DNA from: Methanoregulaceae archaeon PtaB.Bin056
GTDB taxonomy: Archaea; Halobacteriota; Methanomicrobia; Methanomicrobiales; Methanospirillaceae
Length of the DNA stretch: 64,000 bases
Direction: 5' to 3'
Assembly: GCA_002067095.1 (NCBI GenBank)
Contig: MVQD01000106.1
Span: forward strand, 62,001 to 126,000
Part shown: positions 1-64,000 of the stretch, one piece after another
How positions within the stretch are numbered: the first letter of the stretch is position 1
Layout of the letters: the number at the start of each line of letters is the position of its first letter
The notes under the pieces: generated by a model
Database searches by the model: none
What the model was told of the DNA's origin: nothing
The model's input: the letters and a program-made list of their open reading frames with translations, nothing else
Position numbers and translations under genes: made by a program

Positions 1-2184
1 CCTGCTGACCCGCACCGCCTCCTTCATGTAGCCCTCAAGTTCTATCTCGTCGTGGACGATCTCCATGGCACGGCCGCCGAGGACATACGAGGGCCGGACG
101 AGGATGGGGTACCCGATTGCCGCAGCCTTCATCCTCGCCTCCTCGAGCGAGTAGGCGGAGCTGTTCGGCGGGCTGGGTATCCCGAGCTGCCCGAGGAGGA
201 GACTGAACCGGTCGCGATCTTCAGCAATGTCCATGGAATCAGGCGAGGTCCCAAGGATTCGGGTGGGAAGGTTGAGCCTCTTTAACTCCTCGTTGAGCGG
301 GACTGCAAGGTTTACCGCGTTCTGTCCCCCGAACTGTACCATCACTCCCATGTAATGGTCTTTTTTTAAGATGTGCACGACATCCTCGAGGAGCATGGGC
401 TCAAAGAAGAGGCGGTCAGATGTGTCGAAATCGGTGGAGACCGTCTCGGGATTGTTATTGACGATATGCACCTCCACGTGCTCCTCGCGAAGCGCCTTGA
501 CGGCATGGACAGTGCAGTAGTCAAACTCTATACCCTGCCCGATGCGGATGGGCCCGGACCCGAGGATGAGCACCTTCCCCTCATCTGTCCGGGGTATCTC
601 GCACTCGGTATCCCAGGTCGAATAAAAATAGGGAGTCCTGGCAGGGAACTCTGCGGCACAGGTGTCCACAATCTTGTAGGTCGGATCGCCCGCCATCGTC
701 CCCACCTCTTCCGCCGTGTACCCCGATTCCCGGGCAATCTCGGCATCGGTGAACCCGAACTTTTTTGCAAGGCGGATGACCTCACTCGTCGGGGCATCCC
801 TGATCCTCTTCTCCATCTCGACAATGTTTTGGATCTTTTCAAGGAAGAAGGGAGATATATGGGTGAGTTCTGCGATCTCCCGGATGGAGAACCCGGCACG
901 GACCGCATCAAAGAGCGTGGTGAACCGCTCGTCCGTCGGGCGGGAGAGGATCATGCGGATCTCGTTTGGGTTCGTGTGTACCTCCATGTCAGTGTCGATG
1001 GACCGCAGTGCCTTCTTGAACGCCTCCTCGACCGTCCGCCCTATCGCCATCACTTCCCCGGTACTCTTCATGGCGGTGGTAAGGGTTCGGTCGGCATTCT
1101 TGAACTTGTCGAACGGCCAGCGGGGCACCTTCACGACGATATAGTCAATCGCCGGTTCAAAAGAGGCGGGGGTGCACCCGGTGACGCTGTTCGTGATCTC
1201 GTCGAGCCGAAGGCCAATGGCGATCTTTGCAGCCACCCGGGCAATGGGGTACCCCGTGGCCTTGGAGGCGAGTGCCGACGAGCGTGAGACCCTCGGGTTG
1301 ACCTCGATCACCCGGTATTCCCCGTCCATGTAGGCAAACTGGATGTTACAGCCCCCCTGGACATCGAGGGCACGGATGATCTTTATGGCTGCAGTGCGGA
1401 GGGTCTGGAACTCGTCGTCGCGGAGCGTGAGGATCGGGGCGACCACTACGCTCTCGCCGGTGTGAATGCCCATCGGGTCCACGTTCTCCATTCCGCAGAC
1501 GATGATGCAGGTGTCGCCTGCGTCACGCATCACCTCGAACTCGATCTCTTTCCACCCTACTACCGATTCTTCGACGAGCACCTGGTGTATGCGGGACCTT
1601 GACAGCCCGATCTCGATGATGCGGACAAGTTCTTCACGTGTATGGGCAATCCCGCCGCCTGATCCACCAAGGGTGTACGCGGGCCGGATGATGGCGGGGA
1701 GGCCGACCATGCGGAGCGCCTCCTCGACCTGGTCCATGCGGTTGAGGATCATGCTTCTTGGGACCGGTTCCCCGATCTTCTCCATCAGGGCGCGGAACTT
1801 CTCTCGGTCCTCTCCCTGGTAGATGGCCTCAAGGGGAGTACCGAGTATCTCCACGCCTTTCAGCGCACCCCGCTCGGCGAGTTCTGCGGTCATGTTCAGC
1901 CCGGTCTGGCCTCCCATCCCCGAGAGTATCCCGTCGGGCCTCTCCTTCTCGATGATCTTCTCGATGATCTCTGCCCTGATGGGCTCGATGTAGATCTCAT
2001 CGGCCATCTCGGGGTCTGTCTGGATGGTGGCGGGGTTTGAGTTCACCAGCACCACCTTGACACCCTCCTCGCGAAGCGCCCTGCACGCCTGCGAGCCGGA
2101 GAAGTCGAACTCAGCCGCCTGACCTATCTGGATTGGCCCTGAACCGATAAGCAGGACTTTTTTGATGTGCGCCTTCTTTGGCAT
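1..2184 (-). CDS. carB: carbamoyl-phosphate synthase large subunit (3' end cut off by window)
   Basis: CarB uses ammonia delivered by CarA, bicarbonate and two ATP to make carbamoyl phosphate for pyrimidines and arginine. The minus-strand reading frame is open from the ATG at 2184 to the window edge. It encodes the first ATP-grasp half (opening MPKKAHIKKVLLIGSGPIQI, with the IGQAAEFDFSG motif), the central oligomerisation region and the start of the second half (ILGSGPIRIGQGIEFDYC). About 728 residues are visible, so the rest of the second ATP-grasp domain and the allosteric MGS-like domain lie outside. The start shares one base with the carA stop (TGATG), indicating translational coupling in a carA-carB operon. 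Identification is secure; only completeness is unknown. Confidence 0.95.
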   Translation of the reverse strand, partial: MPKKAHIKKVLLIGSGPIQIGQAAEFDFSGSQACRALREEGVKVVLVNSNPATIQTDPEMADEIYIEPIRAEIIEKIIEKERPDGILSGMGGQTGLNMTAELAERGALKGVEILGTPLEAIYQGEDREKFRALMEKIGEPVPRSMILNRMDQVEEALRMVGLPAIIRPAYTLGGSGGGIAHTREELVRIIEIGLSRSRIHQVLVEESVVGWKEIEFEVMRDAGDTCIIVCGMENVDPMGIHTGESVVVAPILTLRDDEFQTLRTAAIKIIRALDVQGGCNIQFAYMDGEYRVIEVNPRVSRSSALASKATGYPIARVAAKIAIGLRLDEITNSVTGCTPASFEPAIDYIVVKVPRWPFDKFKNADRTLTTAMKSTGEVMAIGRTVEEAFKKALRSIDTDMEVHTNPNEIRMILSRPTDERFTTLFDAVRAGFSIREIAELTHISPFFLEKIQNIVEMEKRIRDAPTSEVIRLAKKFGFTDAEIARESGYTAEEVGTMAGDPTYKIVDTCAAEFPARTPYFYSTWDTECEIPRTDEGKVLILGSGPIRIGQGIEFDYCTVHAVKALREEHVEVHIVNNNPETVSTDFDTSDRLFFEPMLLEDVVHILKKDHYMGVMVQFGGQNAVNLAVPLNEELKRLNLPTRILGTSPDSMDIAEDRDRFSLLLGQLGIPSPPNSSAYSLEEARMKAAAIGYPILVRPSYVLGGRAMEIVHDEIELEGYMKEAVRVSR

Positions 2185-3248
2185 CAGCCCAGCCTCCTGA
2201 ACATGGTGTCAAAGAATGGTATCTCCGTGTCGCGGGGTCCGCCGTGGGCCTCGGGATGGAACTGGACGCAGGTAATCTCCAGATACGGGTCTTCGAAGCC
2301 TTCCAGAGTGCCGTCGTTCACATTCGAATAGAGGACATTGGCCCCCTCGGGAAGTGTGTCGGCTGCAACGGCGAATCCGTGGTTCTGGGTCGTGATATAG
2401 ATGCTTCCGTCCTTGTAACGGACAGGCTGGTTGGTGCCCCGGTGGCCGAACTTCATCTTGTAGGTCTTCCCGCCGAGCCCGAGTCCGCAGATCTGATTTC
2501 CCATGCAGATGCCGTAGATCGGAAGCGTCCCGGCGAGATCCTTCACGCACCGGATGGCATCGGTGGCATGCACGGGGTCGCCGGGGCCGTTGCTGATGAA
2601 GAGGGCATCAGGGCGGCAGGCCATGACCTGGTCTGGTGTGCTGTTGTAGGGGAAGACGTGGATGTCTGCGTCGCGGTGCCTCAGGCTTATGATCATGTTC
2701 TTTTTTATCCCGAGGTCGATGACTGCGATCCTCTTCCCTTTTCCGGCAATGTGGTAGGGTTCTGTGCATGAGACGGCGGGAATGAGGTCTGCATCCGATA
2801 TCGGCTTTGCTCTCCTGGCCATGTCCACTGCGCGGTCCGTGTCTTCATCACCAACCAGGAGCGCGGCCCGGAGCGTTCCCTGGACCCTTGTCTTGACGGT
2901 GAGCATCCGCGTGTCCACTCCCTGGATGCCCAGGAGGCCGTTTTCTTCGAAAAAGTCTGCGAATGCCGGTCTTGCCTCCGGGACCGGGCAGATCTCGCGG
3001 GCGACACAGCCAAGAGCCCAGACTCTCGGGGCCTGGAAGTTCATCCTGTCCACACCGTAATTGCCGATGGTGGGAAAGGTGAACATGAGTATCTGCCCGT
3101 GATAGCTGGGATCGGTGAGGGCTTCCATGTAGCCACCCATCTGGGTGGAAAACACAAGCTCGCCAGAGCATTCCCCCACCGCACCGAACCCCTCCCCTGT
3201 CACGCAGGTGCCATCTTCTAGACCCAGAACCGCCTTCATGATTTCCAT
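2184..3248 (-). CDS. carA: carbamoyl-phosphate synthase small (glutaminase) subunit
   Basis: CarA hydrolyses glutamine and channels ammonia to CarB. The 354-residue protein has the N-terminal CPSase small-chain domain followed by a class I glutamine amidotransferase domain. The nucleophile Cys248 sits in YGICMGNQ (most homologues have GxCxGHQ, so the Asn is a mild variant), and His331 and Glu333 in QFHPEA complete the triad. Two starts are possible, ATG 3248 and ATG 3239 (MKAVLGLEDG); the family alignment slightly favours the second. A TATA-like element on the minus strand at 3268-3277 puts the transcript start within a few bases of 3248, so the mRNA is probably leaderless or nearly so. Confidence 0.96.
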   Translation of the reverse strand: MEIMKAVLGLEDGTCVTGEGFGAVGECSGELVFSTQMGGYMEALTDPSYHGQILMFTFPTIGNYGVDRMNFQAPRVWALGCVAREICPVPEARPAFADFFEENGLLGIQGVDTRMLTVKTRVQGTLRAALLVGDEDTDRAVDMARRAKPISDADLIPAVSCTEPYHIAGKGKRIAVIDLGIKKNMIISLRHRDADIHVFPYNSTPDQVMACRPDALFISNGPGDPVHATDAIRCVKDLAGTLPIYGICMGNQICGLGLGGKTYKMKFGHRGTNQPVRYKDGSIYITTQNHGFAVAADTLPEGANVLYSNVNDGTLEGFEDPYLEITCVQFHPEAHGGPRDTEIPFFDTMFRRLG

Positions 3249-3267
3249 ATATGGTGTGCGGGGAACG

Positions 3268-3277
3268 TTTTAATAAG
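3268..3277 (-). promoter_or_regulatory. TATA box for carAB
   Basis: The minus strand reads CTTATTAAAA about 25 bp before the first carA ATG. This fits an archaeal TATA box and a leaderless carAB transcript. No BRE was scored. Confidence 0.5.
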
Positions 3278-3655
3278 TGTCGGGATATCCGAAAAATATC
3301 CCAAAATCCGCCTGGATAGGGCAACGAAGACTTCAATGTCCACAACCCACTGAAGGGTTTGGTGGAATCGGCGGGGGTGGGAAAATGCACGGAAAGAATG
3401 ACGCCAGAGGGAGAGGAAAAAAGGTCAGTTACTTTTTCATTTCATCACGTCAGAACCACAACGGATTGAAAGGTGAGTCTCTCTCAAATCTGGCGCATTG
3501 AGAGGATAAAGGCGTGGGGTCCTTGGGTATACACGCGGGGAGTGCTACAGTGTACGAAGACCATGGCATAGCGGGAGATTTTACAGTTGAACGGAACTAT
3601 CCGGGGAGAATCAAAATTCAAAGGAAATTAAAAGGCCAATACTGAAAATACAAAG
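3278..3655. other. intergenic region without a supported gene
   Basis: This is the gap between the divergent carA and pdaD genes. I see no tRNA, no coding frame with recognisable protein and no repeat array. A 74-codon plus-strand frame at 3277-3501 is glycine-rich and compositionally unlike its neighbours, so I do not call it. The pdaD-proximal 90 bp are A+T-rich and hold its promoter. Confidence 0.6.
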
Positions 3656-3663
3656 TTTAAAGA
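3656..3663 (+). promoter_or_regulatory. TATA box for pdaD
   Basis: TTTAAAGA lies about 29 bp before the ATG at 3689, predicting a start site near 3685 and an almost leaderless transcript. Confidence 0.45.
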
Positions 3664-3688
3664 GTGAAAAAGCATTAAAGTTACGTAT

Positions 3689-4243
3689 ATGGTGGTCCCG
3701 AGCAGGGTATTCTTTACAAAGGGGGTGGGTGTTCACAAAGACAAGCTTGCCTCCTTTGAGCTGGCGCTCCGGAAGGCGGGAATCGAGAAGTTCAACCTGG
3801 TCTATGTGTCGAGCATATTCCCCCCGAATTGTAAGATGGTCTCTGTGGAGGAGGGCACAAAGATGCTTGAGCCGGGGGAGATCACCTATTGCGTCATGGC
3901 CAAGAACGATACAAACGAGCCGAACCGGCTGATATCGGCGGCCATCGGGCTTGCCCTGCCGAAGGAGGCGAAGGAGTACGGGTATCTCTCGGAGCACCAT
4001 GCGTATGGCGAGACGGCCGAAAAGACGGGAGAATACGCGGAAGACCTGGCGGCGACCATGCTCGCCACCACGCTCGGCATAGAATTCGATATCAACCAGG
4101 CCTGGCAGGAGCGGGAACAGATCTACAAGGCCAGCGGGAAGATCATCAGGACCACCCAGGTCTGCCAGTCAGCACAGGGAGACAAGAATGGCCTCTGGAC
4201 CACGGTCATTGCTGCCGCCGTGTTTATCACCAACCGCACTTAA
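3689..4243 (+). CDS. pdaD: pyruvoyl-dependent arginine decarboxylase
   Basis: PvlArgDC decarboxylates arginine to agmatine, which in archaea feeds polyamine synthesis and the agmatidine modification of tRNA-Ile2. The 184-residue length and fold markers match the family. The self-cleavage site is the Ser41-Ser42 pair in [11 protein letters not shown]; Ser42 should become the pyruvoyl group after chain scission into beta and alpha subunits. Glu-rich [11 protein letters not shown] and the C-terminal [11 protein letters not shown] strand are typical. The gene converges with cheD, and the two coding regions overlap by 4 bp at their stop codons. A second, unrelated amino-acid decarboxylase is encoded at 49810. 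Confidence 0.93.
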
Positions 4244-4722
4244 ATTATTTTTCGCGTTCCGTCCGCGGTTTTTATACTGACTTTTCCATTCTCCGCGGGA
4301 TTATACACGATCGTCCTTCCGACGGTACCACCGACGTCTTCTGCAATAATTGGGATGTTGAGCTGCTTTAACTGGAACCTGACCGCCTCCACGTTCCTCT
4401 CACCGATGTTCAGGTTCCCTGAAAATGCCTGGAACATCGATGCGCCGCCACAGAGCTTTGCCGCGAGTGAAGATGACCTGCACCCGAGCAGGTTCAGCTC
4501 TTTTACGAGAAATCTGACCGCGGTGTCGGCATACTTAGCCGGCCGCTCACCCCTCCCCTGCGAATCCGGGAGCATGATGTGGGCGAGTGCTCCCAGGGGT
4601 TTGTCGCAGTCGAATAGTACAAGCCCGATGCATGACCCAAGGCCGATCGATGACATCGTGTTCCGTCCTGCGTAGAACTCCCCAATCCCTACGATCACCG
4701 GTGGTTCTTCAGGGCCTGGCAT
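4240..4722 (-). CDS. cheD: chemoreceptor glutamine deamidase CheD
   Basis: CheD deamidates receptor glutamines and, in the CheC-CheD-CheY system, binds and stimulates the CheC phosphatase. The 160-residue protein has the catalytic Cys31 in [10 protein letters not shown] and His48 in [10 protein letters not shown], both expected for the family. It is the last gene of the minus-strand che cluster, 16 bp after cheC, and meets pdaD tail to tail. Its presence beside CheC suggests adaptation resembling the Bacillus and haloarchaeal type. Confidence 0.94.
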
Positions 4723-4738
4723 TTTTCGTTCCTGGTCC

Positions 4739-5344
4739 CTATTTCATCAGGTTCTCAAGCATTGAGAGTATCTCATCGAGCATGGGCTTATTGGGGAGCA
4801 GGAAGAGGTTGCTTGAGATCTTGTGCTGGTCGCTCCGGAGCTCGGTGCGGAAGATCACCACCTGGTCAATCTCGGAGAACTCCTGCATTGCCAGGATGGT
4901 CTGGAATGCGGCGTGCGGCATGTCGATGATCATTGAGGGGGGAGAGGGGAGCATGATGATGGAGAGGAGGGTCGCAGTCGCGTCAAGAAACGCTGACACC
5001 ATGATGTTTCCGATCTCAAGGAGTGCACTCTCGTCCATCTCGGTGAGATCCCGCTCGAGCTCGGTCATCCCGAGCATGGCATTGGTGAGCCTGATCACCG
5101 AGTTCTTTGGGATGTGCAAGAGGACATAACCCCCTCCCGAGACCTCCCCGGTGATCTGGAAGATTACCAGTGCCGAGAGCTCGTCCCCGACATGTTCGTG
5201 GATCTTTGAGATGTCGACCACGCTGATCTCGGGAACCTCCATCTCGATATTCGTCATCAGCATGGTTGATAGGGTGGTTGCCGCATGTGCGGCGCCAATA
5301 TTCCCAAGTTCACGCAGTGCATCGCGTTGCTGGCTGTTGAGCAT
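4739..5344 (-). CDS. cheC: CheY-P phosphatase CheC
   Basis: CheC dephosphorylates CheY-P. The 201-residue protein carries two copies of the catalytic D/S-x3-E-x2-N motif: Asp8/Glu12/Asn15 near the N-terminus and Ser106/Glu110/Asn113 in [10 protein letters not shown]. Both appear intact, so it should be an active phosphatase rather than a one-site variant. It lies between cheA (5 bp upstream) and cheD, in the same transcription unit. Confidence 0.94.
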
Positions 5345-5348
5345 GTTT

Positions 5349-7334
5349 TCAGGTCTCCTTGATTAATGCATTCACGTCGAGCACCGGAACCACCTCGCCA
5401 TCACCGGGAATCGTGACGCCGGACACTCCACGGCAGGACCCCGCCACGCTGGAGAGTGGTTTGATCACTACCTCCTGCTGGCCCTCGATGAGGTCAACGG
5501 CTATGCTTCGCTTCCTGTTCTGGTGCTGCAATACCACCAGGATGTCGGTCCGGTCTGAACGGCCGAACATGTCGTCGAGCCTGTCGAGGGGCAGTACTTC
5601 GTTCCTGAGGAGGATAGCCTCGTGCCCGCCGATCGTGTGGATGTACTCCTTCTCCAGGCTTGCCACCTCCACCACGTTATGTACGGGAATCGCACATCTC
5701 CGGCCATTGATCCTGACCATCATCACCGTGACGATTGCCATGGTGGGGGGAAGGAGAAGCTCGAATTTCGACCCCTCCCCTTCGGTTGACTCCACCTTGA
5801 TGGTCCCTTTCAGGGACTCGATGGTGGTGCGGACCACATCGAGACCAACACCCCTCCCGCTGATATCGGTGATGGACTCAGCGGTGGAGAACCCGGGGCG
5901 GAAAAGGAAATCGATGATCTCTTCCCGGGAGAGGTTTTCTGCCTCCGCCTCTGAGATCAGTCCCCGCTCGATGGCTTTTTGTTTCACCTTCCCTGCGCTG
6001 ATTCCCTTCCCGTCGTCCTGGATGGTGATGATGACGTTGTCCCTGTCCCTGCGCGCCGACAGGAGGAGAGTTCCTTTCCTTGGCTTTCCTGCAGCCTGGC
6101 GGATCTCCGGTCTCTCGATCCCGTGATCAATGGCATTCCTTATCAGGTGGAGCAGGGGATCGTTTAAGCCATCCATGACACTCCGGTCAAGCTCGGTATC
6201 CCCACCCTCGATGATGAACTCTACCTCTTTTCCCTCCCGGTTGGCGATATCGCGGACGGTCCTTGGGAACCGGTTGAAGATATGGTTGAGCGGGATCATC
6301 CTGATGTTCATCATCAGGTTCTGAAGGTCTGATACGGAGCGCCCTATCATGTTGAGGGTCTCGTCGAGGTCCTTCATCTGGTGCTCGCGGGCGATCTCGG
6401 TGATGCGCCCGCGGTTTATGACCAGGTCCTCGACGAGGTTCATCATCACGTCGAGGCGGCTGATGTCAACGCGGATATTCTTGACCTCCCTCCCCTTCTC
6501 AACCTTTTCAGATCTCTGCGGGGACCTCCTCTCGTCCTCCTTTTCTGGCGTGGGCAGAGAGGCCTTCCTGACGACTGCTGGCGAGGAGGCAGGGCTTTTC
6601 AGATCTTCAATGACAGCCTCTTTTAGATCCGAAGAGGACGTGACGGTTTTTATCGCTTCGATTCCTGCATCGCTTGCGATCTCTACCGTGAAACGCCCAT
6701 CGAATTCCCCGTCTTCGACGATGGCCCGGTCGGGGACCACCCTCTCAATTCTCCCAAGTTCCTCGAGGTTCTGGAGGATGATCATTGCCCGAAGGTTCCG
6801 GTTGTCGCACTGGTCGCTCATGCAGAGCGTGATGCGATAATGGTTCTCTCCCAGCGCTTCTTCGCCGATGGGGGATGGCTCCCCCTGGACTGCGCCGTCG
6901 CCCATTCCCCCATATGCCTGGCTGAAATCCCCCTCCGGAAGAACCTCCGTCTTTCGCCCGATCCAATTCTTGAGGCCATCGACAAGGTCGTCGAGGTCTT
7001 GCGGGATGCCCGGGCCCCCTGCCTCGATATCATCGAGCATCGCCTCCATCGCGTCTGATGCAGAGAGGAGAGTATCCATCAGGGCGTGTGTGATCGCCAT
7101 GTTTCCGTTCCTGATCTCCTGGAAGACATCTTCCATCGCGTGACAGAGACGTTCCATCCCCTTGAAGTCCATGGACGCCGACATGCCCTTAAGCGAGTGG
7201 GCAGAACGGAAGATCTCCGCGATTGCCTCATCGGAGGCATCGCTCTCCAGCGCCAGGAGGTTCTTCACGATATTTTCATGGTTCTCCCGTGATTCAGCGA
7301 TATAAAGTGACCTGTATGCATCAAGTTCAGACAT
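5349..7334 (-). CDS. cheA: chemotaxis histidine kinase CheA
   Basis: CheA autophosphorylates in response to receptor signals and passes phosphate to CheY and CheB. The 661-residue protein has an HPt domain (about 1-105, phosphorylated His46 in RSAHSLKG), a P2-like response-regulator-binding region (about 165-245), a charged linker, a dimerisation helix pair (about 285-350), an HATPase domain with N box LIRNAIDHG (397-405) and G boxes DDGKGIS and GRGVGLDVV, and a C-terminal CheW-like domain (about 530-661). All expected catalytic elements are visible. Two bases separate it from cheB. Confidence 0.96.
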   Translation of the reverse strand: MSELDAYRSLYIAESRENHENIVKNLLALESDASDEAIAEIFRSAHSLKGMSASMDFKGMERLCHAMEDVFQEIRNGNMAITHALMDTLLSASDAMEAMLDDIEAGGPGIPQDLDDLVDGLKNWIGRKTEVLPEGDFSQAYGGMGDGAVQGEPSPIGEEALGENHYRITLCMSDQCDNRNLRAMIILQNLEELGRIERVVPDRAIVEDGEFDGRFTVEIASDAGIEAIKTVTSSSDLKEAVIEDLKSPASSPAVVRKASLPTPEKEDERRSPQRSEKVEKGREVKNIRVDISRLDVMMNLVEDLVINRGRITEIAREHQMKDLDETLNMIGRSVSDLQNLMMNIRMIPLNHIFNRFPRTVRDIANREGKEVEFIIEGGDTELDRSVMDGLNDPLLHLIRNAIDHGIERPEIRQAAGKPRKGTLLLSARRDRDNVIITIQDDGKGISAGKVKQKAIERGLISEAEAENLSREEIIDFLFRPGFSTAESITDISGRGVGLDVVRTTIESLKGTIKVESTEGEGSKFELLLPPTMAIVTVMMVRINGRRCAIPVHNVVEVASLEKEYIHTIGGHEAILLRNEVLPLDRLDDMFGRSDRTDILVVLQHQNRKRSIAVDLIEGQQEVVIKPLSSVAGSCRGVSGVTIPGDGEVVPVLDVNALIKET

Positions 7335-7336
7335 GC

Positions 7337-8365
7337 TCAGTTCGCCATCCCCGCAACCAGGCGTGCGATCTCTGCCCCTATCTTCTCAAGTGGCAGCACC
7401 TGCTCCACGCAGTTCTTGGAGAGCGCTGACCGTGCCATCCCGTACACGAGACAGTCCTCCTCGCGGCAAACAATCGTCCGGCCCCCATGTTCACGCACCA
7501 CTGCCATCCCATCCCCCCCATCATTCCCCATGCCGGATAGGATCACCGAGACGACCCTTTCGCCAAACACGCTGGATGCCGAGATGAAAGTCTTATCAAC
7601 GGCAGGCCGGACGCTGTGTACAGGGGGTGATTGAGAATGAACGATCCGCCCTCCTTTTTCTCCTTCGTCCGTGAGGAGCGCCGAGATGACTGAATGGTAC
7701 CCTGCCCTCGAGATGTAGATTCCTCCCTGGTTGAGCACATCGCCGTTTTCCGTCTCCTTGACAGGCATAGGTGAGATGCGGTTCAGGCGGGTCGCGAGGG
7801 ACGCGGTGAAGCCACCTTCGGGCATGTGCTGCGTCACTACCATTGCAGCAGGAATCGCTGCCTTGAACGAGGAGATGAGGAGATCGAGCATGGGAGGGCC
7901 TCCTGCTGATGCCCCCACTACCACTATCCTGTCTGCGAGGTGCATCTTTCTTCTCTGGGGGCGATCGACATACGCGATATTGACGAGGTTGTGTATCTTT
8001 TCGAGGATTTCGCGCTCGATGGCCTTGATCGCATGCATCTCCTTTGGTTTGGGCATGAAATCGTCTGCCCCGAGCAGCATGGCTTTCCGTGTCATCTCCG
8101 CGCCCTCGGATGTGAGGGAAGAGAGCATCATGACCCGTGGGAAGTTCTTAAATTGCGACCTGCTCTTCAATACTTCGAGCCCGTTCATCCTGGGCATCTC
8201 GATATCGAGGGTGACGACGTCAGGCCCGTGCTCGGAAATCTTTTTGAGTGCGTCAATCCCGTCTACCGCTGTTGCAACTACTTCGATATTGGGATCCTTC
8301 TCAAGCATGTCCCTGATCATGGTCCGCATGAAGAGGGAGTCGTCAACCACGAGAACCCTGATCAT
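7337..8365 (-). CDS. cheB: protein-glutamate methylesterase CheB
   Basis: CheB removes methyl groups from receptor glutamates when phosphorylated by CheA. Counted from the ATG at 8365, an N-terminal receiver domain has the acidic pocket Asp8/Asp9 and the phospho-acceptor Asp54 (TLDIEMP). The C-terminal esterase has the catalytic Ser153 in VVGASAGGP, His180 in TQHMPEGG and Asp in GMGNDGGDGM. A TTG five codons upstream (8380) would also keep frame but overlaps cheY by 11 bp; the ATG lies 5 bp after the cheY stop and fits coupled translation. CheR, its partner, is not in the window. Confidence 0.95.
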   Translation of the reverse strand: MIRVLVVDDSLFMRTMIRDMLEKDPNIEVVATAVDGIDALKKISEHGPDVVTLDIEMPRMNGLEVLKSRSQFKNFPRVMMLSSLTSEGAEMTRKAMLLGADDFMPKPKEMHAIKAIEREILEKIHNLVNIAYVDRPQRRKMHLADRIVVVGASAGGPPMLDLLISSFKAAIPAAMVVTQHMPEGGFTASLATRLNRISPMPVKETENGDVLNQGGIYISRAGYHSVISALLTDEGEKGGRIVHSQSPPVHSVRPAVDKTFISASSVFGERVVSVILSGMGNDGGDGMAVVREHGGRTIVCREEDCLVYGMARSALSKNCVEQVLPLEKIGAEIARLVAGMAN

Positions 8366-8369
8366 CCTC

Positions 8370-8732
8370 TCATGAACCAAGTACGTTCTTGATCTCTTCC
8401 AGCACTTTTGGGGCCTGGAATGGTTTCACGATGTACCCCTTTGCCCCTGACTTGATCGCGAGCTTCACCATCTGCTCCTGGCCAACGGCCGTGCACATGA
8501 CGACCTTCGCGTTCGGGTCAAAGCTCTTGATCCCCTTCAGGGCCTCGATTCCGTTGACCTTGGGCATCACGACATCCATCGTCACCAGGTCGGGCTTGAG
8601 CTCCTGGTACTTGGCAATGGCCTCGTCGCCGTCGCCGGCCTCTCCCACGATGTCATGGCCGCCAGAGAAGAGGATATTCTTGAGAAGGGTGCGCATGAAG
8701 AGGGTATCATCAACTATCAGAATTCTCCCCAT
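8370..8732 (-). CDS. cheY: chemotaxis response regulator CheY
   Basis: This is a single-domain receiver that carries the signal from CheA to the archaellum motor, in archaea through CheF. From the ATG at 8732 the receiver residues are Asp8/Asp9, phospho-acceptor Asp53 (VTMDVVMP), Thr81 (MCTAVG) and Lys103 (IVKPF). An in-frame GTG at 8741 is an alternative start. A minus-strand TATA box at 8762-8770 predicts transcription from about 8740, so cheY-cheB-cheA-cheC-cheD probably form one operon separate from the archaellum genes upstream. Confidence 0.95.
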   Translation of the reverse strand: MGRILIVDDTLFMRTLLKNILFSGGHDIVGEAGDGDEAIAKYQELKPDLVTMDVVMPKVNGIEALKGIKSFDPNAKVVMCTAVGQEQMVKLAIKSGAKGYIVKPFQAPKVLEEIKNVLGS

Positions 8733-8761
8733 ATCTATCACTATACAGGTAAATGCGAAGA

Positions 8762-8770
8762 ATTTAAATA
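8762..8770 (-). promoter_or_regulatory. TATA box for the cheYBACD operon
   Basis: The minus strand reads TATTTAAAT about 26 bp before the expected start near 8740, in the 138-bp gap between cheF and cheY. Confidence 0.55.
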
Positions 8771-8870
8771 GTTAATCGTGGGGGCCGTAGTTCGAACGGT
8801 GAGATAAGTTGATAATCCCCCGCCACATCCTTTACGGACTCGTTGCCTGAGATGAGGACAAGGACAATTT

Positions 8871-9677
8871 CTAGGTTGGAGGTTTCACCGCCTCGGTGAT
8901 GAAACGGACTCCTTTTGGAGTCAGCTGGACCTCTTTTCTCACGAATACCACCTCTATCAGGCCGATTTTCAGGAGTTTTTCGTAGATCTCGTCCAGGTTC
9001 TTGTGGGAGATGTTCAACATGTTCTCGATTGCATGGGAGTCCATCCCGCTGTAGATGAGCATGCCTACCTGGGCGGAGAGGGGGTCAAGTTCCTCACCGC
9101 TCGTCTCGAGGTCCTTTGTGGCATCCTGAAGGAAATTGAGGAGGATTTGCAGTGTGGAAAGGGGGCAGAGGACATAACTGGTCACCACGTCGGAGTTCTC
9201 GAGGTGATCTATCTTTACTACGTCCACCTGCTTCCCCTGCACCTCGCGCTTTGTCAGCTCGATTCCAGTGACGTCTTTGAGTGGTACGGAGACCTGCTTG
9301 TTCTGGCTCACGAACCAGATGCTGGTCTTGAGAACGGCGATTGCACCCTTCTCCCAGGTGGCATTCGTCACCATCACACCACCCCTGACCGCAGGGGACA
9401 TGAAATAGGCAGTCAGGCGGTAGGCGCTGCATGACATGATGATGAGCCGCTTCATGGCCTGGAGGACCTTCTCGACGCTCGCGATTCGGAGGACCTGCGG
9501 CGGGTCACCCTTGAGGGTGATGATAAGAAGGCTCTTTTTCTCCTCAAGGTCAACGACCGATTTGAATGGGATAGCCTTTCCGACCGGATCTGCGACAGTC
9601 ATCGACTCTTGCTGAAGGTCGATCTTGCTGACTACCCATTTTCCCTCCTTCTCGATCTTGACCGGAACCACTGCCAC
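8871..9677 (-). CDS. cheF: archaeal chemotaxis adaptor CheF
   Basis: CheF is the archaea-specific adaptor that binds CheY (also CheC/CheD) and the ArlCDE proteins, linking the bacterial-type signalling system to the archaellum switch. The 268-residue protein begins with a GTG at 9677 (VVPVKIEKEGKWVVSK) and contains the paired beta-rich repeats of the family. The last 70 residues form a winged-helix-like region (IENMLNISHKNLDEIYEKLLKIG). It lies between the archaellum genes and cheY on the same strand, the usual position of the family. Confidence 0.88.
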   Translation of the reverse strand: MAVVPVKIEKEGKWVVSKIDLQQESMTVADPVGKAIPFKSVVDLEEKKSLLIITLKGDPPQVLRIASVEKVLQAMKRLIIMSCSAYRLTAYFMSPAVRGGVMVTNATWEKGAIAVLKTSIWFVSQNKQVSVPLKDVTGIELTKREVQGKQVDVVKIDHLENSDVVTSYVLCPLSTLQILLNFLQDATKDLETSGEELDPLSAQVGMLIYSGMDSHAIENMLNISHKNLDEIYEKLLKIGLIEVVFVRKEVQLTPKGVRFITEAVKPPT

Positions 9678-9699
9678 CCTTCAGACACCTCCCGTCTCT

Positions 9700-10857
9700 T
9701 CAGTCATTTTTTGGTCTTTTCGGCTTTAACAGGCTTTCGAGTTCGCTCTGGAGATCGGTTGCGGCAACCCTCGTATCTTTCAGGTCCCTGATAAGGCTTG
9801 CATATTCGTTTTTCTTCGTGGATTTCGCATCCGAGCGGAGCGACGCCATGAGGTCGTCTTCCTGGCCCCTCCCCTTGGAGAAAGAGAGCATGTCCTGTTC
9901 AGGGGAGAATGCGGGCGTGGAGGGCTTTGGTGGTTCAGATCGACCTGGTGGCGAGAGTGCCGCAGGCATTGCAGCTTTTTCACTGGGGACTGCCGTTTTG
10001 GAAGGTCCAGGGACCCCTTCCTCCTCCTCAATGTCTATTCCTTCGAGATCGAGGCCGTCAAGTCCCTCCATTGCGTCTTCGGCAAGGTTTGCCCCGGCAT
10101 CCTGCTCAAAGGAAAGTTCGCCTTTATGCGCTTCGAGGATCTCCTTCACCTCGTCGGCATCGTTTGTCTCGTCCAGCGTGATGGTGTCATCGTCTCCTGA
10201 AAGGCTGACATCGAGAGTAGAGAGATCTCCTTCCCCGGCAGGCATCGGCTGGCCGGCGATCTCGCTTCCGATATCCAGACCGCTGTCGTCGAGGATGGAG
10301 AAATCCTCTGCACCCTGGATCTCGTTAAGGAGGTCGGCGTTCAGGTCTTCTCCCACCAGCGCACTGAATGGGTCAGAGGTCTTCTTCTTTTCGGCAGGCA
10401 CTGCATCGGGGATAATATCGTCCAGGGATGCCACTGCCGCCCCCTGGACGGACTGGTCCAGGAGGGAGTTGATCTTCTTCTCGTGCGTCTCAATTTCAGA
10501 TTTTGATTTTTTTCTCTTTGATAAGTCTCTGCCCAGCACCGAGAACGCACCCTTGAGGGATGAAAAAAAATCCCCGATACCGGTCTTCGTGCCGGGTGAC
10601 TTTGCCTTTTTCTCTTTCTCTGGCTTCTTCTCCTTTACTTTTTTAGGGGCTCCCTCTTGCTCGGTTTTTTTCTCCTCAAGACCTCTCTCTCTCTTCAGCC
10701 TGGGCAGTTTCACGCCGCCGGCAAGGAAAAGGACCAGGATTCCAAGGATTAACGCTCCTGTCAGGAGGTAAAAGATCGGGATATCGAAGAGTAACATCAG
10801 GGAGCCGAATATGACGATGACTGAAAAAAGGATTATTTTCAGGGTTGAATCTTTCAT
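9700..10857 (-). CDS. unassigned two-TM protein with long charged, low-complexity domain in the archaellum cluster
   Basis: I do not recognise a named family. The 385-residue protein starts with two hydrophobic segments (about residues 6-24 and 27-46), then a Lys/Glu-rich stretch (about 50-100), an acidic Asp/Glu/Ser-rich region with Pro-rich patches (about 130-330), and a conserved-looking helical tail containing SLIRDLKDTRVAATDLQSEL. The start at 10857 lies one base after the arlJ stop; longer frames would run into arlJ. Wedged between arlJ and cheF, it is probably cotranscribed with both. Topology suggests a membrane anchor with a long flexible cytoplasmic arm. A role in linking motor, membrane and chemotaxis proteins is an inference from position only. 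Confidence 0.8.
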   Translation of the reverse strand: MKDSTLKIILFSVIVIFGSLMLLFDIPIFYLLTGALILGILVLFLAGGVKLPRLKRERGLEEKKTEQEGAPKKVKEKKPEKEKKAKSPGTKTGIGDFFSSLKGAFSVLGRDLSKRKKSKSEIETHEKKINSLLDQSVQGAAVASLDDIIPDAVPAEKKKTSDPFSALVGEDLNADLLNEIQGAEDFSILDDSGLDIGSEIAGQPMPAGEGDLSTLDVSLSGDDDTITLDETNDADEVKEILEAHKGELSFEQDAGANLAEDAMEGLDGLDLEGIDIEEEEGVPGPSKTAVPSEKAAMPAALSPPGRSEPPKPSTPAFSPEQDMLSFSKGRGQEDDLMASLRSDAKSTKKNEYASLIRDLKDTRVAATDLQSELESLLKPKRPKND

Positions 10858-10858
10858 T

Positions 10859-12457
10859 TCAGACTCCTTGGAAGGTGGGAATATTGAAGAACATAGCAAC
10901 TATTACCGGCGCGGCTATATAAATGATGCCCGTGACGAGGAGGAGGAGGCTGCTGAAAAAATAATACATGTAGCGGTCCCCACCCATGACGATCTTTCCT
11001 GCAATCACATTCGCGATGGTGACAATAATAACCATGATCACGACAAAGAGGCCTACTTCCTGTTCAGGGAAGTTCACGAACATGGAGAGCCCACTACCCC
11101 CGATCGATCCGCCTACCGTGCCGGGATTACTCAACGCTGATGAGGAAGACCCAAGCTGGGCAACCACAGATGAGATGGCCTTGGACATCATCACCATGAT
11201 GTGGTACAGGAAGAGGAATATCCCCACCATCATTGCGTGCATGGGGATAAGAAGTATGACGAATCCCATTGCAATCGAGTTCCTCTTCTCCCTGAGGAGG
11301 ACCTGCTCTAGCATCGAGGAGCCGACGATCTGCCCGATGATATCCGGCTTTCCTCCGAGTTCCACCGCATCCCTGAAGATATTGAGGTACTTGTAGATGA
11401 GGTTGCTTCCGGATTCTCCCACGAACCTGTCCCAGCTGAGCTTCTCGTCAAGGCCAAGGTTGATCTTTGAGTATACCCCGGCGATGAAGGGCTCGAGGTT
11501 CTCCATTGATTTCCGATCGATCTCTGCGAGGGCGCTGCCCACCGTGATCCCCTTCCCCCCCATGACCGCCCCAAGGCTCCTGATGAATGTGGTGAACTCT
11601 GCATCGCGAAGGACGATATTTTTGTCATCGAGGTACCCTATCACCCCAAGGGGCATGAGGATGAACCCGAGGAAGAGCATCGAGAGCCCTGCGTTCTGGG
11701 ACAGAAAATAGAGGATGATTGATGCAATCAGCGCGACCGGGATCATTTTCATCTCCAGTTTCCTCACGATTGCCTGCTCCTTTGAGCATCGCTGAAGGGC
11801 ATGGGTCTTGTCGTCGGATGGGACGGACTTGTACATCGTGACGAGACCAAAGATTGCAATTGTGATCACTATGAAATAGGCAGAACTGAGCGTCTGCTGG
11901 ACGTCATCGGGCGCAAAGATCGCGATGGAGAGCATGATGATGATACCGATGAGGTTGGCGGAGAAGAGCATTGCAATGTAGGCGTCGCTCCATTTCTTCA
12001 GCATCTCCAGGCCCTGCTCGTAAGAGTTCCGAAAGACACTCCTGATGGTCGCAAGTTCCCTCGTGAGGAAGTCCTCGTCGGGAACGCCGGATTCTATGGA
12101 ATTGCCGTAGCGGTGGAGCATGCTCCGCAGCATGTCGTTCTTTGCTTTCTCAGCGATGATCGCCAGTCCCTCTACGTAACTGTAGTTCCATCGTTTGACA
12201 AAGAACTCCACGCGCTGGATATACTTGCACGTGACATATTCCGTTCGTGCCGCGGTATACGCGAAAATTTCAGGCCGGGTTGCCTGTGCGGTGGTGATGG
12301 AGGCCATGTAGGTGACCATGAAGAGGAGGTCCGGCCCCATCTGCTTGTCCTCGGTGAGGGTGGCCAGGCGATCCTTTATTGATGCGCCAAGGTCCTGAAA
12401 CGGAAGCTTTCCCGCGTTCGCCGATCTGATTGACTTTCCGAACCCTGCGAATGCCAT
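10859..12457 (-). CDS. arlJ: archaellum motor membrane platform protein ArlJ (FlaJ)
   Basis: ArlJ is the polytopic membrane platform of the archaellum, homologous to TadC/PilC-type T2SF proteins, on which the ArlI ATPase acts. The 532-residue protein has two T2SF-like cytoplasmic regions separated and flanked by hydrophobic segments (for example around residues 165-210, 240-275 and several near the C-terminus). It starts immediately after the arlI stop and ends one base before the next gene, so it is embedded in the arl operon. Confidence 0.94.
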   Translation of the reverse strand: MAFAGFGKSIRSANAGKLPFQDLGASIKDRLATLTEDKQMGPDLLFMVTYMASITTAQATRPEIFAYTAARTEYVTCKYIQRVEFFVKRWNYSYVEGLAIIAEKAKNDMLRSMLHRYGNSIESGVPDEDFLTRELATIRSVFRNSYEQGLEMLKKWSDAYIAMLFSANLIGIIIMLSIAIFAPDDVQQTLSSAYFIVITIAIFGLVTMYKSVPSDDKTHALQRCSKEQAIVRKLEMKMIPVALIASIILYFLSQNAGLSMLFLGFILMPLGVIGYLDDKNIVLRDAEFTTFIRSLGAVMGGKGITVGSALAEIDRKSMENLEPFIAGVYSKINLGLDEKLSWDRFVGESGSNLIYKYLNIFRDAVELGGKPDIIGQIVGSSMLEQVLLREKRNSIAMGFVILLIPMHAMMVGIFLFLYHIMVMMSKAISSVVAQLGSSSSALSNPGTVGGSIGGSGLSMFVNFPEQEVGLFVVIMVIIVTIANVIAGKIVMGGDRYMYYFFSSLLLLVTGIIYIAAPVIVAMFFNIPTFQGV

Positions 12458-14326
12458 TTACATCGCATCGACGTCGATCTTCAGGAGTCCCTGCTTCTTC
12501 ACCTTGGTCATCATGAAATAGAGGTCATAGAAGCCGGTGTACCCTGCCTTGTGCAGGCGTTCCAGAATCCGTGCCCTTTTCTCGACCTCGTCGTAGATCG
12601 ACGCTTTCTTATGTTCGGGTATCCCGAGCATGGTGGCGATACGATTCTCGAGGAGATAGCTGCTTCCCCGGCCGGGAAACTCATGTAAATCTGTAGCCGG
12701 GTTCCAGTGGAACATCTCCACGAACGAGAACCCCTGTGTCTCGGGGTTATAGCCGACAAGTTCATTCACGCTCAGGATCCGCCGGACTGTCTCCCCGCTC
12801 GGACGCTTCACCGCGCTCTGGATGACCACGATGTTGAGGTTGTCCACGTAGGTCTTTGGGATGTTGATCGGATCCCCGCAGAGACGCTGGATGAGTTTCT
12901 CGACGGATGCGGCGTGGAAGGTGGAGAGGACAGGGTGTCCTGTCTGCATCGCCCCGAATGCGACCGCCCCTTCGACTCCACGGATCTCGCCCACCAGGAT
13001 CTGGTTCGGACGCTGACGGAGCGCTGCCTTGAGGAGGTCAAACATGGTGACATCAGAGCCTTCTCCTTCACCCTTCCCCTTCCCCTTCGAGACCTCGCGC
13101 GTCCAGTTCTTGTGCGGGATCTGGAGCTCAGGAGTGTCCTCAATCGTCACGATCTTGTTTTCGGGCGGGATGAATGCGGTGAAGGCATTGAGGCTGGTGG
13201 TCTTTCCGCTTGCCGTCTCTCCGCTCATGAAGAGCGACATCCCGTTCTCGATGCAGATCCAGAGATAGGCCGCAATCATATAATCGCAGGTCTTGAACTC
13301 GATCAGCTTCAGGATGCTGATGGGGTCGTCCATTGCCTTACGGATGGTGAAGTTGCTCCCCTTCCTGCTGATGTCGGTGCTGTACACGATATTGATACGT
13401 GACCCGTCAGGAAGAGTGGCATCCACGATGGGGTTTCGGTAAGTAATTGGCCGCTTGGTTCGTTCAGCAAGCTTGATCACGAAGTTGTCCAGCTCTTCGG
13501 TATTGTCCCAGCCCACCACCGATTTGAGTCCCTTGAAGATCTTGTGCTCGACAAAGATGGGCCCAACCCCGTCCACCGTGATATCTTCGATGTACCTGTC
13601 GTTGATGAAGGGTTTCAGGAGCCCGACATCTATCTTGTCGCGGATGATCATATACTCGATCGCCCGGTACTCCTGCGGGGTCACGATGATCCGGCCGTCG
13701 GGGGTCTGGCGGACGTTTGCCATCGCCGATTTCCTGTGGATATTTGTCTTTGCCGTCAGGTCCTTGTTCAGGAAGTCCTTGATCCTGCTCGAAAACCCCT
13801 GCTTCTCGATTTTGCCGCCGATTGCAGCGACCTGCTCACCGGGGTTCTGCACGTAGAGCACCTGGGAGATCAGGGTCTTTAACACGTTCGTCCTTTCCTC
13901 GTCGGTGACCGGATCGGTTTCCAGTGCGTCGAGGAGGTCGATCAGCTTGAATTCTACTGCCGGCAGCAGGTCCTTTACGCTGTGCATGAACGAGGGATCG
14001 ACAGGGATGTAGTAATTCCGGACGTCGTTTTGGTCAAAGAAGATGTGGACGAAGACCGTGTCGTCGGCTGGATAGATCAGGTTCGGGTCGGTCATCGACT
14101 TGAGGTCGCGCTTCAGCTCGGAGAAGAAGAGGGGGATCCCGTACTCGTCGACCGGGAAGATATGGAGGTACTCGAGGAGATGGGGGCTCTTTCGCACGTA
14201 CTCCTTTGCGTTCACCGGGAGCATGCGGTAGAGTGCGCAGCTCTCGATGTTGTTGACGCAGTCGTTGTCCTCGGTATTTTCTGCCGGGGTGAACGGGAGG
14301 TTGAGGGCGGCGGTGAGCGCGGGCAT
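12458..14326 (-). CDS. arlI: archaellum motor ATPase ArlI (FlaI)
   Basis: ArlI is the secretion-superfamily (VirB11/PilB-type) hexameric ATPase that drives both archaellum assembly and rotation. The 622-residue protein has an N-terminal domain, the Walker A GETASGKTT at 369-377, an Asp box (TIEDTPELQIPH), a Walker B region (RPNQILVGEIRG) and the His box (GHPVLSTFHA). One base separates it from arlH, and it abuts arlJ, in the invariant H-I-J order. Confidence 0.97.
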   Translation of the reverse strand: MPALTAALNLPFTPAENTEDNDCVNNIESCALYRMLPVNAKEYVRKSPHLLEYLHIFPVDEYGIPLFFSELKRDLKSMTDPNLIYPADDTVFVHIFFDQNDVRNYYIPVDPSFMHSVKDLLPAVEFKLIDLLDALETDPVTDEERTNVLKTLISQVLYVQNPGEQVAAIGGKIEKQGFSSRIKDFLNKDLTAKTNIHRKSAMANVRQTPDGRIIVTPQEYRAIEYMIIRDKIDVGLLKPFINDRYIEDITVDGVGPIFVEHKIFKGLKSVVGWDNTEELDNFVIKLAERTKRPITYRNPIVDATLPDGSRINIVYSTDISRKGSNFTIRKAMDDPISILKLIEFKTCDYMIAAYLWICIENGMSLFMSGETASGKTTSLNAFTAFIPPENKIVTIEDTPELQIPHKNWTREVSKGKGKGEGEGSDVTMFDLLKAALRQRPNQILVGEIRGVEGAVAFGAMQTGHPVLSTFHAASVEKLIQRLCGDPINIPKTYVDNLNIVVIQSAVKRPSGETVRRILSVNELVGYNPETQGFSFVEMFHWNPATDLHEFPGRGSSYLLENRIATMLGIPEHKKASIYDEVEKRARILERLHKAGYTGFYDLYFMMTKVKKQGLLKIDVDAM

Positions 14327-14327
14327 C

Positions 14328-15074
14328 TCACACCTTGGCCATCGAGATCGGGATGATCTTCATGCCGTACCCGGGGTGCACCTCGAAGGATACCAGGTTC
14401 CCGGTGGTCTTCCTCGCGCCCCTGACCTTGACCACCTCGAGCACCATCACGTACTTATCGCCGATGAGCGCCTTCTTCATCGAGAGGTGGGCGTCGCAGA
14501 TGGACCTGATCCTGATCAGGGTGTCCTCCTCGAATGCGTAGGTGTGAAGGGTGATGAGGATCGTCTTTCCCTGGTCCACGAGGTTCTTGCAGTTGGTGAG
14601 AAACGTGAGGATGGAGGACTGCTGCGTGTACTCGGTGAACATCGTGAGGGAGTCGATCACCACCACCTGCGCTTTGCTCGTCCTTATATGGGCGACGATC
14701 CTCTGCAGGATGCCGTCCATCTCCTCTTTTGTCCACTTGAACCCTACCATGTGGAGGTGGAAGAGACGGATGTAGCCCCAGGCAAAGTAGTCGGAGACGT
14801 CAAGGCTCATGGATTCCATCTGCGAGAGGAAGCTCTTCGCGGTCAGCTCGGTAGAGTAGAAATCGACGCAGAGCCCCTGCTTCATGGCCCCCCACATGAT
14901 CTGCTGGGTCAGAACACTCTTCCCTGTATCGTTCTCTCCCTCGATCAGGGTGAGCGAGCCAAGCGGTATCCCGTCGGCGATCTTCTTGTCGATCTCGTTG
15001 TTCCCTGTCGAGAGGATGTTCCTGTCCTCGCCGCCGAGGAGACTGGAGAGCCCGTCGTTGATGGATGCCACCAT
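14328..15074 (-). CDS. arlH: archaellum ATP-binding protein ArlH (FlaH)
   Basis: ArlH is a KaiC/RecA-like protein that binds ATP and forms a ring interacting with ArlI. The 248-residue protein has Walker A GENDTGKS at 46-53 and Walker B in VVVIDSLTMF. A 72-bp A+T-rich gap upstream holds a candidate internal promoter and a hairpin overlapping the arlF stop, so arlHIJ may be expressed partly independently of arlB-D/E-G-F. Confidence 0.96.
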   Translation of the reverse strand: MVASINDGLSSLLGGEDRNILSTGNNEIDKKIADGIPLGSLTLIEGENDTGKSVLTQQIMWGAMKQGLCVDFYSTELTAKSFLSQMESMSLDVSDYFAWGYIRLFHLHMVGFKWTKEEMDGILQRIVAHIRTSKAQVVVIDSLTMFTEYTQQSSILTFLTNCKNLVDQGKTILITLHTYAFEEDTLIRIRSICDAHLSMKKALIGDKYVMVLEVVKVRGARKTTGNLVSFEVHPGYGMKIIPISMAKV

Positions 15075-15102
15075 AATAAGTACTGAATTATATATCGGAA
15101 TG

Positions 15103-15112
15103 TTGATATAAA
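15103..15112 (-). promoter_or_regulatory. candidate internal TATA box before arlH
   Basis: The minus strand reads ACTTTATATC about 25 bp before position 15083, which would give a short leader before the arlH ATG. A second TATATAA at about 15086-15094 is too close to the ATG unless the leader is lost. Confidence 0.4.
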
Positions 15113-15133
15113 GTGTTCCTTACCGGACGTAAA

Positions 15134-15153
15134 TTCGTAAAGTTTTTTACGAA
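15134..15153 (-). repeat. perfect 8-bp inverted repeat (hairpin) overlapping the arlF stop codon
   Basis: TTCGTAAA and TTTACGAA are separated by 4 bases. The left arm and loop lie just after arlF in its transcription direction, and the right arm contains the arlF TAA (15147-15149). It may act as a processing or termination-modulating hairpin between the archaellin-side and motor-side genes. Confidence 0.5.
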
Positions 15154-15638
15154 ACAGGGAACAGGGCTCCCACTCCATTGGAAGTCACTATCTTAAAATA
15201 ATTTGGAGTAATGTCTGAATAGGTAACTGAAATGTTCAGAATCTCACCGGGATCCCATTGGCCGGTGTATATTTTTTCCGCAGTATAGTCCCCTGCAGTG
15301 ATTTTTACTTTTGTCCAATGACCAGTTCCAGGCGTATGACTATATGTGTAAAGTGTCCAGCCAATTGCCTGATCATTAAGATAGACGTCAATATCTTCCA
15401 AATCCTGAATTGGTTCTCTCCCGTCATTGATGATTTCAAAAAAAAGGGAAGAATCACCGGATTTGCTATTGAGAACGCTTGCAGAAGTGCCTAGCATCTT
15501 TGACTGGAGAGCTGTTGTCTCTCTTTGTGCATCGGAAACTACCGCAATGGCAGAAAGTGCCCCACCCGCAAGGAAATATGCGGTGAGCAATAGAAGCACA
15601 ATACCGAGGGCGGTTGCAATGAGAGAGGCGGCTGCCAT
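15147..15638 (-). CDS. arlF: archaellum stator/envelope protein ArlF (FlaF)
   Basis: ArlF has one N-terminal membrane segment and an extracytoplasmic beta-sandwich domain that contacts the S-layer and serves as part of the stator. The 163-residue protein has a TM helix at about residues 5-30 and a beta-rich, aromatic-containing remainder. I assign F rather than G because the gene just upstream has the TDIKIVN signature I associate with ArlG; the F/G assignment is tentative. The soluble-domain DNA is markedly A+T-rich (hand count 38 % G+C over 15361-15420) compared with neighbouring genes. Confidence 0.75.
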   Translation of the reverse strand: MAAASLIATALGIVLLLLTAYFLAGGALSAIAVVSDAQRETTALQSKMLGTSASVLNSKSGDSSLFFEIINDGREPIQDLEDIDVYLNDQAIGWTLYTYSHTPGTGHWTKVKITAGDYTAEKIYTGQWDPGEILNISVTYSDITPNYFKIVTSNGVGALFPVS

Positions 15639-15654
15639 TATTCCTAAACCTTTA

Positions 15655-16122
15655 CTATGGCGGGATGGTTACCCCGAATTCTTCGGATCTCCTCACACCA
15701 TTCGGGAGAACAATGGAGAAATATGCGGTGTCCCCCGAGGAATAACTCTGGGGAATAGTGATGCTCAGGGTCTCTCCCTGATCCCAGAAATTGTTACCAA
15801 GTTCAACAGGGTCGTAGAGCCCGCCAAGCGATTGGCGGTTGAAATCCCCAACTTTGCCAATGAATACATCCGCTTGATCGAGCTCATTTTTAGAAATCCG
15901 TGCAGTTCCCACATTTTTCAGCCAGATTTTTGCTGTCGTCGCGTTTGCATAGGTGTTCACGATCTTGATATCCGTCCGTATCTGCACGTCCGCCTCGTGC
16001 GACACCGCCCCGAACGTACTGGTCGTCCGATGGATTGCCGGGAACAATGCACTAATCAGCACCCCTGCTGCCACTACCGCAGCGATCAAAAAGAGAGCGG
16101 TGACGATCGTCTCGCTGGACAT
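15655..16122 (-). CDS. arlG: archaellum stator/envelope protein ArlG (FlaG)
   Basis: ArlG forms an extracytoplasmic filament with ArlF that anchors the archaellum motor. From the ATG at 16122, 155 residues give an N-terminal hydrophobic helix (about 5-30) followed by the DIKIVNTYAN strand and a beta-sandwich domain. The start follows an AGGTGAG ribosome-binding site and overlaps the end of the upstream archaellum gene region by proximity (5 bp). Much longer frames exist upstream but lie inside the preceding gene. The TM part is G+C-rich (60 % over 16021-16080), the outer domain A+T-rich (42 % over 15841-15900). Confidence 0.78.
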   Translation of the reverse strand: MSSETIVTALFLIAAVVAAGVLISALFPAIHRTTSTFGAVSHEADVQIRTDIKIVNTYANATTAKIWLKNVGTARISKNELDQADVFIGKVGDFNRQSLGGLYDPVELGNNFWDQGETLSITIPQSYSSGDTAYFSIVLPNGVRRSEEFGVTIPP

Positions 16123-16127
16123 CTCAC

Positions 16128-17042
16128 CTAGATTCTGTCCCGGGAGGGTAAATATTCTCTGCTGCCGGACTCCCCCTCCTGTGTGCGGGCGGGGCTGAGC
16201 AGCTTCTGACCCTCCTTGCCCTCCCGCTTTTCCATCAGCACCTCGATCATGTCGCGGTCGAGGGTGGAGTCGGACGGGTTGAGGATGTGGTTCAGCTCGT
16301 AGAGCTCGGACACGAACTCGTCGGCCTTGATCTCGTGAATCTCGCCGATGCTGGTTGGCATCAGCCTCGTCATGTCCTTTACGAGCTTGCAGGACTGGTC
16401 CGAGATGTAACCCATCGCGTGGTAGGCTTCGAGCATCAGGTCGACCCGGTCGTGGCCGAACCGCTTCACGTTCCGGCTCGTCCACTCAAAGAGCCGGAAC
16501 ACCTTCTGGAGCCTGACCTTGTCGCCGATCGCGGCCTTCGCCACCTCGTCCTCCTTCGGGAGGGTTGCAAGCTGCGACCTGAGCGCCGCAAAGAGGTCGA
16601 GTTCACTCTGCCCGCCCTGCAGTGGAGGTGGAGGTATTTGCGGGGGGAATCCTTGTGTGATTTCCGGCGCATGAGGCGTGGCGGGTTGGGGAGCGTACTG
16701 GGCCGGGGAGGGAGGTTGTGTGCTTGCTCCATGCGCCTGCTCCTCGGCCTTTTTCATCTCCGTGGTGGATTTGATGGCGCTTGCAGCGGACTCGATGGCG
16801 CTCGACGTGTCCCTCATCACGTGCGCCATCGAGGCCGAGACATCCTCGCCCGAAACTCTCCCGCCGCTCACCACAATGGGGTTCTCGAGGTCGTTCATCC
16901 GCTCGCGGATGTCGATGAGCAGGCGCTTGATGGAGGTCTTGATGAGCTCCACCTCGTCCTGGAGTTTCAGCAGTTTCACCTCAGGGTCGTCTGAAGAGGC
17001 GGAGGCGATGATGTGGTCGACCTGAGACTGGTTGACTGCCAT
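16128..17042 (-). CDS. arlD: archaellum switch protein of the ArlC/D/E family
   Basis: ArlCDE proteins form the cytosolic ring that receives CheF/CheY signals. The 304-residue protein has an N-terminal coiled-coil-like region (about 1-100), a Pro/Gln-rich linker (about 105-150) and the family core (about 165-260: RLQKVFRLFEWTSRNVKRFG, then DLMLEAYHAMGYIS). It is the only C/D/E gene in the cluster, so one protein probably replaces the separate C, D and E subunits of other euryarchaea. It sits between arlB and arlG. Confidence 0.85.
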   Translation of the reverse strand: MAVNQSQVDHIIASASSDDPEVKLLKLQDEVELIKTSIKRLLIDIRERMNDLENPIVVSGGRVSGEDVSASMAHVMRDTSSAIESAASAIKSTTEMKKAEEQAHGASTQPPSPAQYAPQPATPHAPEITQGFPPQIPPPPLQGGQSELDLFAALRSQLATLPKEDEVAKAAIGDKVRLQKVFRLFEWTSRNVKRFGHDRVDLMLEAYHAMGYISDQSCKLVKDMTRLMPTSIGEIHEIKADEFVSELYELNHILNPSDSTLDRDMIEVLMEKREGKEGQKLLSPARTQEGESGSREYLPSRDRI

Positions 17043-17099
17043 GACAATAGGTAATCTTTATTCGAGAGTTTATATTTTTCGTGCGGTGGAAAAAAAAGG

Positions 17100-17708
17100 T
17101 TAGTAGAGGAGGGTTGTTGGAGTAATTGAAGCGGGAACAGACCTGTCAATTCCAAGTGCTGCGCCAATTTCTGGTTTAACCTCAATAAGGAATTTTTCTC
17201 TCGGGGTTAAAAGATCCCTTGGTTTAGCCCTGATGGTAAAGGTTTCAGCGCTTTGCAATGTCCTATCAGCAGATGCTCCTGGACTAATAGCCCAAATTAG
17301 CCATTGACCATCGCTAATTGTAAGATTGGCATCTTCTGTTGAGTTAAGATTGTCATCAGAATATTGATGAACTAAAGTATACGGTGCAATATTCACAGTG
17401 CTAAAAGTCATTGTAGTCCGGTTAATATCAACAGGTACTCCTCCTGCTGCTAAGCCAACATCAAACTGGATGTACTCAATTCCTGTAGATCCACTATTGG
17501 CAATTCCATATACTTCCCCCTTAATGACGATGTTCGACGCTGCCTGCGTTACCCCAGAGTGGACCACTTCCTGGCTCTTCTGGGTGGTGAAGAAACCTGC
17601 TCCCAGTACCACATACGAGAACACCGCAGCCACGACCACGAATGCGATCAGCACAATCGCGGCCTCGAGCCCGGTGAACGCGTCATCTTTTACTTCATGT
17701 CTTCTCAT
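17100..17708 (-). CDS. arlB: archaellin (archaellum filament protein) ArlB
   Basis: This is the secreted filament subunit. The ATG at 17708 is chosen because GAGGTG lies 6 bp upstream as ribosome-binding site; that motif supplies the GTG of a longer frame. The 202-residue protein has a class III signal peptide ending KDDAFTG, with cleavage by the prepilin-type peptidase expected after Gly13 before LEAAIVLIAF, then the hydrophobic filament-core helix and a beta-rich surface domain. The surface-domain DNA is A+T-rich (about 39 % G+C over 17281-17460) against about 56 % over 17581-17700. It is the only archaellin gene here and the first gene of the arl operon. Confidence 0.95.
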   Translation of the reverse strand: MRRHEVKDDAFTGLEAAIVLIAFVVVAAVFSYVVLGAGFFTTQKSQEVVHSGVTQAASNIVIKGEVYGIANSGSTGIEYIQFDVGLAAGGVPVDINRTTMTFSTVNIAPYTLVHQYSDDNLNSTEDANLTISDGQWLIWAISPGASADRTLQSAETFTIRAKPRDLLTPREKFLIEVKPEIGAALGIDRSVPASITPTTLLY

Positions 17709-17773
17709 TTGCGACACCTCACAGGACTAACGGATCCCTCCAGTTAGCCTGTACGTGTAGATTGCCCTCCTCA

Positions 17774-17781
17774 TTTATAAA
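17774..17781 (-). promoter_or_regulatory. TATA box for the arl operon
   Basis: The minus strand reads CTTTATAAAT about 26 bp before a predicted start near 17751, giving a leader of about 43 nt with a ribosome-binding site before arlB. A palindromic GGTTTAAACC lies just upstream at about 17787-17796. Confidence 0.65.
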
Positions 17782-17862
17782 GGTATGGTTTAAACCACAC
17801 GATTCGAAGAGGAAACAGGATTCCGGGAGCAGGACAAAGAAATCGATTCTTGTGGGGTATTT

Positions 17863-19047
17863 TCAGGAATTTTCGTCTCCGTACGAGTTGTTCAGCGCTT
17901 CGGATGCTCTCGGGTCGTCGATCTCCTCGAGTGCCCTGATCACCCTGAGTCGGACTCCCGAATCTTCATCGTTCAGCGCTTCGATCAGGGGTTCGATGAT
18001 GCGCCTGTCCCTGCACTTCGAGAGGGCGCTTACGGCCCGGAGGCGGACGCTCCTGTCGGGGTCTTTCAGGGCCTCGATGAGGGTGTCGATGACGCTGTGG
18101 TCGCCTATCCGCCCGAGGGACTTGATGACCTCCCTGCGGACGAACCGGTTCTCGTCCTGCATTGCGGTGATGAGCACCGGAAGGGCGTCCTTGTTCCCGA
18201 TGATGCGAAGCGCAATCGCCGCCCCCATCCGGACGTGCCAGTCGTCGTCCGCCATGGCATCGATAAGGGAGGGGTAGGCATGTTCCCCCATCTCGCCGAG
18301 CCCCTCAGCCGCACCCTCGCGGCCGTACCGGTCCTCGTCCTTGAGGGCGTTGATCAGGGCAGGGATGGCCTTCCCGTCACCAATCTTTCCAAGCGACTTT
18401 GCCGCCTCCCTCCGCACGTACCGGTTTTCATCAGAGAGGAGCCCGATCAGCGGGTCAACCGCGCGGTAGTCGCCGAGTTCCCCGAGCGCCTTTGCGGCCT
18501 CCTCGCGCATCTCCTCGTCCGGGCTGTGGAGCGCGCGGATCACGTCGTCGAATGCGCCCTCGAACTTGATCTTTGCCCGGAGCGAGGGATGCTCCATCGC
18601 CTCCTCGAAACTCTCCCCCATCCCCGAATGCTCAAAGAACCCCTTCAGGAACGACTCCACCAGGGTGCGGTCCTTTGCATACAGCGCGAGCGCCACGAAT
18701 ATCGCGATGTCCATCCCGGCGTTGAGGAGCGCGATGAAGGGGTTGATGATGGCGCCCATCAGGTACATGAAGGTGGTGAGGAGGAGGATGGCCGCGATAA
18801 GGAGGATGGTGATCTGGAGCCCGCGCCGGGGATACCAGAGGGCCATCAGGATGAGGGGGATGAGATACAGGTGGGGGATGAGGGGGTAGACGGAGGCAGA
18901 GAACGCCTGGTCGCGGGAGACCACCAGGTATATGGTGAAGACCAGCGAAGTGACCGCAAAAATCCCTATAATAAGCAGTTTCACGGTGTCCCGCCTCTCG
19001 TCAAGCGTCTGGGACGCAGATGCCAGGATGCGGGAGTGGGCCGCCAT
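17863..19047 (-). CDS. membrane protein with C-terminal HEAT repeats
   Basis: The first 130 residues contain about four hydrophobic segments (near 22-44, 56-70, 77-99, 105-125). From about residue 155 onward there are seven HEAT-like (PBS lyase type) units of 31 residues with the recurring pattern R-x-x-A-x-x-x-L-G-x-x-G-D, ending in SYGDENS. Such repeats are protein-binding scaffolds; no catalytic residues are evident. It is transcribed away from the arl promoter region as a separate unit (TATA at 19075-19082) next to the motility cluster. A motility role is only positional speculation. Confidence 0.88.
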   Translation of the reverse strand: MAAHSRILASASQTLDERRDTVKLLIIGIFAVTSLVFTIYLVVSRDQAFSASVYPLIPHLYLIPLILMALWYPRRGLQITILLIAAILLLTTFMYLMGAIINPFIALLNAGMDIAIFVALALYAKDRTLVESFLKGFFEHSGMGESFEEAMEHPSLRAKIKFEGAFDDVIRALHSPDEEMREEAAKALGELGDYRAVDPLIGLLSDENRYVRREAAKSLGKIGDGKAIPALINALKDEDRYGREGAAEGLGEMGEHAYPSLIDAMADDDWHVRMGAAIALRIIGNKDALPVLITAMQDENRFVRREVIKSLGRIGDHSVIDTLIEALKDPDRSVRLRAVSALSKCRDRRIIEPLIEALNDEDSGVRLRVIRALEEIDDPRASEALNNSYGDENS

Positions 19048-19074
19048 GGTACATTCACTATGTCGTGGGGTACC

Positions 19075-19082
19075 ATTTAAAC
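19075..19082 (-). promoter_or_regulatory. TATA box for the TM-HEAT gene
   Basis: The minus strand reads GTTTAAAT about 26 bp before a predicted start near 19052, five bases before the ATG. Confidence 0.5.
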
Positions 19083-19202
19083 GCCGCGGTATTGTGGGGA
19101 GCCGGGTTTTGTGCGGTAAAGAGATCAGGGTTCATAAAACCCGCGAGGCGAACAACTCCCAAACGTATATGAGGCGCAACAGGCTACGTTTCACATCGCT
19201 CC

Positions 19203-19460
19203 ATGGACCTCATGAACATACGCCCCTGGATCTTCTTCTACCTCATCTGTTTCGTAGCCCTCCTGCTTGCCACCACCTTCATCGTCCAGGGAATCACCCC
19301 GCTCTTCTGGATGAGTTCCACCCTCATCCTCGTCGTGATAGGGTTCAACTTCATCTGCATATTCAGCGAGATCAAGGAGCACAGGAAGAGAAAAGCGCTG
19401 ATGAAGCAGATCTCGGCCGTGGAAGAGACAAAAGACCCGGGCAAGAACAAAAAAAAGTGA
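19203..19460 (+). CDS. small two-TM membrane protein
   Basis: No family recognised. The 85-residue protein has two hydrophobic segments (about residues 8-29 and 33-54) and a Lys-rich cytoplasmic tail (KEHRKRKALMK and a terminal KNKKK). A TATA-like CGTATAT at 19164-19170 fits a start near 19193. Its stop is one base before the next ATG, so it is probably cotranslated with the following gene. Confidence 0.75.
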   Translation: MDLMNIRPWIFFYLICFVALLLATTFIVQGITPLFWMSSTLILVVIGFNFICIFSEIKEHRKRKALMKQISAVEETKDPGKNKKK

Positions 19461-19461
19461 G

Positions 19462-20061
19462 ATGATGGACCACGAGATCTCCCTCCACCCGAGCGTGCAC
19501 GAGGTCGAGTTCTGGAAGCGTTACCGCGCCCTCCTCCGCATGATGGCGCACCTTGAGTCAAGGGAACAGATGATCAGGGCCCTGCAGGAGGAGACCGCAA
19601 TCCCCGAGAAGACAAGGGACGATGCCATCGGGCACCTGAAGGCTGAGCACGCGCAGAACATTGGCGCATTTCACGACTTCCTTGTCAATTTCTCAAGCCT
19701 TGCCCTTCAGGGGCTTCACCGCGTCGACATACGCATCGAGATCTCATTCAGGGAGGATGGAGCCCCTCGGTGTCACCGCTGCACCATTCACGTCGATGGA
19801 CGATCCCGGGACCTCCTCGTAGAGGAAGGGCAACGCCTCCTTGCGACACTCCCCCTGACAAGTGACGACCCGCACCCCGAGCAGTCGCTGATCCGTTTCT
19901 ATGAGAGCCAGGAACAGAATTTCGACCGAAATTCCAGGGGGGAACTCGACCGCTGCAGCCTCGAGATCACAAAGGAGATCTATCCCGGGTCCGGGTTCTC
20001 TGCAAAGATCCGCCTTCCTGCACAGGTCTTTTTCGGGAGCACCGGGGAAACTGACCCATAG
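19462..20061 (+). CDS. conserved-looking protein of unknown function
   Basis: No family recognised. The 199-residue soluble protein is helical in its first half (about 1-95, with HLESREQMIRALQEETAIP) and beta-rich in its second (RVDIRIEISFRE, CTIHVDGRSRDLLVEEGQRLL). There is no signal peptide, membrane segment or obvious catalytic motif. Tandem ATGs at 19462 and 19465 leave the start uncertain by one codon. The tight spacing with the upstream two-TM gene suggests a membrane-soluble pair. Confidence 0.72.
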   Translation: MMDHEISLHPSVHEVEFWKRYRALLRMMAHLESREQMIRALQEETAIPEKTRDDAIGHLKAEHAQNIGAFHDFLVNFSSLALQGLHRVDIRIEISFREDGAPRCHRCTIHVDGRSRDLLVEEGQRLLATLPLTSDDPHPEQSLIRFYESQEQNFDRNSRGELDRCSLEITKEIYPGSGFSAKIRLPAQVFFGSTGETDP

Positions 20062-20133
20062 CGCAATAAAGCCTCCAACGTCAATTGCATGGGAAGGTTT
20101 GCGGGATACCACTGGGAATAACAGAAGCAGGAA

Positions 20134-20143
20134 AATTTATATG
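20134..20143 (+). promoter_or_regulatory. TATA box for the small TM pair
   Basis: AATTTATATG lies about 26 bp before 20164, predicting a leaderless transcript beginning at the ATG. Confidence 0.5.
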
Positions 20144-20163
20144 TCGCCCATCTGTATCAGACA

Positions 20164-20352
20164 ATGAGCAGAACGATGGATGACGTGACCGTGTACCTGG
20201 TGATAGGCGTATTGATGTTCTGTATCGGCCTCATGGCAGGATACCTGTTGATGACTACTTACTACGCCAGGCGATTCCTTACGGTGGCAAAGGAATGCGA
20301 GCGTGCGGACTCCATCGCCCCCCTGATCACGGAGATGGAGAGGGAGTCATGA
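20164..20352 (+). CDS. small single-TM protein, tandem copy 1
   Basis: This 62-residue protein has one long hydrophobic segment (about 9-33), a basic YARRF boundary and a short cytoplasmic tail with IAPLITEMERE. It aligns end to end with the next gene product (shared Y-x-V-I, C-x-G-L, Y-x-R-R, A-K-x-C and I-A-P-L positions), so the two are tandem paralogues. Function unknown. The predicted start site coincides with the ATG (leaderless). Confidence 0.72.
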   Translation: MSRTMDDVTVYLVIGVLMFCIGLMAGYLLMTTYYARRFLTVAKECERADSIAPLITEMERES

Positions 20353-20377
20353 GGATGGGGCAGAGGAGGTCCGGGCA

Positions 20378-20560
20378 ATGGTAGATTTCACCGCATATGT
20401 CGTGATAAGCATCGTGACGCTTTGTTTTGGGCTCCTGGTCAGCTTCCAGGTCGCGCATATCATGTATGTGCGCAGGCTCACCCACCTGGCAAAAAGGTGT
20501 GTCGATACCGGAACCATCGCCCCGCTTCTGGTGGAGATAGAACTGGCAGAGAAGGGTTAA
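20378..20560 (+). CDS. small single-TM protein, tandem copy 2
   Basis: This 60-residue paralogue of the preceding gene has one TM segment (about 6-30), YVRRLTHLAKRC and IAPLLVEIE. It starts 25 bp after copy 1, so both are likely on one mRNA. The conserved cytoplasmic tails suggest a shared partner or hetero-oligomer. No known family. Confidence 0.72.
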   Translation: MVDFTAYVVISIVTLCFGLLVSFQVAHIMYVRRLTHLAKRCVDTGTIAPLLVEIELAEKG

Positions 20561-20659
20561 TTTTTTACGTTTATGCGAACCGTTACCCAGGGGTATCCCC
20601 CTATCATGCCATGAAGCCGTACGATATAGATGTTCTGACGGGACTGCGCTGGTGATACA

Positions 20660-21061
20660 TCACCTGCGTGCGCCGCCCTCGATGTTTTTCAGCATCATCC
20701 GCTTCAGCTTCTCCCTGCAGCTGTCGTGAAGGTCGGACCAGCGGATCGACTCAATGTCTTCTCCCTTTGCAGGCTCGTCCCGTGTCATGTCCACTGCCAT
20801 GGCGATGTCATGATCGAGCGCTTTTGCCCTCTCCCAGCATGCACGGGCCTCATCGTCCCTCCCAAGGCCACCCTGGAGGGTGATACCCTTGAATGCCCAT
20901 ACGTCGGCGTTCTTTGGCACTATCTCGAGTGCCTTGTCGTAATATTCCACCGCCTCCTCGAACTTCTGATCATGGGCAAGCAGGTCTGCCTTGAGCACAT
21001 ACCCGTCTGCGGTGTTGAGGGACTTGTCGGTCTTCTTCCAGAACTGGGACTTCTTCTCCAT
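20660..21061 (-). CDS. tetratricopeptide-repeat protein
   Basis: From the ATG at 21061 (MEKKSQFWKKTDK) the 133-residue protein contains two to three TPR units (GYVLKADLLAHDQKFEEAVE; ALEIVPKNADVWAFKG with partner helix) and a basic C-terminal helix. It is a small cytoplasmic protein-interaction module. A minus-strand TATA (TTTATATAAGC complement, 21104-21112) predicts a start near 21082. A longer open frame upstream is not protein-like. Confidence 0.8.
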   Translation of the reverse strand: MEKKSQFWKKTDKSLNTADGYVLKADLLAHDQKFEEAVEYYDKALEIVPKNADVWAFKGITLQGGLGRDDEARACWERAKALDHDIAMAVDMTRDEPAKGEDIESIRWSDLHDSCREKLKRMMLKNIEGGARR

Positions 21062-21209
21062 TGCGGACAACCCGGCGATAAATAGAGACCTATGCCACTG
21101 TATTTTATATAAGCATATGGCAGCAGGAAGGAATGGGGTGTCGCGGTGAAACCTTTGGGGTGCAGGCCGGGATAAACTAATAAATACCCTTACATGCAAC
21201 CCACAATGA

Positions 21210-21902
21210 ATGAAGGTGCCGGGGGTCTTTCCTGCAATCGTGGTTGTCCTCGTGATGTGTCTCCTCTGTTCGGGATGCATCACCCCGCCAAAGGAGACAC
21301 AGGCCGCACCCGTGGGCCCGGACGGAGCAAAAGCGACCACGGTTCCGACCGCGAGCCCGACGCAGAAGATCATTGACACCCGGTACGTGACACCCGCGAC
21401 ACCCTTTCCCACGGGGACGCCCGTGACTACACGGCCCACCTCCAGCCCGCCGCCGAACTTTACCGTCGAGCCAACGGTGTACAAGGTCATCTACCTGAAC
21501 ACTATCGATTTCACCTACAGCGTCTCCGCATATTCCACGACCGTCGAGACACCCCCGCTCATCATCGAGATGTGCCTTGTCCCAAAGATGGTGACGAGGA
21601 ATATCTGGTACGAGAGCAGGTATACCACGAGAGAGGACGTCTACACCACCCAGACGTACGTCAGCCCTGCGTCCTACTTCGAGATCAGGGTCCGCGACAA
21701 GGGTACGGGTGAAATCGTCGAGAAAGATGGGTTTGGAAAGACGTACAGCGTGGACACGAGGAAGGTGCTCCAGGTCCGGACTTCGGGCGATTACCTCATC
21801 GAATTTTCCGGAAATGATATCACTGCCACCCTGCAGATGCGGATTCCGGCCCCCCCGGGTGCGAACGTCACTCCCGCAGGGACCCTTGTCTGCCCCTCAT
21901 GA
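21210..21902 (+). CDS. secreted lipoprotein, function unknown
   Basis: The 230-residue protein has a hydrophobic signal peptide with a lipobox LLCSGC (lipidated Cys about residue 23), a Thr/Pro-rich linker (about 30-85) typical of exported archaeal proteins, and a beta-rich C-terminal domain with several Tyr (TRNIWYESRYTTRED). TATA AATAAATAC at about 21179-21187 predicts a leaderless mRNA. Its last 6 bp overlap the convergent mobA. No function can be assigned. Confidence 0.8.
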   Translation: MKVPGVFPAIVVVLVMCLLCSGCITPPKETQAAPVGPDGAKATTVPTASPTQKIIDTRYVTPATPFPTGTPVTTRPTSSPPPNFTVEPTVYKVIYLNTIDFTYSVSAYSTTVETPPLIIEMCLVPKMVTRNIWYESRYTTREDVYTTQTYVSPASYFEIRVRDKGTGEIVEKDGFGKTYSVDTRKVLQVRTSGDYLIEFSGNDITATLQMRIPAPPGANVTPAGTLVCPS

Positions 21903-22481
21903 GAGCCGCCCGAGGTCCTCAATTTTGTTGATGTTGGTGAATGTCCTGAGGTCAGGGTCGAGTTCCCGGATGGTTGCCACATCGACATAGCGGGCGTTCA
22001 TCCCCTGCACCATCCTCCGGATAGAGAGGCCTTCGTGGTTCCCGAGGGCGAGGAGGAGGGCATTTCTCCGGTACACGGCGTGGAGGGGCTCGATCATGTC
22101 AGGAGTCCATTGCGGGATGACTGCATCGAACTCGTTGAGGAGGGAGAAGAGCCTTTCGACCACCTGCATGGATATGCAGGGCATGTCGCAGGCGCAGACG
22201 AAGATTGCATCTCCGTGAGCGGCGAGTGCACCGGCATGGAGGCCGCCGATCGGGCCATGCCCGCGCCTTATGTCTGCCACGCACCTGACGTCCCTGAGGT
22301 GGGAGAAACGGGTGCACTGGGCCGGGTCTTTTGCGACAAGGATGATCTCGTCGACCACCCCGGCAAGAGTCCCGGTGAGTCTCTCGATGAATGTCCGGCC
22401 ATCGTATGTGAAGAAGTATTTCTCCAGGCCATTTACCCGCCTCGCCTCGCCTCCCACAAGGATGAGAGCTGACCGGTCCAT
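21897..22481 (-). CDS. mobA: molybdenum cofactor guanylyltransferase MobA-like
   Basis: MobA transfers GMP to molybdopterin to make MGD, needed for formate and formylmethanofuran dehydrogenases in methanogens. The 194-residue protein has the nucleotidyltransferase N-terminus (LILVGGEARRVNGLEKYFF; the canonical motif is LAGGxSxRMGxdK, so this copy is somewhat divergent), GPIGGLHAG, and CDMPCIS for metal binding. moaA is encoded at the other end of the window. Confidence 0.88.
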   Translation of the reverse strand: MDRSALILVGGEARRVNGLEKYFFTYDGRTFIERLTGTLAGVVDEIILVAKDPAQCTRFSHLRDVRCVADIRRGHGPIGGLHAGALAAHGDAIFVCACDMPCISMQVVERLFSLLNEFDAVIPQWTPDMIEPLHAVYRRNALLLALGNHEGLSIRRMVQGMNARYVDVATIRELDPDLRTFTNINKIEDLGRLS

Positions 22482-22660
22482 CAGGGTTCCCCTGGAAAAA
22501 ATGTCCGGGTGGGCAGCGTCCAGTCGATTCTGCGCCCGGCTTCCCCGAGTGGCCCCGGCTCATGAACAGAAAACCCGCAGTATGCCACGGCTGAAATGGC
22601 TGGTGAGAGAACCATCGGGATGCTATTGGGCATGGTGACTCTATTCCTGAAGACTGGTTC

Positions 22661-23104
22661 CTATCCGGATAAACACCTTGTGTTTCTTCGTTCCATGGCA
22701 AGGAGGGCTTCCTTGATCGCGGGATCGGGCGTGAAGCCCCCGGGGCCGGTCCGCGCGACAACCCTGTGACAGGGGATGACCAGGGGGGTGGGATTCCGCT
22801 TCATTGCAAGCCCGACCAGCCGCGGGGAGATGTCCAGTTCGCGCGCAATATCCCCGTAAGTCTCTATACGGCCGTATGGGATCTCCCATACTCTCCTGTA
22901 GACTGTCGAGTACGGGTACCCGGGAGAGAGCGCAATGCTCTGCAGTTCCCTGAGGTCGCCGGGAAAACCGGCACAGTAGCGCCGGATAGGAAGTGGCACG
23001 GCACCTTCAAGGGGAAGGGGTGAGAATCGGACCCGCCTCACCAGGTCGCCAGACCAGTGGACATGCACGTGCCAGAGTAAAAACCTGCATGACCCCTCCC
23101 TCAT
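22661..23104 (-). CDS. ogt: methylated-DNA-protein-cysteine methyltransferase (Ogt/MGMT family)
   Basis: The enzyme repairs O6-alkylguanine by irreversible transfer of the alkyl group to its active-site cysteine. From the ATG at 23104 there are 147 residues with acceptor Cys112 in IPCHRVVAR, the recognition-helix region (YGDIARELDISPRLVGLAMKR) and the PGGFTPDP segment (families usually have GGxxxGxxxK). The ATG overlaps the helicase stop as ATGA, with GGGA about 7 bp upstream. Longer frames upstream lie inside the helicase. Coupling to a helicase gene hints at a repair operon. Confidence 0.9.
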   Translation of the reverse strand: MREGSCRFLLWHVHVHWSGDLVRRVRFSPLPLEGAVPLPIRRYCAGFPGDLRELQSIALSPGYPYSTVYRRVWEIPYGRIETYGDIARELDISPRLVGLAMKRNPTPLVIPCHRVVARTGPGGFTPDPAIKEALLAMERRNTRCLSG

Positions 23105-25104
23105 CTCCATCTCCCGATCAACTCCCCGAACTCCTTTTGGTTGCAGGCACGCATCTCGTCTCTCATCCACTTCGGAAGCCCCCTGTTGACCCTGCCCTCG
23201 AGGAACCGCCGTTCGCCAAGGACAAGGACACCCCGGTCATCGGGTGTCCTGAGCACTCTTCCAAGCGCCTGCTGGGCGCGGTTTATTGCCGGGAGGGTAT
23301 AGCAGAGGAACTCTCCTTCGTCCCCGAACCGCCTGCGGTAGTAATCGATGACCATCTTTCGGACCTGGTTGAAGGGGGCGAGGGGCAGGCCTATCACCAT
23401 GGCACCCTGCAGGAGATCGCCCCGGTAATCAAGCCCCTCGCTCCACTTCCCCCCGCATACGGCCAGAAGGAGACCCGATTCTCCCGACCCGGGGAGGGAT
23501 AAGAATTCACGGAGGGCCTCCTCTGCGTCCCTTGCGTCCCTTGGCTCGAGAAATACTCTCTTCTTTTTTACCACCGCGGAGGGCAGTCCCGAGAAGAGCT
23601 CGAGTACCTGGTAGGACGGGAAGTAGATTGCAAGGTTTCCTTCCAGGCGCGAGAAGATCTCGATGTACGACCGTATCAGATGGAGGTTCTTCTCGTTCTG
23701 CCGCATGGAGAATGCGGTCGTGATGTCACTGGCACAGAGGATCATACGGTTCTCCCTCGGAAAGGTATTCGGCAGGGAGAGCGTCCTTACCGGGAGATCA
23801 CCGAAGTAATACTTTGCATACGCTTCGACGGGGGAGAGCGTCCCTGATATGAGCAGGCATGAATGGTGTAACTTCGCGATACCCTGCAGGGCTGGCCCCG
23901 GGTCTATGCTCCTTACCTCAAGGGATACGAGGCCATCGACCTTTCGAAAGAGCGTGAGGCAGGCAGGGTCTCTCGAGGACGAGGCAAGTTTCGCAAGGAA
24001 CCGGGTAAGGCGCTCGAGCGCGGTCTCCCGGAACTCCCCTGCCCGGATGTTGTTCTCCCTTACCCTTTCAGATATCTCCTCGAGATCGTCCACGATCCCT
24101 GCCATGGACTGATAGAGCGATCCTTTCACCACCATCCTGTCAAATATTGATGCATCGAACCAGTCCTCGCTCTCAAACGAGTTCTGCAGCCCTTCCATGA
24201 ACCCTGTGATGCGGGGGATCACCTGCTGGAGGGCTTCGGCTCCCTTCCTGGTACGCCGTAGGCCTGCAAGTTCGGTCCCTGCCTGGTGCAGCGTGTCCTG
24301 GTCAAGGCCAACACTCTGGGCATCTGTTGCGGCATCGCCGCAGTTGTGCGCCTCGTCAACGAGGAGCACCGCATCGGCAGGATCGAGGTTGAGATTTGCA
24401 TAGAGCCCCTCCCTGATCTCCTCGTCGAAGAGGTGCCGGTAGTTCAGGAGGATTACGTCTGCCTTCTGTGCTGCCAGGATCATCAGCTCGTAGGGGCAGA
24501 TTCCGGATGCAACTCCCTGCAGCTGGTGAGGCCATACCGTCTCCCGCGTCACACGTTCTGCTTTTGCCTGCAGGCTTGCAGAGGGGACCATACGAAGTCC
24601 CTCATCGGACTGGACAAAGACCCGGCTCCCGATGAAGTGCGGGCAGAGCATCGGTCGTTTTGGGTCCATCCTCCGTATCTGCTGCTGTATGAAGGGATCT
24701 TTCGACGGCACGAGCGACCCCTTCTCGGCACGCTGACGCATCAGGGTGGTGGAAAATCCCTTCACGCCCTCGCAACGACGATATACGTCCCCCTCCCCGG
24801 AAAGGGGGCACATCCCCCTCTTTCCGATCAGGTAGGCGGTCTTCAGTCCCGGTCTCTTTACCCTGATGAGGGCAAGTTCCCGGATAAAGGTATTGAGCTG
24901 GCTGACGGTACGGACGCATACAATGACACGCCTCTTCTCTCTGGCGGCGAGAAGCGCCGCGAGAAGGCTTGATTTCCCGCTCCCCGTCGGGGCGTCAATA
25001 AGCCCCGTGACGCCATCCTGTGCGCAGGAGAGCCCGAATTCGAGCATCTCACGCTGGCAGGGGCGGTATTCTTCGTAGGGAAACCAGTCGTCGAGGCTGT
25101 CCAT
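23101..25104 (-). CDS. XPD/Rad3-DinG family DNA helicase with Fe-S cluster
   Basis: This superfamily 2 helicase has a 4Fe-4S domain; archaeal XPD homologues unwind DNA 5' to 3' in repair. In 667 residues it has Walker A DAPTGSGKS (Lys44), DEAH at 250-253, and four cysteines placed to hold the cluster (Cys99, Cys111, Cys154, Cys203). C-terminal helicase motifs include SEGLDYRGDLLQG and the Arg-finger region QALGRVLRTPDDRG. It is divergent from purB, sharing an A+T box, and overlaps the MGMT gene by 4 bp. Confidence 0.9.
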   Translation of the reverse strand: MDSLDDWFPYEEYRPCQREMLEFGLSCAQDGVTGLIDAPTGSGKSSLLAALLAAREKRRVIVCVRTVSQLNTFIRELALIRVKRPGLKTAYLIGKRGMCPLSGEGDVYRRCEGVKGFSTTLMRQRAEKGSLVPSKDPFIQQQIRRMDPKRPMLCPHFIGSRVFVQSDEGLRMVPSASLQAKAERVTRETVWPHQLQGVASGICPYELMILAAQKADVILLNYRHLFDEEIREGLYANLNLDPADAVLLVDEAHNCGDAATDAQSVGLDQDTLHQAGTELAGLRRTRKGAEALQQVIPRITGFMEGLQNSFESEDWFDASIFDRMVVKGSLYQSMAGIVDDLEEISERVRENNIRAGEFRETALERLTRFLAKLASSSRDPACLTLFRKVDGLVSLEVRSIDPGPALQGIAKLHHSCLLISGTLSPVEAYAKYYFGDLPVRTLSLPNTFPRENRMILCASDITTAFSMRQNEKNLHLIRSYIEIFSRLEGNLAIYFPSYQVLELFSGLPSAVVKKKRVFLEPRDARDAEEALREFLSLPGSGESGLLLAVCGGKWSEGLDYRGDLLQGAMVIGLPLAPFNQVRKMVIDYYRRRFGDEGEFLCYTLPAINRAQQALGRVLRTPDDRGVLVLGERRFLEGRVNRGLPKWMRDEMRACNQKEFGELIGRWR

Positions 25105-25130
25105 GATACCTTACCATTGTATCGCTGACT

Positions 25131-25142
25131 CTTTTTTATTAT
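25131..25142. promoter_or_regulatory. shared A+T box serving divergent purB and helicase promoters
   Basis: CTTTTTTATTA reads as a TATA element on both strands. It lies about 29 bp before the purB ATG and about 31 bp before the helicase ATG, in a 61-bp intergenic gap. Confidence 0.45.
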
Positions 25143-25165
25143 CGGGAAACACCAAACCTTCTTCC

Positions 25166-26515
25166 ATGGCAATCCATCCCATCGAGTTCCGGTATGGGAC
25201 TGCGGAAATGCGGTCGATCTGGGAGGAGGAGTACCGTTTCTCCTGCATTGTGCAGGCTGAGGTCGCCCTTGCGAGGGCATCTGCTGCCCACCTGTTCATC
25301 CCGGCCGCTGCCGCAGATGCCATCGCTGCGGGGGCCGGGAAGGCGACGCTCGCGAGGGCCAAAGAGATCGAGGAGGAGATCAGCCACGATATGATGGCGA
25401 TTGTGAAGGCCGTTGCGGAACAGTGCGGCGAGGGAGGGGGGTATGTCCACTACGGTGCAACATCAAACGATATCCTGGATACTGCGACAGGACTGCAACT
25501 GAAGGCCGCAATTGCAGTCCTGGATGAAAAACTTCGAAGGCTGCTGTCTGTCCTGCTGAAGAGGGCTGATGAGACGCGGACCCTCGTCTGTGCGGGGAGG
25601 ACCCATGGCCAGATCGGGGTGCCCACCACTTACGGCCTCAGGTTTGCCATCTGGGCGAGCGAGGTCGCCCGTCATATCGAGCGGCTCGGCCAGATGACCC
25701 CGCGGGTGGCAGTCGGGCAATTGACCGGCGCAGTAGGGACCCAGTCGGCGCTCGGGGGGAAGGGGATGGAGATCCAGGCGACAATGATGGAGATCCTCGG
25801 CCTGGTCCCCGTGGATGTCTCAAACCAGGTAATCTCGCGGGACCGGTACGCAGAGTATTTCATGCTCCTGGCAAACATCGCCACCACTCTCGACAAGATA
25901 GGCATTGAGGTGAGGACCCTGCAGAGGACTGAGATCGGTGAGGTGGAGGAGGCGTTTGGAGCAAGGCAGGTCGGGTCGAGTACCATGCCGCACAAGAGGA
26001 ACCCCATCAGGAGCGAGCAGGTCTGCGGCCTTGCCCGTGTTGTCAGGGCCGCTGTTGAACCCGCCCTCCAGAATAACACACTCTGGGACGAGCGGGACCT
26101 CACCAACTCTTCGTGCGAGCGCGTCCTCTTCCCTGAGGCGACCATCCTGGCAGACCATATCCTGGCCCTTATGATCAATGTGATCGAGGGGCTCACGATA
26201 AAGCATGACCGGATTGCGCAGAACCTTGCCATGCTCCAGGGGGTGAACATGGCGGAGTCTGTGATGATCGAACTGACCGGGAGGGGGATGGGCAGGCAGG
26301 AGGCGCACGAAGCAATGCGGAAAGCCAGCATGCTGGCAGTGGAACGAAAGATACCTCTTGCCGAGGTCCTGTCATCTGATGAGGAGGTGAGTAAGTTCAT
26401 CAGTCCCGGGGAAATCCAGGCACTCCTTGATCCCGAACATTACATCGGCACCGCCCCTGCGCAGGTGGAGCGGCTTGTCCGGAAGCTTTTACCGCTGTGC
26501 AAAAAGAGCCTGTAA
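25166..26515 (+). CDS. purB: adenylosuccinate lyase
   Basis: PurB performs two fumarate-releasing steps: SAICAR to AICAR and adenylosuccinate to AMP. From the ATG at 25166 the 449-residue protein shows the fumarase/aspartase superfamily signature GSSTMPHKRNP, the catalytic-His region YVHYGATSNDILDT and GRTHGQIGVPTTYG. Longer frames begin inside the promoter. The A+T box 25-30 bp upstream predicts a nearly leaderless mRNA. Confidence 0.96.
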   Translation: MAIHPIEFRYGTAEMRSIWEEEYRFSCIVQAEVALARASAAHLFIPAAAADAIAAGAGKATLARAKEIEEEISHDMMAIVKAVAEQCGEGGGYVHYGATSNDILDTATGLQLKAAIAVLDEKLRRLLSVLLKRADETRTLVCAGRTHGQIGVPTTYGLRFAIWASEVARHIERLGQMTPRVAVGQLTGAVGTQSALGGKGMEIQATMMEILGLVPVDVSNQVISRDRYAEYFMLLANIATTLDKIGIEVRTLQRTEIGEVEEAFGARQVGSSTMPHKRNPIRSEQVCGLARVVRAAVEPALQNNTLWDERDLTNSSCERVLFPEATILADHILALMINVIEGLTIKHDRIAQNLAMLQGVNMAESVMIELTGRGMGRQEAHEAMRKASMLAVERKIPLAEVLSSDEEVSKFISPGEIQALLDPEHYIGTAPAQVERLVRKLLPLCKKSL

Positions 26516-26661
26516 CAATAGAGGGACCTTCTCTTTTGGGCCGGATTGCTGCATATTCCTCCTGGGGGAATGAGCAGGGGACATTCAATTGATGCGACGG
26601 GACCGTGAATGGACCTCCCCCGCATTCCGGGTACGAGGGTGAAAAAAAGCGGTATGGGAAT

Positions 26662-27354
26662 TTATTCTTCCGGCGCGAGAGGCTCATTCGTCCCGGTGCG
26701 CCTGAAGGTCTCAACCAGGGTGATCTCGTCGATGCCGGGGATGTGATCGAAACCTTCGTGGATTATCCTGCTCCTCCAGAGGATCCACCTGCGGTCGTAA
26801 GTGATCCCGGGCGGCAGGTGCAGGGTAAGGACGGCGCCGTCGAGGGTCACGTCCATGTCCCGCCCTGCGTAGAGGTTGATCAACCCTTTCATCTGCTCCA
26901 CTGCTCCCTCTACCGTTCCCTCGATGCGGAAGGTGTAGGAGAGCGGCTTTCCCGCCAGGGGGTGGTTGAAGTCGATCAGCACTCGGTTCCCTATCACATC
27001 GACGACCGTTCCCTCCCCCTTCTCGGGCACCTTGAGGCTCATTCCCTTCTTTGGCTTCTCCGAGAAGGAGTTCTTGTTGAACGCCTCTACCCGTGCAGGA
27101 TCATGGGGCCCGAACGCCTTGTCAGATGGGACATTCACCTCTCCTTCCTCTCCGACATCTCTCCCTTCGAGAGCCTCATCGAGCCCGAGGATGACATGAT
27201 GGCTTCCGACACGGATGGTCACCGGGCCGTAAGTGGCCTCGGGATTGAAGATCCCTGCGCTTTTTGCGACATCTTCGTCAGTCGTGTCAAAGACCTTTCC
27301 GTCCACCCTGCCCGTATAACTGAGCCTGATAAAATCTCCCGCCTTTATTGACAT
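26662..27354 (-). CDS. FKBP-type peptidyl-prolyl cis-trans isomerase (SlyD-like, long archaeal form)
   Basis: It accelerates proline isomerisation and acts as a folding chaperone. The 230-residue protein has the FKBP core (GDFIRLSYTGRVDGKVFDTT; VILGLDEALEGRDVGEE), the insert-in-flap chaperone domain (about 85-150, with NRVLIDFNHPLAGKPLSY) and an extra C-terminal domain of about 80 residues found in long archaeal FKBPs. A striking inverted repeat covers its promoter (27376-27411). Confidence 0.92.
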   Translation of the reverse strand: MSIKAGDFIRLSYTGRVDGKVFDTTDEDVAKSAGIFNPEATYGPVTIRVGSHHVILGLDEALEGRDVGEEGEVNVPSDKAFGPHDPARVEAFNKNSFSEKPKKGMSLKVPEKGEGTVVDVIGNRVLIDFNHPLAGKPLSYTFRIEGTVEGAVEQMKGLINLYAGRDMDVTLDGAVLTLHLPPGITYDRRWILWRSRIIHEGFDHIPGIDEITLVETFRRTGTNEPLAPEE

Positions 27355-27375
27355 TCTTTCACCTGTAATCTCCGG

Positions 27376-27411
27376 CTACCCGGGGTGAAAAATCCTGGTG
27401 CCCCCGGGTAG
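27376..27411. repeat. 10-bp perfect inverted repeat at the FKBP promoter
   Basis: CTACCCGGGG and CCCCGGGTAG are separated by 16 bp. A minus-strand TATA (27417-27424) puts the start site near 27396, inside the repeat, so it looks like an operator rather than a transcribed hairpin. A related ACCCGGGTG palindrome lies at about 27489-27498. Confidence 0.5.
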
Positions 27412-27416
27412 AGGTT

Positions 27417-27424
27417 CTTTATAC
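27417..27424 (-). promoter_or_regulatory. TATA box for the FKBP gene
   Basis: The minus strand reads GTATAAAG about 25 bp before 27396, giving a leader of roughly 40 nt. Confidence 0.5.
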
Positions 27425-27613
27425 ATTTATCGCGGTGGTCATAAATAATTAATCAATACGCCCAAAAAAACAGCAAAATCCCCCTCGCACCCGGGTGTTC
27501 TACCCACCCCCGAGGCAGTATTCAGTTCGCAGCACAGGGCCAGACAGCGGTGTCCCAATGGTCCAGACCATACGTATTATTGAGATCCCAAAAAAAGATG
27601 GGAAGTGGAGAGA

Positions 27614-28156
27614 ATGCTTGAGATCGAGCTGAAGGCCAGAGTGAACGACCTTGCCGAGGTAAGAAAAAAGCTCTTTTCCCTCCACGCGGAGAGGGAAGGG
27701 AGGGTATTGGAGCGGGACCTGTACCTGAACGCACCACACCGTGATTTCGGCGTGACCGATGAAGCGCTCCGTATCCGGCATGCAGGGGAGAAGTGCACAG
27801 TGACCTATAAAGGCCAGAAAAAACCGGGATTTCATCTCAAGGCAAGGGATGAGTTCAATTGCGGAGTGGAGTCGGGTGACGTAATGGCCAGGATCTTCCT
27901 CTCCCTTGGGTTTACCCGGGTCGCGGAGGTGACGAAATGGAGGGAATATTACCGGTTCAGGGACGCGACCGTCTGCCTCGACGAGGTGGAGGGGCTCGGG
28001 GAGTTCGTGGAGATCGAACTGAAGGACCCCGGAGGGGTGGAGTTCCCCGCCGAGCATGTGGTCACGCTCGGGAAGGAGATCGGGGTGACAGGGGAGCCAA
28101 TCCTATCGTCGTACCTCGAGCTGCTCCTCGAAAAAGAGAAAGAGTTCCAGGCATAA
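27614..28156 (+). CDS. CYTH-domain protein (class IV adenylate cyclase / thiamine-triphosphatase-like)
   Basis: CYTH proteins bind triphosphates in a beta-tunnel with two metal ions. From the ATG at 27614 the protein opens with the diagnostic ExExK motif (EIELK, residues 3-7), followed by charged tunnel strands (LERDLYL, ALRIRH, TVTYKGQ, KWREYYRF, CLDEVEGLGEFVEIEL). GTG at 27605 is an alternative start, but the GGAG at 27608-27611 then serves no purpose. Archaeal members resemble CyaB; whether the activity is cyclase or triphosphatase cannot be told. Confidence 0.88.
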   Translation: MLEIELKARVNDLAEVRKKLFSLHAEREGRVLERDLYLNAPHRDFGVTDEALRIRHAGEKCTVTYKGQKKPGFHLKARDEFNCGVESGDVMARIFLSLGFTRVAEVTKWREYYRFRDATVCLDEVEGLGEFVEIELKDPGGVEFPAEHVVTLGKEIGVTGEPILSSYLELLLEKEKEFQA

Positions 28157-28231
28157 GGCGGGACCCTTCTTTTCCGGCGCTGTGAGGAGAAAGGACCGGG
28201 TGCCGTTGAGGGGGCCCGGGGTTCCCGCCTT

Positions 28232-28885
28232 TTATACCTGCAGCAGCTCGATCGTGATGTCTTTTGGTTCCCTGCCGAAGTGGATCATCCCGCACTGGCC
28301 AATGGCAGCCATTCCGGGGTTGACCACTTTCACCCCCCCCTCCTCGACAATTCCCCTCTGCTCATGGATATGGGCACAGCAGACCAGGTCAAAAGACTTC
28401 ATGTGCTTCCTGATGCTGGCGCTTCCCACATGGGTTCCTCCCGCCTCGTCAAGGAACCCTTGCGGCGGGGCATGGGATAAGAGCACGTTGTGCATGGTGC
28501 GCTCCATCTTTCCGATAATGGAGCCGAGGAGGTCATCGATCTGCTTGTCCGTCATTTCAAAGGGGGTATTGAAAGGAGTCGGGTTGGACCCGCCTATCCC
28601 CACGATTGAGACCTTCCCAAGGTTGATGTACGAACCATGGAGACAGACGCAGTCCGAATGCTCCAGGGTGTCGATGATCTCACGGGGGTCACAGTTACCA
28701 GGCACTGCAAACGCGGGCACGTCAATACGGGAGAAGAGCGATTCGATCGAATCTGCAGGTCCCATATTGGTGATGTCGCCGGCAATGAAGACGGCATCAG
28801 GGGAGAGCTCCAGGAACGATTCCAGCTTCCCGAACTCTCCGTGAAGGTCTGCCAGCAAAAGCACATCCATCATGTCAATATTCAT
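28232..28885 (-). CDS. calcineurin-like metallophosphoesterase
   Basis: The 217-residue protein shows the binuclear-metal motifs in order: ADLHG (Asp/His), GDITN (Asp), PGNCD (Asn), SHAPPQG (His) and CAHIHE (two His). The YfcE/MJ0936-type architecture suggests phosphodiesterase activity. The substrate is unknown. It is followed 12 bp upstream by the radical SAM gene on the same strand, so the two may be cotranscribed. Confidence 0.9.
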   Translation of the reverse strand: MNIDMMDVLLLADLHGEFGKLESFLELSPDAVFIAGDITNMGPADSIESLFSRIDVPAFAVPGNCDPREIIDTLEHSDCVCLHGSYINLGKVSIVGIGGSNPTPFNTPFEMTDKQIDDLLGSIIGKMERTMHNVLLSHAPPQGFLDEAGGTHVGSASIRKHMKSFDLVCCAHIHEQRGIVEEGGVKVVNPGMAAIGQCGMIHFGREPKDITIELLQV

Positions 28886-28897
28886 TCGAGGGGGCCT

Positions 28898-29998
28898 TTA
28901 AAAAAATCTTCGTGTAGGGTCACCCCATGATCCGGTCACTCTGCCCTTCAGCGCGAGCGTTCCCAGGAGCCGCTCGACCTCAGGAAGGATGGGGCGCGGT
29001 TTTTCACCTGCGAGGGGGGTGCCGGGGAGCGGGATGAACCTGTGGAGGTGGACTCGCCCCCTTTGGCTGATCCATTCCACGAGCCTGGCCGTCATCAGCT
29101 GGTCTTCATCCTCTTCACCCGGGATACCGACGATGCAGTCCACGACCGGCTCAAGGCCGGACTCAAGGCAGAGTTCCACCGCCAAAATGACGTCCTGAAC
29201 AGTGTGCCCACGGCAAAGCGAAGAAAGAACCCTGTCGCTCCCGGACTGCGCACCGAAGTGGAGGCGGGTATTGCTGCAGTAGGTGGTGACGAGATCGATT
29301 GCTTCCCGGGTCACCCATTCCGGGCGCACCTCGCTTGGGAATGTGCCGAAGTAGACATGCTGGTCCTTGTGCCGGAGCGAAGAGAGGAGGGATTCGACCT
29401 TTTCGAGGCGGGGTGTACGGCCGTCCGAGCCATATGCAAGGGCGTTCGGTGTCACGAACCGTGCGTCCCTGAACCGCCGGGCTGCACGGGTGATGGCATC
29501 GATGCTCCGGTGCCGCATGTATGGACCGAAGATTCGGGGGGTCTGGCAATAGGCGCATGCATGCGGGCATCCCCTGGAAATCTCGATGTACCCCTTCATC
29601 GTCGAGAAGGGGGGGTATGCATCAAGGCGGACGCATTGGGGTGCAGGGATAAACCCCTCTTTGGTCGCCACGCCGGGGGGATGGGGCCCGCCCGACTCCA
29701 GGGAGCGAAGGAGGGCAGGGAGGACAAACTCGCCTTCACCCACCACTACATAGTCAGCAATCTCTGCCATCTCCGCGGGGCATGCCGTTGCATGCGGGCC
29801 GCCTACAATGGTGATGCAGGGGGCATCCCGTATCTCGGAGAGATAGCGTGAGGCGGTGAGCGAGTTGAGGCTGTAGCAGGTCACATCAGGAGCAGGCGCT
29901 TCGACGGGTTCGAGTAAAAAACCCTCCTGCTCGCATGCCGCGTAGAGGACAGCATACGAGTTCCTTGCGGGAGGGATAAACCTCCAGTGGACATCCAT
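28898..29998 (-). CDS. B12-binding-like / radical SAM protein
   Basis: The 366-residue protein has an N-terminal cobalamin-binding-like region (about 1-105, with TIVGGPHATACP) and a radical SAM domain whose 4Fe-4S triad is in SRGCPHACAYC. The downstream LHFGAQSGSDRVL and CIVGIPGEEDED segments fit the barrel. It resembles the archaeal MJ1487-type family; no substrate is known. Confidence 0.85.
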   Translation of the reverse strand: MDVHWRFIPPARNSYAVLYAACEQEGFLLEPVEAPAPDVTCYSLNSLTASRYLSEIRDAPCITIVGGPHATACPAEMAEIADYVVVGEGEFVLPALLRSLESGGPHPPGVATKEGFIPAPQCVRLDAYPPFSTMKGYIEISRGCPHACAYCQTPRIFGPYMRHRSIDAITRAARRFRDARFVTPNALAYGSDGRTPRLEKVESLLSSLRHKDQHVYFGTFPSEVRPEWVTREAIDLVTTYCSNTRLHFGAQSGSDRVLSSLCRGHTVQDVILAVELCLESGLEPVVDCIVGIPGEEDEDQLMTARLVEWISQRGRVHLHRFIPLPGTPLAGEKPRPILPEVERLLGTLALKGRVTGSWGDPTRRFF

Positions 29999-30057
29999 TC
30001 GAATGTGGAGAAAGGTTGGACCCGTCCGGGGGATTGGGGGAATCCCCCTGGTCCTGG

Positions 30058-30492
30058 TCAGCCCCTGGTCCGGTAGGGGACGATCTGGTCGATCACCTTG
30101 TAGGTGTTGCCATTCGTGAGCGAGACGAAGGCCTCGATACGGTCGTCCTCCTTCGTCCCATCGAACTTCAGCTCCGCGCCCTTTACCGCTTCAAGATGTT
30201 TTTCAGTCACCCGTCCGTCCGAACGGGTCACCCGGACAAGGATATCGGTCACCATTACCTGGCCCTTGCCCCCTGCAAAGATGACGCTGATGGTCGCGTA
30301 TATCGGGTCTTTCTCGTTGATCTGGATCTCGACGGCATGCTCGGGGGGAAGCGTCACGGTTGGCCCGGGTATCATTCCATTTTTAGCTGTTCCCTGCGTG
30401 GACTGGGCACTACCGGCCGGGACCTGGGTGCATCCGCAGATCGCCACCCATGAGAGGAGCAGCCCCATACAGAGTAAGGGGAGAAGTCGCAT
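30058..30492 (-). CDS. small secreted lipoprotein, function unknown
   Basis: The 144-residue protein has a signal peptide with lipobox AICGC (Cys about residue 21), a short Thr/Ser/Pro linker and a beta-rich domain (EIQINEKDPIYATISVIFAGG; ILVRVTRSDGRV). Anchored at the outer face of the membrane. No family recognised. It lies 26 bp downstream of the dehydratase small-subunit gene. Confidence 0.78.
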   Translation of the reverse strand: MRLLPLLCMGLLLSWVAICGCTQVPAGSAQSTQGTAKNGMIPGPTVTLPPEHAVEIQINEKDPIYATISVIFAGGKGQVMVTDILVRVTRSDGRVTEKHLEAVKGAELKFDGTKEDDRIEAFVSLTNGNTYKVIDQIVPYRTRG

Positions 30493-30518
30493 GCGTGAGT
30501 GTAGGAAGTGATGACTGA

Positions 30519-30941
30519 TTAGGCTGTCTCTCCGGGGTCCTCGTTGCCCAGGATCTCAACGAGACCCTCCCCACCGTCAACCCTGGCAAGCGCCCCGTCC
30601 GGAACCAGTGACAGCCCCCCTTCCAGGCGGTCCACGAGTGGTATCCCCGCGATGATAGCCCCCACCGCAATGATCGGTTCGGCCTCCAGGTTGATCATGG
30701 CCGCCGGTGCCTTCCCGTTCCGGCTGAGCGCATAGACAATATATGAGCCCACCGTCGAGCCCTTGCCATGGGGGAAGACGAGCACCCTCCCTGCAACCAG
30801 CGATCCCTCGAGCGGATGTCCCTTCTCGACGATCATCCCGGATTCCGGGTCCACTCCCGAGAGAAACGAGATGGGTTCGGGACTTGCCAGCACCCTGCCG
30901 GTGCCGCTCCCTTTCGAGATGCCGCGCCCCCTGATGAGCAT
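30519..30941 (-). CDS. phosphomevalonate dehydratase small subunit (aconitase X swivel, DUF126)
   Basis: In the archaeal mevalonate pathway the PMDh complex dehydrates 5-phosphomevalonate to trans-anhydromevalonate 5-phosphate. The small subunit supplies the swivel domain. From the ATG at 30941 the 140-residue protein has RGRGISKGSGTGRVL and the HGKGSTVGSYIVY segment whose Ser acts in catalysis in the aconitase-X family. The large subunit (DUF521) is not in the window. It is divergent from a PAN gene with interlocked promoters. Confidence 0.88.
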   Translation of the reverse strand: MLIRGRGISKGSGTGRVLASPEPISFLSGVDPESGMIVEKGHPLEGSLVAGRVLVFPHGKGSTVGSYIVYALSRNGKAPAAMINLEAEPIIAVGAIIAGIPLVDRLEGGLSLVPDGALARVDGGEGLVEILGNEDPGETA

Positions 30942-30950
30942 GATCACACC

Positions 30951-30980
30951 ACATAAATGTAGGGAACTCAAGATATAATG
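30951..30980. promoter_or_regulatory. interlocked divergent promoters of the dehydratase and PAN1 genes
   Basis: ACATAAAT at 30951-30958 fits the plus-strand TATA for the PAN gene (start near 30980). The minus-strand TATATCT/CATTATATC at about 30971-30980 fits the dehydratase gene (start near 30950). Each TATA lies at the other's start site in a 44-bp gap. Confidence 0.45.
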
Positions 30981-30985
30981 GTAGC

Positions 30986-32149
30986 ATGGAAGAGAGCGTC
31001 ATACGGAACGCGGGACCCGACGCAGAACTCAAATACCAGTTGAAGCTCCAGGACCTCGAGTCGCAGGTTCTCGACCTCAAGGTGAAGAACGATGAGATCC
31101 TGCGGGAGAATGCGCAGCTGAAACGCGAGAATAACCAGCTCAAGCGGATGCCCCTCTTTGTTGCGGTGGTCGTGGACCTTCTTGACAAGGGTGAGGTGTA
31201 CCTCAGGCAGCAGGGAAATAACCAGGAATACCTCACCCACGTCAACGATGAGATTTTCCGCCAGCTCAAGCCCGGAACCAAGGTTGCGGTCAACAATGCC
31301 CTCTCTATCGTGAAGATAGTCGGAAATATCTTCGACTCGAGGGTGAGAGTGATGGAGCTTGACGAGTCTCCGGAGATCACGTTCGACCAGATAGGTGGCC
31401 TTGCAAAGGAGATCGAGGAGGTCAGGGAGGCGGTTGAGTATCCCCTCACGAAACCCGAGATCTACGAGAGAGTGGGCGTGGAGCCGCCAAAGGGGATCCT
31501 CCTCTACGGTTCACCGGGCACAGGAAAGACACTGATTGCAAAGGCGGTCGCACACCAGGCAAGGGCGACATTCATCCGCATGTCAGGGAGCGAGCTTGTC
31601 CACAAGTATATTGGCGAGGGTGCACAGCTGGTACGGGAGCTCTTCTCTCTCGCCAGGGAAAAATCCCCCTCCATCGTCTTCATCGACGAGATCGATGCGG
31701 TGGGGAGTACCCGCACCAACGACGGGACTTCAGGCAGCGCGGAGGTGCAGAGGACCCTGATGCAGCTCCTGGCGGAGATGGACGGGTTCGACACCAGGGG
31801 CGACGTCAGGATCATGGCCGCGACCAACAGGGTTGACATGCTCGACCCGGCGCTGCTGCGGCCCGGAAGGTTCGACCGGGTGATCTCCATCCCCCTTCCC
31901 ACCCCTCAAGGCAGAAAGGAGATTTTAAGGATACACTCCTCGAGGATGGTCCTTGGGAACGACGTGGATCTCGACGCCATCGTGGAAATGACGGAGAACG
32001 CCACGGGAGCAGACCTCCAGGCAATCTGCAGGGAGGCAGGGATGATGGCGGTCCGGAGGGAAGCACGGACTCTCTCGCACGATGACTTCGTCAGGGCGGT
32101 TCGGAAAGTCCGGGCAGAAGTCAGCACGGACATGAGAATGTATACCTGA
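30986..32149 (+). CDS. proteasome-activating nucleotidase, paralogue 1
   Basis: PAN is the hexameric AAA+ unfoldase that feeds the archaeal 20S proteasome. The 387-residue protein has an N-terminal coiled coil (about 14-54), an OB domain (about 56-115), Walker A GSPGTGKT (175-182; Ser replaces the usual first Pro), Walker B IVFIDEID, the pore loop KYIG and the Arg-finger region RPGRFDR. The extreme C-terminus MYT fits the hydrophobic-Tyr-X gate-opening motif. A second PAN is encoded at 33375 on the opposite strand. Confidence 0.92.
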   Translation: MEESVIRNAGPDAELKYQLKLQDLESQVLDLKVKNDEILRENAQLKRENNQLKRMPLFVAVVVDLLDKGEVYLRQQGNNQEYLTHVNDEIFRQLKPGTKVAVNNALSIVKIVGNIFDSRVRVMELDESPEITFDQIGGLAKEIEEVREAVEYPLTKPEIYERVGVEPPKGILLYGSPGTGKTLIAKAVAHQARATFIRMSGSELVHKYIGEGAQLVRELFSLAREKSPSIVFIDEIDAVGSTRTNDGTSGSAEVQRTLMQLLAEMDGFDTRGDVRIMAATNRVDMLDPALLRPGRFDRVISIPLPTPQGRKEILRIHSSRMVLGNDVDLDAIVEMTENATGADLQAICREAGMMAVRREARTLSHDDFVRAVRKVRAEVSTDMRMYT

Positions 32150-32288
32150 TGATTTACCCCTCTTTTCCAATCGCCTCCCCCCTCCACCGATTCAAATGCA
32201 GATATGATTGCCACCTCGTGCAACCCAGGCTGATCACTGCACCTTAACACCTCCAAGGGTCAAATATTCCTCGTTACGGTGTGTAGGT

Positions 32289-32789
32289 ATGCAGGTGCTC
32301 TTCATTCCCAAGGAAGGGGTCGCGCTTTATCAGGAGCTCCTCTCCTCTGAGACCAGCAGGGACGCGCTGCGGTTTTACCGCCCGGTGCAGACCGCCGCGG
32401 GCGTGCAGATATCGATGGCTTCTCTGGGAAGCGCACTCTCGCTCGCGTCAGACCTCCGTTGGTACGTGAGGAGGTACATGCGGGATGTCCTCTTTGAGAT
32501 CTCTGATGGAGTGTATTGCACAAGGGCGCTGGCGCAGGAGATTTATTATGGGAGGCTTGCGGTCCTGCATACCCCCTGGAAGTTCAGGAAGACCTGGAGT
32601 TTTCAGTCCGGCCAGGTGATCAGCGAGGATCGCATCAGCGTGGATGCGGGAAGGGGGGAGGCAACTGCCGGGACTGCGATTGGGGAAACAGTGGTGCTTG
32701 AAATATGGTGCACCGAAGAGGAGTTCCTGGGTCAAAAAAGGAGCGAGGAAAAGGGTGATGACGTTGAGGACGACATCACTTCTTTGTGA
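32289..32789 (+). CDS. protein of unknown function
   Basis: No family recognised with confidence. From the ATG at 32289 (MQVLFIPKEGVALYQELL) the 166-residue soluble protein has a mixed alpha/beta first part, a helical centre (LRWYVRRYMRDVLFEI) and an acidic tail (RSEEKGDDVEDDI). Its end overlaps the convergent mscL gene by 14 bp. The first 27 codons of the longer frame are not protein-like. Confidence 0.7.
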   Translation: MQVLFIPKEGVALYQELLSSETSRDALRFYRPVQTAAGVQISMASLGSALSLASDLRWYVRRYMRDVLFEISDGVYCTRALAQEIYYGRLAVLHTPWKFRKTWSFQSGQVISEDRISVDAGRGEATAGTAIGETVVLEIWCTEEEFLGQKRSEEKGDDVEDDITSL

Positions 32790-33081
32790 CCTTGTCCTCG
32801 CGGAGGACTTTCTTTGCGATGAGGAATATCACGAACGCGACGATAACAAAGTAAATCAGGTCTGAGAGGAACTGTCCCCAGCTGATGACAATCGGGCCCA
32901 GTACCAGTTTCGAGGTCTGCCAGTCTCCGCCAGGGATCAGAACTGCGATGACCGGCATGATGATATTGTCCACGAAGGACTTGACCAGCTGGTTTGCGGC
33001 CAAACCCATGATAAACGCTATCGCAAGCCCGATTATCTTGTACTCATAGAGGAAGTCCATAAATTCTTTAATCATGCTCAT
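32776..33081 (-). CDS. mscL: large-conductance mechanosensitive channel MscL
   Basis: MscL opens under membrane tension to release solutes on osmotic downshock. The 101-residue protein matches the family: N-terminal MSMIKEFMDFLYEY amphipathic helix, TM1 (about 16-45, with Gly/Ala packing), IIMPVIAVLIPGG loop, TM2 (about 68-90) and a short Lys-rich C-terminal tail. It lacks the long bacterial C-terminal helix bundle. TATA at 33117-33124 (minus) predicts a start near 33094. Confidence 0.9.
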   Translation of the reverse strand: MSMIKEFMDFLYEYKIIGLAIAFIMGLAANQLVKSFVDNIIMPVIAVLIPGGDWQTSKLVLGPIVISWGQFLSDLIYFVIVAFVIFLIAKKVLREDKVTKK

Positions 33082-33116
33082 GTTCTACACCTGTAATTGA
33101 GAGAAGTGCGGAGGAG

Positions 33117-33124
33117 TTTATAAA
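33117..33124 (-). promoter_or_regulatory. TATA box for mscL
   Basis: The minus strand reads TTTATAAA about 26 bp before a predicted start near 33094. Confidence 0.55.
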
Positions 33125-33374
33125 CCCTTGGATGCCGCACCCTCTTTTGTAGATTTCCCTCATTCGGCATGCATCACTCCCGGTAACTTTGTTCACCCTA
33201 CAAAGGTTCGAGGATTTCATTGTGGTTACACAGGGGGATATCCCCTGTCATGTGAAGGTCGAAACGGCATTCACGGCTCTTTTAAGGGAGGGAGTGCTCC
33301 CATTCAAAGGAAGGTCCCCCGAATGCCAGGGGATGGGGAGCTTTTGAAAAAATCCGGAAAGAAGGGAAATTTAT

Positions 33375-34613
33375 TCAGGCGAACATCGCGCCAAAACCGC
33401 TCTTGTAGATATGGCGGTCGAAGTCAAGCCCGATCTTCTCGATCGCATCCAGGAAGTCCTCCTTAGAGACGGCATCCTGGTCCCTCCGGATGGCGAACAT
33501 ACCGGCCTCCATGCAGATGGCCTTGATATCGGCTCCGTTCTTCCCCTCGGTCAGGGCGGCAATCTCGGCAAGGTCGACGCTCGAATCAAGGCGCATCTTC
33601 CTTGTATGGACGTCGAGTATGGCGACCCGCCCCTGGATATCTGGGAGGGGTATCTCGATGATACGATCGAACCTGCCGGGCCGAAGCAGCGCCCGATCGA
33701 GGATATCGATGCGGTTGGTCGCCCCGATGATCTTTACGTCTCCACGCCGCTCAAACCCGTCCATCCCTGCCAGGAGCTGCATCAGGGTCCGCTGTACCTC
33801 GCGGTCACCGGAGGTGGTTGCTTCGGTCCGGGAAGCGCCCACTGCATCGATCTCGTCTATGAAGATGATCGTCGGGGCTTTCTTTCGCGCAAGGTCGAAG
33901 AGCTCGCGGACCAGGCGGGCGCCCTCCCCGATGTACTTCTGCACGAGTTCTGACCCGACCACCCGCAGAAAGTGGGCATTGGTCTCGTGGGCGACTGCCC
34001 TTGCAAGGAGGGTCTTTCCCGTCCCCGGAGGGCCGTGCAGGAGAACCCCTTTCGGGGGCTCGATCCCGATGCGGTCAAAGAGTTCGGGCTTCTTCAGCGG
34101 GAGCTCGACTGCCTCCCTCACCTCGTTGATCTGGGGGTTCAGGCCCCCGATATCGGCGTATGTCTCCTCGGGGCTCTCCACCACCTCCATGCCGTAGACC
34201 TGGGCGTCGTAACTCTCTGGGAGGACGTCGATGACCGCAAGCGACTGCTGGTTCAGCGTGCACCTGGCGCCGGGTTTCAGCTTCTCCGGGTCGATGCACA
34301 TCGAACTCCTGACCATGAACCGTGGGCCGGCACTGCTCCGCACCACCACCCTGCCATTGTCCAGCACATCGGTGACAGTCCCGATGACAAGAGGCGGACT
34401 CCTCAATTGCTCGATCTCACTCTTCAGCTTCCTGACTTCCCGCTCATACCGTATCTTCTGGGTCTCGATATACCGCTTATCCGACTCGATCTGGCGGATT
34501 TGCTCGCGCAGTTCCAGGTTGCGGGTCTCCATGTTGGTGACCCGGTCCAGGAGATAGCGGTAGAGCTCCTCAGGGTTCTGGGGTTCCTGGGGTTGGCGGG
34601 CGCTTTCCACCAT
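33375..34613 (-). CDS. pan: proteasome-activating nucleotidase, paralogue 2
   Basis: The 412-residue AAA+ protein resembles canonical PAN most closely. It has an N-terminal coiled coil (about 20-72), an OB domain, the linker [18 protein letters not shown], Walker A GPPGTGKT (194-201), Walker B IIFIDEID, pore loop KYIG and RPGRFDR. The C-terminus ends GAMFA, so the penultimate Tyr of the HbYX proteasome-docking motif is Phe. It is divergent from the aMBF1 gene with interlocked promoters. Confidence 0.93.
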
Positions 34614-34629
34614 TTTTCAGCCTCAAATA

Positions 34630-34657
34630 AGTATATAGGGAAAAATGTCTATAAAGA
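34630..34657. promoter_or_regulatory. interlocked divergent promoters of PAN2 and aMBF1 genes
   Basis: AGTATATA at 34630-34637 fits the plus-strand TATA for aMBF1 (start near 34660). TCTTTATAG on the minus strand at 34649-34657 fits the PAN gene (start near 34628). Confidence 0.45.
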
Positions 34658-34671
34658 TGTTTGCGACGAGT

Positions 34672-35163
34672 ATGCAGTGCGAATTGTGCGGAGGAAAGAT
34701 TGTCGGCCCTTCAAAGACCGTCCGGGTGGAGGGAGCCGAGCTCGTGGTCTGCGCCAGTTGCGCCCGGTACGGGACCGAAGTGCAGAGGCCCGCAAAGCCT
34801 GAACCGCGTGCAGGGACAGGCCCCCGCGCAGGGAGACCGGTCCCCGCAAGGCGTTCCAGGGACGTTTTTGATTTGATAGAGGGCGAGATCGTTGAGGACT
34901 ACGGGGAACGCATCCGCACCGCCCGGATGGAGAGGGGCCTCTCGCAGAAGGACCTTGCGATGCAGCTCAAGGAGAAGGAGCTGCTGATCAAGAAGATTGA
35001 GAAGGGAGACCTCATCCCCGAGGACGAGGTGCGGAGAAAACTTGAGAAGGCGCTTGGCATCAGGCTGATCGACTCCCCTGCAGACGAGGAGGGGAAGCGT
35101 GGCAGCGGGAAGGTGGTCCCCACCCTCGGGGACGTGATCTCCATCAAGAAGGTCCATAAATAA
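34672..35163 (+). CDS. archaeal multiprotein bridging factor aMBF1
   Basis: aMBF1 associates with the translating ribosome and possibly the transcription apparatus. From the ATG at 34672 (MQCELCGGKI) the 163-residue protein has a zinc ribbon with two CxxC pairs (Cys3/Cys6 and the CASC pair about residue 27-30), a Pro/Arg-rich linker and a Cro/C1-type helix-turn-helix (about 80-135: ERIRTARMERGLSQKDLAM). The longer frame from 34645 would place the ATG upstream of the predicted start site. Confidence 0.92.
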   Translation: MQCELCGGKIVGPSKTVRVEGAELVVCASCARYGTEVQRPAKPEPRAGTGPRAGRPVPARRSRDVFDLIEGEIVEDYGERIRTARMERGLSQKDLAMQLKEKELLIKKIEKGDLIPEDEVRRKLEKALGIRLIDSPADEEGKRGSGKVVPTLGDVISIKKVHK

Positions 35164-35192
35164 GGGGAGCGCCCAAGGGCCATCTCATCACC

Positions 35193-35200
35193 TTTATATA
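35193..35200 (+). promoter_or_regulatory. TATA box for the aromatic amino acid operon
   Basis: TTTATATA predicts a start site near 35222-35224. The first long gene begins only at 35437, so the mRNA has a leader of about 210 nt, unusual for this genome. An ATG four bases after the predicted start opens a short ORF. Confidence 0.6.
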
Positions 35201-35225
35201 CTTGGTCGTTCCATTCTGTTCTTCA

Positions 35226-35273
35226 ATGCAAGGTGAGTGTTTTTTCGCCGGTGAGTGTTTTTATCTCCACTAG
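35226..35273 (+). CDS. candidate 15-residue aromatic leader peptide
   Basis: The short ORF reads MQGECFFAGECFYLH then TAG. Three Phe and one Tyr codon among 15 residues, arranged as a repeated GECF[F/Y] unit, precede the operon that makes Phe and Tyr. The ATG lies within about 2-4 nt of the predicted transcription start, so translation would be of the leaderless type. The DNA shows a 13-bp direct repeat GGTGAGTGTTTTT at 35232-35244 and 35250-35262, 18 bp apart. Attenuation by Phe/Tyr-dependent translation is an inference; the repeats could instead bind a regulator. Confidence 0.5.
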   Translation: MQGECFFAGECFYLH

Positions 35274-35306
35274 CCTGGCGCCTGCACCGAGCATCAACGA
35301 AACTGT

Positions 35307-35330
35307 GCTTCTGAACCAAAAACCAGTAGC
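35307..35330 (+). promoter_or_regulatory. weak hairpin in the aromatic operon leader
   Basis: GCTTCTG and CAGTAGC can pair with one mismatch around a 10-nt loop, 33 nt after the stop codon of the candidate leader peptide. Confidence 0.3.
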
Positions 35331-35338
35331 TGCGGCAC

Positions 35339-35380
35339 TTTTCCGCTATCCCCGCTATTTTGGTTATTTCTGGTATTTTT
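35339..35380 (+). terminator. T-rich tract, candidate intrinsic terminator/attenuator
   Basis: Runs of four, four, three and five T residues occur in 42 bases in the leader before the aromatic operon. Archaeal RNA polymerase can terminate at U-rich tracts without a strong hairpin, so this is a possible decision point. Function not shown by sequence alone. Confidence 0.3.
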
Positions 35381-35436
35381 ACTGAATTCCATCGGCCATT
35401 TCTGATACAAATGCGCTGGATGGATGGGAGTGTTAC

Positions 35437-36237
35437 ATGAGAGGAAAAGAAATTCGCCTGGAACGCATCATGGACCGGAATACCGGCAAGACTGTCATTG
35501 TCCCCATGGACCACGGGGTGACAAACGGTCCGATCGAGGGCCTGATAGACCTCGGGAGAGCAGTCGACCTGGTGGCGATGGGAGGTGCCAATGCCGTCCT
35601 CGGACACGTCGGCCTTTCTCTGTACGGTCACCGGAAGAGCGGAAGGGATGTGGGGCTGATCCTCCATCTCTCGGCAAGCACCTCTATCGGGCCTGACCCG
35701 AACGAGAAGGTGCTGGTGAACTCAGTGACGAGCGCCCTGAAGATGGGGGCCGATGCCGTCTCAATCCACGTGAACATCGGGGCCGACTCGGAGGCGCGGA
35801 TGCTCTCTGACCTCGGGCGGGTGGCCATCGACTGCATGGAGTGGGGGATGCCGCTCCTCGCGATGATGTACCCGAGAGGGAGGAAGATCGAGAACGAGCA
35901 CCAGGTCGAGCACGTCTGCCTTGCCGCAAGAGTTGCGGCAGAGCTCGGGGCCGACCTCGTCAAGACGGTCTATACAGGTGACCCGGACAGCTTCCGCCTG
36001 GTGACAAGGGGCTGCCCTGTTCCCGTGGTGGTGGCAGGCGGTTCAAAGACGACCGACCTTGCCACCCTGGAGCTGATCGAAGGGGCGATGGAAGGGGGCG
36101 CCGCCGGGATATCCATCGGCCGGAACGCCTTCCAGCACCCTGCACCAGACCGCTTTGTCAGGGCCGCGGCAGAGATCGTTCACCGGGGGTGCTCGGCGGA
36201 AGAAGCGCTTGAGATTGTGAAGGAGAAGAGAAGATGA
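35437..36237 (+). CDS. DhnA-family aldolase, copy 1 (ADH synthase / DKFP- or FBP-aldolase type)
   Basis: The 266-residue class I aldolase belongs to the family of MJ0400 (2-amino-3,7-dideoxy-D-threo-hept-6-ulosonate synthase) and MJ1585 (which makes 6-deoxy-5-ketofructose 1-phosphate). It shows [12 protein letters not shown] (Asp25), MMYPRG (Tyr) and the Schiff-base Lys in [10 protein letters not shown]. It is the first gene of the aromatic operon and overlaps copy 2 by 4 bp. Which paralogue does which step cannot be told; having two in tandem fits the two consecutive steps of the archaeal route into dehydroquinate. Confidence 0.88.
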
Positions 36238-37019
36238 TTGGAAAAGAGATTCGGATCGAGAGGATCATGGACCGGAACACCGGAAGGTCCGTGATCGTTC
36301 CCATGGACCATGGGTTCACGCTGGGACAGATTGATGGGCTGCTGGACATGACCACGACAATCTCGGAGGTGAGCGAGGGCGGGGCGAACGCCATCGTCCT
36401 GCACAAGGGGATTGTCAAACGGGGGCACCGGAGGAGGGGAAGGGACATCGGCCTCATTGTCCACCTCTCGGGCAGCACCTCGCTCAACCCGGACCCAAAC
36501 GACAAGGTGCTGGTCTGCACCGTGGAGGAAGCGGTGGCGCTCGGCGCGGACGCAGTCTCCATCCACATCAACCTTGGGGCTCCGAACGAGTCGAAGATGC
36601 TCGAGTCCGCGGGGAAGGTGGTAAAGGACTGCAACCGCTGGGGAATCCCTCTCCTCGTAATGATCTACCCGAGGGGAAAGGGCATCGATCCCAACTCGCC
36701 CGCAACTGTCGGGCACTGCGTAAGGGTGGCCGAGGAGCTCGGGGCCGATCTCATCAAGACCAATTACACAGGTGACCCGGTCTCTTTCAGAAAGATTGTC
36801 ACCTCCTGCTCGGTCCCGGTCTTTATTGCCGGGGGAGAGAAGGCCGGGGACCTCGAGACGCTCGGGATCATACGCGACTCTGTAAGGGCCGGCGGGGCAG
36901 GAGTATGCGTCGGCCGAAACGCCTTCCAGAGGGAGAACACACGGGCATTCGTCAAGGCCCTCTGCCGCGTGGTGCACGAGGAGGCAGACCCGGAACAGGC
37001 GCTCAGGGAGGCGGGATGA
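36234..37019 (+). CDS. DhnA-family aldolase, copy 2 (ADH synthase type)
   Basis: The 261-residue paralogue of the preceding gene has [22 protein letters not shown] and [10 protein letters not shown] with the Schiff-base Lys. In archaea lacking DAHP synthase, ADH synthase condenses aspartate semialdehyde with DKFP to give ADH, the substrate of dehydroquinate synthase II encoded next. The ATGA overlap with that gene makes this copy the better candidate for ADH synthase. Confidence 0.9.
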
Positions 37020-38002
37020 AGGAGTTCTGGGTGGACGCCCGGTCCTGGAATAAGGATGTCGTGACCGCCGCCCTGGAGAGCGGAGCAGATACCATCGTCG
37101 CAGAAGAGAGCGGGAAGGTGAAAGCGCTTGGGCGGGTCCGCGTGGTAGCGCCTGACGGGGACCTCGCGATTGGAAGGGACGTCTGGGAAGTGAGGATTGC
37201 AGGCAAGGAGAGCGAGGAGAAAGCAGCCCTCCTCGCAAGGAGCGGCTACGTCATCGTCAGTACGGAGGACTGGACGGTCATCCCCCTCGAGAACCTTGTG
37301 GCCCAGTCGGATCGTATCATCGCCCTGGTCCATGATGCAGGGGAAACGGAACTTGCGCTCCAGGTCCTTGAGCGGGGGGTTGCAGGTATCCTCCTCCAGA
37401 CAGGGGACCCGAAGGTGGTGAAGGATACGGGATCGGTGGTGCACTGCGGGAGTGAACGATGTGCCATCGTACCGTTCACGGTCACCGCGATCCGGCCGGT
37501 GGGGATGGGGGACCGGGTATGCGTCGACACCTGCTCGATGCTGAAGGAGGGGGAGGGGATGCTTGTAGGCAACACCTCATCTGCCTTCCTGCTCGTCCAC
37601 GCCGAGACGCTGGAGAACCCTTACGTCGCCCCGCGGCCTTTCCGAGTCAATGCGGGGGCAGTGCACGCATACATCCTCTCATCCGGCGGGAAGACGGCCT
37701 ACCTCTCGGATCTCGCGGCAGGAGACCGTGTGCTGGTGGTGGGGACCGATGGCAGTACAAGGGAGGTGACTGTCGGGAGGGTGAAGATAGAGCAGAGGCC
37801 GCTGCTCATCGTCGAGGCAGAGGCTGAGGGGAGGACCCACAGTCTTGTCCTGCAGAATGCCGAGACGATCCGCCTGGTGGGAGAAGACGGCCGTGCCCGT
37901 TCGGTCGTCGAGATCTCTCCCGGAGACCGGGTGATGGGCTGCCTCAAGGAGGCCGGCCGCCACTTTGGAATGGCGGTCAGGGAGAAGATCCTGGAGAAGT
38001 GA
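37016..38002 (+). CDS. aroB': 3-dehydroquinate synthase II
   Basis: This archaeal enzyme (MJ1249 type) oxidatively deaminates ADH with NAD+ and cyclises it to 3-dehydroquinate. From the ATG at 37016 ([15 protein letters not shown]) it has 328 residues with GVAGILLQTGDP, the VGMGDRVCVDTCSML segment, GEGMLVGNTSSAFLLVH and RPFRVNAGAVHAY, all characteristic. It overlaps aldolase copy 2 (ATGA) and precedes tyrA. Confidence 0.94.
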   Translation: MKEFWVDARSWNKDVVTAALESGADTIVAEESGKVKALGRVRVVAPDGDLAIGRDVWEVRIAGKESEEKAALLARSGYVIVSTEDWTVIPLENLVAQSDRIIALVHDAGETELALQVLERGVAGILLQTGDPKVVKDTGSVVHCGSERCAIVPFTVTAIRPVGMGDRVCVDTCSMLKEGEGMLVGNTSSAFLLVHAETLENPYVAPRPFRVNAGAVHAYILSSGGKTAYLSDLAAGDRVLVVGTDGSTREVTVGRVKIEQRPLLIVEAEAEGRTHSLVLQNAETIRLVGEDGRARSVVEISPGDRVMGCLKEAGRHFGMAVREKILEK

Positions 38003-38833
38003 TTGCAGGTGAAGATCGGGATCATCGGCGGCACCGGCAGGATGGGTGCGTTCTTCAGGAAGGTATTCGAAACGGCGGGGTGGGAGGTGCAAATTGCAGG
38101 GAGGAGCACCCCGCAGAGCCCCGCGGACCTGGCAGGGGCCTGCGATGTCGTTATGGTATCGGTGCCCATCAGGGAGACTGTCGGGGTGATACGCTCTCTT
38201 GCCCCACTCCTCTCAGAGGGCCAGCTATTCTGCGATCTCACTTCCCTGAAGACCGGGCCGGTGGAGGCAATGCTCACCTCCCGCGCACAGGTGGTGGGCC
38301 TTCACCCCATGTTCGGGCCCACCGCAAACGGCCTGCCGGGCCAGACCATCATCGCGACCCCCGCGCGCTGCAGACCCGAAACCCTCGATCTCCTCCTCGA
38401 GGTCTTTTTGTCCCAGGGGGCCAGGGTGACTATCTCCACTCCTGAAGAGCATGACAGGATCATGGCGGTGGTGCAGGGGCTGACACACTTCGTCACTCTC
38501 GGCGTGGCAGAGACGATGCGGAGAGTGGGAGTGAAGCCTGAAGATACCCTTGCATTCATGAGCCCGGTCTACCAGATGGAGATGTGTCTCGTGGGAAGGC
38601 TCCTCTCCCAGGACTCCAGTCTCTACGCCGATATCCTCGGGCAGAACCCCCATGTGATGCCGGTCATCGAGGCGTGCGAGGGCGCGTTCTCATCGCTGCG
38701 GGAGACCATCGGGACAGGGGATACCGATGCCTTCGAAGAGGTGTTTAAGAAGAACGCGCAGCACTTCGGGGATTACTGCCAGAAGGCAGCCCGGGAGTCT
38801 GACCTGCTGATCGCGTCCATGGTGAGGCAATGA
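38003..38833 (+). CDS. tyrA: prephenate dehydrogenase
   Basis: TyrA converts prephenate to 4-hydroxyphenylpyruvate for tyrosine. The 276-residue protein has the Rossmann motif IGIIGGTGRMG, VVMVSVPI, DLTSLKTGPVEAM and GLHPMFGPT. TTG at 38003 directly follows the previous stop with GGAG six bases upstream; GTG at 38009 is the alternative. No chorismate mutase or ACT domain is attached, so mutase must be elsewhere. Confidence 0.93.
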   Translation: MQVKIGIIGGTGRMGAFFRKVFETAGWEVQIAGRSTPQSPADLAGACDVVMVSVPIRETVGVIRSLAPLLSEGQLFCDLTSLKTGPVEAMLTSRAQVVGLHPMFGPTANGLPGQTIIATPARCRPETLDLLLEVFLSQGARVTISTPEEHDRIMAVVQGLTHFVTLGVAETMRRVGVKPEDTLAFMSPVYQMEMCLVGRLLSQDSSLYADILGQNPHVMPVIEACEGAFSSLRETIGTGDTDAFEEVFKKNAQHFGDYCQKAARESDLLIASMVRQ

Positions 38834-39627
38834 AGGTATTCGTACTCGGACCTGAGGGCACGTTCAGCCACGAACTGGGGTGGCGCGTATTTGGAGATCG
38901 GGTCACCCTCGTCCCTACCATCCGGCGGATATTCGAGGCAGTGGAGAAGGGGGAGGGAACAGGACTCGTTCCCCTGGAGAACAGCGAGGCGGGGGGCGTC
39001 GGGCCATCCCTGGACGGGCTGCTTCAGCACCGCGTCTGGATCACGGGAGAACTGTACATGCCCATCCACCACTACCTCGTCTCTATCCAGCCACTTGGGG
39101 AAGCGGAGGTGCTCTACGTCCATCCCCAGACCCACGAGCAGTGCAGCGAGGTCGTGGACGCCCTCGAGATACCCGTCGTGCATACCCCGAGCAATGCGCA
39201 GAGCGCGATGGAGATGCGGAGGTCGGGAAAGGGTGCGGCAATCGTGTCACTGATGACCGCCCGCCTCCATGATCTCCCGATCCGGCGTGAACGTGTGGAG
39301 AACAACCCCAGGAACATCACCCGGTTCGTGACCATCTCTCAAGCGAGGTATTCAGGCACTGGTGCGGTGAAGGGGAGCATCATCATCGATCCGAGGGAGG
39401 ACCGTGCGGGACTCCTCTTTGACATCCTCGGGATATTCTCCCGGAAGGGCATCAACCTCACCAGGATCGAGTCCCGCCCGTCAAAACGTGGCATGGGCAG
39501 TTACGTCTTCTTCCTCGATTTTGTGTACAACGGAAGGTCAGAAGAAGCGGTCCGCGAACTCAAAGCGATGACGGCAGTCAAGGACCTTGGGAGATATCCG
39601 ACGCTGGAGGTCCCGGAATGGAGGTAA
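38830..39627 (+). CDS. pheA: prephenate dehydratase
   Basis: PheA converts prephenate to phenylpyruvate for phenylalanine. The 265-residue protein has the catalytic domain (about 1-180; VLGPEGTFSHELG, PLENSEAGGV, NNPRNITRFV with the catalytic Thr-Arg-Phe) and a C-terminal ACT domain (about 185-262; GLLFDILGIFSRKGINLTRIESRPS) for Phe feedback inhibition. It overlaps tyrA by 4 bp. Confidence 0.95.
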   Translation: MKVFVLGPEGTFSHELGWRVFGDRVTLVPTIRRIFEAVEKGEGTGLVPLENSEAGGVGPSLDGLLQHRVWITGELYMPIHHYLVSIQPLGEAEVLYVHPQTHEQCSEVVDALEIPVVHTPSNAQSAMEMRRSGKGAAIVSLMTARLHDLPIRRERVENNPRNITRFVTISQARYSGTGAVKGSIIIDPREDRAGLLFDILGIFSRKGINLTRIESRPSKRGMGSYVFFLDFVYNGRSEEAVRELKAMTAVKDLGRYPTLEVPEWR

Positions 39628-40886
39628 CACTTCGAAAGGCAGAAAATGTCGACCTTCTCTTCCAGGCACCGCCCTCAAAGAGCTACACTCACAGGGCGCT
39701 GATTGCCGCCTCGCTCGCAGTAGGGGACTCGTTCATTGCAAATCCGCTGGAGGCGGAGGATACCGAGGTGACAAGAAGGGCCCTCATGGCAATGGGTGTC
39801 CGGATTACGACAGGGGACCGCTGGTTCCGGGTCGGGGGTAGAGGCGGAACGCTCTCCTGTCTTCCCGGGCTGGTTTTGGATACGCAGAACTCCGGGACGA
39901 GCATGCGGCTGCTCGCTTCAGTCGCGCTCCTTTGTAAAAGCCCCGTGGTCCTCACGGGATCCCCCCGCATGAAAGAGCGCCCGCTCGGCCCCCTGGCAGG
40001 GGCATTGACATCTCTTGGGGGGAGCATCGAGTTCCTGGAGAAGGAGGGGTTCCCCCCGGTCAAAGTCTCAGGCGGGCTTGCCGGGGGGTATGCGCGGGTG
40101 GACGCTGGTATGAGCAGCCAGTTCGTCTCCTCGATCCTGATGGCGGCGCCGTATGCGCACCGGGACGTGACCCTTGAACTCGATCCGGGTGTTGCCTCGC
40201 CCTCGTACCTGGACGTGACACTCTCGGTGATGGAGGCCTTTGGAGTGACGGTGGAGCGGGAGGGATACCGGCGTTTCCGGGCAGCTGCCGGGAGACCGTA
40301 CAGGGCAAGGACGTACGAGATCGAGGGCGATTACTCTTCTGCCTCGTACTTCTTTGCACTTGCCGCACTCTGCGGCGGCAGGGTACGCGTCGGAAACCTG
40401 AACCCCTCTTCCTGCCAGGGGGACAGGCGGTTCCTGGGGGCACTCGAGTCGATGGGATGCAGAGTGAGGGGCCTTGGAGAGTCGGTCGAGGTCTCCTGCG
40501 AGGGAGACCTGGATGGGATCGAGATCGACATGTCCTCCTCGCCGGATACGGTGCAGACACTCTGCATGGTCGCATCGAAAGCCAGGGGTCCGACCAGAAT
40601 ATCCGGGATCGCCCACCTCAGGTGGAAGGAGACCGACCGCCTGGAGTCTACCGCGAGGCTCCTCCGGAGCCTTGGGGGCGATGTGAGCATCGAGAAGGAC
40701 GCACTCATGATAAGGCCCTCCCCGCTGCACGGGGGAACGATAGACCCTGGCGACGACCACCGGACCGCGATGAGTTTTGCGGTCCTCGGACTTTCGATGG
40801 GAAACGTAAAGATAACCCAGGCGGAATGTGTCAGTAAATCCTTTCCGGGGTTCTGGGAGCAGCTTGCGGGGCAGGGACTTGTATGA
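39618..40886 (+). CDS. aroA: 3-phosphoshikimate 1-carboxyvinyltransferase (EPSP synthase)
   Basis: AroA joins shikimate 3-phosphate and PEP. The 422-residue protein shows the two-domain inside-out barrel signatures: PPSKSYTHRALIAASLA near the N-terminus, LDTQNSGTSMRLLAS, GSPRMKERPLGPL, and IAHLRWKETDRLEST in the C-terminal half. It overlaps pheA by 10 bp and the following fusion gene by 4 bp. Confidence 0.96.
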   Translation: MEVTLRKAENVDLLFQAPPSKSYTHRALIAASLAVGDSFIANPLEAEDTEVTRRALMAMGVRITTGDRWFRVGGRGGTLSCLPGLVLDTQNSGTSMRLLASVALLCKSPVVLTGSPRMKERPLGPLAGALTSLGGSIEFLEKEGFPPVKVSGGLAGGYARVDAGMSSQFVSSILMAAPYAHRDVTLELDPGVASPSYLDVTLSVMEAFGVTVEREGYRRFRAAAGRPYRARTYEIEGDYSSASYFFALAALCGGRVRVGNLNPSSCQGDRRFLGALESMGCRVRGLGESVEVSCEGDLDGIEIDMSSSPDTVQTLCMVASKARGPTRISGIAHLRWKETDRLESTARLLRSLGGDVSIEKDALMIRPSPLHGGTIDPGDDHRTAMSFAVLGLSMGNVKITQAECVSKSFPGFWEQLAGQGLV

Positions 40887-42268
40887 ACGTCGTGCTGATT
40901 GGTTTCCGGGGGACGGGGAAGACCGAGTCGGGCAGGCTGCTCGCTCACCTCCTCGACGTCCCTTTCTATGACACCGATGCGCTTGTCGAAGAAGAGGCAG
41001 GTGCCACGGTCCACGAGATCTTCGAACGAGAGGGGGAGGCCGGGTTCAGGGAACGCGAGAAACGGGCGATCGCAGGTCTCCCGCGCGGTCCCGGGGTATT
41101 TGCCACCGGGGGAGGTGCGGTCATCGACCCAGAGAACGTGGAGCATCTTCGTCGGGGGAGAACGATGGTCCTCCTCCAGGCAGACGAGGTGACCATCGAG
41201 AAGCGCATCCAGCACGGCAATCGCCCCGCGCTGACCAGGATGGGCTTGCGAGCCGAGATCCATGCCCTCCTCGAAGCCCGGAAGGACGCGTACCTTGCTG
41301 CGGCAGACTACTGTATTGACACCAGCGCCCGGAGTGCAAATGAGGTCGCGATCGGTATCAAGCGCCTGCTTATGGAGGGGGGAACAAAAGAGAGAGCGAC
41401 GAGGGAGGCGCTTCGGGCGGTTGCAGGATCAGGTATCCTGCGGCAGGAGGCGGAGGATCTTGCAGCCAGAGTTGACGCCCTTTCCGAAAACCCGGTCCTC
41501 AGGATCTTCGGTATAGCGGGGTACCCGTGCCTGCACAGCAGAAGCCCCTCCCTCTTTCAGCACCTCTTCTCCTACTTCGAGATCAATGCATATTACACCA
41601 GGTTTCATGACCCGTCACTCACCCGGATACTGGGAATCGCGAGGGACCTCGACGTGCGCGGCCTCTCGGTGACGATCCCGTTCAAACAGGAGATCCAGAG
41701 GCACCTTGACCACATGGATGCCCACAGCAGGGCAATCGGGGCATGCAACACCGTTGTCTTCTGCGGGGGGGAGTCCCATGGCTACAACACCGACTGGATA
41801 GGGATCAGGGATCCCCTGGGACCCCTTCGCGGGAGCAGGGCAGTGATCCTCGGTGCCGGGGGTGCCGCAGCTGCCGCGGCATATGCCCTCCTGTCGCTAG
41901 ACATGGAGGTCACGCTCCTGAACCGGACGGTCGAGCGGGCAGAGAGTCTCGCTGCGCGCCTGGGCTGCCAGTATGGCTCGATCCGCGACTTCGGCAGCGT
42001 CAGGCCTGAAGTGGTGGTGAATGCAACCCCTGTAGGGATGGAACCTGATACGGCGAGTCCCCTCCAAAAGTCGGACCTTGCCCCCGGCATGACGATCTTC
42101 GATCTCGTCTACACGCCCCCCGAGACACCCCTGATAAAGGCTGCCAGGGACGCCGGTTGCACCGTGATTTCCGGCAGGGAGATGTTCATCCGGCAGGCAA
42201 GAGCCCAGTTTCGCCAGTTCACCGGCATCGATGCCCCGCTCGGCATGATCAGGGAGATCCTGGGATGA
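40883..42268 (+). CDS. fused shikimate kinase (AroK type) - shikimate dehydrogenase
   Basis: Two successive shikimate enzymes are joined in 461 residues. Residues 1-165 are a bacterial-type P-loop shikimate kinase: Walker A GFRGTGKT (7-14), DTDALVEE (shikimate-binding Asp), FATGGGAV and the lid Arg in RPAL. Residues about 203-461 are AroE: SRSP (219-222), TIPFK with catalytic Lys268, NTDWIG with Asp304, and the NADP motif [13 protein letters not shown]. Most archaea use a GHMP-type shikimate kinase instead. A helical linker (about 166-202) joins the halves. The frame is uninterrupted, so the fusion is real in this sequence. Confidence 0.94.
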
Positions 42269-43269
42269 ATACGTTCGGCCGCTCGTTCCGGATCACCACC
42301 TTTGGTGAGAGCCATGGCCCCGCGCTGGGTGTCGTGATCGACGGGTGTCCTCCCGGGATCGCGCTCGCCATTGAGGATATCCAGCCGTTCCTGGACAGGA
42401 GAAGGCCGGGGCAAAGCCCGCTCATGTCACCCCGCCGGGAGGAGGACCGGGTCGAGATCATCTCAGGTGTCTTTGAGGGGAGGACCACGGGAGCGCCGGT
42501 TGCCCTCATCGTGAGGAATGCCGATTCCCGGCCTGGAGACTACGAGGCGCTCAGGGAGGTGTTCAGGCCTGGCCACGCGGATTATACCTGGTGGAAAAAG
42601 TACGGCATACGTGACCACCGTGGCGGCGGCAGGAGTTCTGGCCGCGAGACAGTCGCCCGGGTTGCATCAGGAGCGGTGGCGGCAAAGGTGCTTGGACTCC
42701 GGGGCATCAGGATAGGGAGCCGGATCCTCGAGGTCCACGGCTGCACAAGCCCGGAAGATATGGAGAAAGCGATAGAGCGTGCGATGCAGGCCGGAGATTC
42801 TGTAGGGGGAATCGTTGAGATCACCGCGAGTGGATGCCCCCCCGGCCTCGGCGACCCGGTCTTTGGGAAGCTCGATGCCATGATTGGGATGGCAATGCTC
42901 TCCATCGGCGCTGTAAAGGGCGTTGAGATCGGGGAAGGTTTTGCCGCAGCGAGAATGCGGGGGAGCGAACAGAACGACCAGATGGATGAGGAGGGCTTCC
43001 TCTCCAACCATGCGGGCGGGATCCTGGGGGGTATCAGCACGGGTGCAGATATCGTGGTGCGTATCGCGGTAAAACCGACCCCTTCGATCGCCCGGGAGCA
43101 GCGGACGGTTGACGTGGAAGGGAGGGAGCGTGCGATCTCGGTTCGCGGAAGGCATGACCCCTGCATCGTTTTCCGGCTGGCCCCCGTTGCGGAGGCGATG
43201 CTTGCCCTCGTGCTTGCCGATGCGCTGCTTCTGCAGGAAGGGACAAGGGCCTGGGCCTCGCAGGGATGA
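42265..43269 (+). CDS. aroC: chorismate synthase
   Basis: AroC eliminates phosphate from EPSP to form chorismate with reduced FMN. From the ATG at 42265, which overlaps the previous stop (ATGA), the 334-residue protein shows [43 protein letters not shown] and [10 protein letters not shown]. It is somewhat short for the family, which is common in archaea. It is the last gene of the tightly overlapping operon. Confidence 0.96.
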
Positions 43270-43375
43270 AAGGATTTATCCTGGCCCTGCACACCATTCC
43301 ATCAGCAATGACACTTCACCATGAATCCTGCTCTCCTGGGTTGAGGCACAGCCAGGAGAAGGGGAGAGGGATACC

Positions 43376-43786
43376 ATGAGAGGAACGGAATTGGGATTAG
43401 GGGTTCTCCTTGCACTCCTGGTGTTAGGGAGCATCCTTGCAGGGGGGTGCATCTCGGTCCTCTCGCAGTCCGCGCCCGATGGAGCAGGCGGGATGGGGAC
43501 TGCTCTGCGGGCGACCCTCGTCGACCAGGACGCCGACTGGGGATTCTCGAGGGGCTGCACCTGGACCGCGGTGCTCCAGGTTGCAAATCCCGGAAGTATC
43601 CAGGAGAATAACGTGCACCTGCAGGTGGAACTTGTAAACGCCAGGACCAGAGCGGTGAGGGACGCAAAAAACCTGTTCCTGGGAACAATCGGGCCGGGAG
43701 AGGAGAAGACTGTCAGTGTCGTGCTGGACGGCGAGTGCCTTGACGAGTATACTGTCAGGGCTATCCCGGTTGTCGGGGGTCCCTGA
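43376..43786 (+). CDS. small lipoprotein, function unknown
   Basis: The 136-residue protein has a signal peptide with lipobox ILAGGC (Cys about residue 23) and a beta-sandwich-like domain (TWTAVLQVANPGSIQENNV; GTIGPGEEKTVSVVLDGEC) resembling transglutaminase-associated or CARDB-type folds, though I cannot assign a family. Its 3' end overlaps the convergent aroD by 26 bp. Confidence 0.75.
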   Translation: MRGTELGLGVLLALLVLGSILAGGCISVLSQSAPDGAGGMGTALRATLVDQDADWGFSRGCTWTAVLQVANPGSIQENNVHLQVELVNARTRAVRDAKNLFLGTIGPGEEKTVSVVLDGECLDEYTVRAIPVVGGP

Positions 43787-44408
43787 CCAGCCGGCAGAAT
43801 TCCTTCCACTCGCGTACGTGGTACTGGCCGGGAGAGGCTGCGGTCCCGCAGTGGCAGAATATCAGGTATGACCCAAACAGCGGGAGCAGGAGCCGGGCGT
43901 AACGGAACCCAGTTCCCATGGTGCTGGTAATGACGGGTTTTCTTGCCTGCCGGGTGAAGGAGAGGAGTGCAAGGACATCGTCCTCTGACCTTGGGCCGAC
44001 GACAATTTTTGGAATATCGCCAAAAGATCGCAGCCTTTCTTCCCGCACAGCAAGTGCGGGAGGATCCGGCATTGAAGGGGTGTGGTACGAGGAGATCACC
44101 GTCTTTCCAATCTCTTTCAGGCGAGGGGCGAACGATGCGAACCGCTCTTCGACGTCAATAAATGTGGCATAGGAGAGGTATGGCTGGAGGATCTCCCACC
44201 ATTCGCCGGGTCCTCCCTGAAACAATCCCCCTTCCCCGGCGCTCCTGAGGGTGAAGATCAGGGGCACGGGAATATCAGAAAAGACTTCCTTTGCATGCTG
44301 CTCCGGTATCTGGCCGCAGAGGTCCAGCCTGACCTCTATGATCTCTGCTCCGGCAGAGAGGGCATGAGATATGAGTGCTGTGTCCGGGACCGATACTGTG
44401 CATCGCAT
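43761..44408 (-). CDS. aroD: 3-dehydroquinate dehydratase, type I
   Basis: AroD dehydrates 3-dehydroquinate through a Schiff base. The 215-residue protein has the type I residues Glu25 (EIIEVRLDL), His109 (VISSYHTP) and Lys134 (GDIPKIVVG). It supplies the one shikimate step missing from the main operon but is transcribed from the opposite strand, divergently from the U32 gene. An AGTATTTAAT box at about 44431-44440 is placed to serve both genes. Confidence 0.94.
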   Translation of the reverse strand: MRCTVSVPDTALISHALSAGAEIIEVRLDLCGQIPEQHAKEVFSDIPVPLIFTLRSAGEGGLFQGGPGEWWEILQPYLSYATFIDVEERFASFAPRLKEIGKTVISSYHTPSMPDPPALAVREERLRSFGDIPKIVVGPRSEDDVLALLSFTRQARKPVITSTMGTGFRYARLLLPLFGSYLIFCHCGTAASPGQYHVREWKEFCRLVRDPRQPG

Positions 44409-44430
44409 CGCAACGATTCTTTAGCCGGGC

Positions 44431-44440
44431 GAGTATTTAA
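44431..44440. promoter_or_regulatory. symmetrical TATA box shared by aroD and the U32 gene
   Basis: AGTATTTAAT lies about 25 bp from both predicted start sites (near 44411 minus and 44461 plus) in a 59-bp gap, and reads as a TATA box on both strands. Confidence 0.45.
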
Positions 44441-44467
44441 TCTGCCTCCGGGCGACCTCTCACCCGC

Positions 44468-47092
44468 ATGAGGCATCGCGGATCTCTTCCCGGCGCAAAA
44501 CGCGAGTGTCCCGAACTGCTTGCCCCGGCGGGATCAAAGGAGGCATTGCAGGCCGCGGTGGCTGCCGGAGCCGATGCAGTATACCTGGGTGGGAGGAAGT
44601 TTGGGGCCAGGCACTTTGCGGCTAACTTCAGCGAAGGAGAGATACGGGAGGCGGTGGAGTATGCACACCTCCACGGCGTGCGCGTGTATGTGACGGTCAA
44701 CACCCTCATCCAGGACGGCGAACTCAAGGATGCCCTGGGATATCTCTTGTCTCTTTATGGGATGGGTGTCGATGCAGTGCTTCTCCAGGACCCCGGGCTC
44801 CTTGCTCTTGCGCGGGAGGTGATACCGGGTCTTGACCTGCACGCGTCCACGCAGTGCACCATATCCACGAGAGAGGGAGTGGAATGGGCATGGAAGGCCG
44901 GGTTCTCGCGCGTGGTGCTGGCGCGCGAGACGCCGCTCTCCGAGGTCGAGCGGATCATTGCAATCCCACGGGATAAAAGGCCGGGGATCGAGATCTTCGT
45001 CCATGGGGCGCTCTGCTACTCGTATTCCGGGCAGTGCCTCCTCTCTTCGGTGATCGGGGGTAGGAGCGGGAACCGGGGCATGTGCGCCCAGCCCTGCAGG
45101 AAGCCTTACACGTTGCTGCGGGGTGTCCCTGACCCCTGGGGCCGGCTCAAAGACGCGTCTATGGTCCCCTGTCCCGCCCGCTACCTCCTCTCCACCCGCG
45201 ATCTCTGCTGCTACGACGGCCTGGACGAGATTGTGGCGCGGAGAGTTGAAGCCCTGAAGATCGAAGGGAGAATGCGCTCCCCGGAGTACGTGGCAGCAGT
45301 TGTCGGTGCGTACAGGAGAGCCCTCGATGCGTTGGCGAACGGGGAGGACTGGCATTCGCAGGATGACGTGGAGGAGATGGCGGGAGCGTTCAACAGGGGT
45401 TTTACGAAGGGCTATCTCCTCGGGGAGGGCGGCCCTTCGCTCATGGGGAGGGATCAACCCGACAACCGCGGGCTCTTCCTCGGGACTGTCGTGGCCGCAC
45501 CGAGAGGTGGAGGGGTTCTGATACGTCCCTCGTCTCAATACCTGCCTGTTTCAGGAGACGGGATCCTCGTTGTCGGTCCCTCCGGGGAATCCAAAACGGG
45601 ATATTCCCTTCACAGGGATGCCGAGCGCCGCGGGGATCTGCTCTTTTTACCCGCGCAGGTGACCGGGGTGAAACCAGGTTCGGTTGTCTCCGTTACAAGG
45701 AGCAGGCACCTTAGGGGCAGGCTGAAGGAGACGGTCCATGCGGGTGCGACGCGGTTCCGGGTCCCCGTCGTGATGCAGGTCCGCATCGCAGAAGGGGCTC
45801 CGCTGGAGGGGACTGCCACATGCCCGGGACCATGGGGAGGCAGGATCGAGGTCAGCCGTGTCACGGGTTTTATTCCCACTCCCGCAAAGACGGCCGGGCT
45901 CTCGCATGAGGCCGTATCCCGGCAACTCCGAAAGACCGGGGCGGCCCCTTTCCGGGTGGATAAAGTTGATATCGACCGCGATGGCAATCCGTTCGTCCCG
46001 CTCGGCGAGCTTAACCGTCTCAGGCGCGAGCTTCTCGCCGGTCTGAAGGAAGCATGGCTCGGGGGATTTCTCCCCGAAAAGACGGATTTTGAAAAAGCCG
46101 GGATGCGCGTCCGGAAATTTCTGGAGGCGGATATCCCTGGGATCCCGCATGGAAACGCACGTGGTCATAAGAAGCCGCTCCCTGTGCTGACCCTCTATTG
46201 CGCGACCCCCAGGGAACTACAATCAGCCTGCAGCGCGGGGTGCGACGCGATCTGCTACGAGCCATCAGTGGGGAGCTGGGAGGGGTATTTCCGGGATCTC
46301 TGCACGGGTTTTAGGTACTGCAGCGAACGCAACGTGTCGTATACATGGAAATGGCCCCGAATCACGGGGCGCTCATTCCTACAAGAGGCCCTCTTGATGC
46401 TGCCTGACCTTTTCGGGGCCGGGGTCCGGCGCATCATGGTCGAGGAGGCGGGGATGGCGGAAGCGATCCTCTCACGCGAGCCCCGCATGGAGGTCACGGG
46501 AGGCCAGGGCCTCAACATCTACAATGCCTGTGCAGCGCAGGCGTTTCACCCCCCCATATCCCTGTTCACCCTCTCCCCCGAACTCTCATCTTCGCAGGCA
46601 GCGACACTTCTCGCCCTGTCGGCCAGAACAAAGCCGCAGATAAGATACGAGATCATCTGCCAGGGAAACCTGGACGCGATCGTGAGCGAGGACCGTCTCC
46701 TGTCCACCCTGGTTGTGGATCGTCCCATCCTGGGTTCGGAGGCATTCGGAATACGGGATGAGACGGGCAGAACCTTTCCTGTCTACGAGGACCGGCTGGG
46801 GAGAACTCACGTCCTCAATGCGGTGGAGACAACGCTTGTAGACCGTATCCCCCAACTTTCAGCAATGGGTGTCCACTCCCTTGTTGTCGATGCCCGGGGG
46901 AGAGGGGAGCACTACGTTGCCGTGATGGCCGCGCTCTACCGCGAGGGCATCGGAGCGGTGCGCAGTGGGAACGCGCCCCGTTCATTTTGGCAGCACCTCG
47001 TGGACCGGGCGCGGGCGATCTCCAGGGGCGGAATCACGGCGGGTCACTTTGACAGGGGTGTGGCTGGATACGGCGACCCTGGAGCAGAATAG
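44468..47092 (+). CDS. U32 family protein (long form, probable RNA hydroxylase)
   Basis: The 874-residue protein has an N-terminal TIM-barrel with the U32 signature at residues 175-193 (EIFVHGALCYSYSGQCLLS, with Cys183 and Cys190) and further cysteines in GMCAQPC (Cys206, Cys210) that could bind an Fe-S cluster. Long insert and C-terminal regions follow. Annotated as peptidase/collagenase, members such as E. coli RlhA and TrhP are prephenate-dependent RNA hydroxylases with Fe-S clusters. Its position beside the aro operon, sharing a promoter region with aroD, supports a chorismate-pathway link. Substrate RNA is unknown. Confidence 0.88.
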   Translation: MRHRGSLPGAKRECPELLAPAGSKEALQAAVAAGADAVYLGGRKFGARHFAANFSEGEIREAVEYAHLHGVRVYVTVNTLIQDGELKDALGYLLSLYGMGVDAVLLQDPGLLALAREVIPGLDLHASTQCTISTREGVEWAWKAGFSRVVLARETPLSEVERIIAIPRDKRPGIEIFVHGALCYSYSGQCLLSSVIGGRSGNRGMCAQPCRKPYTLLRGVPDPWGRLKDASMVPCPARYLLSTRDLCCYDGLDEIVARRVEALKIEGRMRSPEYVAAVVGAYRRALDALANGEDWHSQDDVEEMAGAFNRGFTKGYLLGEGGPSLMGRDQPDNRGLFLGTVVAAPRGGGVLIRPSSQYLPVSGDGILVVGPSGESKTGYSLHRDAERRGDLLFLPAQVTGVKPGSVVSVTRSRHLRGRLKETVHAGATRFRVPVVMQVRIAEGAPLEGTATCPGPWGGRIEVSRVTGFIPTPAKTAGLSHEAVSRQLRKTGAAPFRVDKVDIDRDGNPFVPLGELNRLRRELLAGLKEAWLGGFLPEKTDFEKAGMRVRKFLEADIPGIPHGNARGHKKPLPVLTLYCATPRELQSACSAGCDAICYEPSVGSWEGYFRDLCTGFRYCSERNVSYTWKWPRITGRSFLQEALLMLPDLFGAGVRRIMVEEAGMAEAILSREPRMEVTGGQGLNIYNACAAQAFHPPISLFTLSPELSSSQAATLLALSARTKPQIRYEIICQGNLDAIVSEDRLLSTLVVDRPILGSEAFGIRDETGRTFPVYEDRLGRTHVLNAVETTLVDRIPQLSAMGVHSLVVDARGRGEHYVAVMAALYREGIGAVRSGNAPRSFWQHLVDRARAISRGGITAGHFDRGVAGYGDPGAE

Positions 47093-47134
47093 GTTTTCCC
47101 CTGGCGTACCCATATCAGTGATTGAGAGATCTGT

Positions 47135-47803
47135 ATGGGAACGCCATTCATCCTTCTCAACCTGAAGACCTACACCGAGGGCACCGGCCAGCGCGCCCAC
47201 CACATTGCAGAGGCCGCACAGCAGGTGGCAGAAGAATCGGGAGTGGAGATTGGGATCGCCCCAAGTTACATGAACATCCACCCGATGTCCATGCACTACT
47301 CCCTTCCTGTGTACGCCCAGCACGTGGACGCCGCCGCGCCGGGTGCCCACACCGGCTCGGTGACCGTCGAGGGGATCCGGTCCGCGGGGGCGACAGGCTC
47401 CCTCGTGAACCACTCAGAACGCCGGCTCACCCTGGCGGAAATCGATGCCGCGGTCACGGCGCTCCGGTCGGCAGGGCTCATCTCGGTGGTCTGCTCAAAT
47501 AACGTTGCGACCAGCGCCGCAGCAGCAGTCCTCGGCCCGGATTATGTTGCAATCGAGCCTCCGGAGCTGATCGGCGGCACCGTCTCGGTCTCCCAGGCCA
47601 ACCCCGAGATCATCACCGGCACGGTCAAAGCGGTGCAGAAGGTCAATCCCTCTGTGAAGATCCTGACCGGTGCGGGTATCCACTCCGGCGAGTGCGTAAA
47701 GGTTGCAGTCGATCTCGGGACAGCGGGAGTGCTCCTGGCCTCAAGCGTGGTCAAGGCAAAGGCCCCCATCAGCGTGCTGCGGGACCTGGTGTCGAAACTC
47801 TAG
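47135..47803 (+). CDS. tpiA: triosephosphate isomerase (archaeal type)
   Basis: TpiA interconverts glyceraldehyde 3-phosphate and DHAP in gluconeogenesis. The 222-residue protein, shorter than bacterial TIM, has the substrate Lys in LLNLKTY, the catalytic His in LVNHSERR, and the catalytic Glu in [10 protein letters not shown]. It is tail to tail with the CBS-HTH gene, with a 4-bp overlap. Confidence 0.95.
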
Positions 47804-48360
47804 CGGTCCATTATCAGGGGGATGAGGTCATGCTTGGTGATGACACCCCCCACCCTTCCCCCCTCCATCACCAGCACCGCGTGGTGTTGCTGGAGTATCC
47901 TGATCACCGTCTCGATGTCCATGTCGACAGGGACGGTGGGAAACCCTGACTCCATGTAATGCTTCACCTGCTCGCCCTGCGTGCGGTGGGCGCCCTGTTC
48001 CTCGATGGCGGTCACGATCGCCGATTCCGATATGCACCCCACGGGAATACCCTTTTCGAGGACGGGGACCTGGGAGATGTTGTATTTCTCCATGATGTCC
48101 ACTGCATGGGTGATGGTGTCATCCACCCCCACACTGATGACAGGTGAGTGCATGACACGCGCGGCGGTGATCCTTGGCCTTGCCATGGTATTGAGCACGT
48201 GGACTATCTTTGCAAGGGTGCTTGCCCTTGGATCCACGCTCCCCGATTCGATTCGTGCCACCATCGACTGGCTGATGCCTGCCCGCCCGGCAAGATCAGC
48301 CTGTTTCATCCCAAGAAGCTCCCTCTTTGCCTTGATTTCAGCGGGTGTCGGGATATGCAT
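47800..48360 (-). CDS. HTH - CBS domain transcriptional regulator
   Basis: From the ATG at 48360 ([17 protein letters not shown]) the 186-residue protein has an XRE-type helix-turn-helix (about 10-60: [25 protein letters not shown]) and a pair of CBS domains (about 70-185; [21 protein letters not shown] and DLIPLIMDR) that usually sense adenine nucleotides. Such fused regulators are common in methanogens. The longer frame upstream enters the RNase P RNA. Target genes unknown. Confidence 0.9.
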
Positions 48361-48419
48361 GTGTGGTATTACTCTGGAGCATAAAGGAGGATAAATTTGT
48401 TGCAGAATAGGTATACAGG

Positions 48420-48772
48420 AACGGAGTGGGAGGAGTAAGCCCCCTTCTGTTCGGTGCGGCATTCAGCTACGCGCCATACCCGGGCAGGCACTGAGCAGCC
48501 TGCATGCCCTGTTCTGGCTTGCACCCGCAGGGATTCACCGTTTCATCGATTCCTGCCCTTACGCATCAACGAGACATCCGCGCCCCGGAAGAGGCGCGAC
48601 GCATTGCCCCCGGAGGGGCTCGATCGCATCATTGCTGGGGGCAGGCCGTGTCGTTTCTGTGCCATTGCCGTGACTCTCGCCACCCGTACTTGCATACGGC
48701 TGCGCGCTCAGCAGGTGGGGGGACTTTCCTCAGCAGCATCGTGTGCCACCGTCAGCCGCACTCTCCCTCTCC
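48420..48772 (-). ncRNA. rnpB: RNase P RNA, archaeal type A
   Basis: The RNase P catalytic RNA removes 5' leaders from pre-tRNAs. On the minus strand I see the conserved landmarks in order: GAGGAAAGTCCCC, ACAGAAACGACACGGCC, GGGTGCAAGCC with AACAGGGC nearby, and the 3' AACAGAAGGGGGCTTACTCC. The 5' GGAGAGGGAG region pairs with 3' CTCCCACTCC to form P1, which sets the ends to within a few bases. A TATA box at about 48792-48800 is properly spaced for a start at 48772. Confidence 0.93.
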
Positions 48773-48773
48773 C

Positions 48774-48800
48774 TATATAATAGGATGACACCTTATTTAC
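48774..48800. promoter_or_regulatory. interlocked promoters of rnpB and the AMMECR1 gene
   Basis: TATATAAT at 48774-48781 fits the AMMECR1 gene (start near 48803). GTAAATAAG on the minus strand at 48792-48800 fits rnpB (start near 48772). The two promoters occupy the same 33 bp. Confidence 0.5.
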
Positions 48801-48805
48801 ACCTG

Positions 48806-49393
48806 ATGGATGCGCTCACGCCAGAAGAGGGGGCACTCGCGGTGCGGCTGGCACGCTCGGTCCTGGAGCACGCAATTGGCGGAAAACCGGAGGCCGTTTT
48901 CGACCTCCCCCCTGTATTCAGGGAGAAAAGGGGGGTCTTCGTGACTCTTACCTCGCAGGGGGAACTCAGGGGCTGTATCGGTTTCCCTTACCCGCACCTC
49001 GCCCTGGAGAAGGCTGTCAGGGAGGCAGCGTACGCTGCAGCAAGGGAGGACCCGAGGTTTTCCCCTGTCGGGAAGGCAGAACTGGCACGAATAAGGGTTG
49101 AGGTGACAGTGCTTACCGTTCCCATGCTGCTGGAAGCCGAACCCCTGGACCGCCCGCGGGCAGTCCAGGTCGGCAGGCATGGACTGATCGTGCGGGGATT
49201 TGGCCGGAGCGGACTCCTCCTCCCCCAGGTCCCTGTGGAATGGAGATGGGACAGCCGTGAATTCCTTGACCACACCTGCATGAAGGCAGGGCTGCCGGGA
49301 GGGTGCTGGATGCAGAGGGAGGTCGAGGTCTACACGTTCGAAGGGCAGATATTTCATGAACCTCCCCAGGATGGAGCCGGGAGAGAAGGGTAA
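48806..49393 (+). CDS. AMMECR1-domain protein
   Basis: The 195-residue protein (MDALTPEEGALAVRLAR onward) matches the AMMECR1 family found in archaea and eukaryotes: TLTSQGELRGCIGFP with the conserved LRGCIG core, AAREDPRF, and DHTCMKAGLP. Its biochemical role is unresolved, though radical-SAM or MEMO-like neighbours are often reported. ATG at 48785 is the alternative start, but the predicted transcript begins near 48803, favouring 48806 and a leaderless mRNA. Confidence 0.88.
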   Translation: MDALTPEEGALAVRLARSVLEHAIGGKPEAVFDLPPVFREKRGVFVTLTSQGELRGCIGFPYPHLALEKAVREAAYAAAREDPRFSPVGKAELARIRVEVTVLTVPMLLEAEPLDRPRAVQVGRHGLIVRGFGRSGLLLPQVPVEWRWDSREFLDHTCMKAGLPGGCWMQREVEVYTFEGQIFHEPPQDGAGREG

Positions 49394-49809
49394 TCCGCTC
49401 CACCCTTCGCGCCCTGATAGGCCTGGCTGGCACGGTCTTCGAAAATGGCGCCAGTTCCCCGCTGTTTCATTTTTCCTGCCTTTGGCTACCCCCTTCGGAG
49501 GTGGCTGACCGGGGACGATCATCAGGGAACATTTAAATAATCCCTGGCGGAAGGCTTGGGTGGGATAGTGATACCGGCCAACCCGCGCCTCAACGGAGAT
49601 GGCCCGCGGAGTGCACAGCCGGCATCACCCCTCCGTGATGCAGGTTTGATAACTAATCTTCCAAGGGGTATAAGCCTCTTTCCAGGGTATGCCGGTGTCG
49701 CTGCAGGGACTATCTGATATCTGTCCGGGGCGGTGATCACCCTGACAGTGGTATATCCTCAGGCTTCTGCACCTGCGCTGTCACCGGATCAGAACGAGAA
49801 GGAGCTCCC
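49394..49809. other. intergenic region upstream of the amino-acid decarboxylase
   Basis: No gene is supported here. The A+T-rich CATTTAAATAA at about 49530-49540 could be a distal TATA box. GGTATATC at 49750-49757 is better placed, giving a start near 49780 and GGAG before the ATG at 49810. A 72-codon minus-strand frame (49522-49740) is Pro/Arg-rich and not protein-like. I see no tRNA or repeat. Confidence 0.5.
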
Positions 49810-52119
49810 ATGAACCCGGAAGAAAGGCTGAACGTCGTCATCATCGACGACTCAATACGTACCGATACTCCGCGCGGCCGGACTCTCGCCCGCATCGTGA
49901 AGGGGCTTGCCGATTATCAGATCGAAGCCACGATGATCGCGTCGCTGGAAGACGCGAGGTCAGCGTTTGCCCATCTGCCCGAGGCAGATTGCGTGATGGT
50001 CAACTGGAACCTCGGCGGCACGGGCTCAAAGGATCACAACGATGCAAAGAGATTGATCGACGAGATCAGGAAGCGTAACGAGGATATCCCCCTCTTTGTC
50101 ATCGCAGAACCGATATCCGGGGCCACCGCTTCGATGACCGTAGACGTCATCAGCGAGGTCAACGAGTTTGTGAACATCATGGACGACACCCCGGAGTTCA
50201 TCGCGGGCAGGATCACGGCGGCCGCACACCGGTACAAGGAGAGCCTGCTCCCCCCCTTCTTCGGTGCGATGGTAAAGTTCTCGAGGGACTTTGAGTACTC
50301 CTGGCATACGCCAGGCCATGCGGGAGGAACGGCCTTTCGGAAGTCTCCTGCCGGTCGTCTCTTCTTCAATTTCTTCGGCGAGCAGCTCTTCCGGTCAGAT
50401 CTCTCGATATCTGTTGGCGAGCTTGGGTCGCTCCTCGACCACTCCGGGCCGCTCGGCGAGGCGGAGCGGTACGCCGCAAGGGTCTTTGGGGCGGACCAGA
50501 CGTATTTCGTGACGAACGGGACTTCCACGGCAAACAAGGTCGTCTTTTTTGGGAGAGTCACAAAGGATGATATCGTCCTCGTCGACCGGAACTGCCACAA
50601 GTCTGCAGAGCATGCGCTTACGATGACCCATTCGATTGCGGTATTCCTGGTCCCGACGAGAAACCGCTTTGGGATCATCGGCCCAATCCCCCCGAATGAG
50701 ATGACTCCGGGGGCAATACGGTCGAAGGTCGCAGCCTGCCCGTTTGTCAAAGATCCAGGGACTGCGGCCCCTGTCCATGCTATCATCACCAACTCGACAT
50801 ACGACGGGCTCTGCTACCATGCATCGCTGGTGGAAGGCCTGCTTGGAAAGAGCGTTGACAGCATCCATTACGACGAGGCATGGTATGGGTACGCCCGGTT
50901 CAATCCATTGTACCGGGAACGCTTCGCAATGCGCGACGACGCGAGAGATCCCGGGGGCCCGACAGTGTTTGCCACCCAGTCAACCCACAAGCTCCTTGCT
51001 GCTCTCTCCCAGGCGTCGATGATCCACGTCCGGAACGGGCGCATACCAGTCGAGCATGCAAGGTTCAACGAGGGGTTCATGATGCACTGCTCCACGTCTC
51101 CCCTCTATCCCATCATGGCGTCCCTTGACGTCTCTTCAAAGATGATGGAGGGCGCCGCAGGAAGGGTGCTTACCACGGAGTCCATTGAAGAGGCGATACG
51201 GTTCCGCCTGACAATGGCACGGATACACCGGGAGTTGACAAAGGCAGGAAGGCAGAAGGACTGGTGGTTCGGCATCTGGCAGCCCGAAATGGTGGCTGAT
51301 CCAAAGAGCAGGAAGAAGATACCCTTTGCGGACGCACCCCTCGAGTTGCTCCGGGACAATCCTTCTGCATGGGTGCTCCACCCCGGTGACGGGTGGCACG
51401 GGTTTACGGGCCTTCCCGACAACTACTGCATGCTCGACCCCATCAAGGTGACCGTGGTGACGCCCGGCGTAAGGGATGACGGATCACTGGGCCCGTGGGG
51501 AATCCCTGCAGCGGTTGTCGCAAGGTTCCTTGATACCAGGGGTATTGTGAACGAGAAGTCCGGGGACTATATCATCCTCTTTCTCTTCTCGATGGGCAAC
51601 ACCAAGGGCAAGTGGGGGACCCTCATCACCGAGCTCTTCGAGTTCAAACGCCATTACGATGAAAGAACCCCCCTTGAAGAGGTCTTCCCCGATCTCGTGA
51701 AGGCACACCCGGAGCGGTATGCGGGGATGACCTTAAAAAGCCTCTCGGACGAGATGCATGCCTTCAAGAGAGAACGGCGGATGTGTGAACTGCTCGAGCA
51801 GGCATATTCCACCCTCCCGGAGCCAGCCGTCCCGTACGCCGAGGCCTACCGGAGTATCGTGCGCGGCGGGGTTGAGCACGTCCGCGTTGACGATGCAGGA
51901 GGCAGGATCGTCGCCACCGGTATCTACCCGTACCCCCCGGGTATTCCTGTCCTCGCTCCCGGGGAACGGACTGGTCTGCCGGATGGCCCGATACTCAGGT
52001 ATCTCTCCTGCCTCCAGGATTTCGATGCACGGTTCCCCGGGTTTGAGCATGACATTCACGGTGTGGAGAATGTGAGGGGACGCTACATGATGTACTGCAT
52101 AAAGGAGGAGACCCAGTGA
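49810..52119 (+). CDS. PLP-dependent Orn/Lys/Arg decarboxylase (inducible, acid-resistance type)
   Basis: The 769-residue fold-type I enzyme matches the bacterial AdiA/CadA/SpeF class. It has an N-terminal receiver-like wing domain (about 1-130), the PLP domain with HTPGHAGGTAF, Asp355 (HYDEAW) and the Schiff-base Lys394 (ATQSTHKLL), and a C-terminal domain. The substrate among Arg, Lys and Orn cannot be fixed by eye. It overlaps the antiporter gene by 4 bp, the arrangement of bacterial acid-resistance modules. Confidence 0.9.
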   Translation: MNPEERLNVVIIDDSIRTDTPRGRTLARIVKGLADYQIEATMIASLEDARSAFAHLPEADCVMVNWNLGGTGSKDHNDAKRLIDEIRKRNEDIPLFVIAEPISGATASMTVDVISEVNEFVNIMDDTPEFIAGRITAAAHRYKESLLPPFFGAMVKFSRDFEYSWHTPGHAGGTAFRKSPAGRLFFNFFGEQLFRSDLSISVGELGSLLDHSGPLGEAERYAARVFGADQTYFVTNGTSTANKVVFFGRVTKDDIVLVDRNCHKSAEHALTMTHSIAVFLVPTRNRFGIIGPIPPNEMTPGAIRSKVAACPFVKDPGTAAPVHAIITNSTYDGLCYHASLVEGLLGKSVDSIHYDEAWYGYARFNPLYRERFAMRDDARDPGGPTVFATQSTHKLLAALSQASMIHVRNGRIPVEHARFNEGFMMHCSTSPLYPIMASLDVSSKMMEGAAGRVLTTESIEEAIRFRLTMARIHRELTKAGRQKDWWFGIWQPEMVADPKSRKKIPFADAPLELLRDNPSAWVLHPGDGWHGFTGLPDNYCMLDPIKVTVVTPGVRDDGSLGPWGIPAAVVARFLDTRGIVNEKSGDYIILFLFSMGNTKGKWGTLITELFEFKRHYDERTPLEEVFPDLVKAHPERYAGMTLKSLSDEMHAFKRERRMCELLEQAYSTLPEPAVPYAEAYRSIVRGGVEHVRVDDAGGRIVATGIYPYPPGIPVLAPGERTGLPDGPILRYLSCLQDFDARFPGFEHDIHGVENVRGRYMMYCIKEETQ

Positions 52120-53570
52120 GCGGAGGTGAGGCTTTAACACCTGGAACGGGTGCTGCTCCCCCGAAGGTGCTGGGGATATTCGCACTTGCGATGATCAATG
52201 TCGCTGCGGTGCTCAGTATCAGGAATTTTCCCTCTATGGCAGAGTTTGGCTGGTCGTGCATCGGGTGGTACACGATCGGTACAGTCCTCTTTTTGATCCC
52301 GCTCTCGCTTGCCGGGGCAGAGCTTGCGACCATGCTCGCCGACAGGGGAGGAGGCGTGTATGCCTGGTGTAAAGAGGCATTCGGAGAGAAAGGAGGGTTC
52401 ACCGCGATTTTCTGCGAGTGGTCGAACAACCTTGTCTGGTTTCCGACGGTACTTGCATTCATCGCATCCACCCTCTCGTTTGCACTCTCTCCGGCACTCA
52501 GTGCCGACTCGCGTTACCTGTTTGCAGTGATGATGATCGCCTTCTGGGGGACCACTGCAATCGCATATTTTGGTGAGGACATCTCGACGAAATTCCAGAA
52601 TGTAGGAGTGATCCTCGGGAGCATTCTCCCGTCTGTCCTGATCATAGGGCTTGGGATATGGTGGTTTGCATCAGGAGCGACGATCGTCCTTCCCCCGTTC
52701 TCTCCGGAACAGATTTTACCGGTCATCAACCTCTCTACGCTTCCGTTCTTTGCGACCGTGATCCTGCTCTTTGCCGGAATGGAGATGGCCGGCTTCCACG
52801 CGCTCGAGACCCGGAACCCGGGTGCGGATTATCCCAGGGCCATGGCAGTGTCGGCCCTCATCATCTTCGGGTGCACGGTGCTTGCTACTCTCGCGATTGC
52901 CGCTGTCATCCCTGCAAGGGACTTAAGCCTCGCATCAGGGGTGATGCAGGCAATTCACTACTTCTTTGGCGCTGCAGAGATCCCCGGGGCTGTCGCCCCG
53001 ATGGCAGTGTTGGTCACGATCGGCGGGGTGGTCTCCCTCGCGGCATGGCTTATTGGCCCGGCAAAAGGCCTTGGGGTGGTTGCAGAGGAGGGAAACCTCC
53101 CCCCGCTCTTCAACCGCACCAACAGGTATGGGTCACCGGTCGCGGTGCTCCTTGTCCAGGCTCTTATCGGGACTTTTGTATCATTGCTCTACGTATTTCT
53201 TCCATCGGTCAACCAGGCCTACTGGATCCTCTCTGCCATCACGGTCGAGCTGCTATGCATCGTGTATCTCCTGGTCTTTGCCTCCCTCATAAAGCTCAGG
53301 TACAGCCGGCCCGATGCAGCAAGGCCGTTCCGGGTCCCGGGAGGGATGGCAGGAGTCTGGATCATCGGCGGCATGGGTGCCGCAGGGGTCATCTTCTCAT
53401 TCATTGTCGGGCTCATGCCGACGGCTGACTTCTCCGCAGATGAAGCAATCGCATACGTGGGGGGGATACTGCTCGGCACGTTCCTCCTCGCGTTCCCCCC
53501 ACTTGTATTCCTTAAAATCAAGAGACCGGGTTGGACCGGGGCCGGGTCACTGGAGGAGGAATCACGATGA
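52116..53570 (+). CDS. APC-superfamily amino-acid/amine antiporter (GadC/AdiC-like)
   Basis: The 484-residue protein has about 12 hydrophobic segments and the APC helix 1 break region (SIRNFPSMAEFGWSC), GGVYAWCKEAFGEKGGF, and LLFAGMEMAGFHALETRNPGADYPRA of helix 6-7. GadC-like members exchange substrate amino acid for its decarboxylation product. Tight coupling to the decarboxylase indicates that it imports the amino acid and exports the amine, consuming internal protons. Confidence 0.9.
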   Translation: MSGGEALTPGTGAAPPKVLGIFALAMINVAAVLSIRNFPSMAEFGWSCIGWYTIGTVLFLIPLSLAGAELATMLADRGGGVYAWCKEAFGEKGGFTAIFCEWSNNLVWFPTVLAFIASTLSFALSPALSADSRYLFAVMMIAFWGTTAIAYFGEDISTKFQNVGVILGSILPSVLIIGLGIWWFASGATIVLPPFSPEQILPVINLSTLPFFATVILLFAGMEMAGFHALETRNPGADYPRAMAVSALIIFGCTVLATLAIAAVIPARDLSLASGVMQAIHYFFGAAEIPGAVAPMAVLVTIGGVVSLAAWLIGPAKGLGVVAEEGNLPPLFNRTNRYGSPVAVLLVQALIGTFVSLLYVFLPSVNQAYWILSAITVELLCIVYLLVFASLIKLRYSRPDAARPFRVPGGMAGVWIIGGMGAAGVIFSFIVGLMPTADFSADEAIAYVGGILLGTFLLAFPPLVFLKIKRPGWTGAGSLEEESR

Positions 53571-53598
53571 TCCATCAAGTATCCGGCGGGTGGCAGAG

Positions 53599-54048
53599 AT
53601 GACCGGGGAGAAAAGAGGATTTGCGGCAGTTATCGCGGTGCTCTTCGTGATCGTGATCCTGCCTGTCGGATGGATACTCATCGCCTTCCCCGCCGAGCCC
53701 CATTACCCCGTTCCCGGGGAACCTGTGGACAATGCGGTGAATGCGTCGGGCGTTATGCTTGCGCATGTGAACGATATCACCTGGCAGATCCCGGGTGCGA
53801 TGGGAGGCAGGTCCTATCTCCTGGAAGATGAGGAAGGCCACACGCTTGTGGTCCAGACTCAAGTATTCGAAACGGCAGAATCAAGAGATGCCGCAGTCGT
53901 GACATATTCAGCGCACACGGTCGGAAAGGGGAGACCTATCGGGAGGATCATGGTGATCGGCCACCAGGTCGTCTACATCGGACCCGATCCGGGAGGAATT
54001 TTCCAGAGGATCGCTCCTCTCCTCAGGGAGATGAGGATTGCAGGGTGA
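53599..54048 (+). CDS. single-TM exported protein of unknown function
   Basis: The 149-residue protein starts [16 protein letters not shown], with a TM or signal anchor at about 8-30 and an extracytoplasmic alpha/beta domain ([29 protein letters not shown] split over two strands). No family recognised. It starts 28 bp after the antiporter stop and is likely cotranscribed. A longer frame overlaps the antiporter gene and is rejected. Confidence 0.75.
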
Positions 54049-54194
54049 GACGCCAGGTCAAGGAGACCTTGCCGGGAACCCTCAACCTCACCTGTCCCCT
54101 CTCTCATCCCTCTTGGCTGGCTGTTGATCTGCCGGTCAGGCATACCTTCTTGCGTCAGCGGCGCACACCTACTGCAGAAATTCCTGATCAGACC

Positions 54195-55640
54195 ATGCCG
54201 ATCACGTTCGAAATACTGGAGAAGGATATTGCGGGTCGCCTGGGGAGGCTGAAGGCAGGGAAAAGGAGCGTCCGCACCCCTGCGCTCCTCCCTGTCGTCA
54301 ACCCCCACCTCCAGCCTGTCACCGCCGGGGAGATGCAGGCGATGGGAGCGGAGGGGCTGATCACCAATGCCTACATCTTCTCCAGGAGCGAGGATTTCAG
54401 GGAACGGGCGCTCTCCCTGGGCCTCCACCGTGTGCTCGGGTTCGATGGCCTTATCATGACTGACTCCGGCTCTTTCCAGCTCTCGGTCTACGGCGAGGTG
54501 GAGATCACCAACATGGAGACCCTTTGGTTCCAGCAGTCCATCGGGAGCGATATTTTCGTCCCGCTTGACATCCCCACCCCGCCGGACGCCGACAGGGCGC
54601 AGGCTGAGAAGGAACTCGGCCTGACCATGGCACGCCTGAGGGAAGCAAAAGAACTCCTCGGCCCCGATGCTCCCCTGGCAGGCCCTGTCCAGGGTGGCAG
54701 GTTCCAGGACCTGCGTGAGCAAGCCGGAAGAGAGGTGGGGGAGCTTGGGTTCTCCTTCTGTCCCATCGGGGCGGTCGTCCCGCTGATGGAGGCATACCGG
54801 TACGGGGAGCTGGTGGAAGTGGTGACGGCCTCAAAAAAGGGCATTCCCGCGTCGTCATGCGTGCACCTCTTTGGCGCCGGCCACCCCGCGATGTTTGCCC
54901 TCGCGGTGGCGATGGGATGCGACATCTTCGATTCGGCCGCCTATGCCCTGTACGCGAGGGAGAGGCGCTACCTGACTCCCTCGGGGAGCGCAAAGCTCGA
55001 CGAGCTCCAGGAGCTTCCCTGTCCATGCCGGATCTGCCGCACCCATTCGGCGGAAGAATTGAGGACTTCCGCCGATTGCGAAAGACTCCTTGCGCTCCAT
55101 AACCTCCAGGTGAGCCTTGCCGAGATCTCCCGGATACGCCAGGCCATACAGGACGGAGTGCTCTGGGAGCTTGTGGACGAGCGGTGCAGGAGCCACCCCC
55201 AGCTGTTAAAAGGGTACCGTGCACTCCTGAACCACGCGGGAAGCCTTGAAGCCTCCGACCGCGTGAGCAAGCGACGGTTCTTCTACCGCGGCTCTGAGAG
55301 CTGCGCGCGGACCGAGGTGATTCGCTACCATGCACTCATCGAACGTATTCTCCTGCCCCCGAGGGTGCTTGTCTCCATGGACGGGAGAGAACTGCCGGGT
55401 TTCGACCTGGCGCTCCCCTTCCGTCCCCCGTTCGGCCCCTATCCTCCGGAACTGGGCGAGACGTTTCCTATCGGGCAGAGCGAGATCCCGGACTGGGATG
55501 AAGCGATGGTCTCTGCCGGGTGCAGGGGGATTCGGAGGCTGATCGAGTCCCACCCTGGATGCCGCGTCGCAATCTCGTGCCCTGATGAGTGGATTGGGGT
55601 GGTCAGGAAGGAAGTCCCTGGCGCCGAGGTGATCTTCTGA
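54195..55640 (+). CDS. tgtA: archaeosine tRNA-guanine transglycosylase
   Basis: TgtA exchanges guanine-15 of tRNA for preQ0, the first step to archaeosine. From the ATG at 54195 ([17 protein letters not shown]) the 481-residue protein has the TGT barrel with [22 protein letters not shown], and the zinc site CPCRICRTH. It lacks the C-terminal PUA domain of full-length archaeal TGTs; a PUA is found instead on the ArcS encoded next. The longer 531-codon frame starts in the preceding gene's stop region and is not protein-like. Confidence 0.92.
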
Positions 55641-55651
55641 CCACCGTTGAG

Positions 55652-57277
55652 GTGAAAAAGAGGGACGGGCTGGCCAGGATCGCGACCTTCCAGGCAGGTG
55701 AGAAGACCATCCATCTCCCCGCCGTCATCGAGACAGGGGAACTGTTTTTGGGCCTGTTACACTCGCGGATGGAGAATGTCCCTCTTGGTGCTGATCCGGC
55801 TTTCGTGGCGAGGTATCTCCCAAAGGGCTATTTGATCCCCGCCTGGGTCCATCCATCCGGAGGGATCACTCCTCCTCCAGGCACATGCGTCATGGTCCCC
55901 TGCTGGCACACGGCACTTTCTCAACCCCGGAAATACGTGGAATGGCTGGCAACCATGAAGGCTGCTCTTCCTCCCGATACCGCCTGGTATGCCCCCGCGG
56001 CGGCGCTTCCCTCAAATGCCGCGTTCCTCTGCTATTCGGGCTTCGATATCTTTGACTTCACGGCGGTCGACCTCCGTTCTTCGCAGGGCAGATTCTGCCT
56101 CCCTGAGGGAGAATTCCCCCGCGGTATGATGGAGAGTGGAGCCTGCGACTGCCCGGGCTGCCGTGTAGGTGACCTGAAAGTACACAACCGAGACCGCCTT
56201 GTTCGAGAGATTGCCCTTGCCAGGCAATTCATTGCAGCCCAGAGGCTCCGCGACCTCGTGGAGAGCAGATGCAGGATGGACGCTGCACAGGTGGCGATTC
56301 TCAGGCATCTCGACAGGACCTGCGGGTTCTATGAGAAGGCAGTCCCAATTGCCCGCCAGGGACCACTCCTTGCCACGACAGGTGAAGCACTCCAGAGGCC
56401 TGAGGTGACCAGGTTTTCGGAACGGGTCGTCAGCCGTTACCACCCGCCTCCCGCAGAGGTGGCGGTGCTCCTCCCCTGCTCGGCGCGGAAGCCCTACTCC
56501 ACCTCCCGGAGCCACCGGAAGTTCAGGCAGGCCATTGCCGGCCGGGGCCTTGAGCTGATCGTCACATCCCCCCTTGGGCTCGTGCCGCGGGAACTCGAAC
56601 TGGTCTATCCCGCGGCTCATTACGATGTTCCGGTCACCGGTTACTGGGACGCAGAGGAGAGGGAGTGTGTGGGCAGCATCATCGCCGCGTTCCTGGAGAA
56701 GCACCGCTTCAAAAGGGTCATCGCGCACCTCGAAGGAGGGGCACTCGCGGCGGCTGAGAAGGGTGCGTCCCGTGCGGGTATTGAACTCGAGGTCACCTGC
56801 GCGGGAAGACCTGCGTCCCGGGAATCGCTTGCACTTCTTGACTCTGCCCTGTCTGGTGAGAGGAGAGTTCACCATGACACGATCCGGGGGACATCTTCAT
56901 GGCAGTTCGGCATTGCGGTCGATACGCGGAACCTGGTGATCAGGGGCCGCTATCCCTGGATCAGGGCGTTCAAGGGGAGGACTCCCTCGTTCTCCATCGA
57001 CGAGGCGACCGGCCTTCTCCGCCCCACGTTTGAGGGCTGGAACTTGATCCCTGAAGGATACCGTGTCGAAATCGACGAGTTCGTCCCCACGGGGGACGTG
57101 CTCGCGCCCGGAGTGGTGGGTGCAGACCCGCTCATCAGGGAAGGGGACGAGGTGCTCGTCACCGGGCCATGCGCGATTGCAACAGGGAGGGCTGCCATGC
57201 CAGGCGACGAGATGCTCCGATCAGGGCGTGGGGTAGCGGTCCGGGTGCGTAAGGTAAAGACACTCACGCGCACATAG
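55652..57277 (+). CDS. arcS: archaeosine synthase ArcS (TgtA2)
   Basis: ArcS acts on preQ0-tRNA to give archaeosine at position 15. The protein of about 541 residues has the ArcS signature PCSARKPYSTSRSH (PC-x3-KPY-x2-S-x2-H) in its central domain, a degenerate TGT-like N-terminal region and a C-terminal PUA domain (about 465-541; EVLVTGPCAIATGRAAMPGDEM). The start is uncertain: GTG at 55652 gives MKKRDGLARIATF, while CTG at 55637 would overlap the tgtA stop. Close pairing with tgtA supports the pathway. Confidence 0.92.
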   Translation: MKKRDGLARIATFQAGEKTIHLPAVIETGELFLGLLHSRMENVPLGADPAFVARYLPKGYLIPAWVHPSGGITPPPGTCVMVPCWHTALSQPRKYVEWLATMKAALPPDTAWYAPAAALPSNAAFLCYSGFDIFDFTAVDLRSSQGRFCLPEGEFPRGMMESGACDCPGCRVGDLKVHNRDRLVREIALARQFIAAQRLRDLVESRCRMDAAQVAILRHLDRTCGFYEKAVPIARQGPLLATTGEALQRPEVTRFSERVVSRYHPPPAEVAVLLPCSARKPYSTSRSHRKFRQAIAGRGLELIVTSPLGLVPRELELVYPAAHYDVPVTGYWDAEERECVGSIIAAFLEKHRFKRVIAHLEGGALAAAEKGASRAGIELEVTCAGRPASRESLALLDSALSGERRVHHDTIRGTSSWQFGIAVDTRNLVIRGRYPWIRAFKGRTPSFSIDEATGLLRPTFEGWNLIPEGYRVEIDEFVPTGDVLAPGVVGADPLIREGDEVLVTGPCAIATGRAAMPGDEMLRSGRGVAVRVRKVKTLTRT

Positions 57278-57280
57278 TTG

Positions 57281-58168
57281 ATGGAAAGCCATCTCGTTGG
57301 CGTTGTCGGAGTGAAACCATTGTACCGGGTGAACGAGGCCGGGCAGCTGGCCGATAAGATATTCCAGATATGGGTGGAGGCCCCCCACGTGGCCCGGCAT
57401 GCCCTGGCAGGGCAGTTCCTTGTGATCCGCATCGACGAACATGGCGAACGCATCCCCCTTACCGTATCAGCGGTGTCCGGCGACCTGGTCCGTATCATCT
57501 TCATGGCGGTAGGCAAGACCACCCACCAGCTCTCCACGCTGAAGGCAGGAGATCTCATCCGGGACGTGGCGGGCCCGCTCGGGAGACCGAGCGAGATTGG
57601 GAAGCATGGGACCTGCGTGGTGGTGGGCGGCGGCGCCGGGATCGCAAGCTGTCCCATCATTGCCAGGGCCGCGCGAGATGCCGGGAACCGCGTCATCGGC
57701 ATCATCGGTGCAAGAAATGCCGGGTATCTCATACTCGAGGATGAGATGCGCGAGGCCTGCGATGATCTCCTGATTGCCACAGACGACGGGAGCCGGGGAT
57801 ACCACGGGTTTGCCGCGGACGTATTAAAAGGGGTCATCGCAGAAAGAAAGGTCGATTGTGTCTGGATTATCGGCCCTGCAATCATGATGAAAGTGACTTC
57901 TGAAGTGACCCGGCCAAAGGGGATCAGGACATTTGTCTCTCTCAACCCGATCATGGTGGACGGGACCGGGATGTGCGGGTCCTGCCGTGTCAGAGTGGGT
58001 GGGGAGACGAAGTTTGCCTGCGTTGACGGGCCCGAATTCGATGCCCACCAGGTCGATTTTGACCTCCTTATGCAGCGGCAGCGGACGTATTTTGACGAAG
58101 AGAAGGCATCTCTTGAGCGGTATCATGAGCACCTGTGCCGGTGCGGGGAAGGCGGTCACCATGGGTGA
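57281..58168 (+). CDS. NfnA/SudB-like FAD/NAD-binding reductase subunit with 2Fe-2S cluster
   Basis: This is the small subunit of NfnAB-type (ferredoxin:NADP+) or sulfide dehydrogenase-type complexes. From the ATG at 57281 (TTG at 57278 is an alternative) the 295-residue protein has a FAD-binding barrel (RIPLTVSAV; GPLGRPSEI), the NAD site VVVGGGAGIASCPI, and a C-terminal 2Fe-2S site with Cys in GTGMCGSCRV and FACVDGPEFDAH. It overlaps the larger subunit gene by 8 bp. Confidence 0.85.
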   Translation: MESHLVGVVGVKPLYRVNEAGQLADKIFQIWVEAPHVARHALAGQFLVIRIDEHGERIPLTVSAVSGDLVRIIFMAVGKTTHQLSTLKAGDLIRDVAGPLGRPSEIGKHGTCVVVGGGAGIASCPIIARAARDAGNRVIGIIGARNAGYLILEDEMREACDDLLIATDDGSRGYHGFAADVLKGVIAERKVDCVWIIGPAIMMKVTSEVTRPKGIRTFVSLNPIMVDGTGMCGSCRVRVGGETKFACVDGPEFDAHQVDFDLLMQRQRTYFDEEKASLERYHEHLCRCGEGGHHG

Positions 58169-59516
58169 GCGGCCGGCATGGGAACGTATCCGTGATTTTT
58201 CGGAGGTGGACTGCGGGCTCTCGGCCGAGGAGGCGGTTGCTGAGGCAGAACGCTGCCTGCAATGCAAGAAGCCCTCGTGCGTCAGGGGATGCCCTGTCGA
58301 GATTGACATCCCTGCCTTCATTGCCCGGATCGCGGAAGGGGACTTCTCCGGGGCTGCACGCATCATCAAGGAGGATAACCTCCTCCCTGCCGTCTGCGGA
58401 AGGGTCTGCCCCCAGGAAGTCCAGTGCGAGGGGGCGTGTCTCCTGGGAGCAAAGGAGAAGCCGGTCCGCATAGGTGAACTTGAACGGTTCGTCGCTGACC
58501 ATGAGCGCAAGCAGGGACTCGTCATCCCTTCGGTCGCGGAACCAACCGGAAAAAGGGTCGCAGTCGTGGGATCCGGGCCCGCCGGGCTGACCGCTGCCGC
58601 AGAGCTTGCACGGGCCGGGCACATGGTCACGGTCTTTGAGTCCCTTCATGAGCCGGGAGGCGTCCTCATGTATGGGATCCCATCGTTTCGGCTCCCAAAA
58701 GACGTGGTGCAGGCCGAGATCGACCAGCTCAGGGGTATGGGCGTCGAGATCCTCACCAATCACCTCGCGGGGGCGAGCATTCCTGTCGCAGAACTGTATG
58801 CCTATGACGCGGTCTTTATCGGCACGGGGGCAGGGCTCCCCTTCTTCATGAATATTCCGGGTGAGCAGTTGAACGGTGTCTACTCGGCAAACGAGTTCCT
58901 TACCCGCGTCAATTTGATGCACGCCGACAGGTTCCCAGAGTATGACACCCCTGTCCGCCACGCCGGCCGTGTCACGGTGGTAGGGGGGGGAAACGTCGCC
59001 ATGGACGCTGCCAGGGTTGCCCGGAGGTTCGGTGCACGGGTGACGCTCGTCTACCGGAGGAGAGAGGAGGACCTCCCTGCACGGAGGGCTGAGGTGATCC
59101 GTGCGAGGGAAGAGGGGATCGAGTTCGAACTCTGTGCGAACCCCGTCCGTATCCTCGGAACCAATTTCGTGACGGGTGTCGAGTGCGTGCGGATGGAGAT
59201 GTGCGATATCGACGAATCCGGCCGGCCGGAACCCTCCCCTGTTGCGGGGAGCAACTTCGTGATCGATGCCGACATGGTCATCCAGGCGATCGGCCAGGGA
59301 CCAAATCCCCTCCTGATACGAAAGATGGAGGGAATCAGCTATGGAAGGAAGGGAAACATCGTGGTCGATGAAGAGGGGAGAAGCTCCCTTGAGAAGGTGT
59401 TTGCCGCAGGAGACGTTGCCACCGGAGCTGCGACGGTCATCCTCGCCATGGGTGGGGCAAAGAAAGCAGCAAGGGCGATCGACCGGATGCTGCGGGAAGA
59501 AGAACAGGGCCGTTGA
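58161..59516 (+). CDS. NfnB/SudA/GltD-like NADPH flavoprotein oxidoreductase subunit
   Basis: From the ATG at 58161 (MGERPAWERI) the 451-residue protein has an N-terminal double 4Fe-4S region (CLQCKKPSCVRGCP; CGRVCPQEVQCEGAC), the FAD motif VVGSGPAGLTAA, the NADPH motif VVGGGNVAMDAA and the C-terminal AAGDVATGAATVI. With the preceding subunit it forms an electron-transfer flavoprotein complex. Annotation as glutamate synthase small chain is common for such proteins, but no glutamate synthase large subunit is nearby, so an Nfn/Sud-type complex is the better reading. Confidence 0.87.
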   Translation: MGERPAWERIRDFSEVDCGLSAEEAVAEAERCLQCKKPSCVRGCPVEIDIPAFIARIAEGDFSGAARIIKEDNLLPAVCGRVCPQEVQCEGACLLGAKEKPVRIGELERFVADHERKQGLVIPSVAEPTGKRVAVVGSGPAGLTAAAELARAGHMVTVFESLHEPGGVLMYGIPSFRLPKDVVQAEIDQLRGMGVEILTNHLAGASIPVAELYAYDAVFIGTGAGLPFFMNIPGEQLNGVYSANEFLTRVNLMHADRFPEYDTPVRHAGRVTVVGGGNVAMDAARVARRFGARVTLVYRRREEDLPARRAEVIRAREEGIEFELCANPVRILGTNFVTGVECVRMEMCDIDESGRPEPSPVAGSNFVIDADMVIQAIGQGPNPLLIRKMEGISYGRKGNIVVDEEGRSSLEKVFAAGDVATGAATVILAMGGAKKAARAIDRMLREEEQGR

Positions 59517-59517
59517 T

Positions 59518-59576
59518 CCCGGCTTTCACATACCCTCTCGTGCCGATATCACGGTCCTCAGAGGGGAATCCGGGAC
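59518..59576 (+). terminator. nested inverted repeats after the flavoprotein operon
   Basis: Three nested stems can form immediately after the stop codon: TCCCGG/CCGGGA (59518-59523 with 59571-59576), CCCTCT/AGAGGG (59534-59539 with 59561-59566) and CGTG/CACG (59540-59543 with 59551-59554). No T-tract follows at once, so termination is only one explanation; an mRNA 3' structure or small RNA is another. Confidence 0.35.
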
Positions 59577-59680
59577 CAGTCACAAGAACGACCATTTTCC
59601 CCACAACCCAAAAGGCGACATATCCATGATTCCAGGAGGGATACAATGTTTTTTTATCGCCTTCCAGTGAAGTGATCACC

Positions 59681-60202
59681 ATGGGACTCATGGATTTCAT
59701 CTGGCCGGTCTTTTTCCCGGCGCTTGGCGCGATTGTAGCCCTCGTGCACATATTCTGGAAGCGTAAGGAGGGGATGGCAGTCATCAGGGCCTTTCTCATG
59801 TGGCAGCTTGCCATTGGCCTTGGCCTCTCCTACATCTATGCCGGGTTCGGGCACCTGGTGTTTCCGGACCAGGTTGCCGCGTCTATCGGGTGGCCTCCGG
59901 GCAGCCCATTCCAGCGCGAGGTCGGGTTGTGGGACTTCGCGATCGGGATTGTCGGGTTGCTCTGCCTGAAATTCAGGTCTGTCTGGTTCTGGACTGCGAT
60001 CGTGATCGCGTTTGGAATATTCTCAATCGGGGCAGGCATCGGGCATGTCTACGAGCTGGTCGTCCATGGGGACGTGTCGATCAACAATGCCGGCCCTGTA
60101 ATGTACGTGGATCTCCTGTATCCGATCGTTCTGGGCGTCCTCCTCTTCCTGTCTGCCAGGAGGCATGACATTTCCGATTCCACCCGGATTGAAGCGGACT
60201 GA
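59681..60202 (+). CDS. DUF6790-like multi-pass membrane protein
   Basis: The 173-residue protein has about five hydrophobic segments and the family-like motif GFGHLVFPDQVAASIGWPPG followed by EVGLWDFAIGIVGLL. Function unknown. The ATG at 59681 fits a T-rich TATA element (59649-59657) and a leaderless mRNA; GTG at 59672 is the alternative. Confidence 0.8.
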   Translation: MGLMDFIWPVFFPALGAIVALVHIFWKRKEGMAVIRAFLMWQLAIGLGLSYIYAGFGHLVFPDQVAASIGWPPGSPFQREVGLWDFAIGIVGLLCLKFRSVWFWTAIVIAFGIFSIGAGIGHVYELVVHGDVSINNAGPVMYVDLLYPIVLGVLLFLSARRHDISDSTRIEAD

Positions 60203-60272
60203 ACAGGTGTTGAGTGGGGGTTCCCCTGCATTTTTTCCTGGCCTGAAAGAAAAAAAATGTGCATCCCACTTT

Positions 60273-60431
60273 TTACTTGCCTAACAGGGGAATATTGCAG
60301 TCAGGGCAGGTCTTGCTCCTGCAGGGAACCCCGCGTGTCTTTGGGTATTCTTTCCTGCATTTCGGACAGATACAGGCGTCAGGAGGGACTCCTCTACGCT
60401 GCATCCCCATTCCCGGCCCTCCGTTTGGCAT
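60273..60431 (-). CDS. small zinc-ribbon / cysteine-rich protein
   Basis: From the ATG at 60431 (MPNGGPGMGMQRRGVPPD) the 52-residue peptide has four metal-binding-type cysteine positions: CICPKC and, after a basic RGVPCRSK segment, CPDC. It could be a zinc ribbon or a small Fe-S binding protein. Similar Gly/Met-rich-headed peptides occur in methanogens, but I cannot name a function. In-frame codons upstream to 60491 look non-coding. Confidence 0.65.
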   Translation of the reverse strand: MPNGGPGMGMQRRGVPPDACICPKCRKEYPKTRGVPCRSKTCPDCNIPLLGK

Positions 60432-60577
60432 TTCATTCACCACGAATGAAGTGATCTGCTGGCGATGCGTTACACCATATGAATGAGGCAAGGAGGCGGG
60501 TGTGGAGAATGGCGAAAGGATATTCTCTTTTTTGACCGGGAAATCGTTCTATTCCAGTCCCATAGGAGGTGTATTCC

Positions 60578-61753
60578 TTATATCATTGCATACCGGCCGA
60601 TCATCCCTTTGTAAACCCTGGTCGCGTTCTCCAGGGACTCTATGGTGACATGCTCGTCGATTGCGTGAAGGGTCCGGATCTCGCCCGGGCCGTACTCCAC
60701 GACTGGGAACCCCGCGTTTCGCAGGTAACGGGCGTCGCTTGCCGCCCACTGGACGATGGGCCTGGCATGGCCGGAGTGTACCTTCTCTATCTCTTCAATG
60801 AGGCGGGTCACGAGCGGCGAGTCGGGCGGCGTGATGGATGGATCCGATATGTTGGTTACCGATATCTCCCCCCGTGGAGCATGGCGGCGTATCTCATCGA
60901 GGAGGCCAGGAAGGCTGCACCCCCAGGGGATGCGGAGGTCAAGCTCGAGGCTGCACTGCTGGGCTACGATGTTCGCCTTCTCGCCCCCCTCAATCTTTCC
61001 TGGATTGTACATCACGTGGGAGAGGACGGTCCTCGTATCCTCTATTGCGAAGAGCTCTTTGAGGATCGTGGACGATTCGCTGATGATCCGGGCAAGGGCG
61101 GGGTCGGACGGGGAATATTCCCGCTCGTGAAGCTCCCTGATGAAATCGAGGAGCGAAAACGCCTCCATCACTGCGCTCACCCCTTTTGCGGGGTAGAGAG
61201 AGCCGTGTGCCGGCTCTCCCCTGAACCTGCAGCAGAGACGCATCAGCCCCTTCTGCCCGACGTTCGGGGAGAGGGCGGGTGTGGGCTCGGCAACAATAGT
61301 ATCGCAGGGGACAAGGCAGTGGCTGCTGAGGATGGCCTGGATGCCATGCCTCCCGCTCGTCTCTTCGTCGCAGACAAACGCCAGGTCAGCAGGGAGTTCC
61401 CCGCCTGAATCGATGAAGTCTCTGCAGGCAACAAGGACCGAGGCGCACCCACCTTTCATGTCGGTGGCACCCCTGCCCCAGACCTTTCCATCTCTGATTG
61501 CCCCTCCCCATGGGTCCACGGTCCATCCGTCATCCAGGGCAGGAACCACGTCTACGTGCCCGCAGAAGAGGAGTCTCCCCTTCGCCGGGTGAGAGACAAG
61601 GTTGTCCCTCCCTCCAGGTCTGCCGATCACTCGCGTGGCAATTCCGAGGGAGTCGGTGAAATCACGAATAAACCCGATGATGTCGCGGGTGTCCCCCGGG
61701 GGATTTTCGCTTCGGATTCTCACGAGGGCAGCACAGAGGTCTTCGACGTTCAT
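60578..61753 (-). CDS. M20-family deacylase (ArgE/DapE type)
   Basis: The 391-residue metallopeptidase-fold enzyme removes acyl groups, for example from N-succinyl-LL-diaminopimelate or N-acetylornithine. It has LLFCGHVDVVP (metal His/Asp), GRGATDMKGG (bridging Asp), CDEETSGRHG (catalytic Glu and metal Glu) and the dimerisation-domain His (AHGSLYPAKG). Which substrate it uses cannot be decided. It begins with an ATGA overlap with the upstream gene. Confidence 0.9.
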   Translation of the reverse strand: MNVEDLCAALVRIRSENPPGDTRDIIGFIRDFTDSLGIATRVIGRPGGRDNLVSHPAKGRLLFCGHVDVVPALDDGWTVDPWGGAIRDGKVWGRGATDMKGGCASVLVACRDFIDSGGELPADLAFVCDEETSGRHGIQAILSSHCLVPCDTIVAEPTPALSPNVGQKGLMRLCCRFRGEPAHGSLYPAKGVSAVMEAFSLLDFIRELHEREYSPSDPALARIISESSTILKELFAIEDTRTVLSHVMYNPGKIEGGEKANIVAQQCSLELDLRIPWGCSLPGLLDEIRRHAPRGEISVTNISDPSITPPDSPLVTRLIEEIEKVHSGHARPIVQWAASDARYLRNAGFPVVEYGPGEIRTLHAIDEHVTIESLENATRVYKGMIGRYAMI

Positions 61754-62271
61754 GGCGTGCTGGTGGTTCCACCCTTCGTCTTGAATTCCTCAAACAGCGT
61801 TGCAAGCGAGGCGTCCTGGTAAAGGCCCTTTAAAAATTCCGCCTTGAAGAACTCCTCGATCAGGGAGCGGTAGACGTGGGGGCGTACCGGGTTTTTGCTG
61901 TCCCGTTCAAAGACGATACGGAAGCTCATGTAGCGCGCCTCGTCGCCCTCGTCATAGACCCTCCTCCAGAGCGTGGGAAGCGCCTCGAACCGTTCGGGGT
62001 GCACCTTCTTCAGCCAGTTGACGAACGCCGGGAACTTCGGGCGGTCGCCGAGTTTCTCCTGGTCGACCCTGCACCGCAGGTATTCGCCGGTCATCATCAC
62101 CCGGGGAGACTTGTAGTGGTAGGCCATGAGGCTGATCGTATAGTCGAGGTGGGCGAGGGCATCCATGAAATAAAAAGCGAGGACCGGGTGCCACATTGTC
62201 TCATCCTGTAAAATGAGGGACTTTTCATAGAGGTGCTCAAGCACGTGCACGTATTCGCTGTCCGAACTCAT
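61750..62271 (-). CDS. protein of unknown function
   Basis: No family recognised. From the ATG at 62271 (MSSDSEYVHVLEHLYEKS) the 173-residue protein is mostly helical, rich in Tyr/Phe/His (MWHPVLAFYFMDALAHLDYT), with no signal peptide or clear catalytic motif. It is translationally coupled to the deacylase gene (ATGA). Confidence 0.7.
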   Translation of the reverse strand: MSSDSEYVHVLEHLYEKSLILQDETMWHPVLAFYFMDALAHLDYTISLMAYHYKSPRVMMTGEYLRCRVDQEKLGDRPKFPAFVNWLKKVHPERFEALPTLWRRVYDEGDEARYMSFRIVFERDSKNPVRPHVYRSLIEEFFKAEFLKGLYQDASLATLFEEFKTKGGTTSTP

Positions 62272-62359
62272 GGTGAAAATACAGACGCGGGGAAGTAAAT
62301 ATATTCCGGAATTGGCAAATTTTCCCGTTTCCACAAAAATAAACGGGAGGAAAGCCCTT

Positions 62360-63238
62360 TCACCTGAAGAAGGGAGCCCGCCGGTGAACCGCCTCGTGAA
62401 AGAGCGCCTCGAGTTCCTCGCCGTATTTTCCGCGGATGTCGACGTGGTTGTCAGTACGGAGGAGGCATGGCTTCAGTTTGCCGTCGGAAGTTACCCTGAG
62501 GCGGTTGCAGAAAGCGCAGAACTCGGTGTTATGGAGGGGCCTCACCACCTCAACCTCTGCGCCGTCGATGCAGTACTTCTTTCTGTGGTGCATCCTCCTG
62601 GTCAGAATCTCCTGCGAGTTGCGGGAGAGCCATTCCTCGAGGTCCTTGAGTTCGTGATGATTGGTACAGTCCCTAAACTCCATCAGCTCGATTACCTGGA
62701 GGATAAGGTCGCGGTTTCCCCTCACGAACCTGATGAAATCATCGACCTCGTGTTCGTTTTTTCCCTTCAGGAGGACCATGTTCAGCTTGATGGGAGTGAG
62801 CCCAGCCTCGATGGCGGCATCGATCCCGGCCAGCACGTCATCAAGGCAGTCAGTCCCCGTGATATCCCTGTAGGTTTCGTGGTCCAGGCTGTCGAGGCTC
62901 ACATTTACCCTCGCAAGGCCTGCGTCGGCGAGGTCCTGTGCGATATCGGCAAGGAGCGTCCCGTTGGTGGTCATCGAGCACTCCATGCGGTCAGGGACGG
63001 CCCTTACAATATCGACAAGGTCGGCGCGGAGGCATGGTTCACCTCCGGTGAACTTGACGCTTCCGATGTCGAACTTAGCCGCGACCCTCATGATCTCGGC
63101 AAGCTCTTCAAGGGAGAGGGGGGCTCTGGGATCTCTCTCTCCCTCGGCATGGCAGTAGATGCATTGGAGGTTGCACGCCGGTGTCAGGCTGATGCGGAGG
63201 TTGCTGACCGGGCGGTTATAGGGATCCTTCAGTCTCAC
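62360..63238 (-). CDS. moaA: GTP 3',8-cyclase MoaA
   Basis: MoaA starts molybdopterin synthesis by a radical SAM reaction on GTP. The 292-residue protein has the N-terminal cluster Cys22/Cys26/Cys29 (CNLQCIYC), GGEPCLR, and the C-terminal cluster CAFCNRLRVTSDGKLKPC. It starts with GTG at 63238 and overlaps the end of rlmE by 23 bp. The expected C-terminal Gly-Gly is not visible (tail ends RRAPFFR), as in other archaeal MoaAs. Confidence 0.93.
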   Translation of the reverse strand: MRLKDPYNRPVSNLRISLTPACNLQCIYCHAEGERDPRAPLSLEELAEIMRVAAKFDIGSVKFTGGEPCLRADLVDIVRAVPDRMECSMTTNGTLLADIAQDLADAGLARVNVSLDSLDHETYRDITGTDCLDDVLAGIDAAIEAGLTPIKLNMVLLKGKNEHEVDDFIRFVRGNRDLILQVIELMEFRDCTNHHELKDLEEWLSRNSQEILTRRMHHRKKYCIDGAEVEVVRPLHNTEFCAFCNRLRVTSDGKLKPCLLRTDNHVDIRGKYGEELEALFHEAVHRRAPFFR

Positions 63239-63824
63239 TCATGTACCCCATGAAGTTTCTTCCAATAATGTAGATCTCGCTGCTCCCTTTCCTGGAAGCC
63301 TGGCACCTGAAGGTCTTCACCGAGAAGAAATACTGCCGTACCTTCCCGAGAAGGGTTGCAAAGTCCTCTCCCTGGAATGATTTCATGATGAGATTTCCCC
63401 CGGGCTTCAGTACGTTGCAAGCAAATTCGAGCACCTCCTCTCCAAGCCCGATTGCCCTCGCCTGGTCGTAACTCCGGTGGCCCGAGAGTTTCGGAGCAGC
63501 GTCGGAGATGACGACGTTGACGGTCCCGAGAAGAGATCGTACTTTCTCACGCAGATCATGGTCTGTGAGGTCCGCAACAAGGGTAGTCACACCCTCAAGC
63601 GGGGCGATCGGGGAAAGGTCGACTCCTGCCAAACGGCCGTCAGTGAGGCCCCTTGCAACCTGGAGCCAGCTGCCCGGTGCCGCCCCGAGGTCGAGGACAT
63701 TGTCGTGGGGCCGTATCGGGTGATAGCGGTCCTGTATCTCAAGAAGTTTATAGGCAGCCCGGGACCGGTATCCCTCGCGAACTGCCCGCAGATACGTGCG
63801 ATCCCTTCCCCATTGTGAACCCAT
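63216..63824 (-). CDS. rlmE: 23S rRNA 2'-O-uridine methyltransferase (RrmJ/FtsJ/RlmE)
   Basis: This SAM-dependent enzyme methylates the 2'-O of a U in the 23S rRNA A-loop. From the ATG at 63824 the 202-residue protein shows YRSRAAYKLLEI (catalytic Lys), VLDLGAAPGSW (SAM motif I), VISDAAPKLSGH (catalytic Asp), LKPGGNLIMKSF (Lys) and SSEIYIIG (Glu): the K-D-K-E tetrad. It lacks the TRAM extension of some archaeal members. GTG at 63836 is an alternative start. Confidence 0.93.
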   Translation of the reverse strand: MGSQWGRDRTYLRAVREGYRSRAAYKLLEIQDRYHPIRPHDNVLDLGAAPGSWLQVARGLTDGRLAGVDLSPIAPLEGVTTLVADLTDHDLREKVRSLLGTVNVVISDAAPKLSGHRSYDQARAIGLGEEVLEFACNVLKPGGNLIMKSFQGEDFATLLGKVRQYFFSVKTFRCQASRKGSSEIYIIGRNFMGYMSETEGSL

Positions 63825-63895
63825 AGTAGTATCCACCGTCGTAATACCGGAAAGATCGGATGAAATCAGATATCATTAAAACGTTGATGGCGTAG

Positions 63896-63903
63896 TTTAT
63901 AAT
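63896..63903 (+). promoter_or_regulatory. TATA box for pcn
   Basis: TTTATAAT lies about 26 bp before 63925, predicting a transcript starting at the ATG (leaderless). Confidence 0.5.
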
Positions 63904-63924
63904 TACATATATACGGGGTGTACG

Positions 63925-64000
63925 ATGTTAAAAGCAACGATTGATGCAGATATTCTCAAAGAGTCCATCGACGCCATCTCTGCCCTGGTCACGGAATGCC
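63925..64000 (+). CDS. pcn: DNA polymerase sliding clamp PCNA (5' fragment)
   Basis: PCNA is the trimeric clamp that tethers replication and repair enzymes to DNA. Only the first 25 codons are visible, MLKATIDADILKESIDAISA and onward, matching the N-terminal strand and helix of archaeal PCNA. The gene continues outside. Transcription is divergent from rlmE. Confidence 0.85.
   Translation, partial: MLKATIDADILKESIDAISALVTEC

Follow-up and report, generated by a model that had tools for sequence, protein, structure and literature searches.

What does a 15-codon open reading frame with a repeated aromatic unit do in front of an archaeal operon for the synthesis of phenylalanine and tyrosine? 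Control of amino-acid synthesis in archaea is thought to rest mainly on DNA-binding proteins. The locus considered here lies in a 64,000-nucleotide stretch of DNA (the whole of the DNA analyzed, hereafter the window) from Methanoregulaceae archaeon PtaB.Bin056. An earlier, sequence-only reading of the window proposed attenuation by translation of the aromatic codons in this ORF. The comparison of orthologous leaders that it suggested as a check gave a positive outcome over 138 leaders, which strongly supports the core of the idea, but the anatomy differs from the one proposed. The ORF appears to be only the zero-frame half of a longer leader, and the main sensor appears to be an aromatic-rich tail in the +1 frame, with strong support for the leader, the tail, and the switch of frame. 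The best explanation, and in our judgment a likely one, is a leader acting in cis, in which programmed +1 ribosomal frameshifting serves to sense Phe and Tyr.

The leader, its operon, and its relatives

The features of the locus are collected in Table 1. Because the TATA box stands only 33 nt before ATG 35226, the leaderless start that had been proposed for the ORF is plausible, and this ATG is probably the 5' end of the transcript; the same spacing is 28-36 nt in nearly all relatives' leaders. From the ATG, the zero frame reads ATG CAA GGT GAG TGT TTT TTC GCC GGT GAG TGT TTT TAT CTC CAC TAG, and so the ORF and its repeated aromatic unit are as previously described, but they make up only the first half of the leader.

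Table 1. Features of the leader locus, with positions counted in the window
Feature	Position	Strand	Remarks
MBF1-like upstream gene	34645..35163	+	zinc-ribbon-like N-terminus and helix-turn-helix; Pfam gives HTH_3 only, MBF1 by domain layout
TATA box TTTATATA	35193..35200	+	5' of leader ATG; from sequence
Zero-frame leader ORF MQGECFFAGECFYLH	35226..35273	+	ATG to TAG; 15 codons; TAG at 35271-35273
Frameshift unit 1 (candidate)	35232..35249	+	SD-like GGTGAG, TGT, P-site TTT 35241-35243, A-site TTC (Phe) 35244-35246, GCC
Frameshift unit 2 (candidate)	35250..35267	+	SD-like GGTGAG, TGT, P-site TTT 35259-35261, A-site TAT (Tyr) 35262-35264, then C
+1-frame leader segment, ATC TCC ACT AGC ... TAC TGA	35263..35385	+	40 codons plus stop; would be entered after a shift at site 2
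Aromatic tail TAT TTT GGT TAT TTC TGG TAT TTT TAC (YFGYFWYFY)	35356..35382	+	abuts TGA 35383-35385
Hairpin 3' of tail stop	35388..35424	+	3' arm abuts SD GGGAG (35426-35430) of first gene; fold and z-scores
First operon gene, DeoC/LacD-family aldolase (ADH synthase, AroA')	35437..36237	+	Pfam PF01791
Operon remainder: second AroA'-like aldolase, DHQ synthase II, tyrA, pheA, EPSP synthase, aroK-aroE fusion, aroC	36234..43269	+	Pfam, ORFs

Pfam confirms that the operon downstream carries tyrA (prephenate dehydrogenase) and pheA (prephenate dehydratase), as had been recognized, and also aroC (chorismate synthase). The tandem of AroA'-type aldolases at its head (35437-37019, ∼55% mutual identity) leads the operon in nearly all Methanomicrobiales examined. 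Further down, the ORF at 40883-42268 encodes a bacterial-type shikimate kinase (SKI) fused to shikimate dehydrogenase; the shikimate kinase of archaea is usually of the GHMP type. On the upstream side, two proteasome-activating-nucleotidase-like AAA ATPases of differing sequence, judged by eye, lie close by (30986-32149 on the forward strand and 33375-34613 on the reverse strand). In 71 of the 98 leaders for which this could be tested, the MBF1-like gene lies directly 5' of the leader in the same orientation. In yeast, Mbf1 keeps stalled ribosomes out of the +1 frame, and archaeal MBF1 binds ribosomes (PMC6301793). We do not tie this neighbor to the frameshift, since the same neighborhood is also present in several lineages whose leaders have a single fused frame (see below), and we treat it as a lead, not as evidence, for a role in the leader system.

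The upstream regions of relatives were gathered by genome search, direct extraction, and a pattern scan of named genomes. The scan matched Methanoculleus, Methanolinea, Methanocalculus, Methanofollis, Methanoregulaceae, and Methanomicrobiaceae, along with a few unrelated bacteria, as by chance. After duplicate removal there were 148 upstream regions, 139 of them with an aromatic tail candidate according to an automatic picker that is blind to frame. One of these candidates, L060, is not a leader, which leaves 138 distinct Methanomicrobiales leaders, all before the same operon. Orthologous leaders lacking an aromatic-rich ORF, which would have spoken against the original idea, were not seen within the order except in the genus g2 (L060 and L061 were read), which carries the second aldolase paralogue only. 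None of 22 aro upstream regions taken from other orders has the same tail. There, the background tail score was 1-4 of 12, and a single score of 6 (L283) came from low-complexity DNA. No relatives of the leader were found in viral contigs, and the two other copies of the shift site in the genome itself both apparently lie within other genes. A search of Rfam with the window leader and with L002, L022, L029, L044, and L053 gave no match at the gathering score.

Two frames and the tandem candidate slip sites

The leaders fall into two classes. In the larger class, which we call the shift class (119 leaders, 112 found automatically and 7 by hand), the ATG sits where the transcript is expected to start, and the frame-0 stop comes 1-13 codons past the Tyr codon of the second repeat. 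The tail is in the +1 frame relative to the ATG in all 119 (automatically in 110 of 112, the other two being picker errors that were found to be +1 by hand). This relation is kept at very different lengths: the distance from the slip site to the tail stop takes 27 different values over 110 clean leaders, and every one is 1 mod 3. Between slip site 2 and the tail stop, stop codons occur in frame 0 in all 112 leaders compared and in frame +2 in 98, while the +1 frame has them in none. Upstream, frame 0 has its ATG and is stop-free as far as slip site 2 in 111/111 resolved leaders, and no leader among these 111 has a +1 stop between sites 1 and 2.

In the window, the +1 frame, in the register of GTG 35233-35235, is open through both repeats down to TGA 35383-35385 and closes CGC TAT TTT GGT TAT TTC TGG TAT TTT TAC TGA, that is, RYFGYFWYFY-stop; the tail thus ends in RYPRYFGYFWYFY-TGA. 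The "serial T-tracts" that had been noted at 35339-35380 are really the aromatic codons of this frame. The trans-frame peptide predicted from the window leader would be MQGECFFAGECF-ISTSLAP.... Across the leaders, Phe, Tyr, and Trp make up a fraction of 0.5-0.8 over the last 9 codons and ∼0.02 at codons 26-40 before the stop. Aromatic tail codons that have been substituted remain aromatic in 50% of cases versus 26% expected (sd 2.2%), a value reached by 0 of 300 random placements. The sequence-only reading had proposed that Phe/Tyr codons and frame should be conserved while third positions change. The frame and the aromatic codon class are indeed kept, but the third-position test (77, 109, and 86 differences at positions 1, 2, and 3) is uninformative for the tail because Phe-Tyr exchanges hit position 2, and so the aromatic-class test was used instead. 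The tails prefer TTT over TTC (343:141) and TAT over TAC (328:63), the reverse of the window genes (34:79 and 23:53), which could reflect slower codons or a demand for U-rich RNA. As a separate matter, the U-rich tail RNA (35339-35380 and its counterparts in relatives) may matter for archaeal termination or 3'-end cleavage. Altogether, it is almost certain from this comparison that a conserved, translated leader with an aromatic tail precedes the operon.

What connects the two frames? The motif GGTGAGTGTTTTT is present exactly twice in the window, 18 nt apart, which is more than chance, and it is kept across the order Methanomicrobiales. The 18-nt repeat unit has the layout GGTGAG-xGY-YTT-(aromatic codon), and the pair of repeats resembles two +1 frameshift sites set out as in bacterial release factor 2 (RF2). 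At both sites, the P-site codon is TTT or CTT and the next base is T in 111/111 resolved leaders. In the same 111, the A site of the first unit holds a Phe codon (TTC or TTT) and that of the second a Tyr codon (TAT or TAC). The automatic search pattern itself demanded the Tyr codon, but the 7 hand-found leaders outside the pattern have it as well. Counted from the P-site codon, the GGTGAG core occupies -9 to -4, which is the RF2 spacing. Given a 16S 3' end of GGAUCACCUCCU, the predicted energy of anti-SD pairing is lowest (-6.7 to -6.9 kcal/mol) at -12 to -9 relative to the same codon; the 16S 3' end GGATCACCTCCT was confirmed in the relative L290, the window's own assembly being incomplete. 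UUU is commoner than CUU as the P-site codon here, which counts against the frameshift explanation. For +1 shifting in bacteria, CUU_U is the most efficient, and UUU_U is weaker and found in a small minority of RF2 species (Atkins et al., PMC5009743). A third unit of 18 nt, with no YTT slip codon, is inserted in about two dozen leaders and preserves the frame. Leaders with this third unit include L063-L065, L041, L050, L179-L193, and others, for example MQDECHSIHEGFFARECLYLH.

Variation within the repeats also follows codons. The two-unit leaders contain 52 distinct versions of the 40-nt motif block, which differ at the third and first codon positions of frame 0 but hardly at the second. Those at position 3 are synonymous in frame 0 (GAG/GAA, TGT/TGC, TTC/TTT, TAT/TAC), and those at position 1 are largely synonymous in +1. 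This pattern is the one expected of two overlapping coding frames, and it would fit use of site 1 as well, since a shift there puts unit 2 in +1. By itself, the pattern would also be compatible with a second start.

The smaller class consists of 19 fused leaders (L033, L034, L038, L044, L049, L052-L054, L056, L168-L175, L194, and L201), in which the slip site is gone and the ATG and tail share one frame. Their N-terminus is often MCGE or MRGE, as in the shift class. On the aldolase tree, they occur in about five lineages (5 changes, at least 3 of them forced by well-supported branches). The most telling case is a group supported by the tree that joins the shift-class leaders L027 and L068 with the fused leaders L033 and L034. 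L027 reads ATG CGT GGT GGA TGC CTT TTC GCC CCT GGT TGC CTT TAT CGC GCC TAG, and L033 reads ATG CGT GGT GAA TGC CTT TCC GCT CCC GGT TGC CTT ATC GCT GAG. Comparing CTT TAT CGC with CTT ATC GCT, a single T is missing from L033 exactly at the predicted slip position, and the product is equivalent. The loss of this T hard-codes the shift. Of all the observations, it argues most strongly for a single product made of the ATG frame and the tail, and against a separate start at the GTG. We consider it very probable on these comparative grounds that the two frames are joined by +1 frameshifting.

Proposed mechanism, output, and alternatives

What the sequence itself shows is the pair of frames with their fixed +1 relation, the layout of the slip sites, the identity of the hungry codons, the aromatic tail, and where the hairpin lies; from this we infer that the shift occurs, that a shortage of charged tRNA gates it, and how it acts on the operon. 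Transcription would begin at or beside the ATG, with the ribosome starting the leaderless ORF in frame 0. At each site, GGUGAG would pair with the 16S 3' end while YUU occupies the P site and an aromatic codon the A site, the input being Phe through UUY at the first site and Tyr through UAY at the second. When charged tRNA is plentiful, the aromatic codon would be read and the ribosome would end at the frame-0 stop a few codons later. When Phe-tRNA or Tyr-tRNA is short, the ribosome would wait, and the P-site tRNA could slip from YUU to the overlapping UUU. Translation would then go on in +1 across a nearly aromatic-free stretch into the Phe/Tyr/Trp run before the stop. A ribosome slowed on this tail would block the hairpin that starts at the stop codon, freeing the operon through its ribosome-binding site, through continued transcription, or both.

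The hairpin fits this arrangement. The segment between the tail stop and the first gene is more stably folded than shuffled versions of it (mean z -1.67 in 135 leaders); the region from the motif to the tail, where a weak hairpin had been suggested at 35307-35330, folds no better than shuffles (mean z -0.21, 109 leaders). The 5' arm lies at a median of 4 nt from the first base of the stop in 126 short-spacer leaders and 3 nt in long-spacer leaders, while the 3' arm lies anywhere from 0 to 169 nt from the gene start. The constancy of the first distance and the variability of the second tie the hairpin to the leader stop rather than to the start of the gene, which is what control by a ribosome on the tail would predict. 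Covariation is weak, with three pairs changed on both sides among 19 sequences of one cluster. A parked ribosome is predicted to open the SD only to a modest extent, the mean unpaired value rising from 0.34 to 0.48, with an increase above 0.2 in 52 of 123 leaders and a decrease above 0.2 in 13.

Sequestration of the SD as the sole output was considered and set aside: its support is partial, and it is impossible in long-spacer genomes, where the hairpin is far from the SD. Pairing of the region 5' of the tail with either hairpin arm showed no excess (mean z 0.05 to 0.21); a scheme built on a single hairpin would not require mutually exclusive antiterminator pairing. No intrinsic terminator (hairpin plus T-run) was found in the window leader by a bacterial consensus that may not suit archaea, in which termination rules differ from bacterial ones. 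The output may be translational, transcriptional, or both, and the hairpin-mediated step as described above is offered as tentative.

How much of the sensing belongs to the shift and how much to the tail? It is possible that a fixed fraction of ribosomes shifts constitutively, driven by the SD, so that the shift sets the ribosome number and the tail alone senses amino acids. The fused leaders favor this, as about five lineages do without any shift and the tail alone can therefore sense; in addition, SD stimulation is a major driver of RF2 +1 shifting (PMC5009743). However, a constitutive shift leaves unexplained why every resolved leader has a Phe codon in the A site of the first unit and a Tyr codon in that of the second although other codons would suffice, and why the stretch from slip site to tail is nearly devoid of aromatic codons. 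We regard the constitutive explanation as unlikely. Since the tail can work without a shift in the fused lineages, the shift may act as an additional gate, or it may do no more than set the throughput; gating of the frameshift by starvation is, in our view, fairly probable. The complete proposal of a "hungry codon" sensor, with tandem +1 sites tuned to Phe-tRNA and Tyr-tRNA, a stalling run in the second frame, and control of the Phe/Tyr operon throughout the order, is one that we marginally favor.

The two frames could instead be translated from independent starts, a frame-0 micro-ORF plus a separate +1 ORF beginning at the GTG (or ATG) of the repeat, without any frameshift. Retention of an [A/G]TG in the +1 frame at unit 1 in 111/111 leaders is in keeping with this, as is the constraint on the motif block in both frames. 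In the fused leaders, however, the GTG frame stops at once or leads elsewhere (in L056, GTG AAA GCA GGC ATA TGA), and it is the ATG frame, with the same N-terminus MCGE or MRGE, that gets to the tail. Moreover, only 7 nt would separate the GTG from the 5' end and no SD precedes it, and 52 of the 111 leaders offer no additional start codon ahead of the tail. Independent starts are accordingly quite improbable.

If the frames are joined by a +1 frameshift, the logic could still run in the opposite direction, with ribosomes that enter the tail repressing the operon, for example when a stalled ribosome blocks the start of the first gene. The tail stop of short-spacer leaders is just ∼35-66 nt before the ATG of this gene, and the output step is itself inferred. 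Yet a shortage of end product should increase synthesis, not decrease it, and the hairpin stays with the tail stop even where the gene start is distant; we find repression very improbable. Slippage of RNA polymerase on T-runs, giving mixed transcripts of which some have joined frames, is suggested by the run lengths, often six Ts at site 1 and five at site 2, but the runs are short in many leaders (only three Ts at site 2, C-TTT-A, in 35/111; four at site 1 in 9/111), and slippage leaves the SD-like GGTGA and the codon identities without a role, which makes it highly improbable. The proposal that a regulator binds the 18-nt direct repeats as its DNA operator, with the peptides incidental, draws on a near-perfect repeat adjoining the promoter, but we reject it as extremely unlikely, given that the repeat is downstream of the likely transcript start, that its variation tracks the codon positions of two frames, that extra units of 18 nt keep the frame, and that the aromatic tail, although far from the repeat, is in a fixed frame to it.

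Relation to known systems

The closest parallel to the slip sites is bacterial RF2 (prfB), which shares an SD-like element at -9 to -4, one codon, YUU_U, and a slow A-site codon, usually followed by C. It also shares a short zero frame followed by a stop, and the RF2 shift answers an A-site shortage, as we propose for the leader. Here, in contrast, the slow position holds a sense codon for Phe or Tyr in place of UGA, there are two tandem sites, and the ribosome is archaeal. The product is a leader peptide that would control a biosynthetic operon in cis, and no release factor 2 is encoded. With E. coli pheL-pheA attenuation, the leader shares a short ORF carrying a run of codons for the regulated amino acids before a hairpin, ahead of biosynthetic genes. 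Unlike pheL, it is archaeal and apparently leaderless and would need a +1 frameshift in most species, and no T-run terminator or competing hairpins were found. Frameshifting has been reported at pheL and is regarded as incidental (PMC5009743). At ermC, ribosomes that frameshift on the leader ORF enter the spacer, unfold the mRNA, and allow downstream expression (PMC5009743). The ermCL shift is drug induced, whereas the inducer proposed here is amino-acid shortage at conserved hungry codons, and a conserved aromatic tail in the second frame likewise sets this leader apart from ermCL.

Within archaea, a 2021 review of recoding lists a single reported frameshift, which occurs in Saccharolobus and is of the -1 kind; +1 shifting appears there only as a suggestion for a virus (PMC8211752). 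The alpha-L-fucosidase of Saccharolobus solfataricus (-1) and virus HSTV-2 (+1 predicted) thus have archaeal recoding in common with the leader, but they concern enzyme or virion genes without sensing. Archaeal genes for aromatic amino acids are known to be controlled by the DNA-binding proteins TK0271 and TrpY (PMC6737238); the leader described here would act in cis. According to a review, there are no known examples of starvation-induced frameshifting that yields starvation-specific trans-frame products (PMC5009743). The sequence-only reading had held that attenuation by leader translation is not an established mechanism in archaea, and we likewise found no archaeal leader-peptide attenuator described in the open-access literature; subscription journals were outside this scope, and we make no claim of priority. 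The parts are known, and it is their combination, the amino-acid input, and the domain of life that appear to be new.

If the proposal is true, ribosome-based attenuation exists in a second domain of life, and this would be the first leader-peptide attenuation in archaea within the literature searched. It would also join RF2-type +1 frameshifting and pheL-type attenuation in one sensor with separate inputs for Phe and Tyr. Whether cells make deliberate use of hungry-codon frameshifting is an old open question, which becomes testable on ∼210 nt of DNA, with ∼119 natural variants and 19 fused-frame natural controls at hand.

Could tryptophan have a sensor of its own? No run of Trp codons, and so no Trp-rich leader, was found at the trp operon. 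Among 30 trpE loci of relatives (L234-L263), ∼25 share GGTG-ATG-CCN-[GC]TG-GA[AC]-TGG at the gene start. This motif forms an out-of-frame micro-ORF, MP[V/L][E/D]W..., in which the Trp codon and the apparent start of trpE overlap (ATG-G, or, in the Methanolinea group, CTG-G). In L262 (around 1363) and L238 (around 1354), the frame of the micro-ORF extends to a leaderless-looking ATG. The micro-ORF is possibly a Trp-sensing companion of the Phe/Tyr leader.
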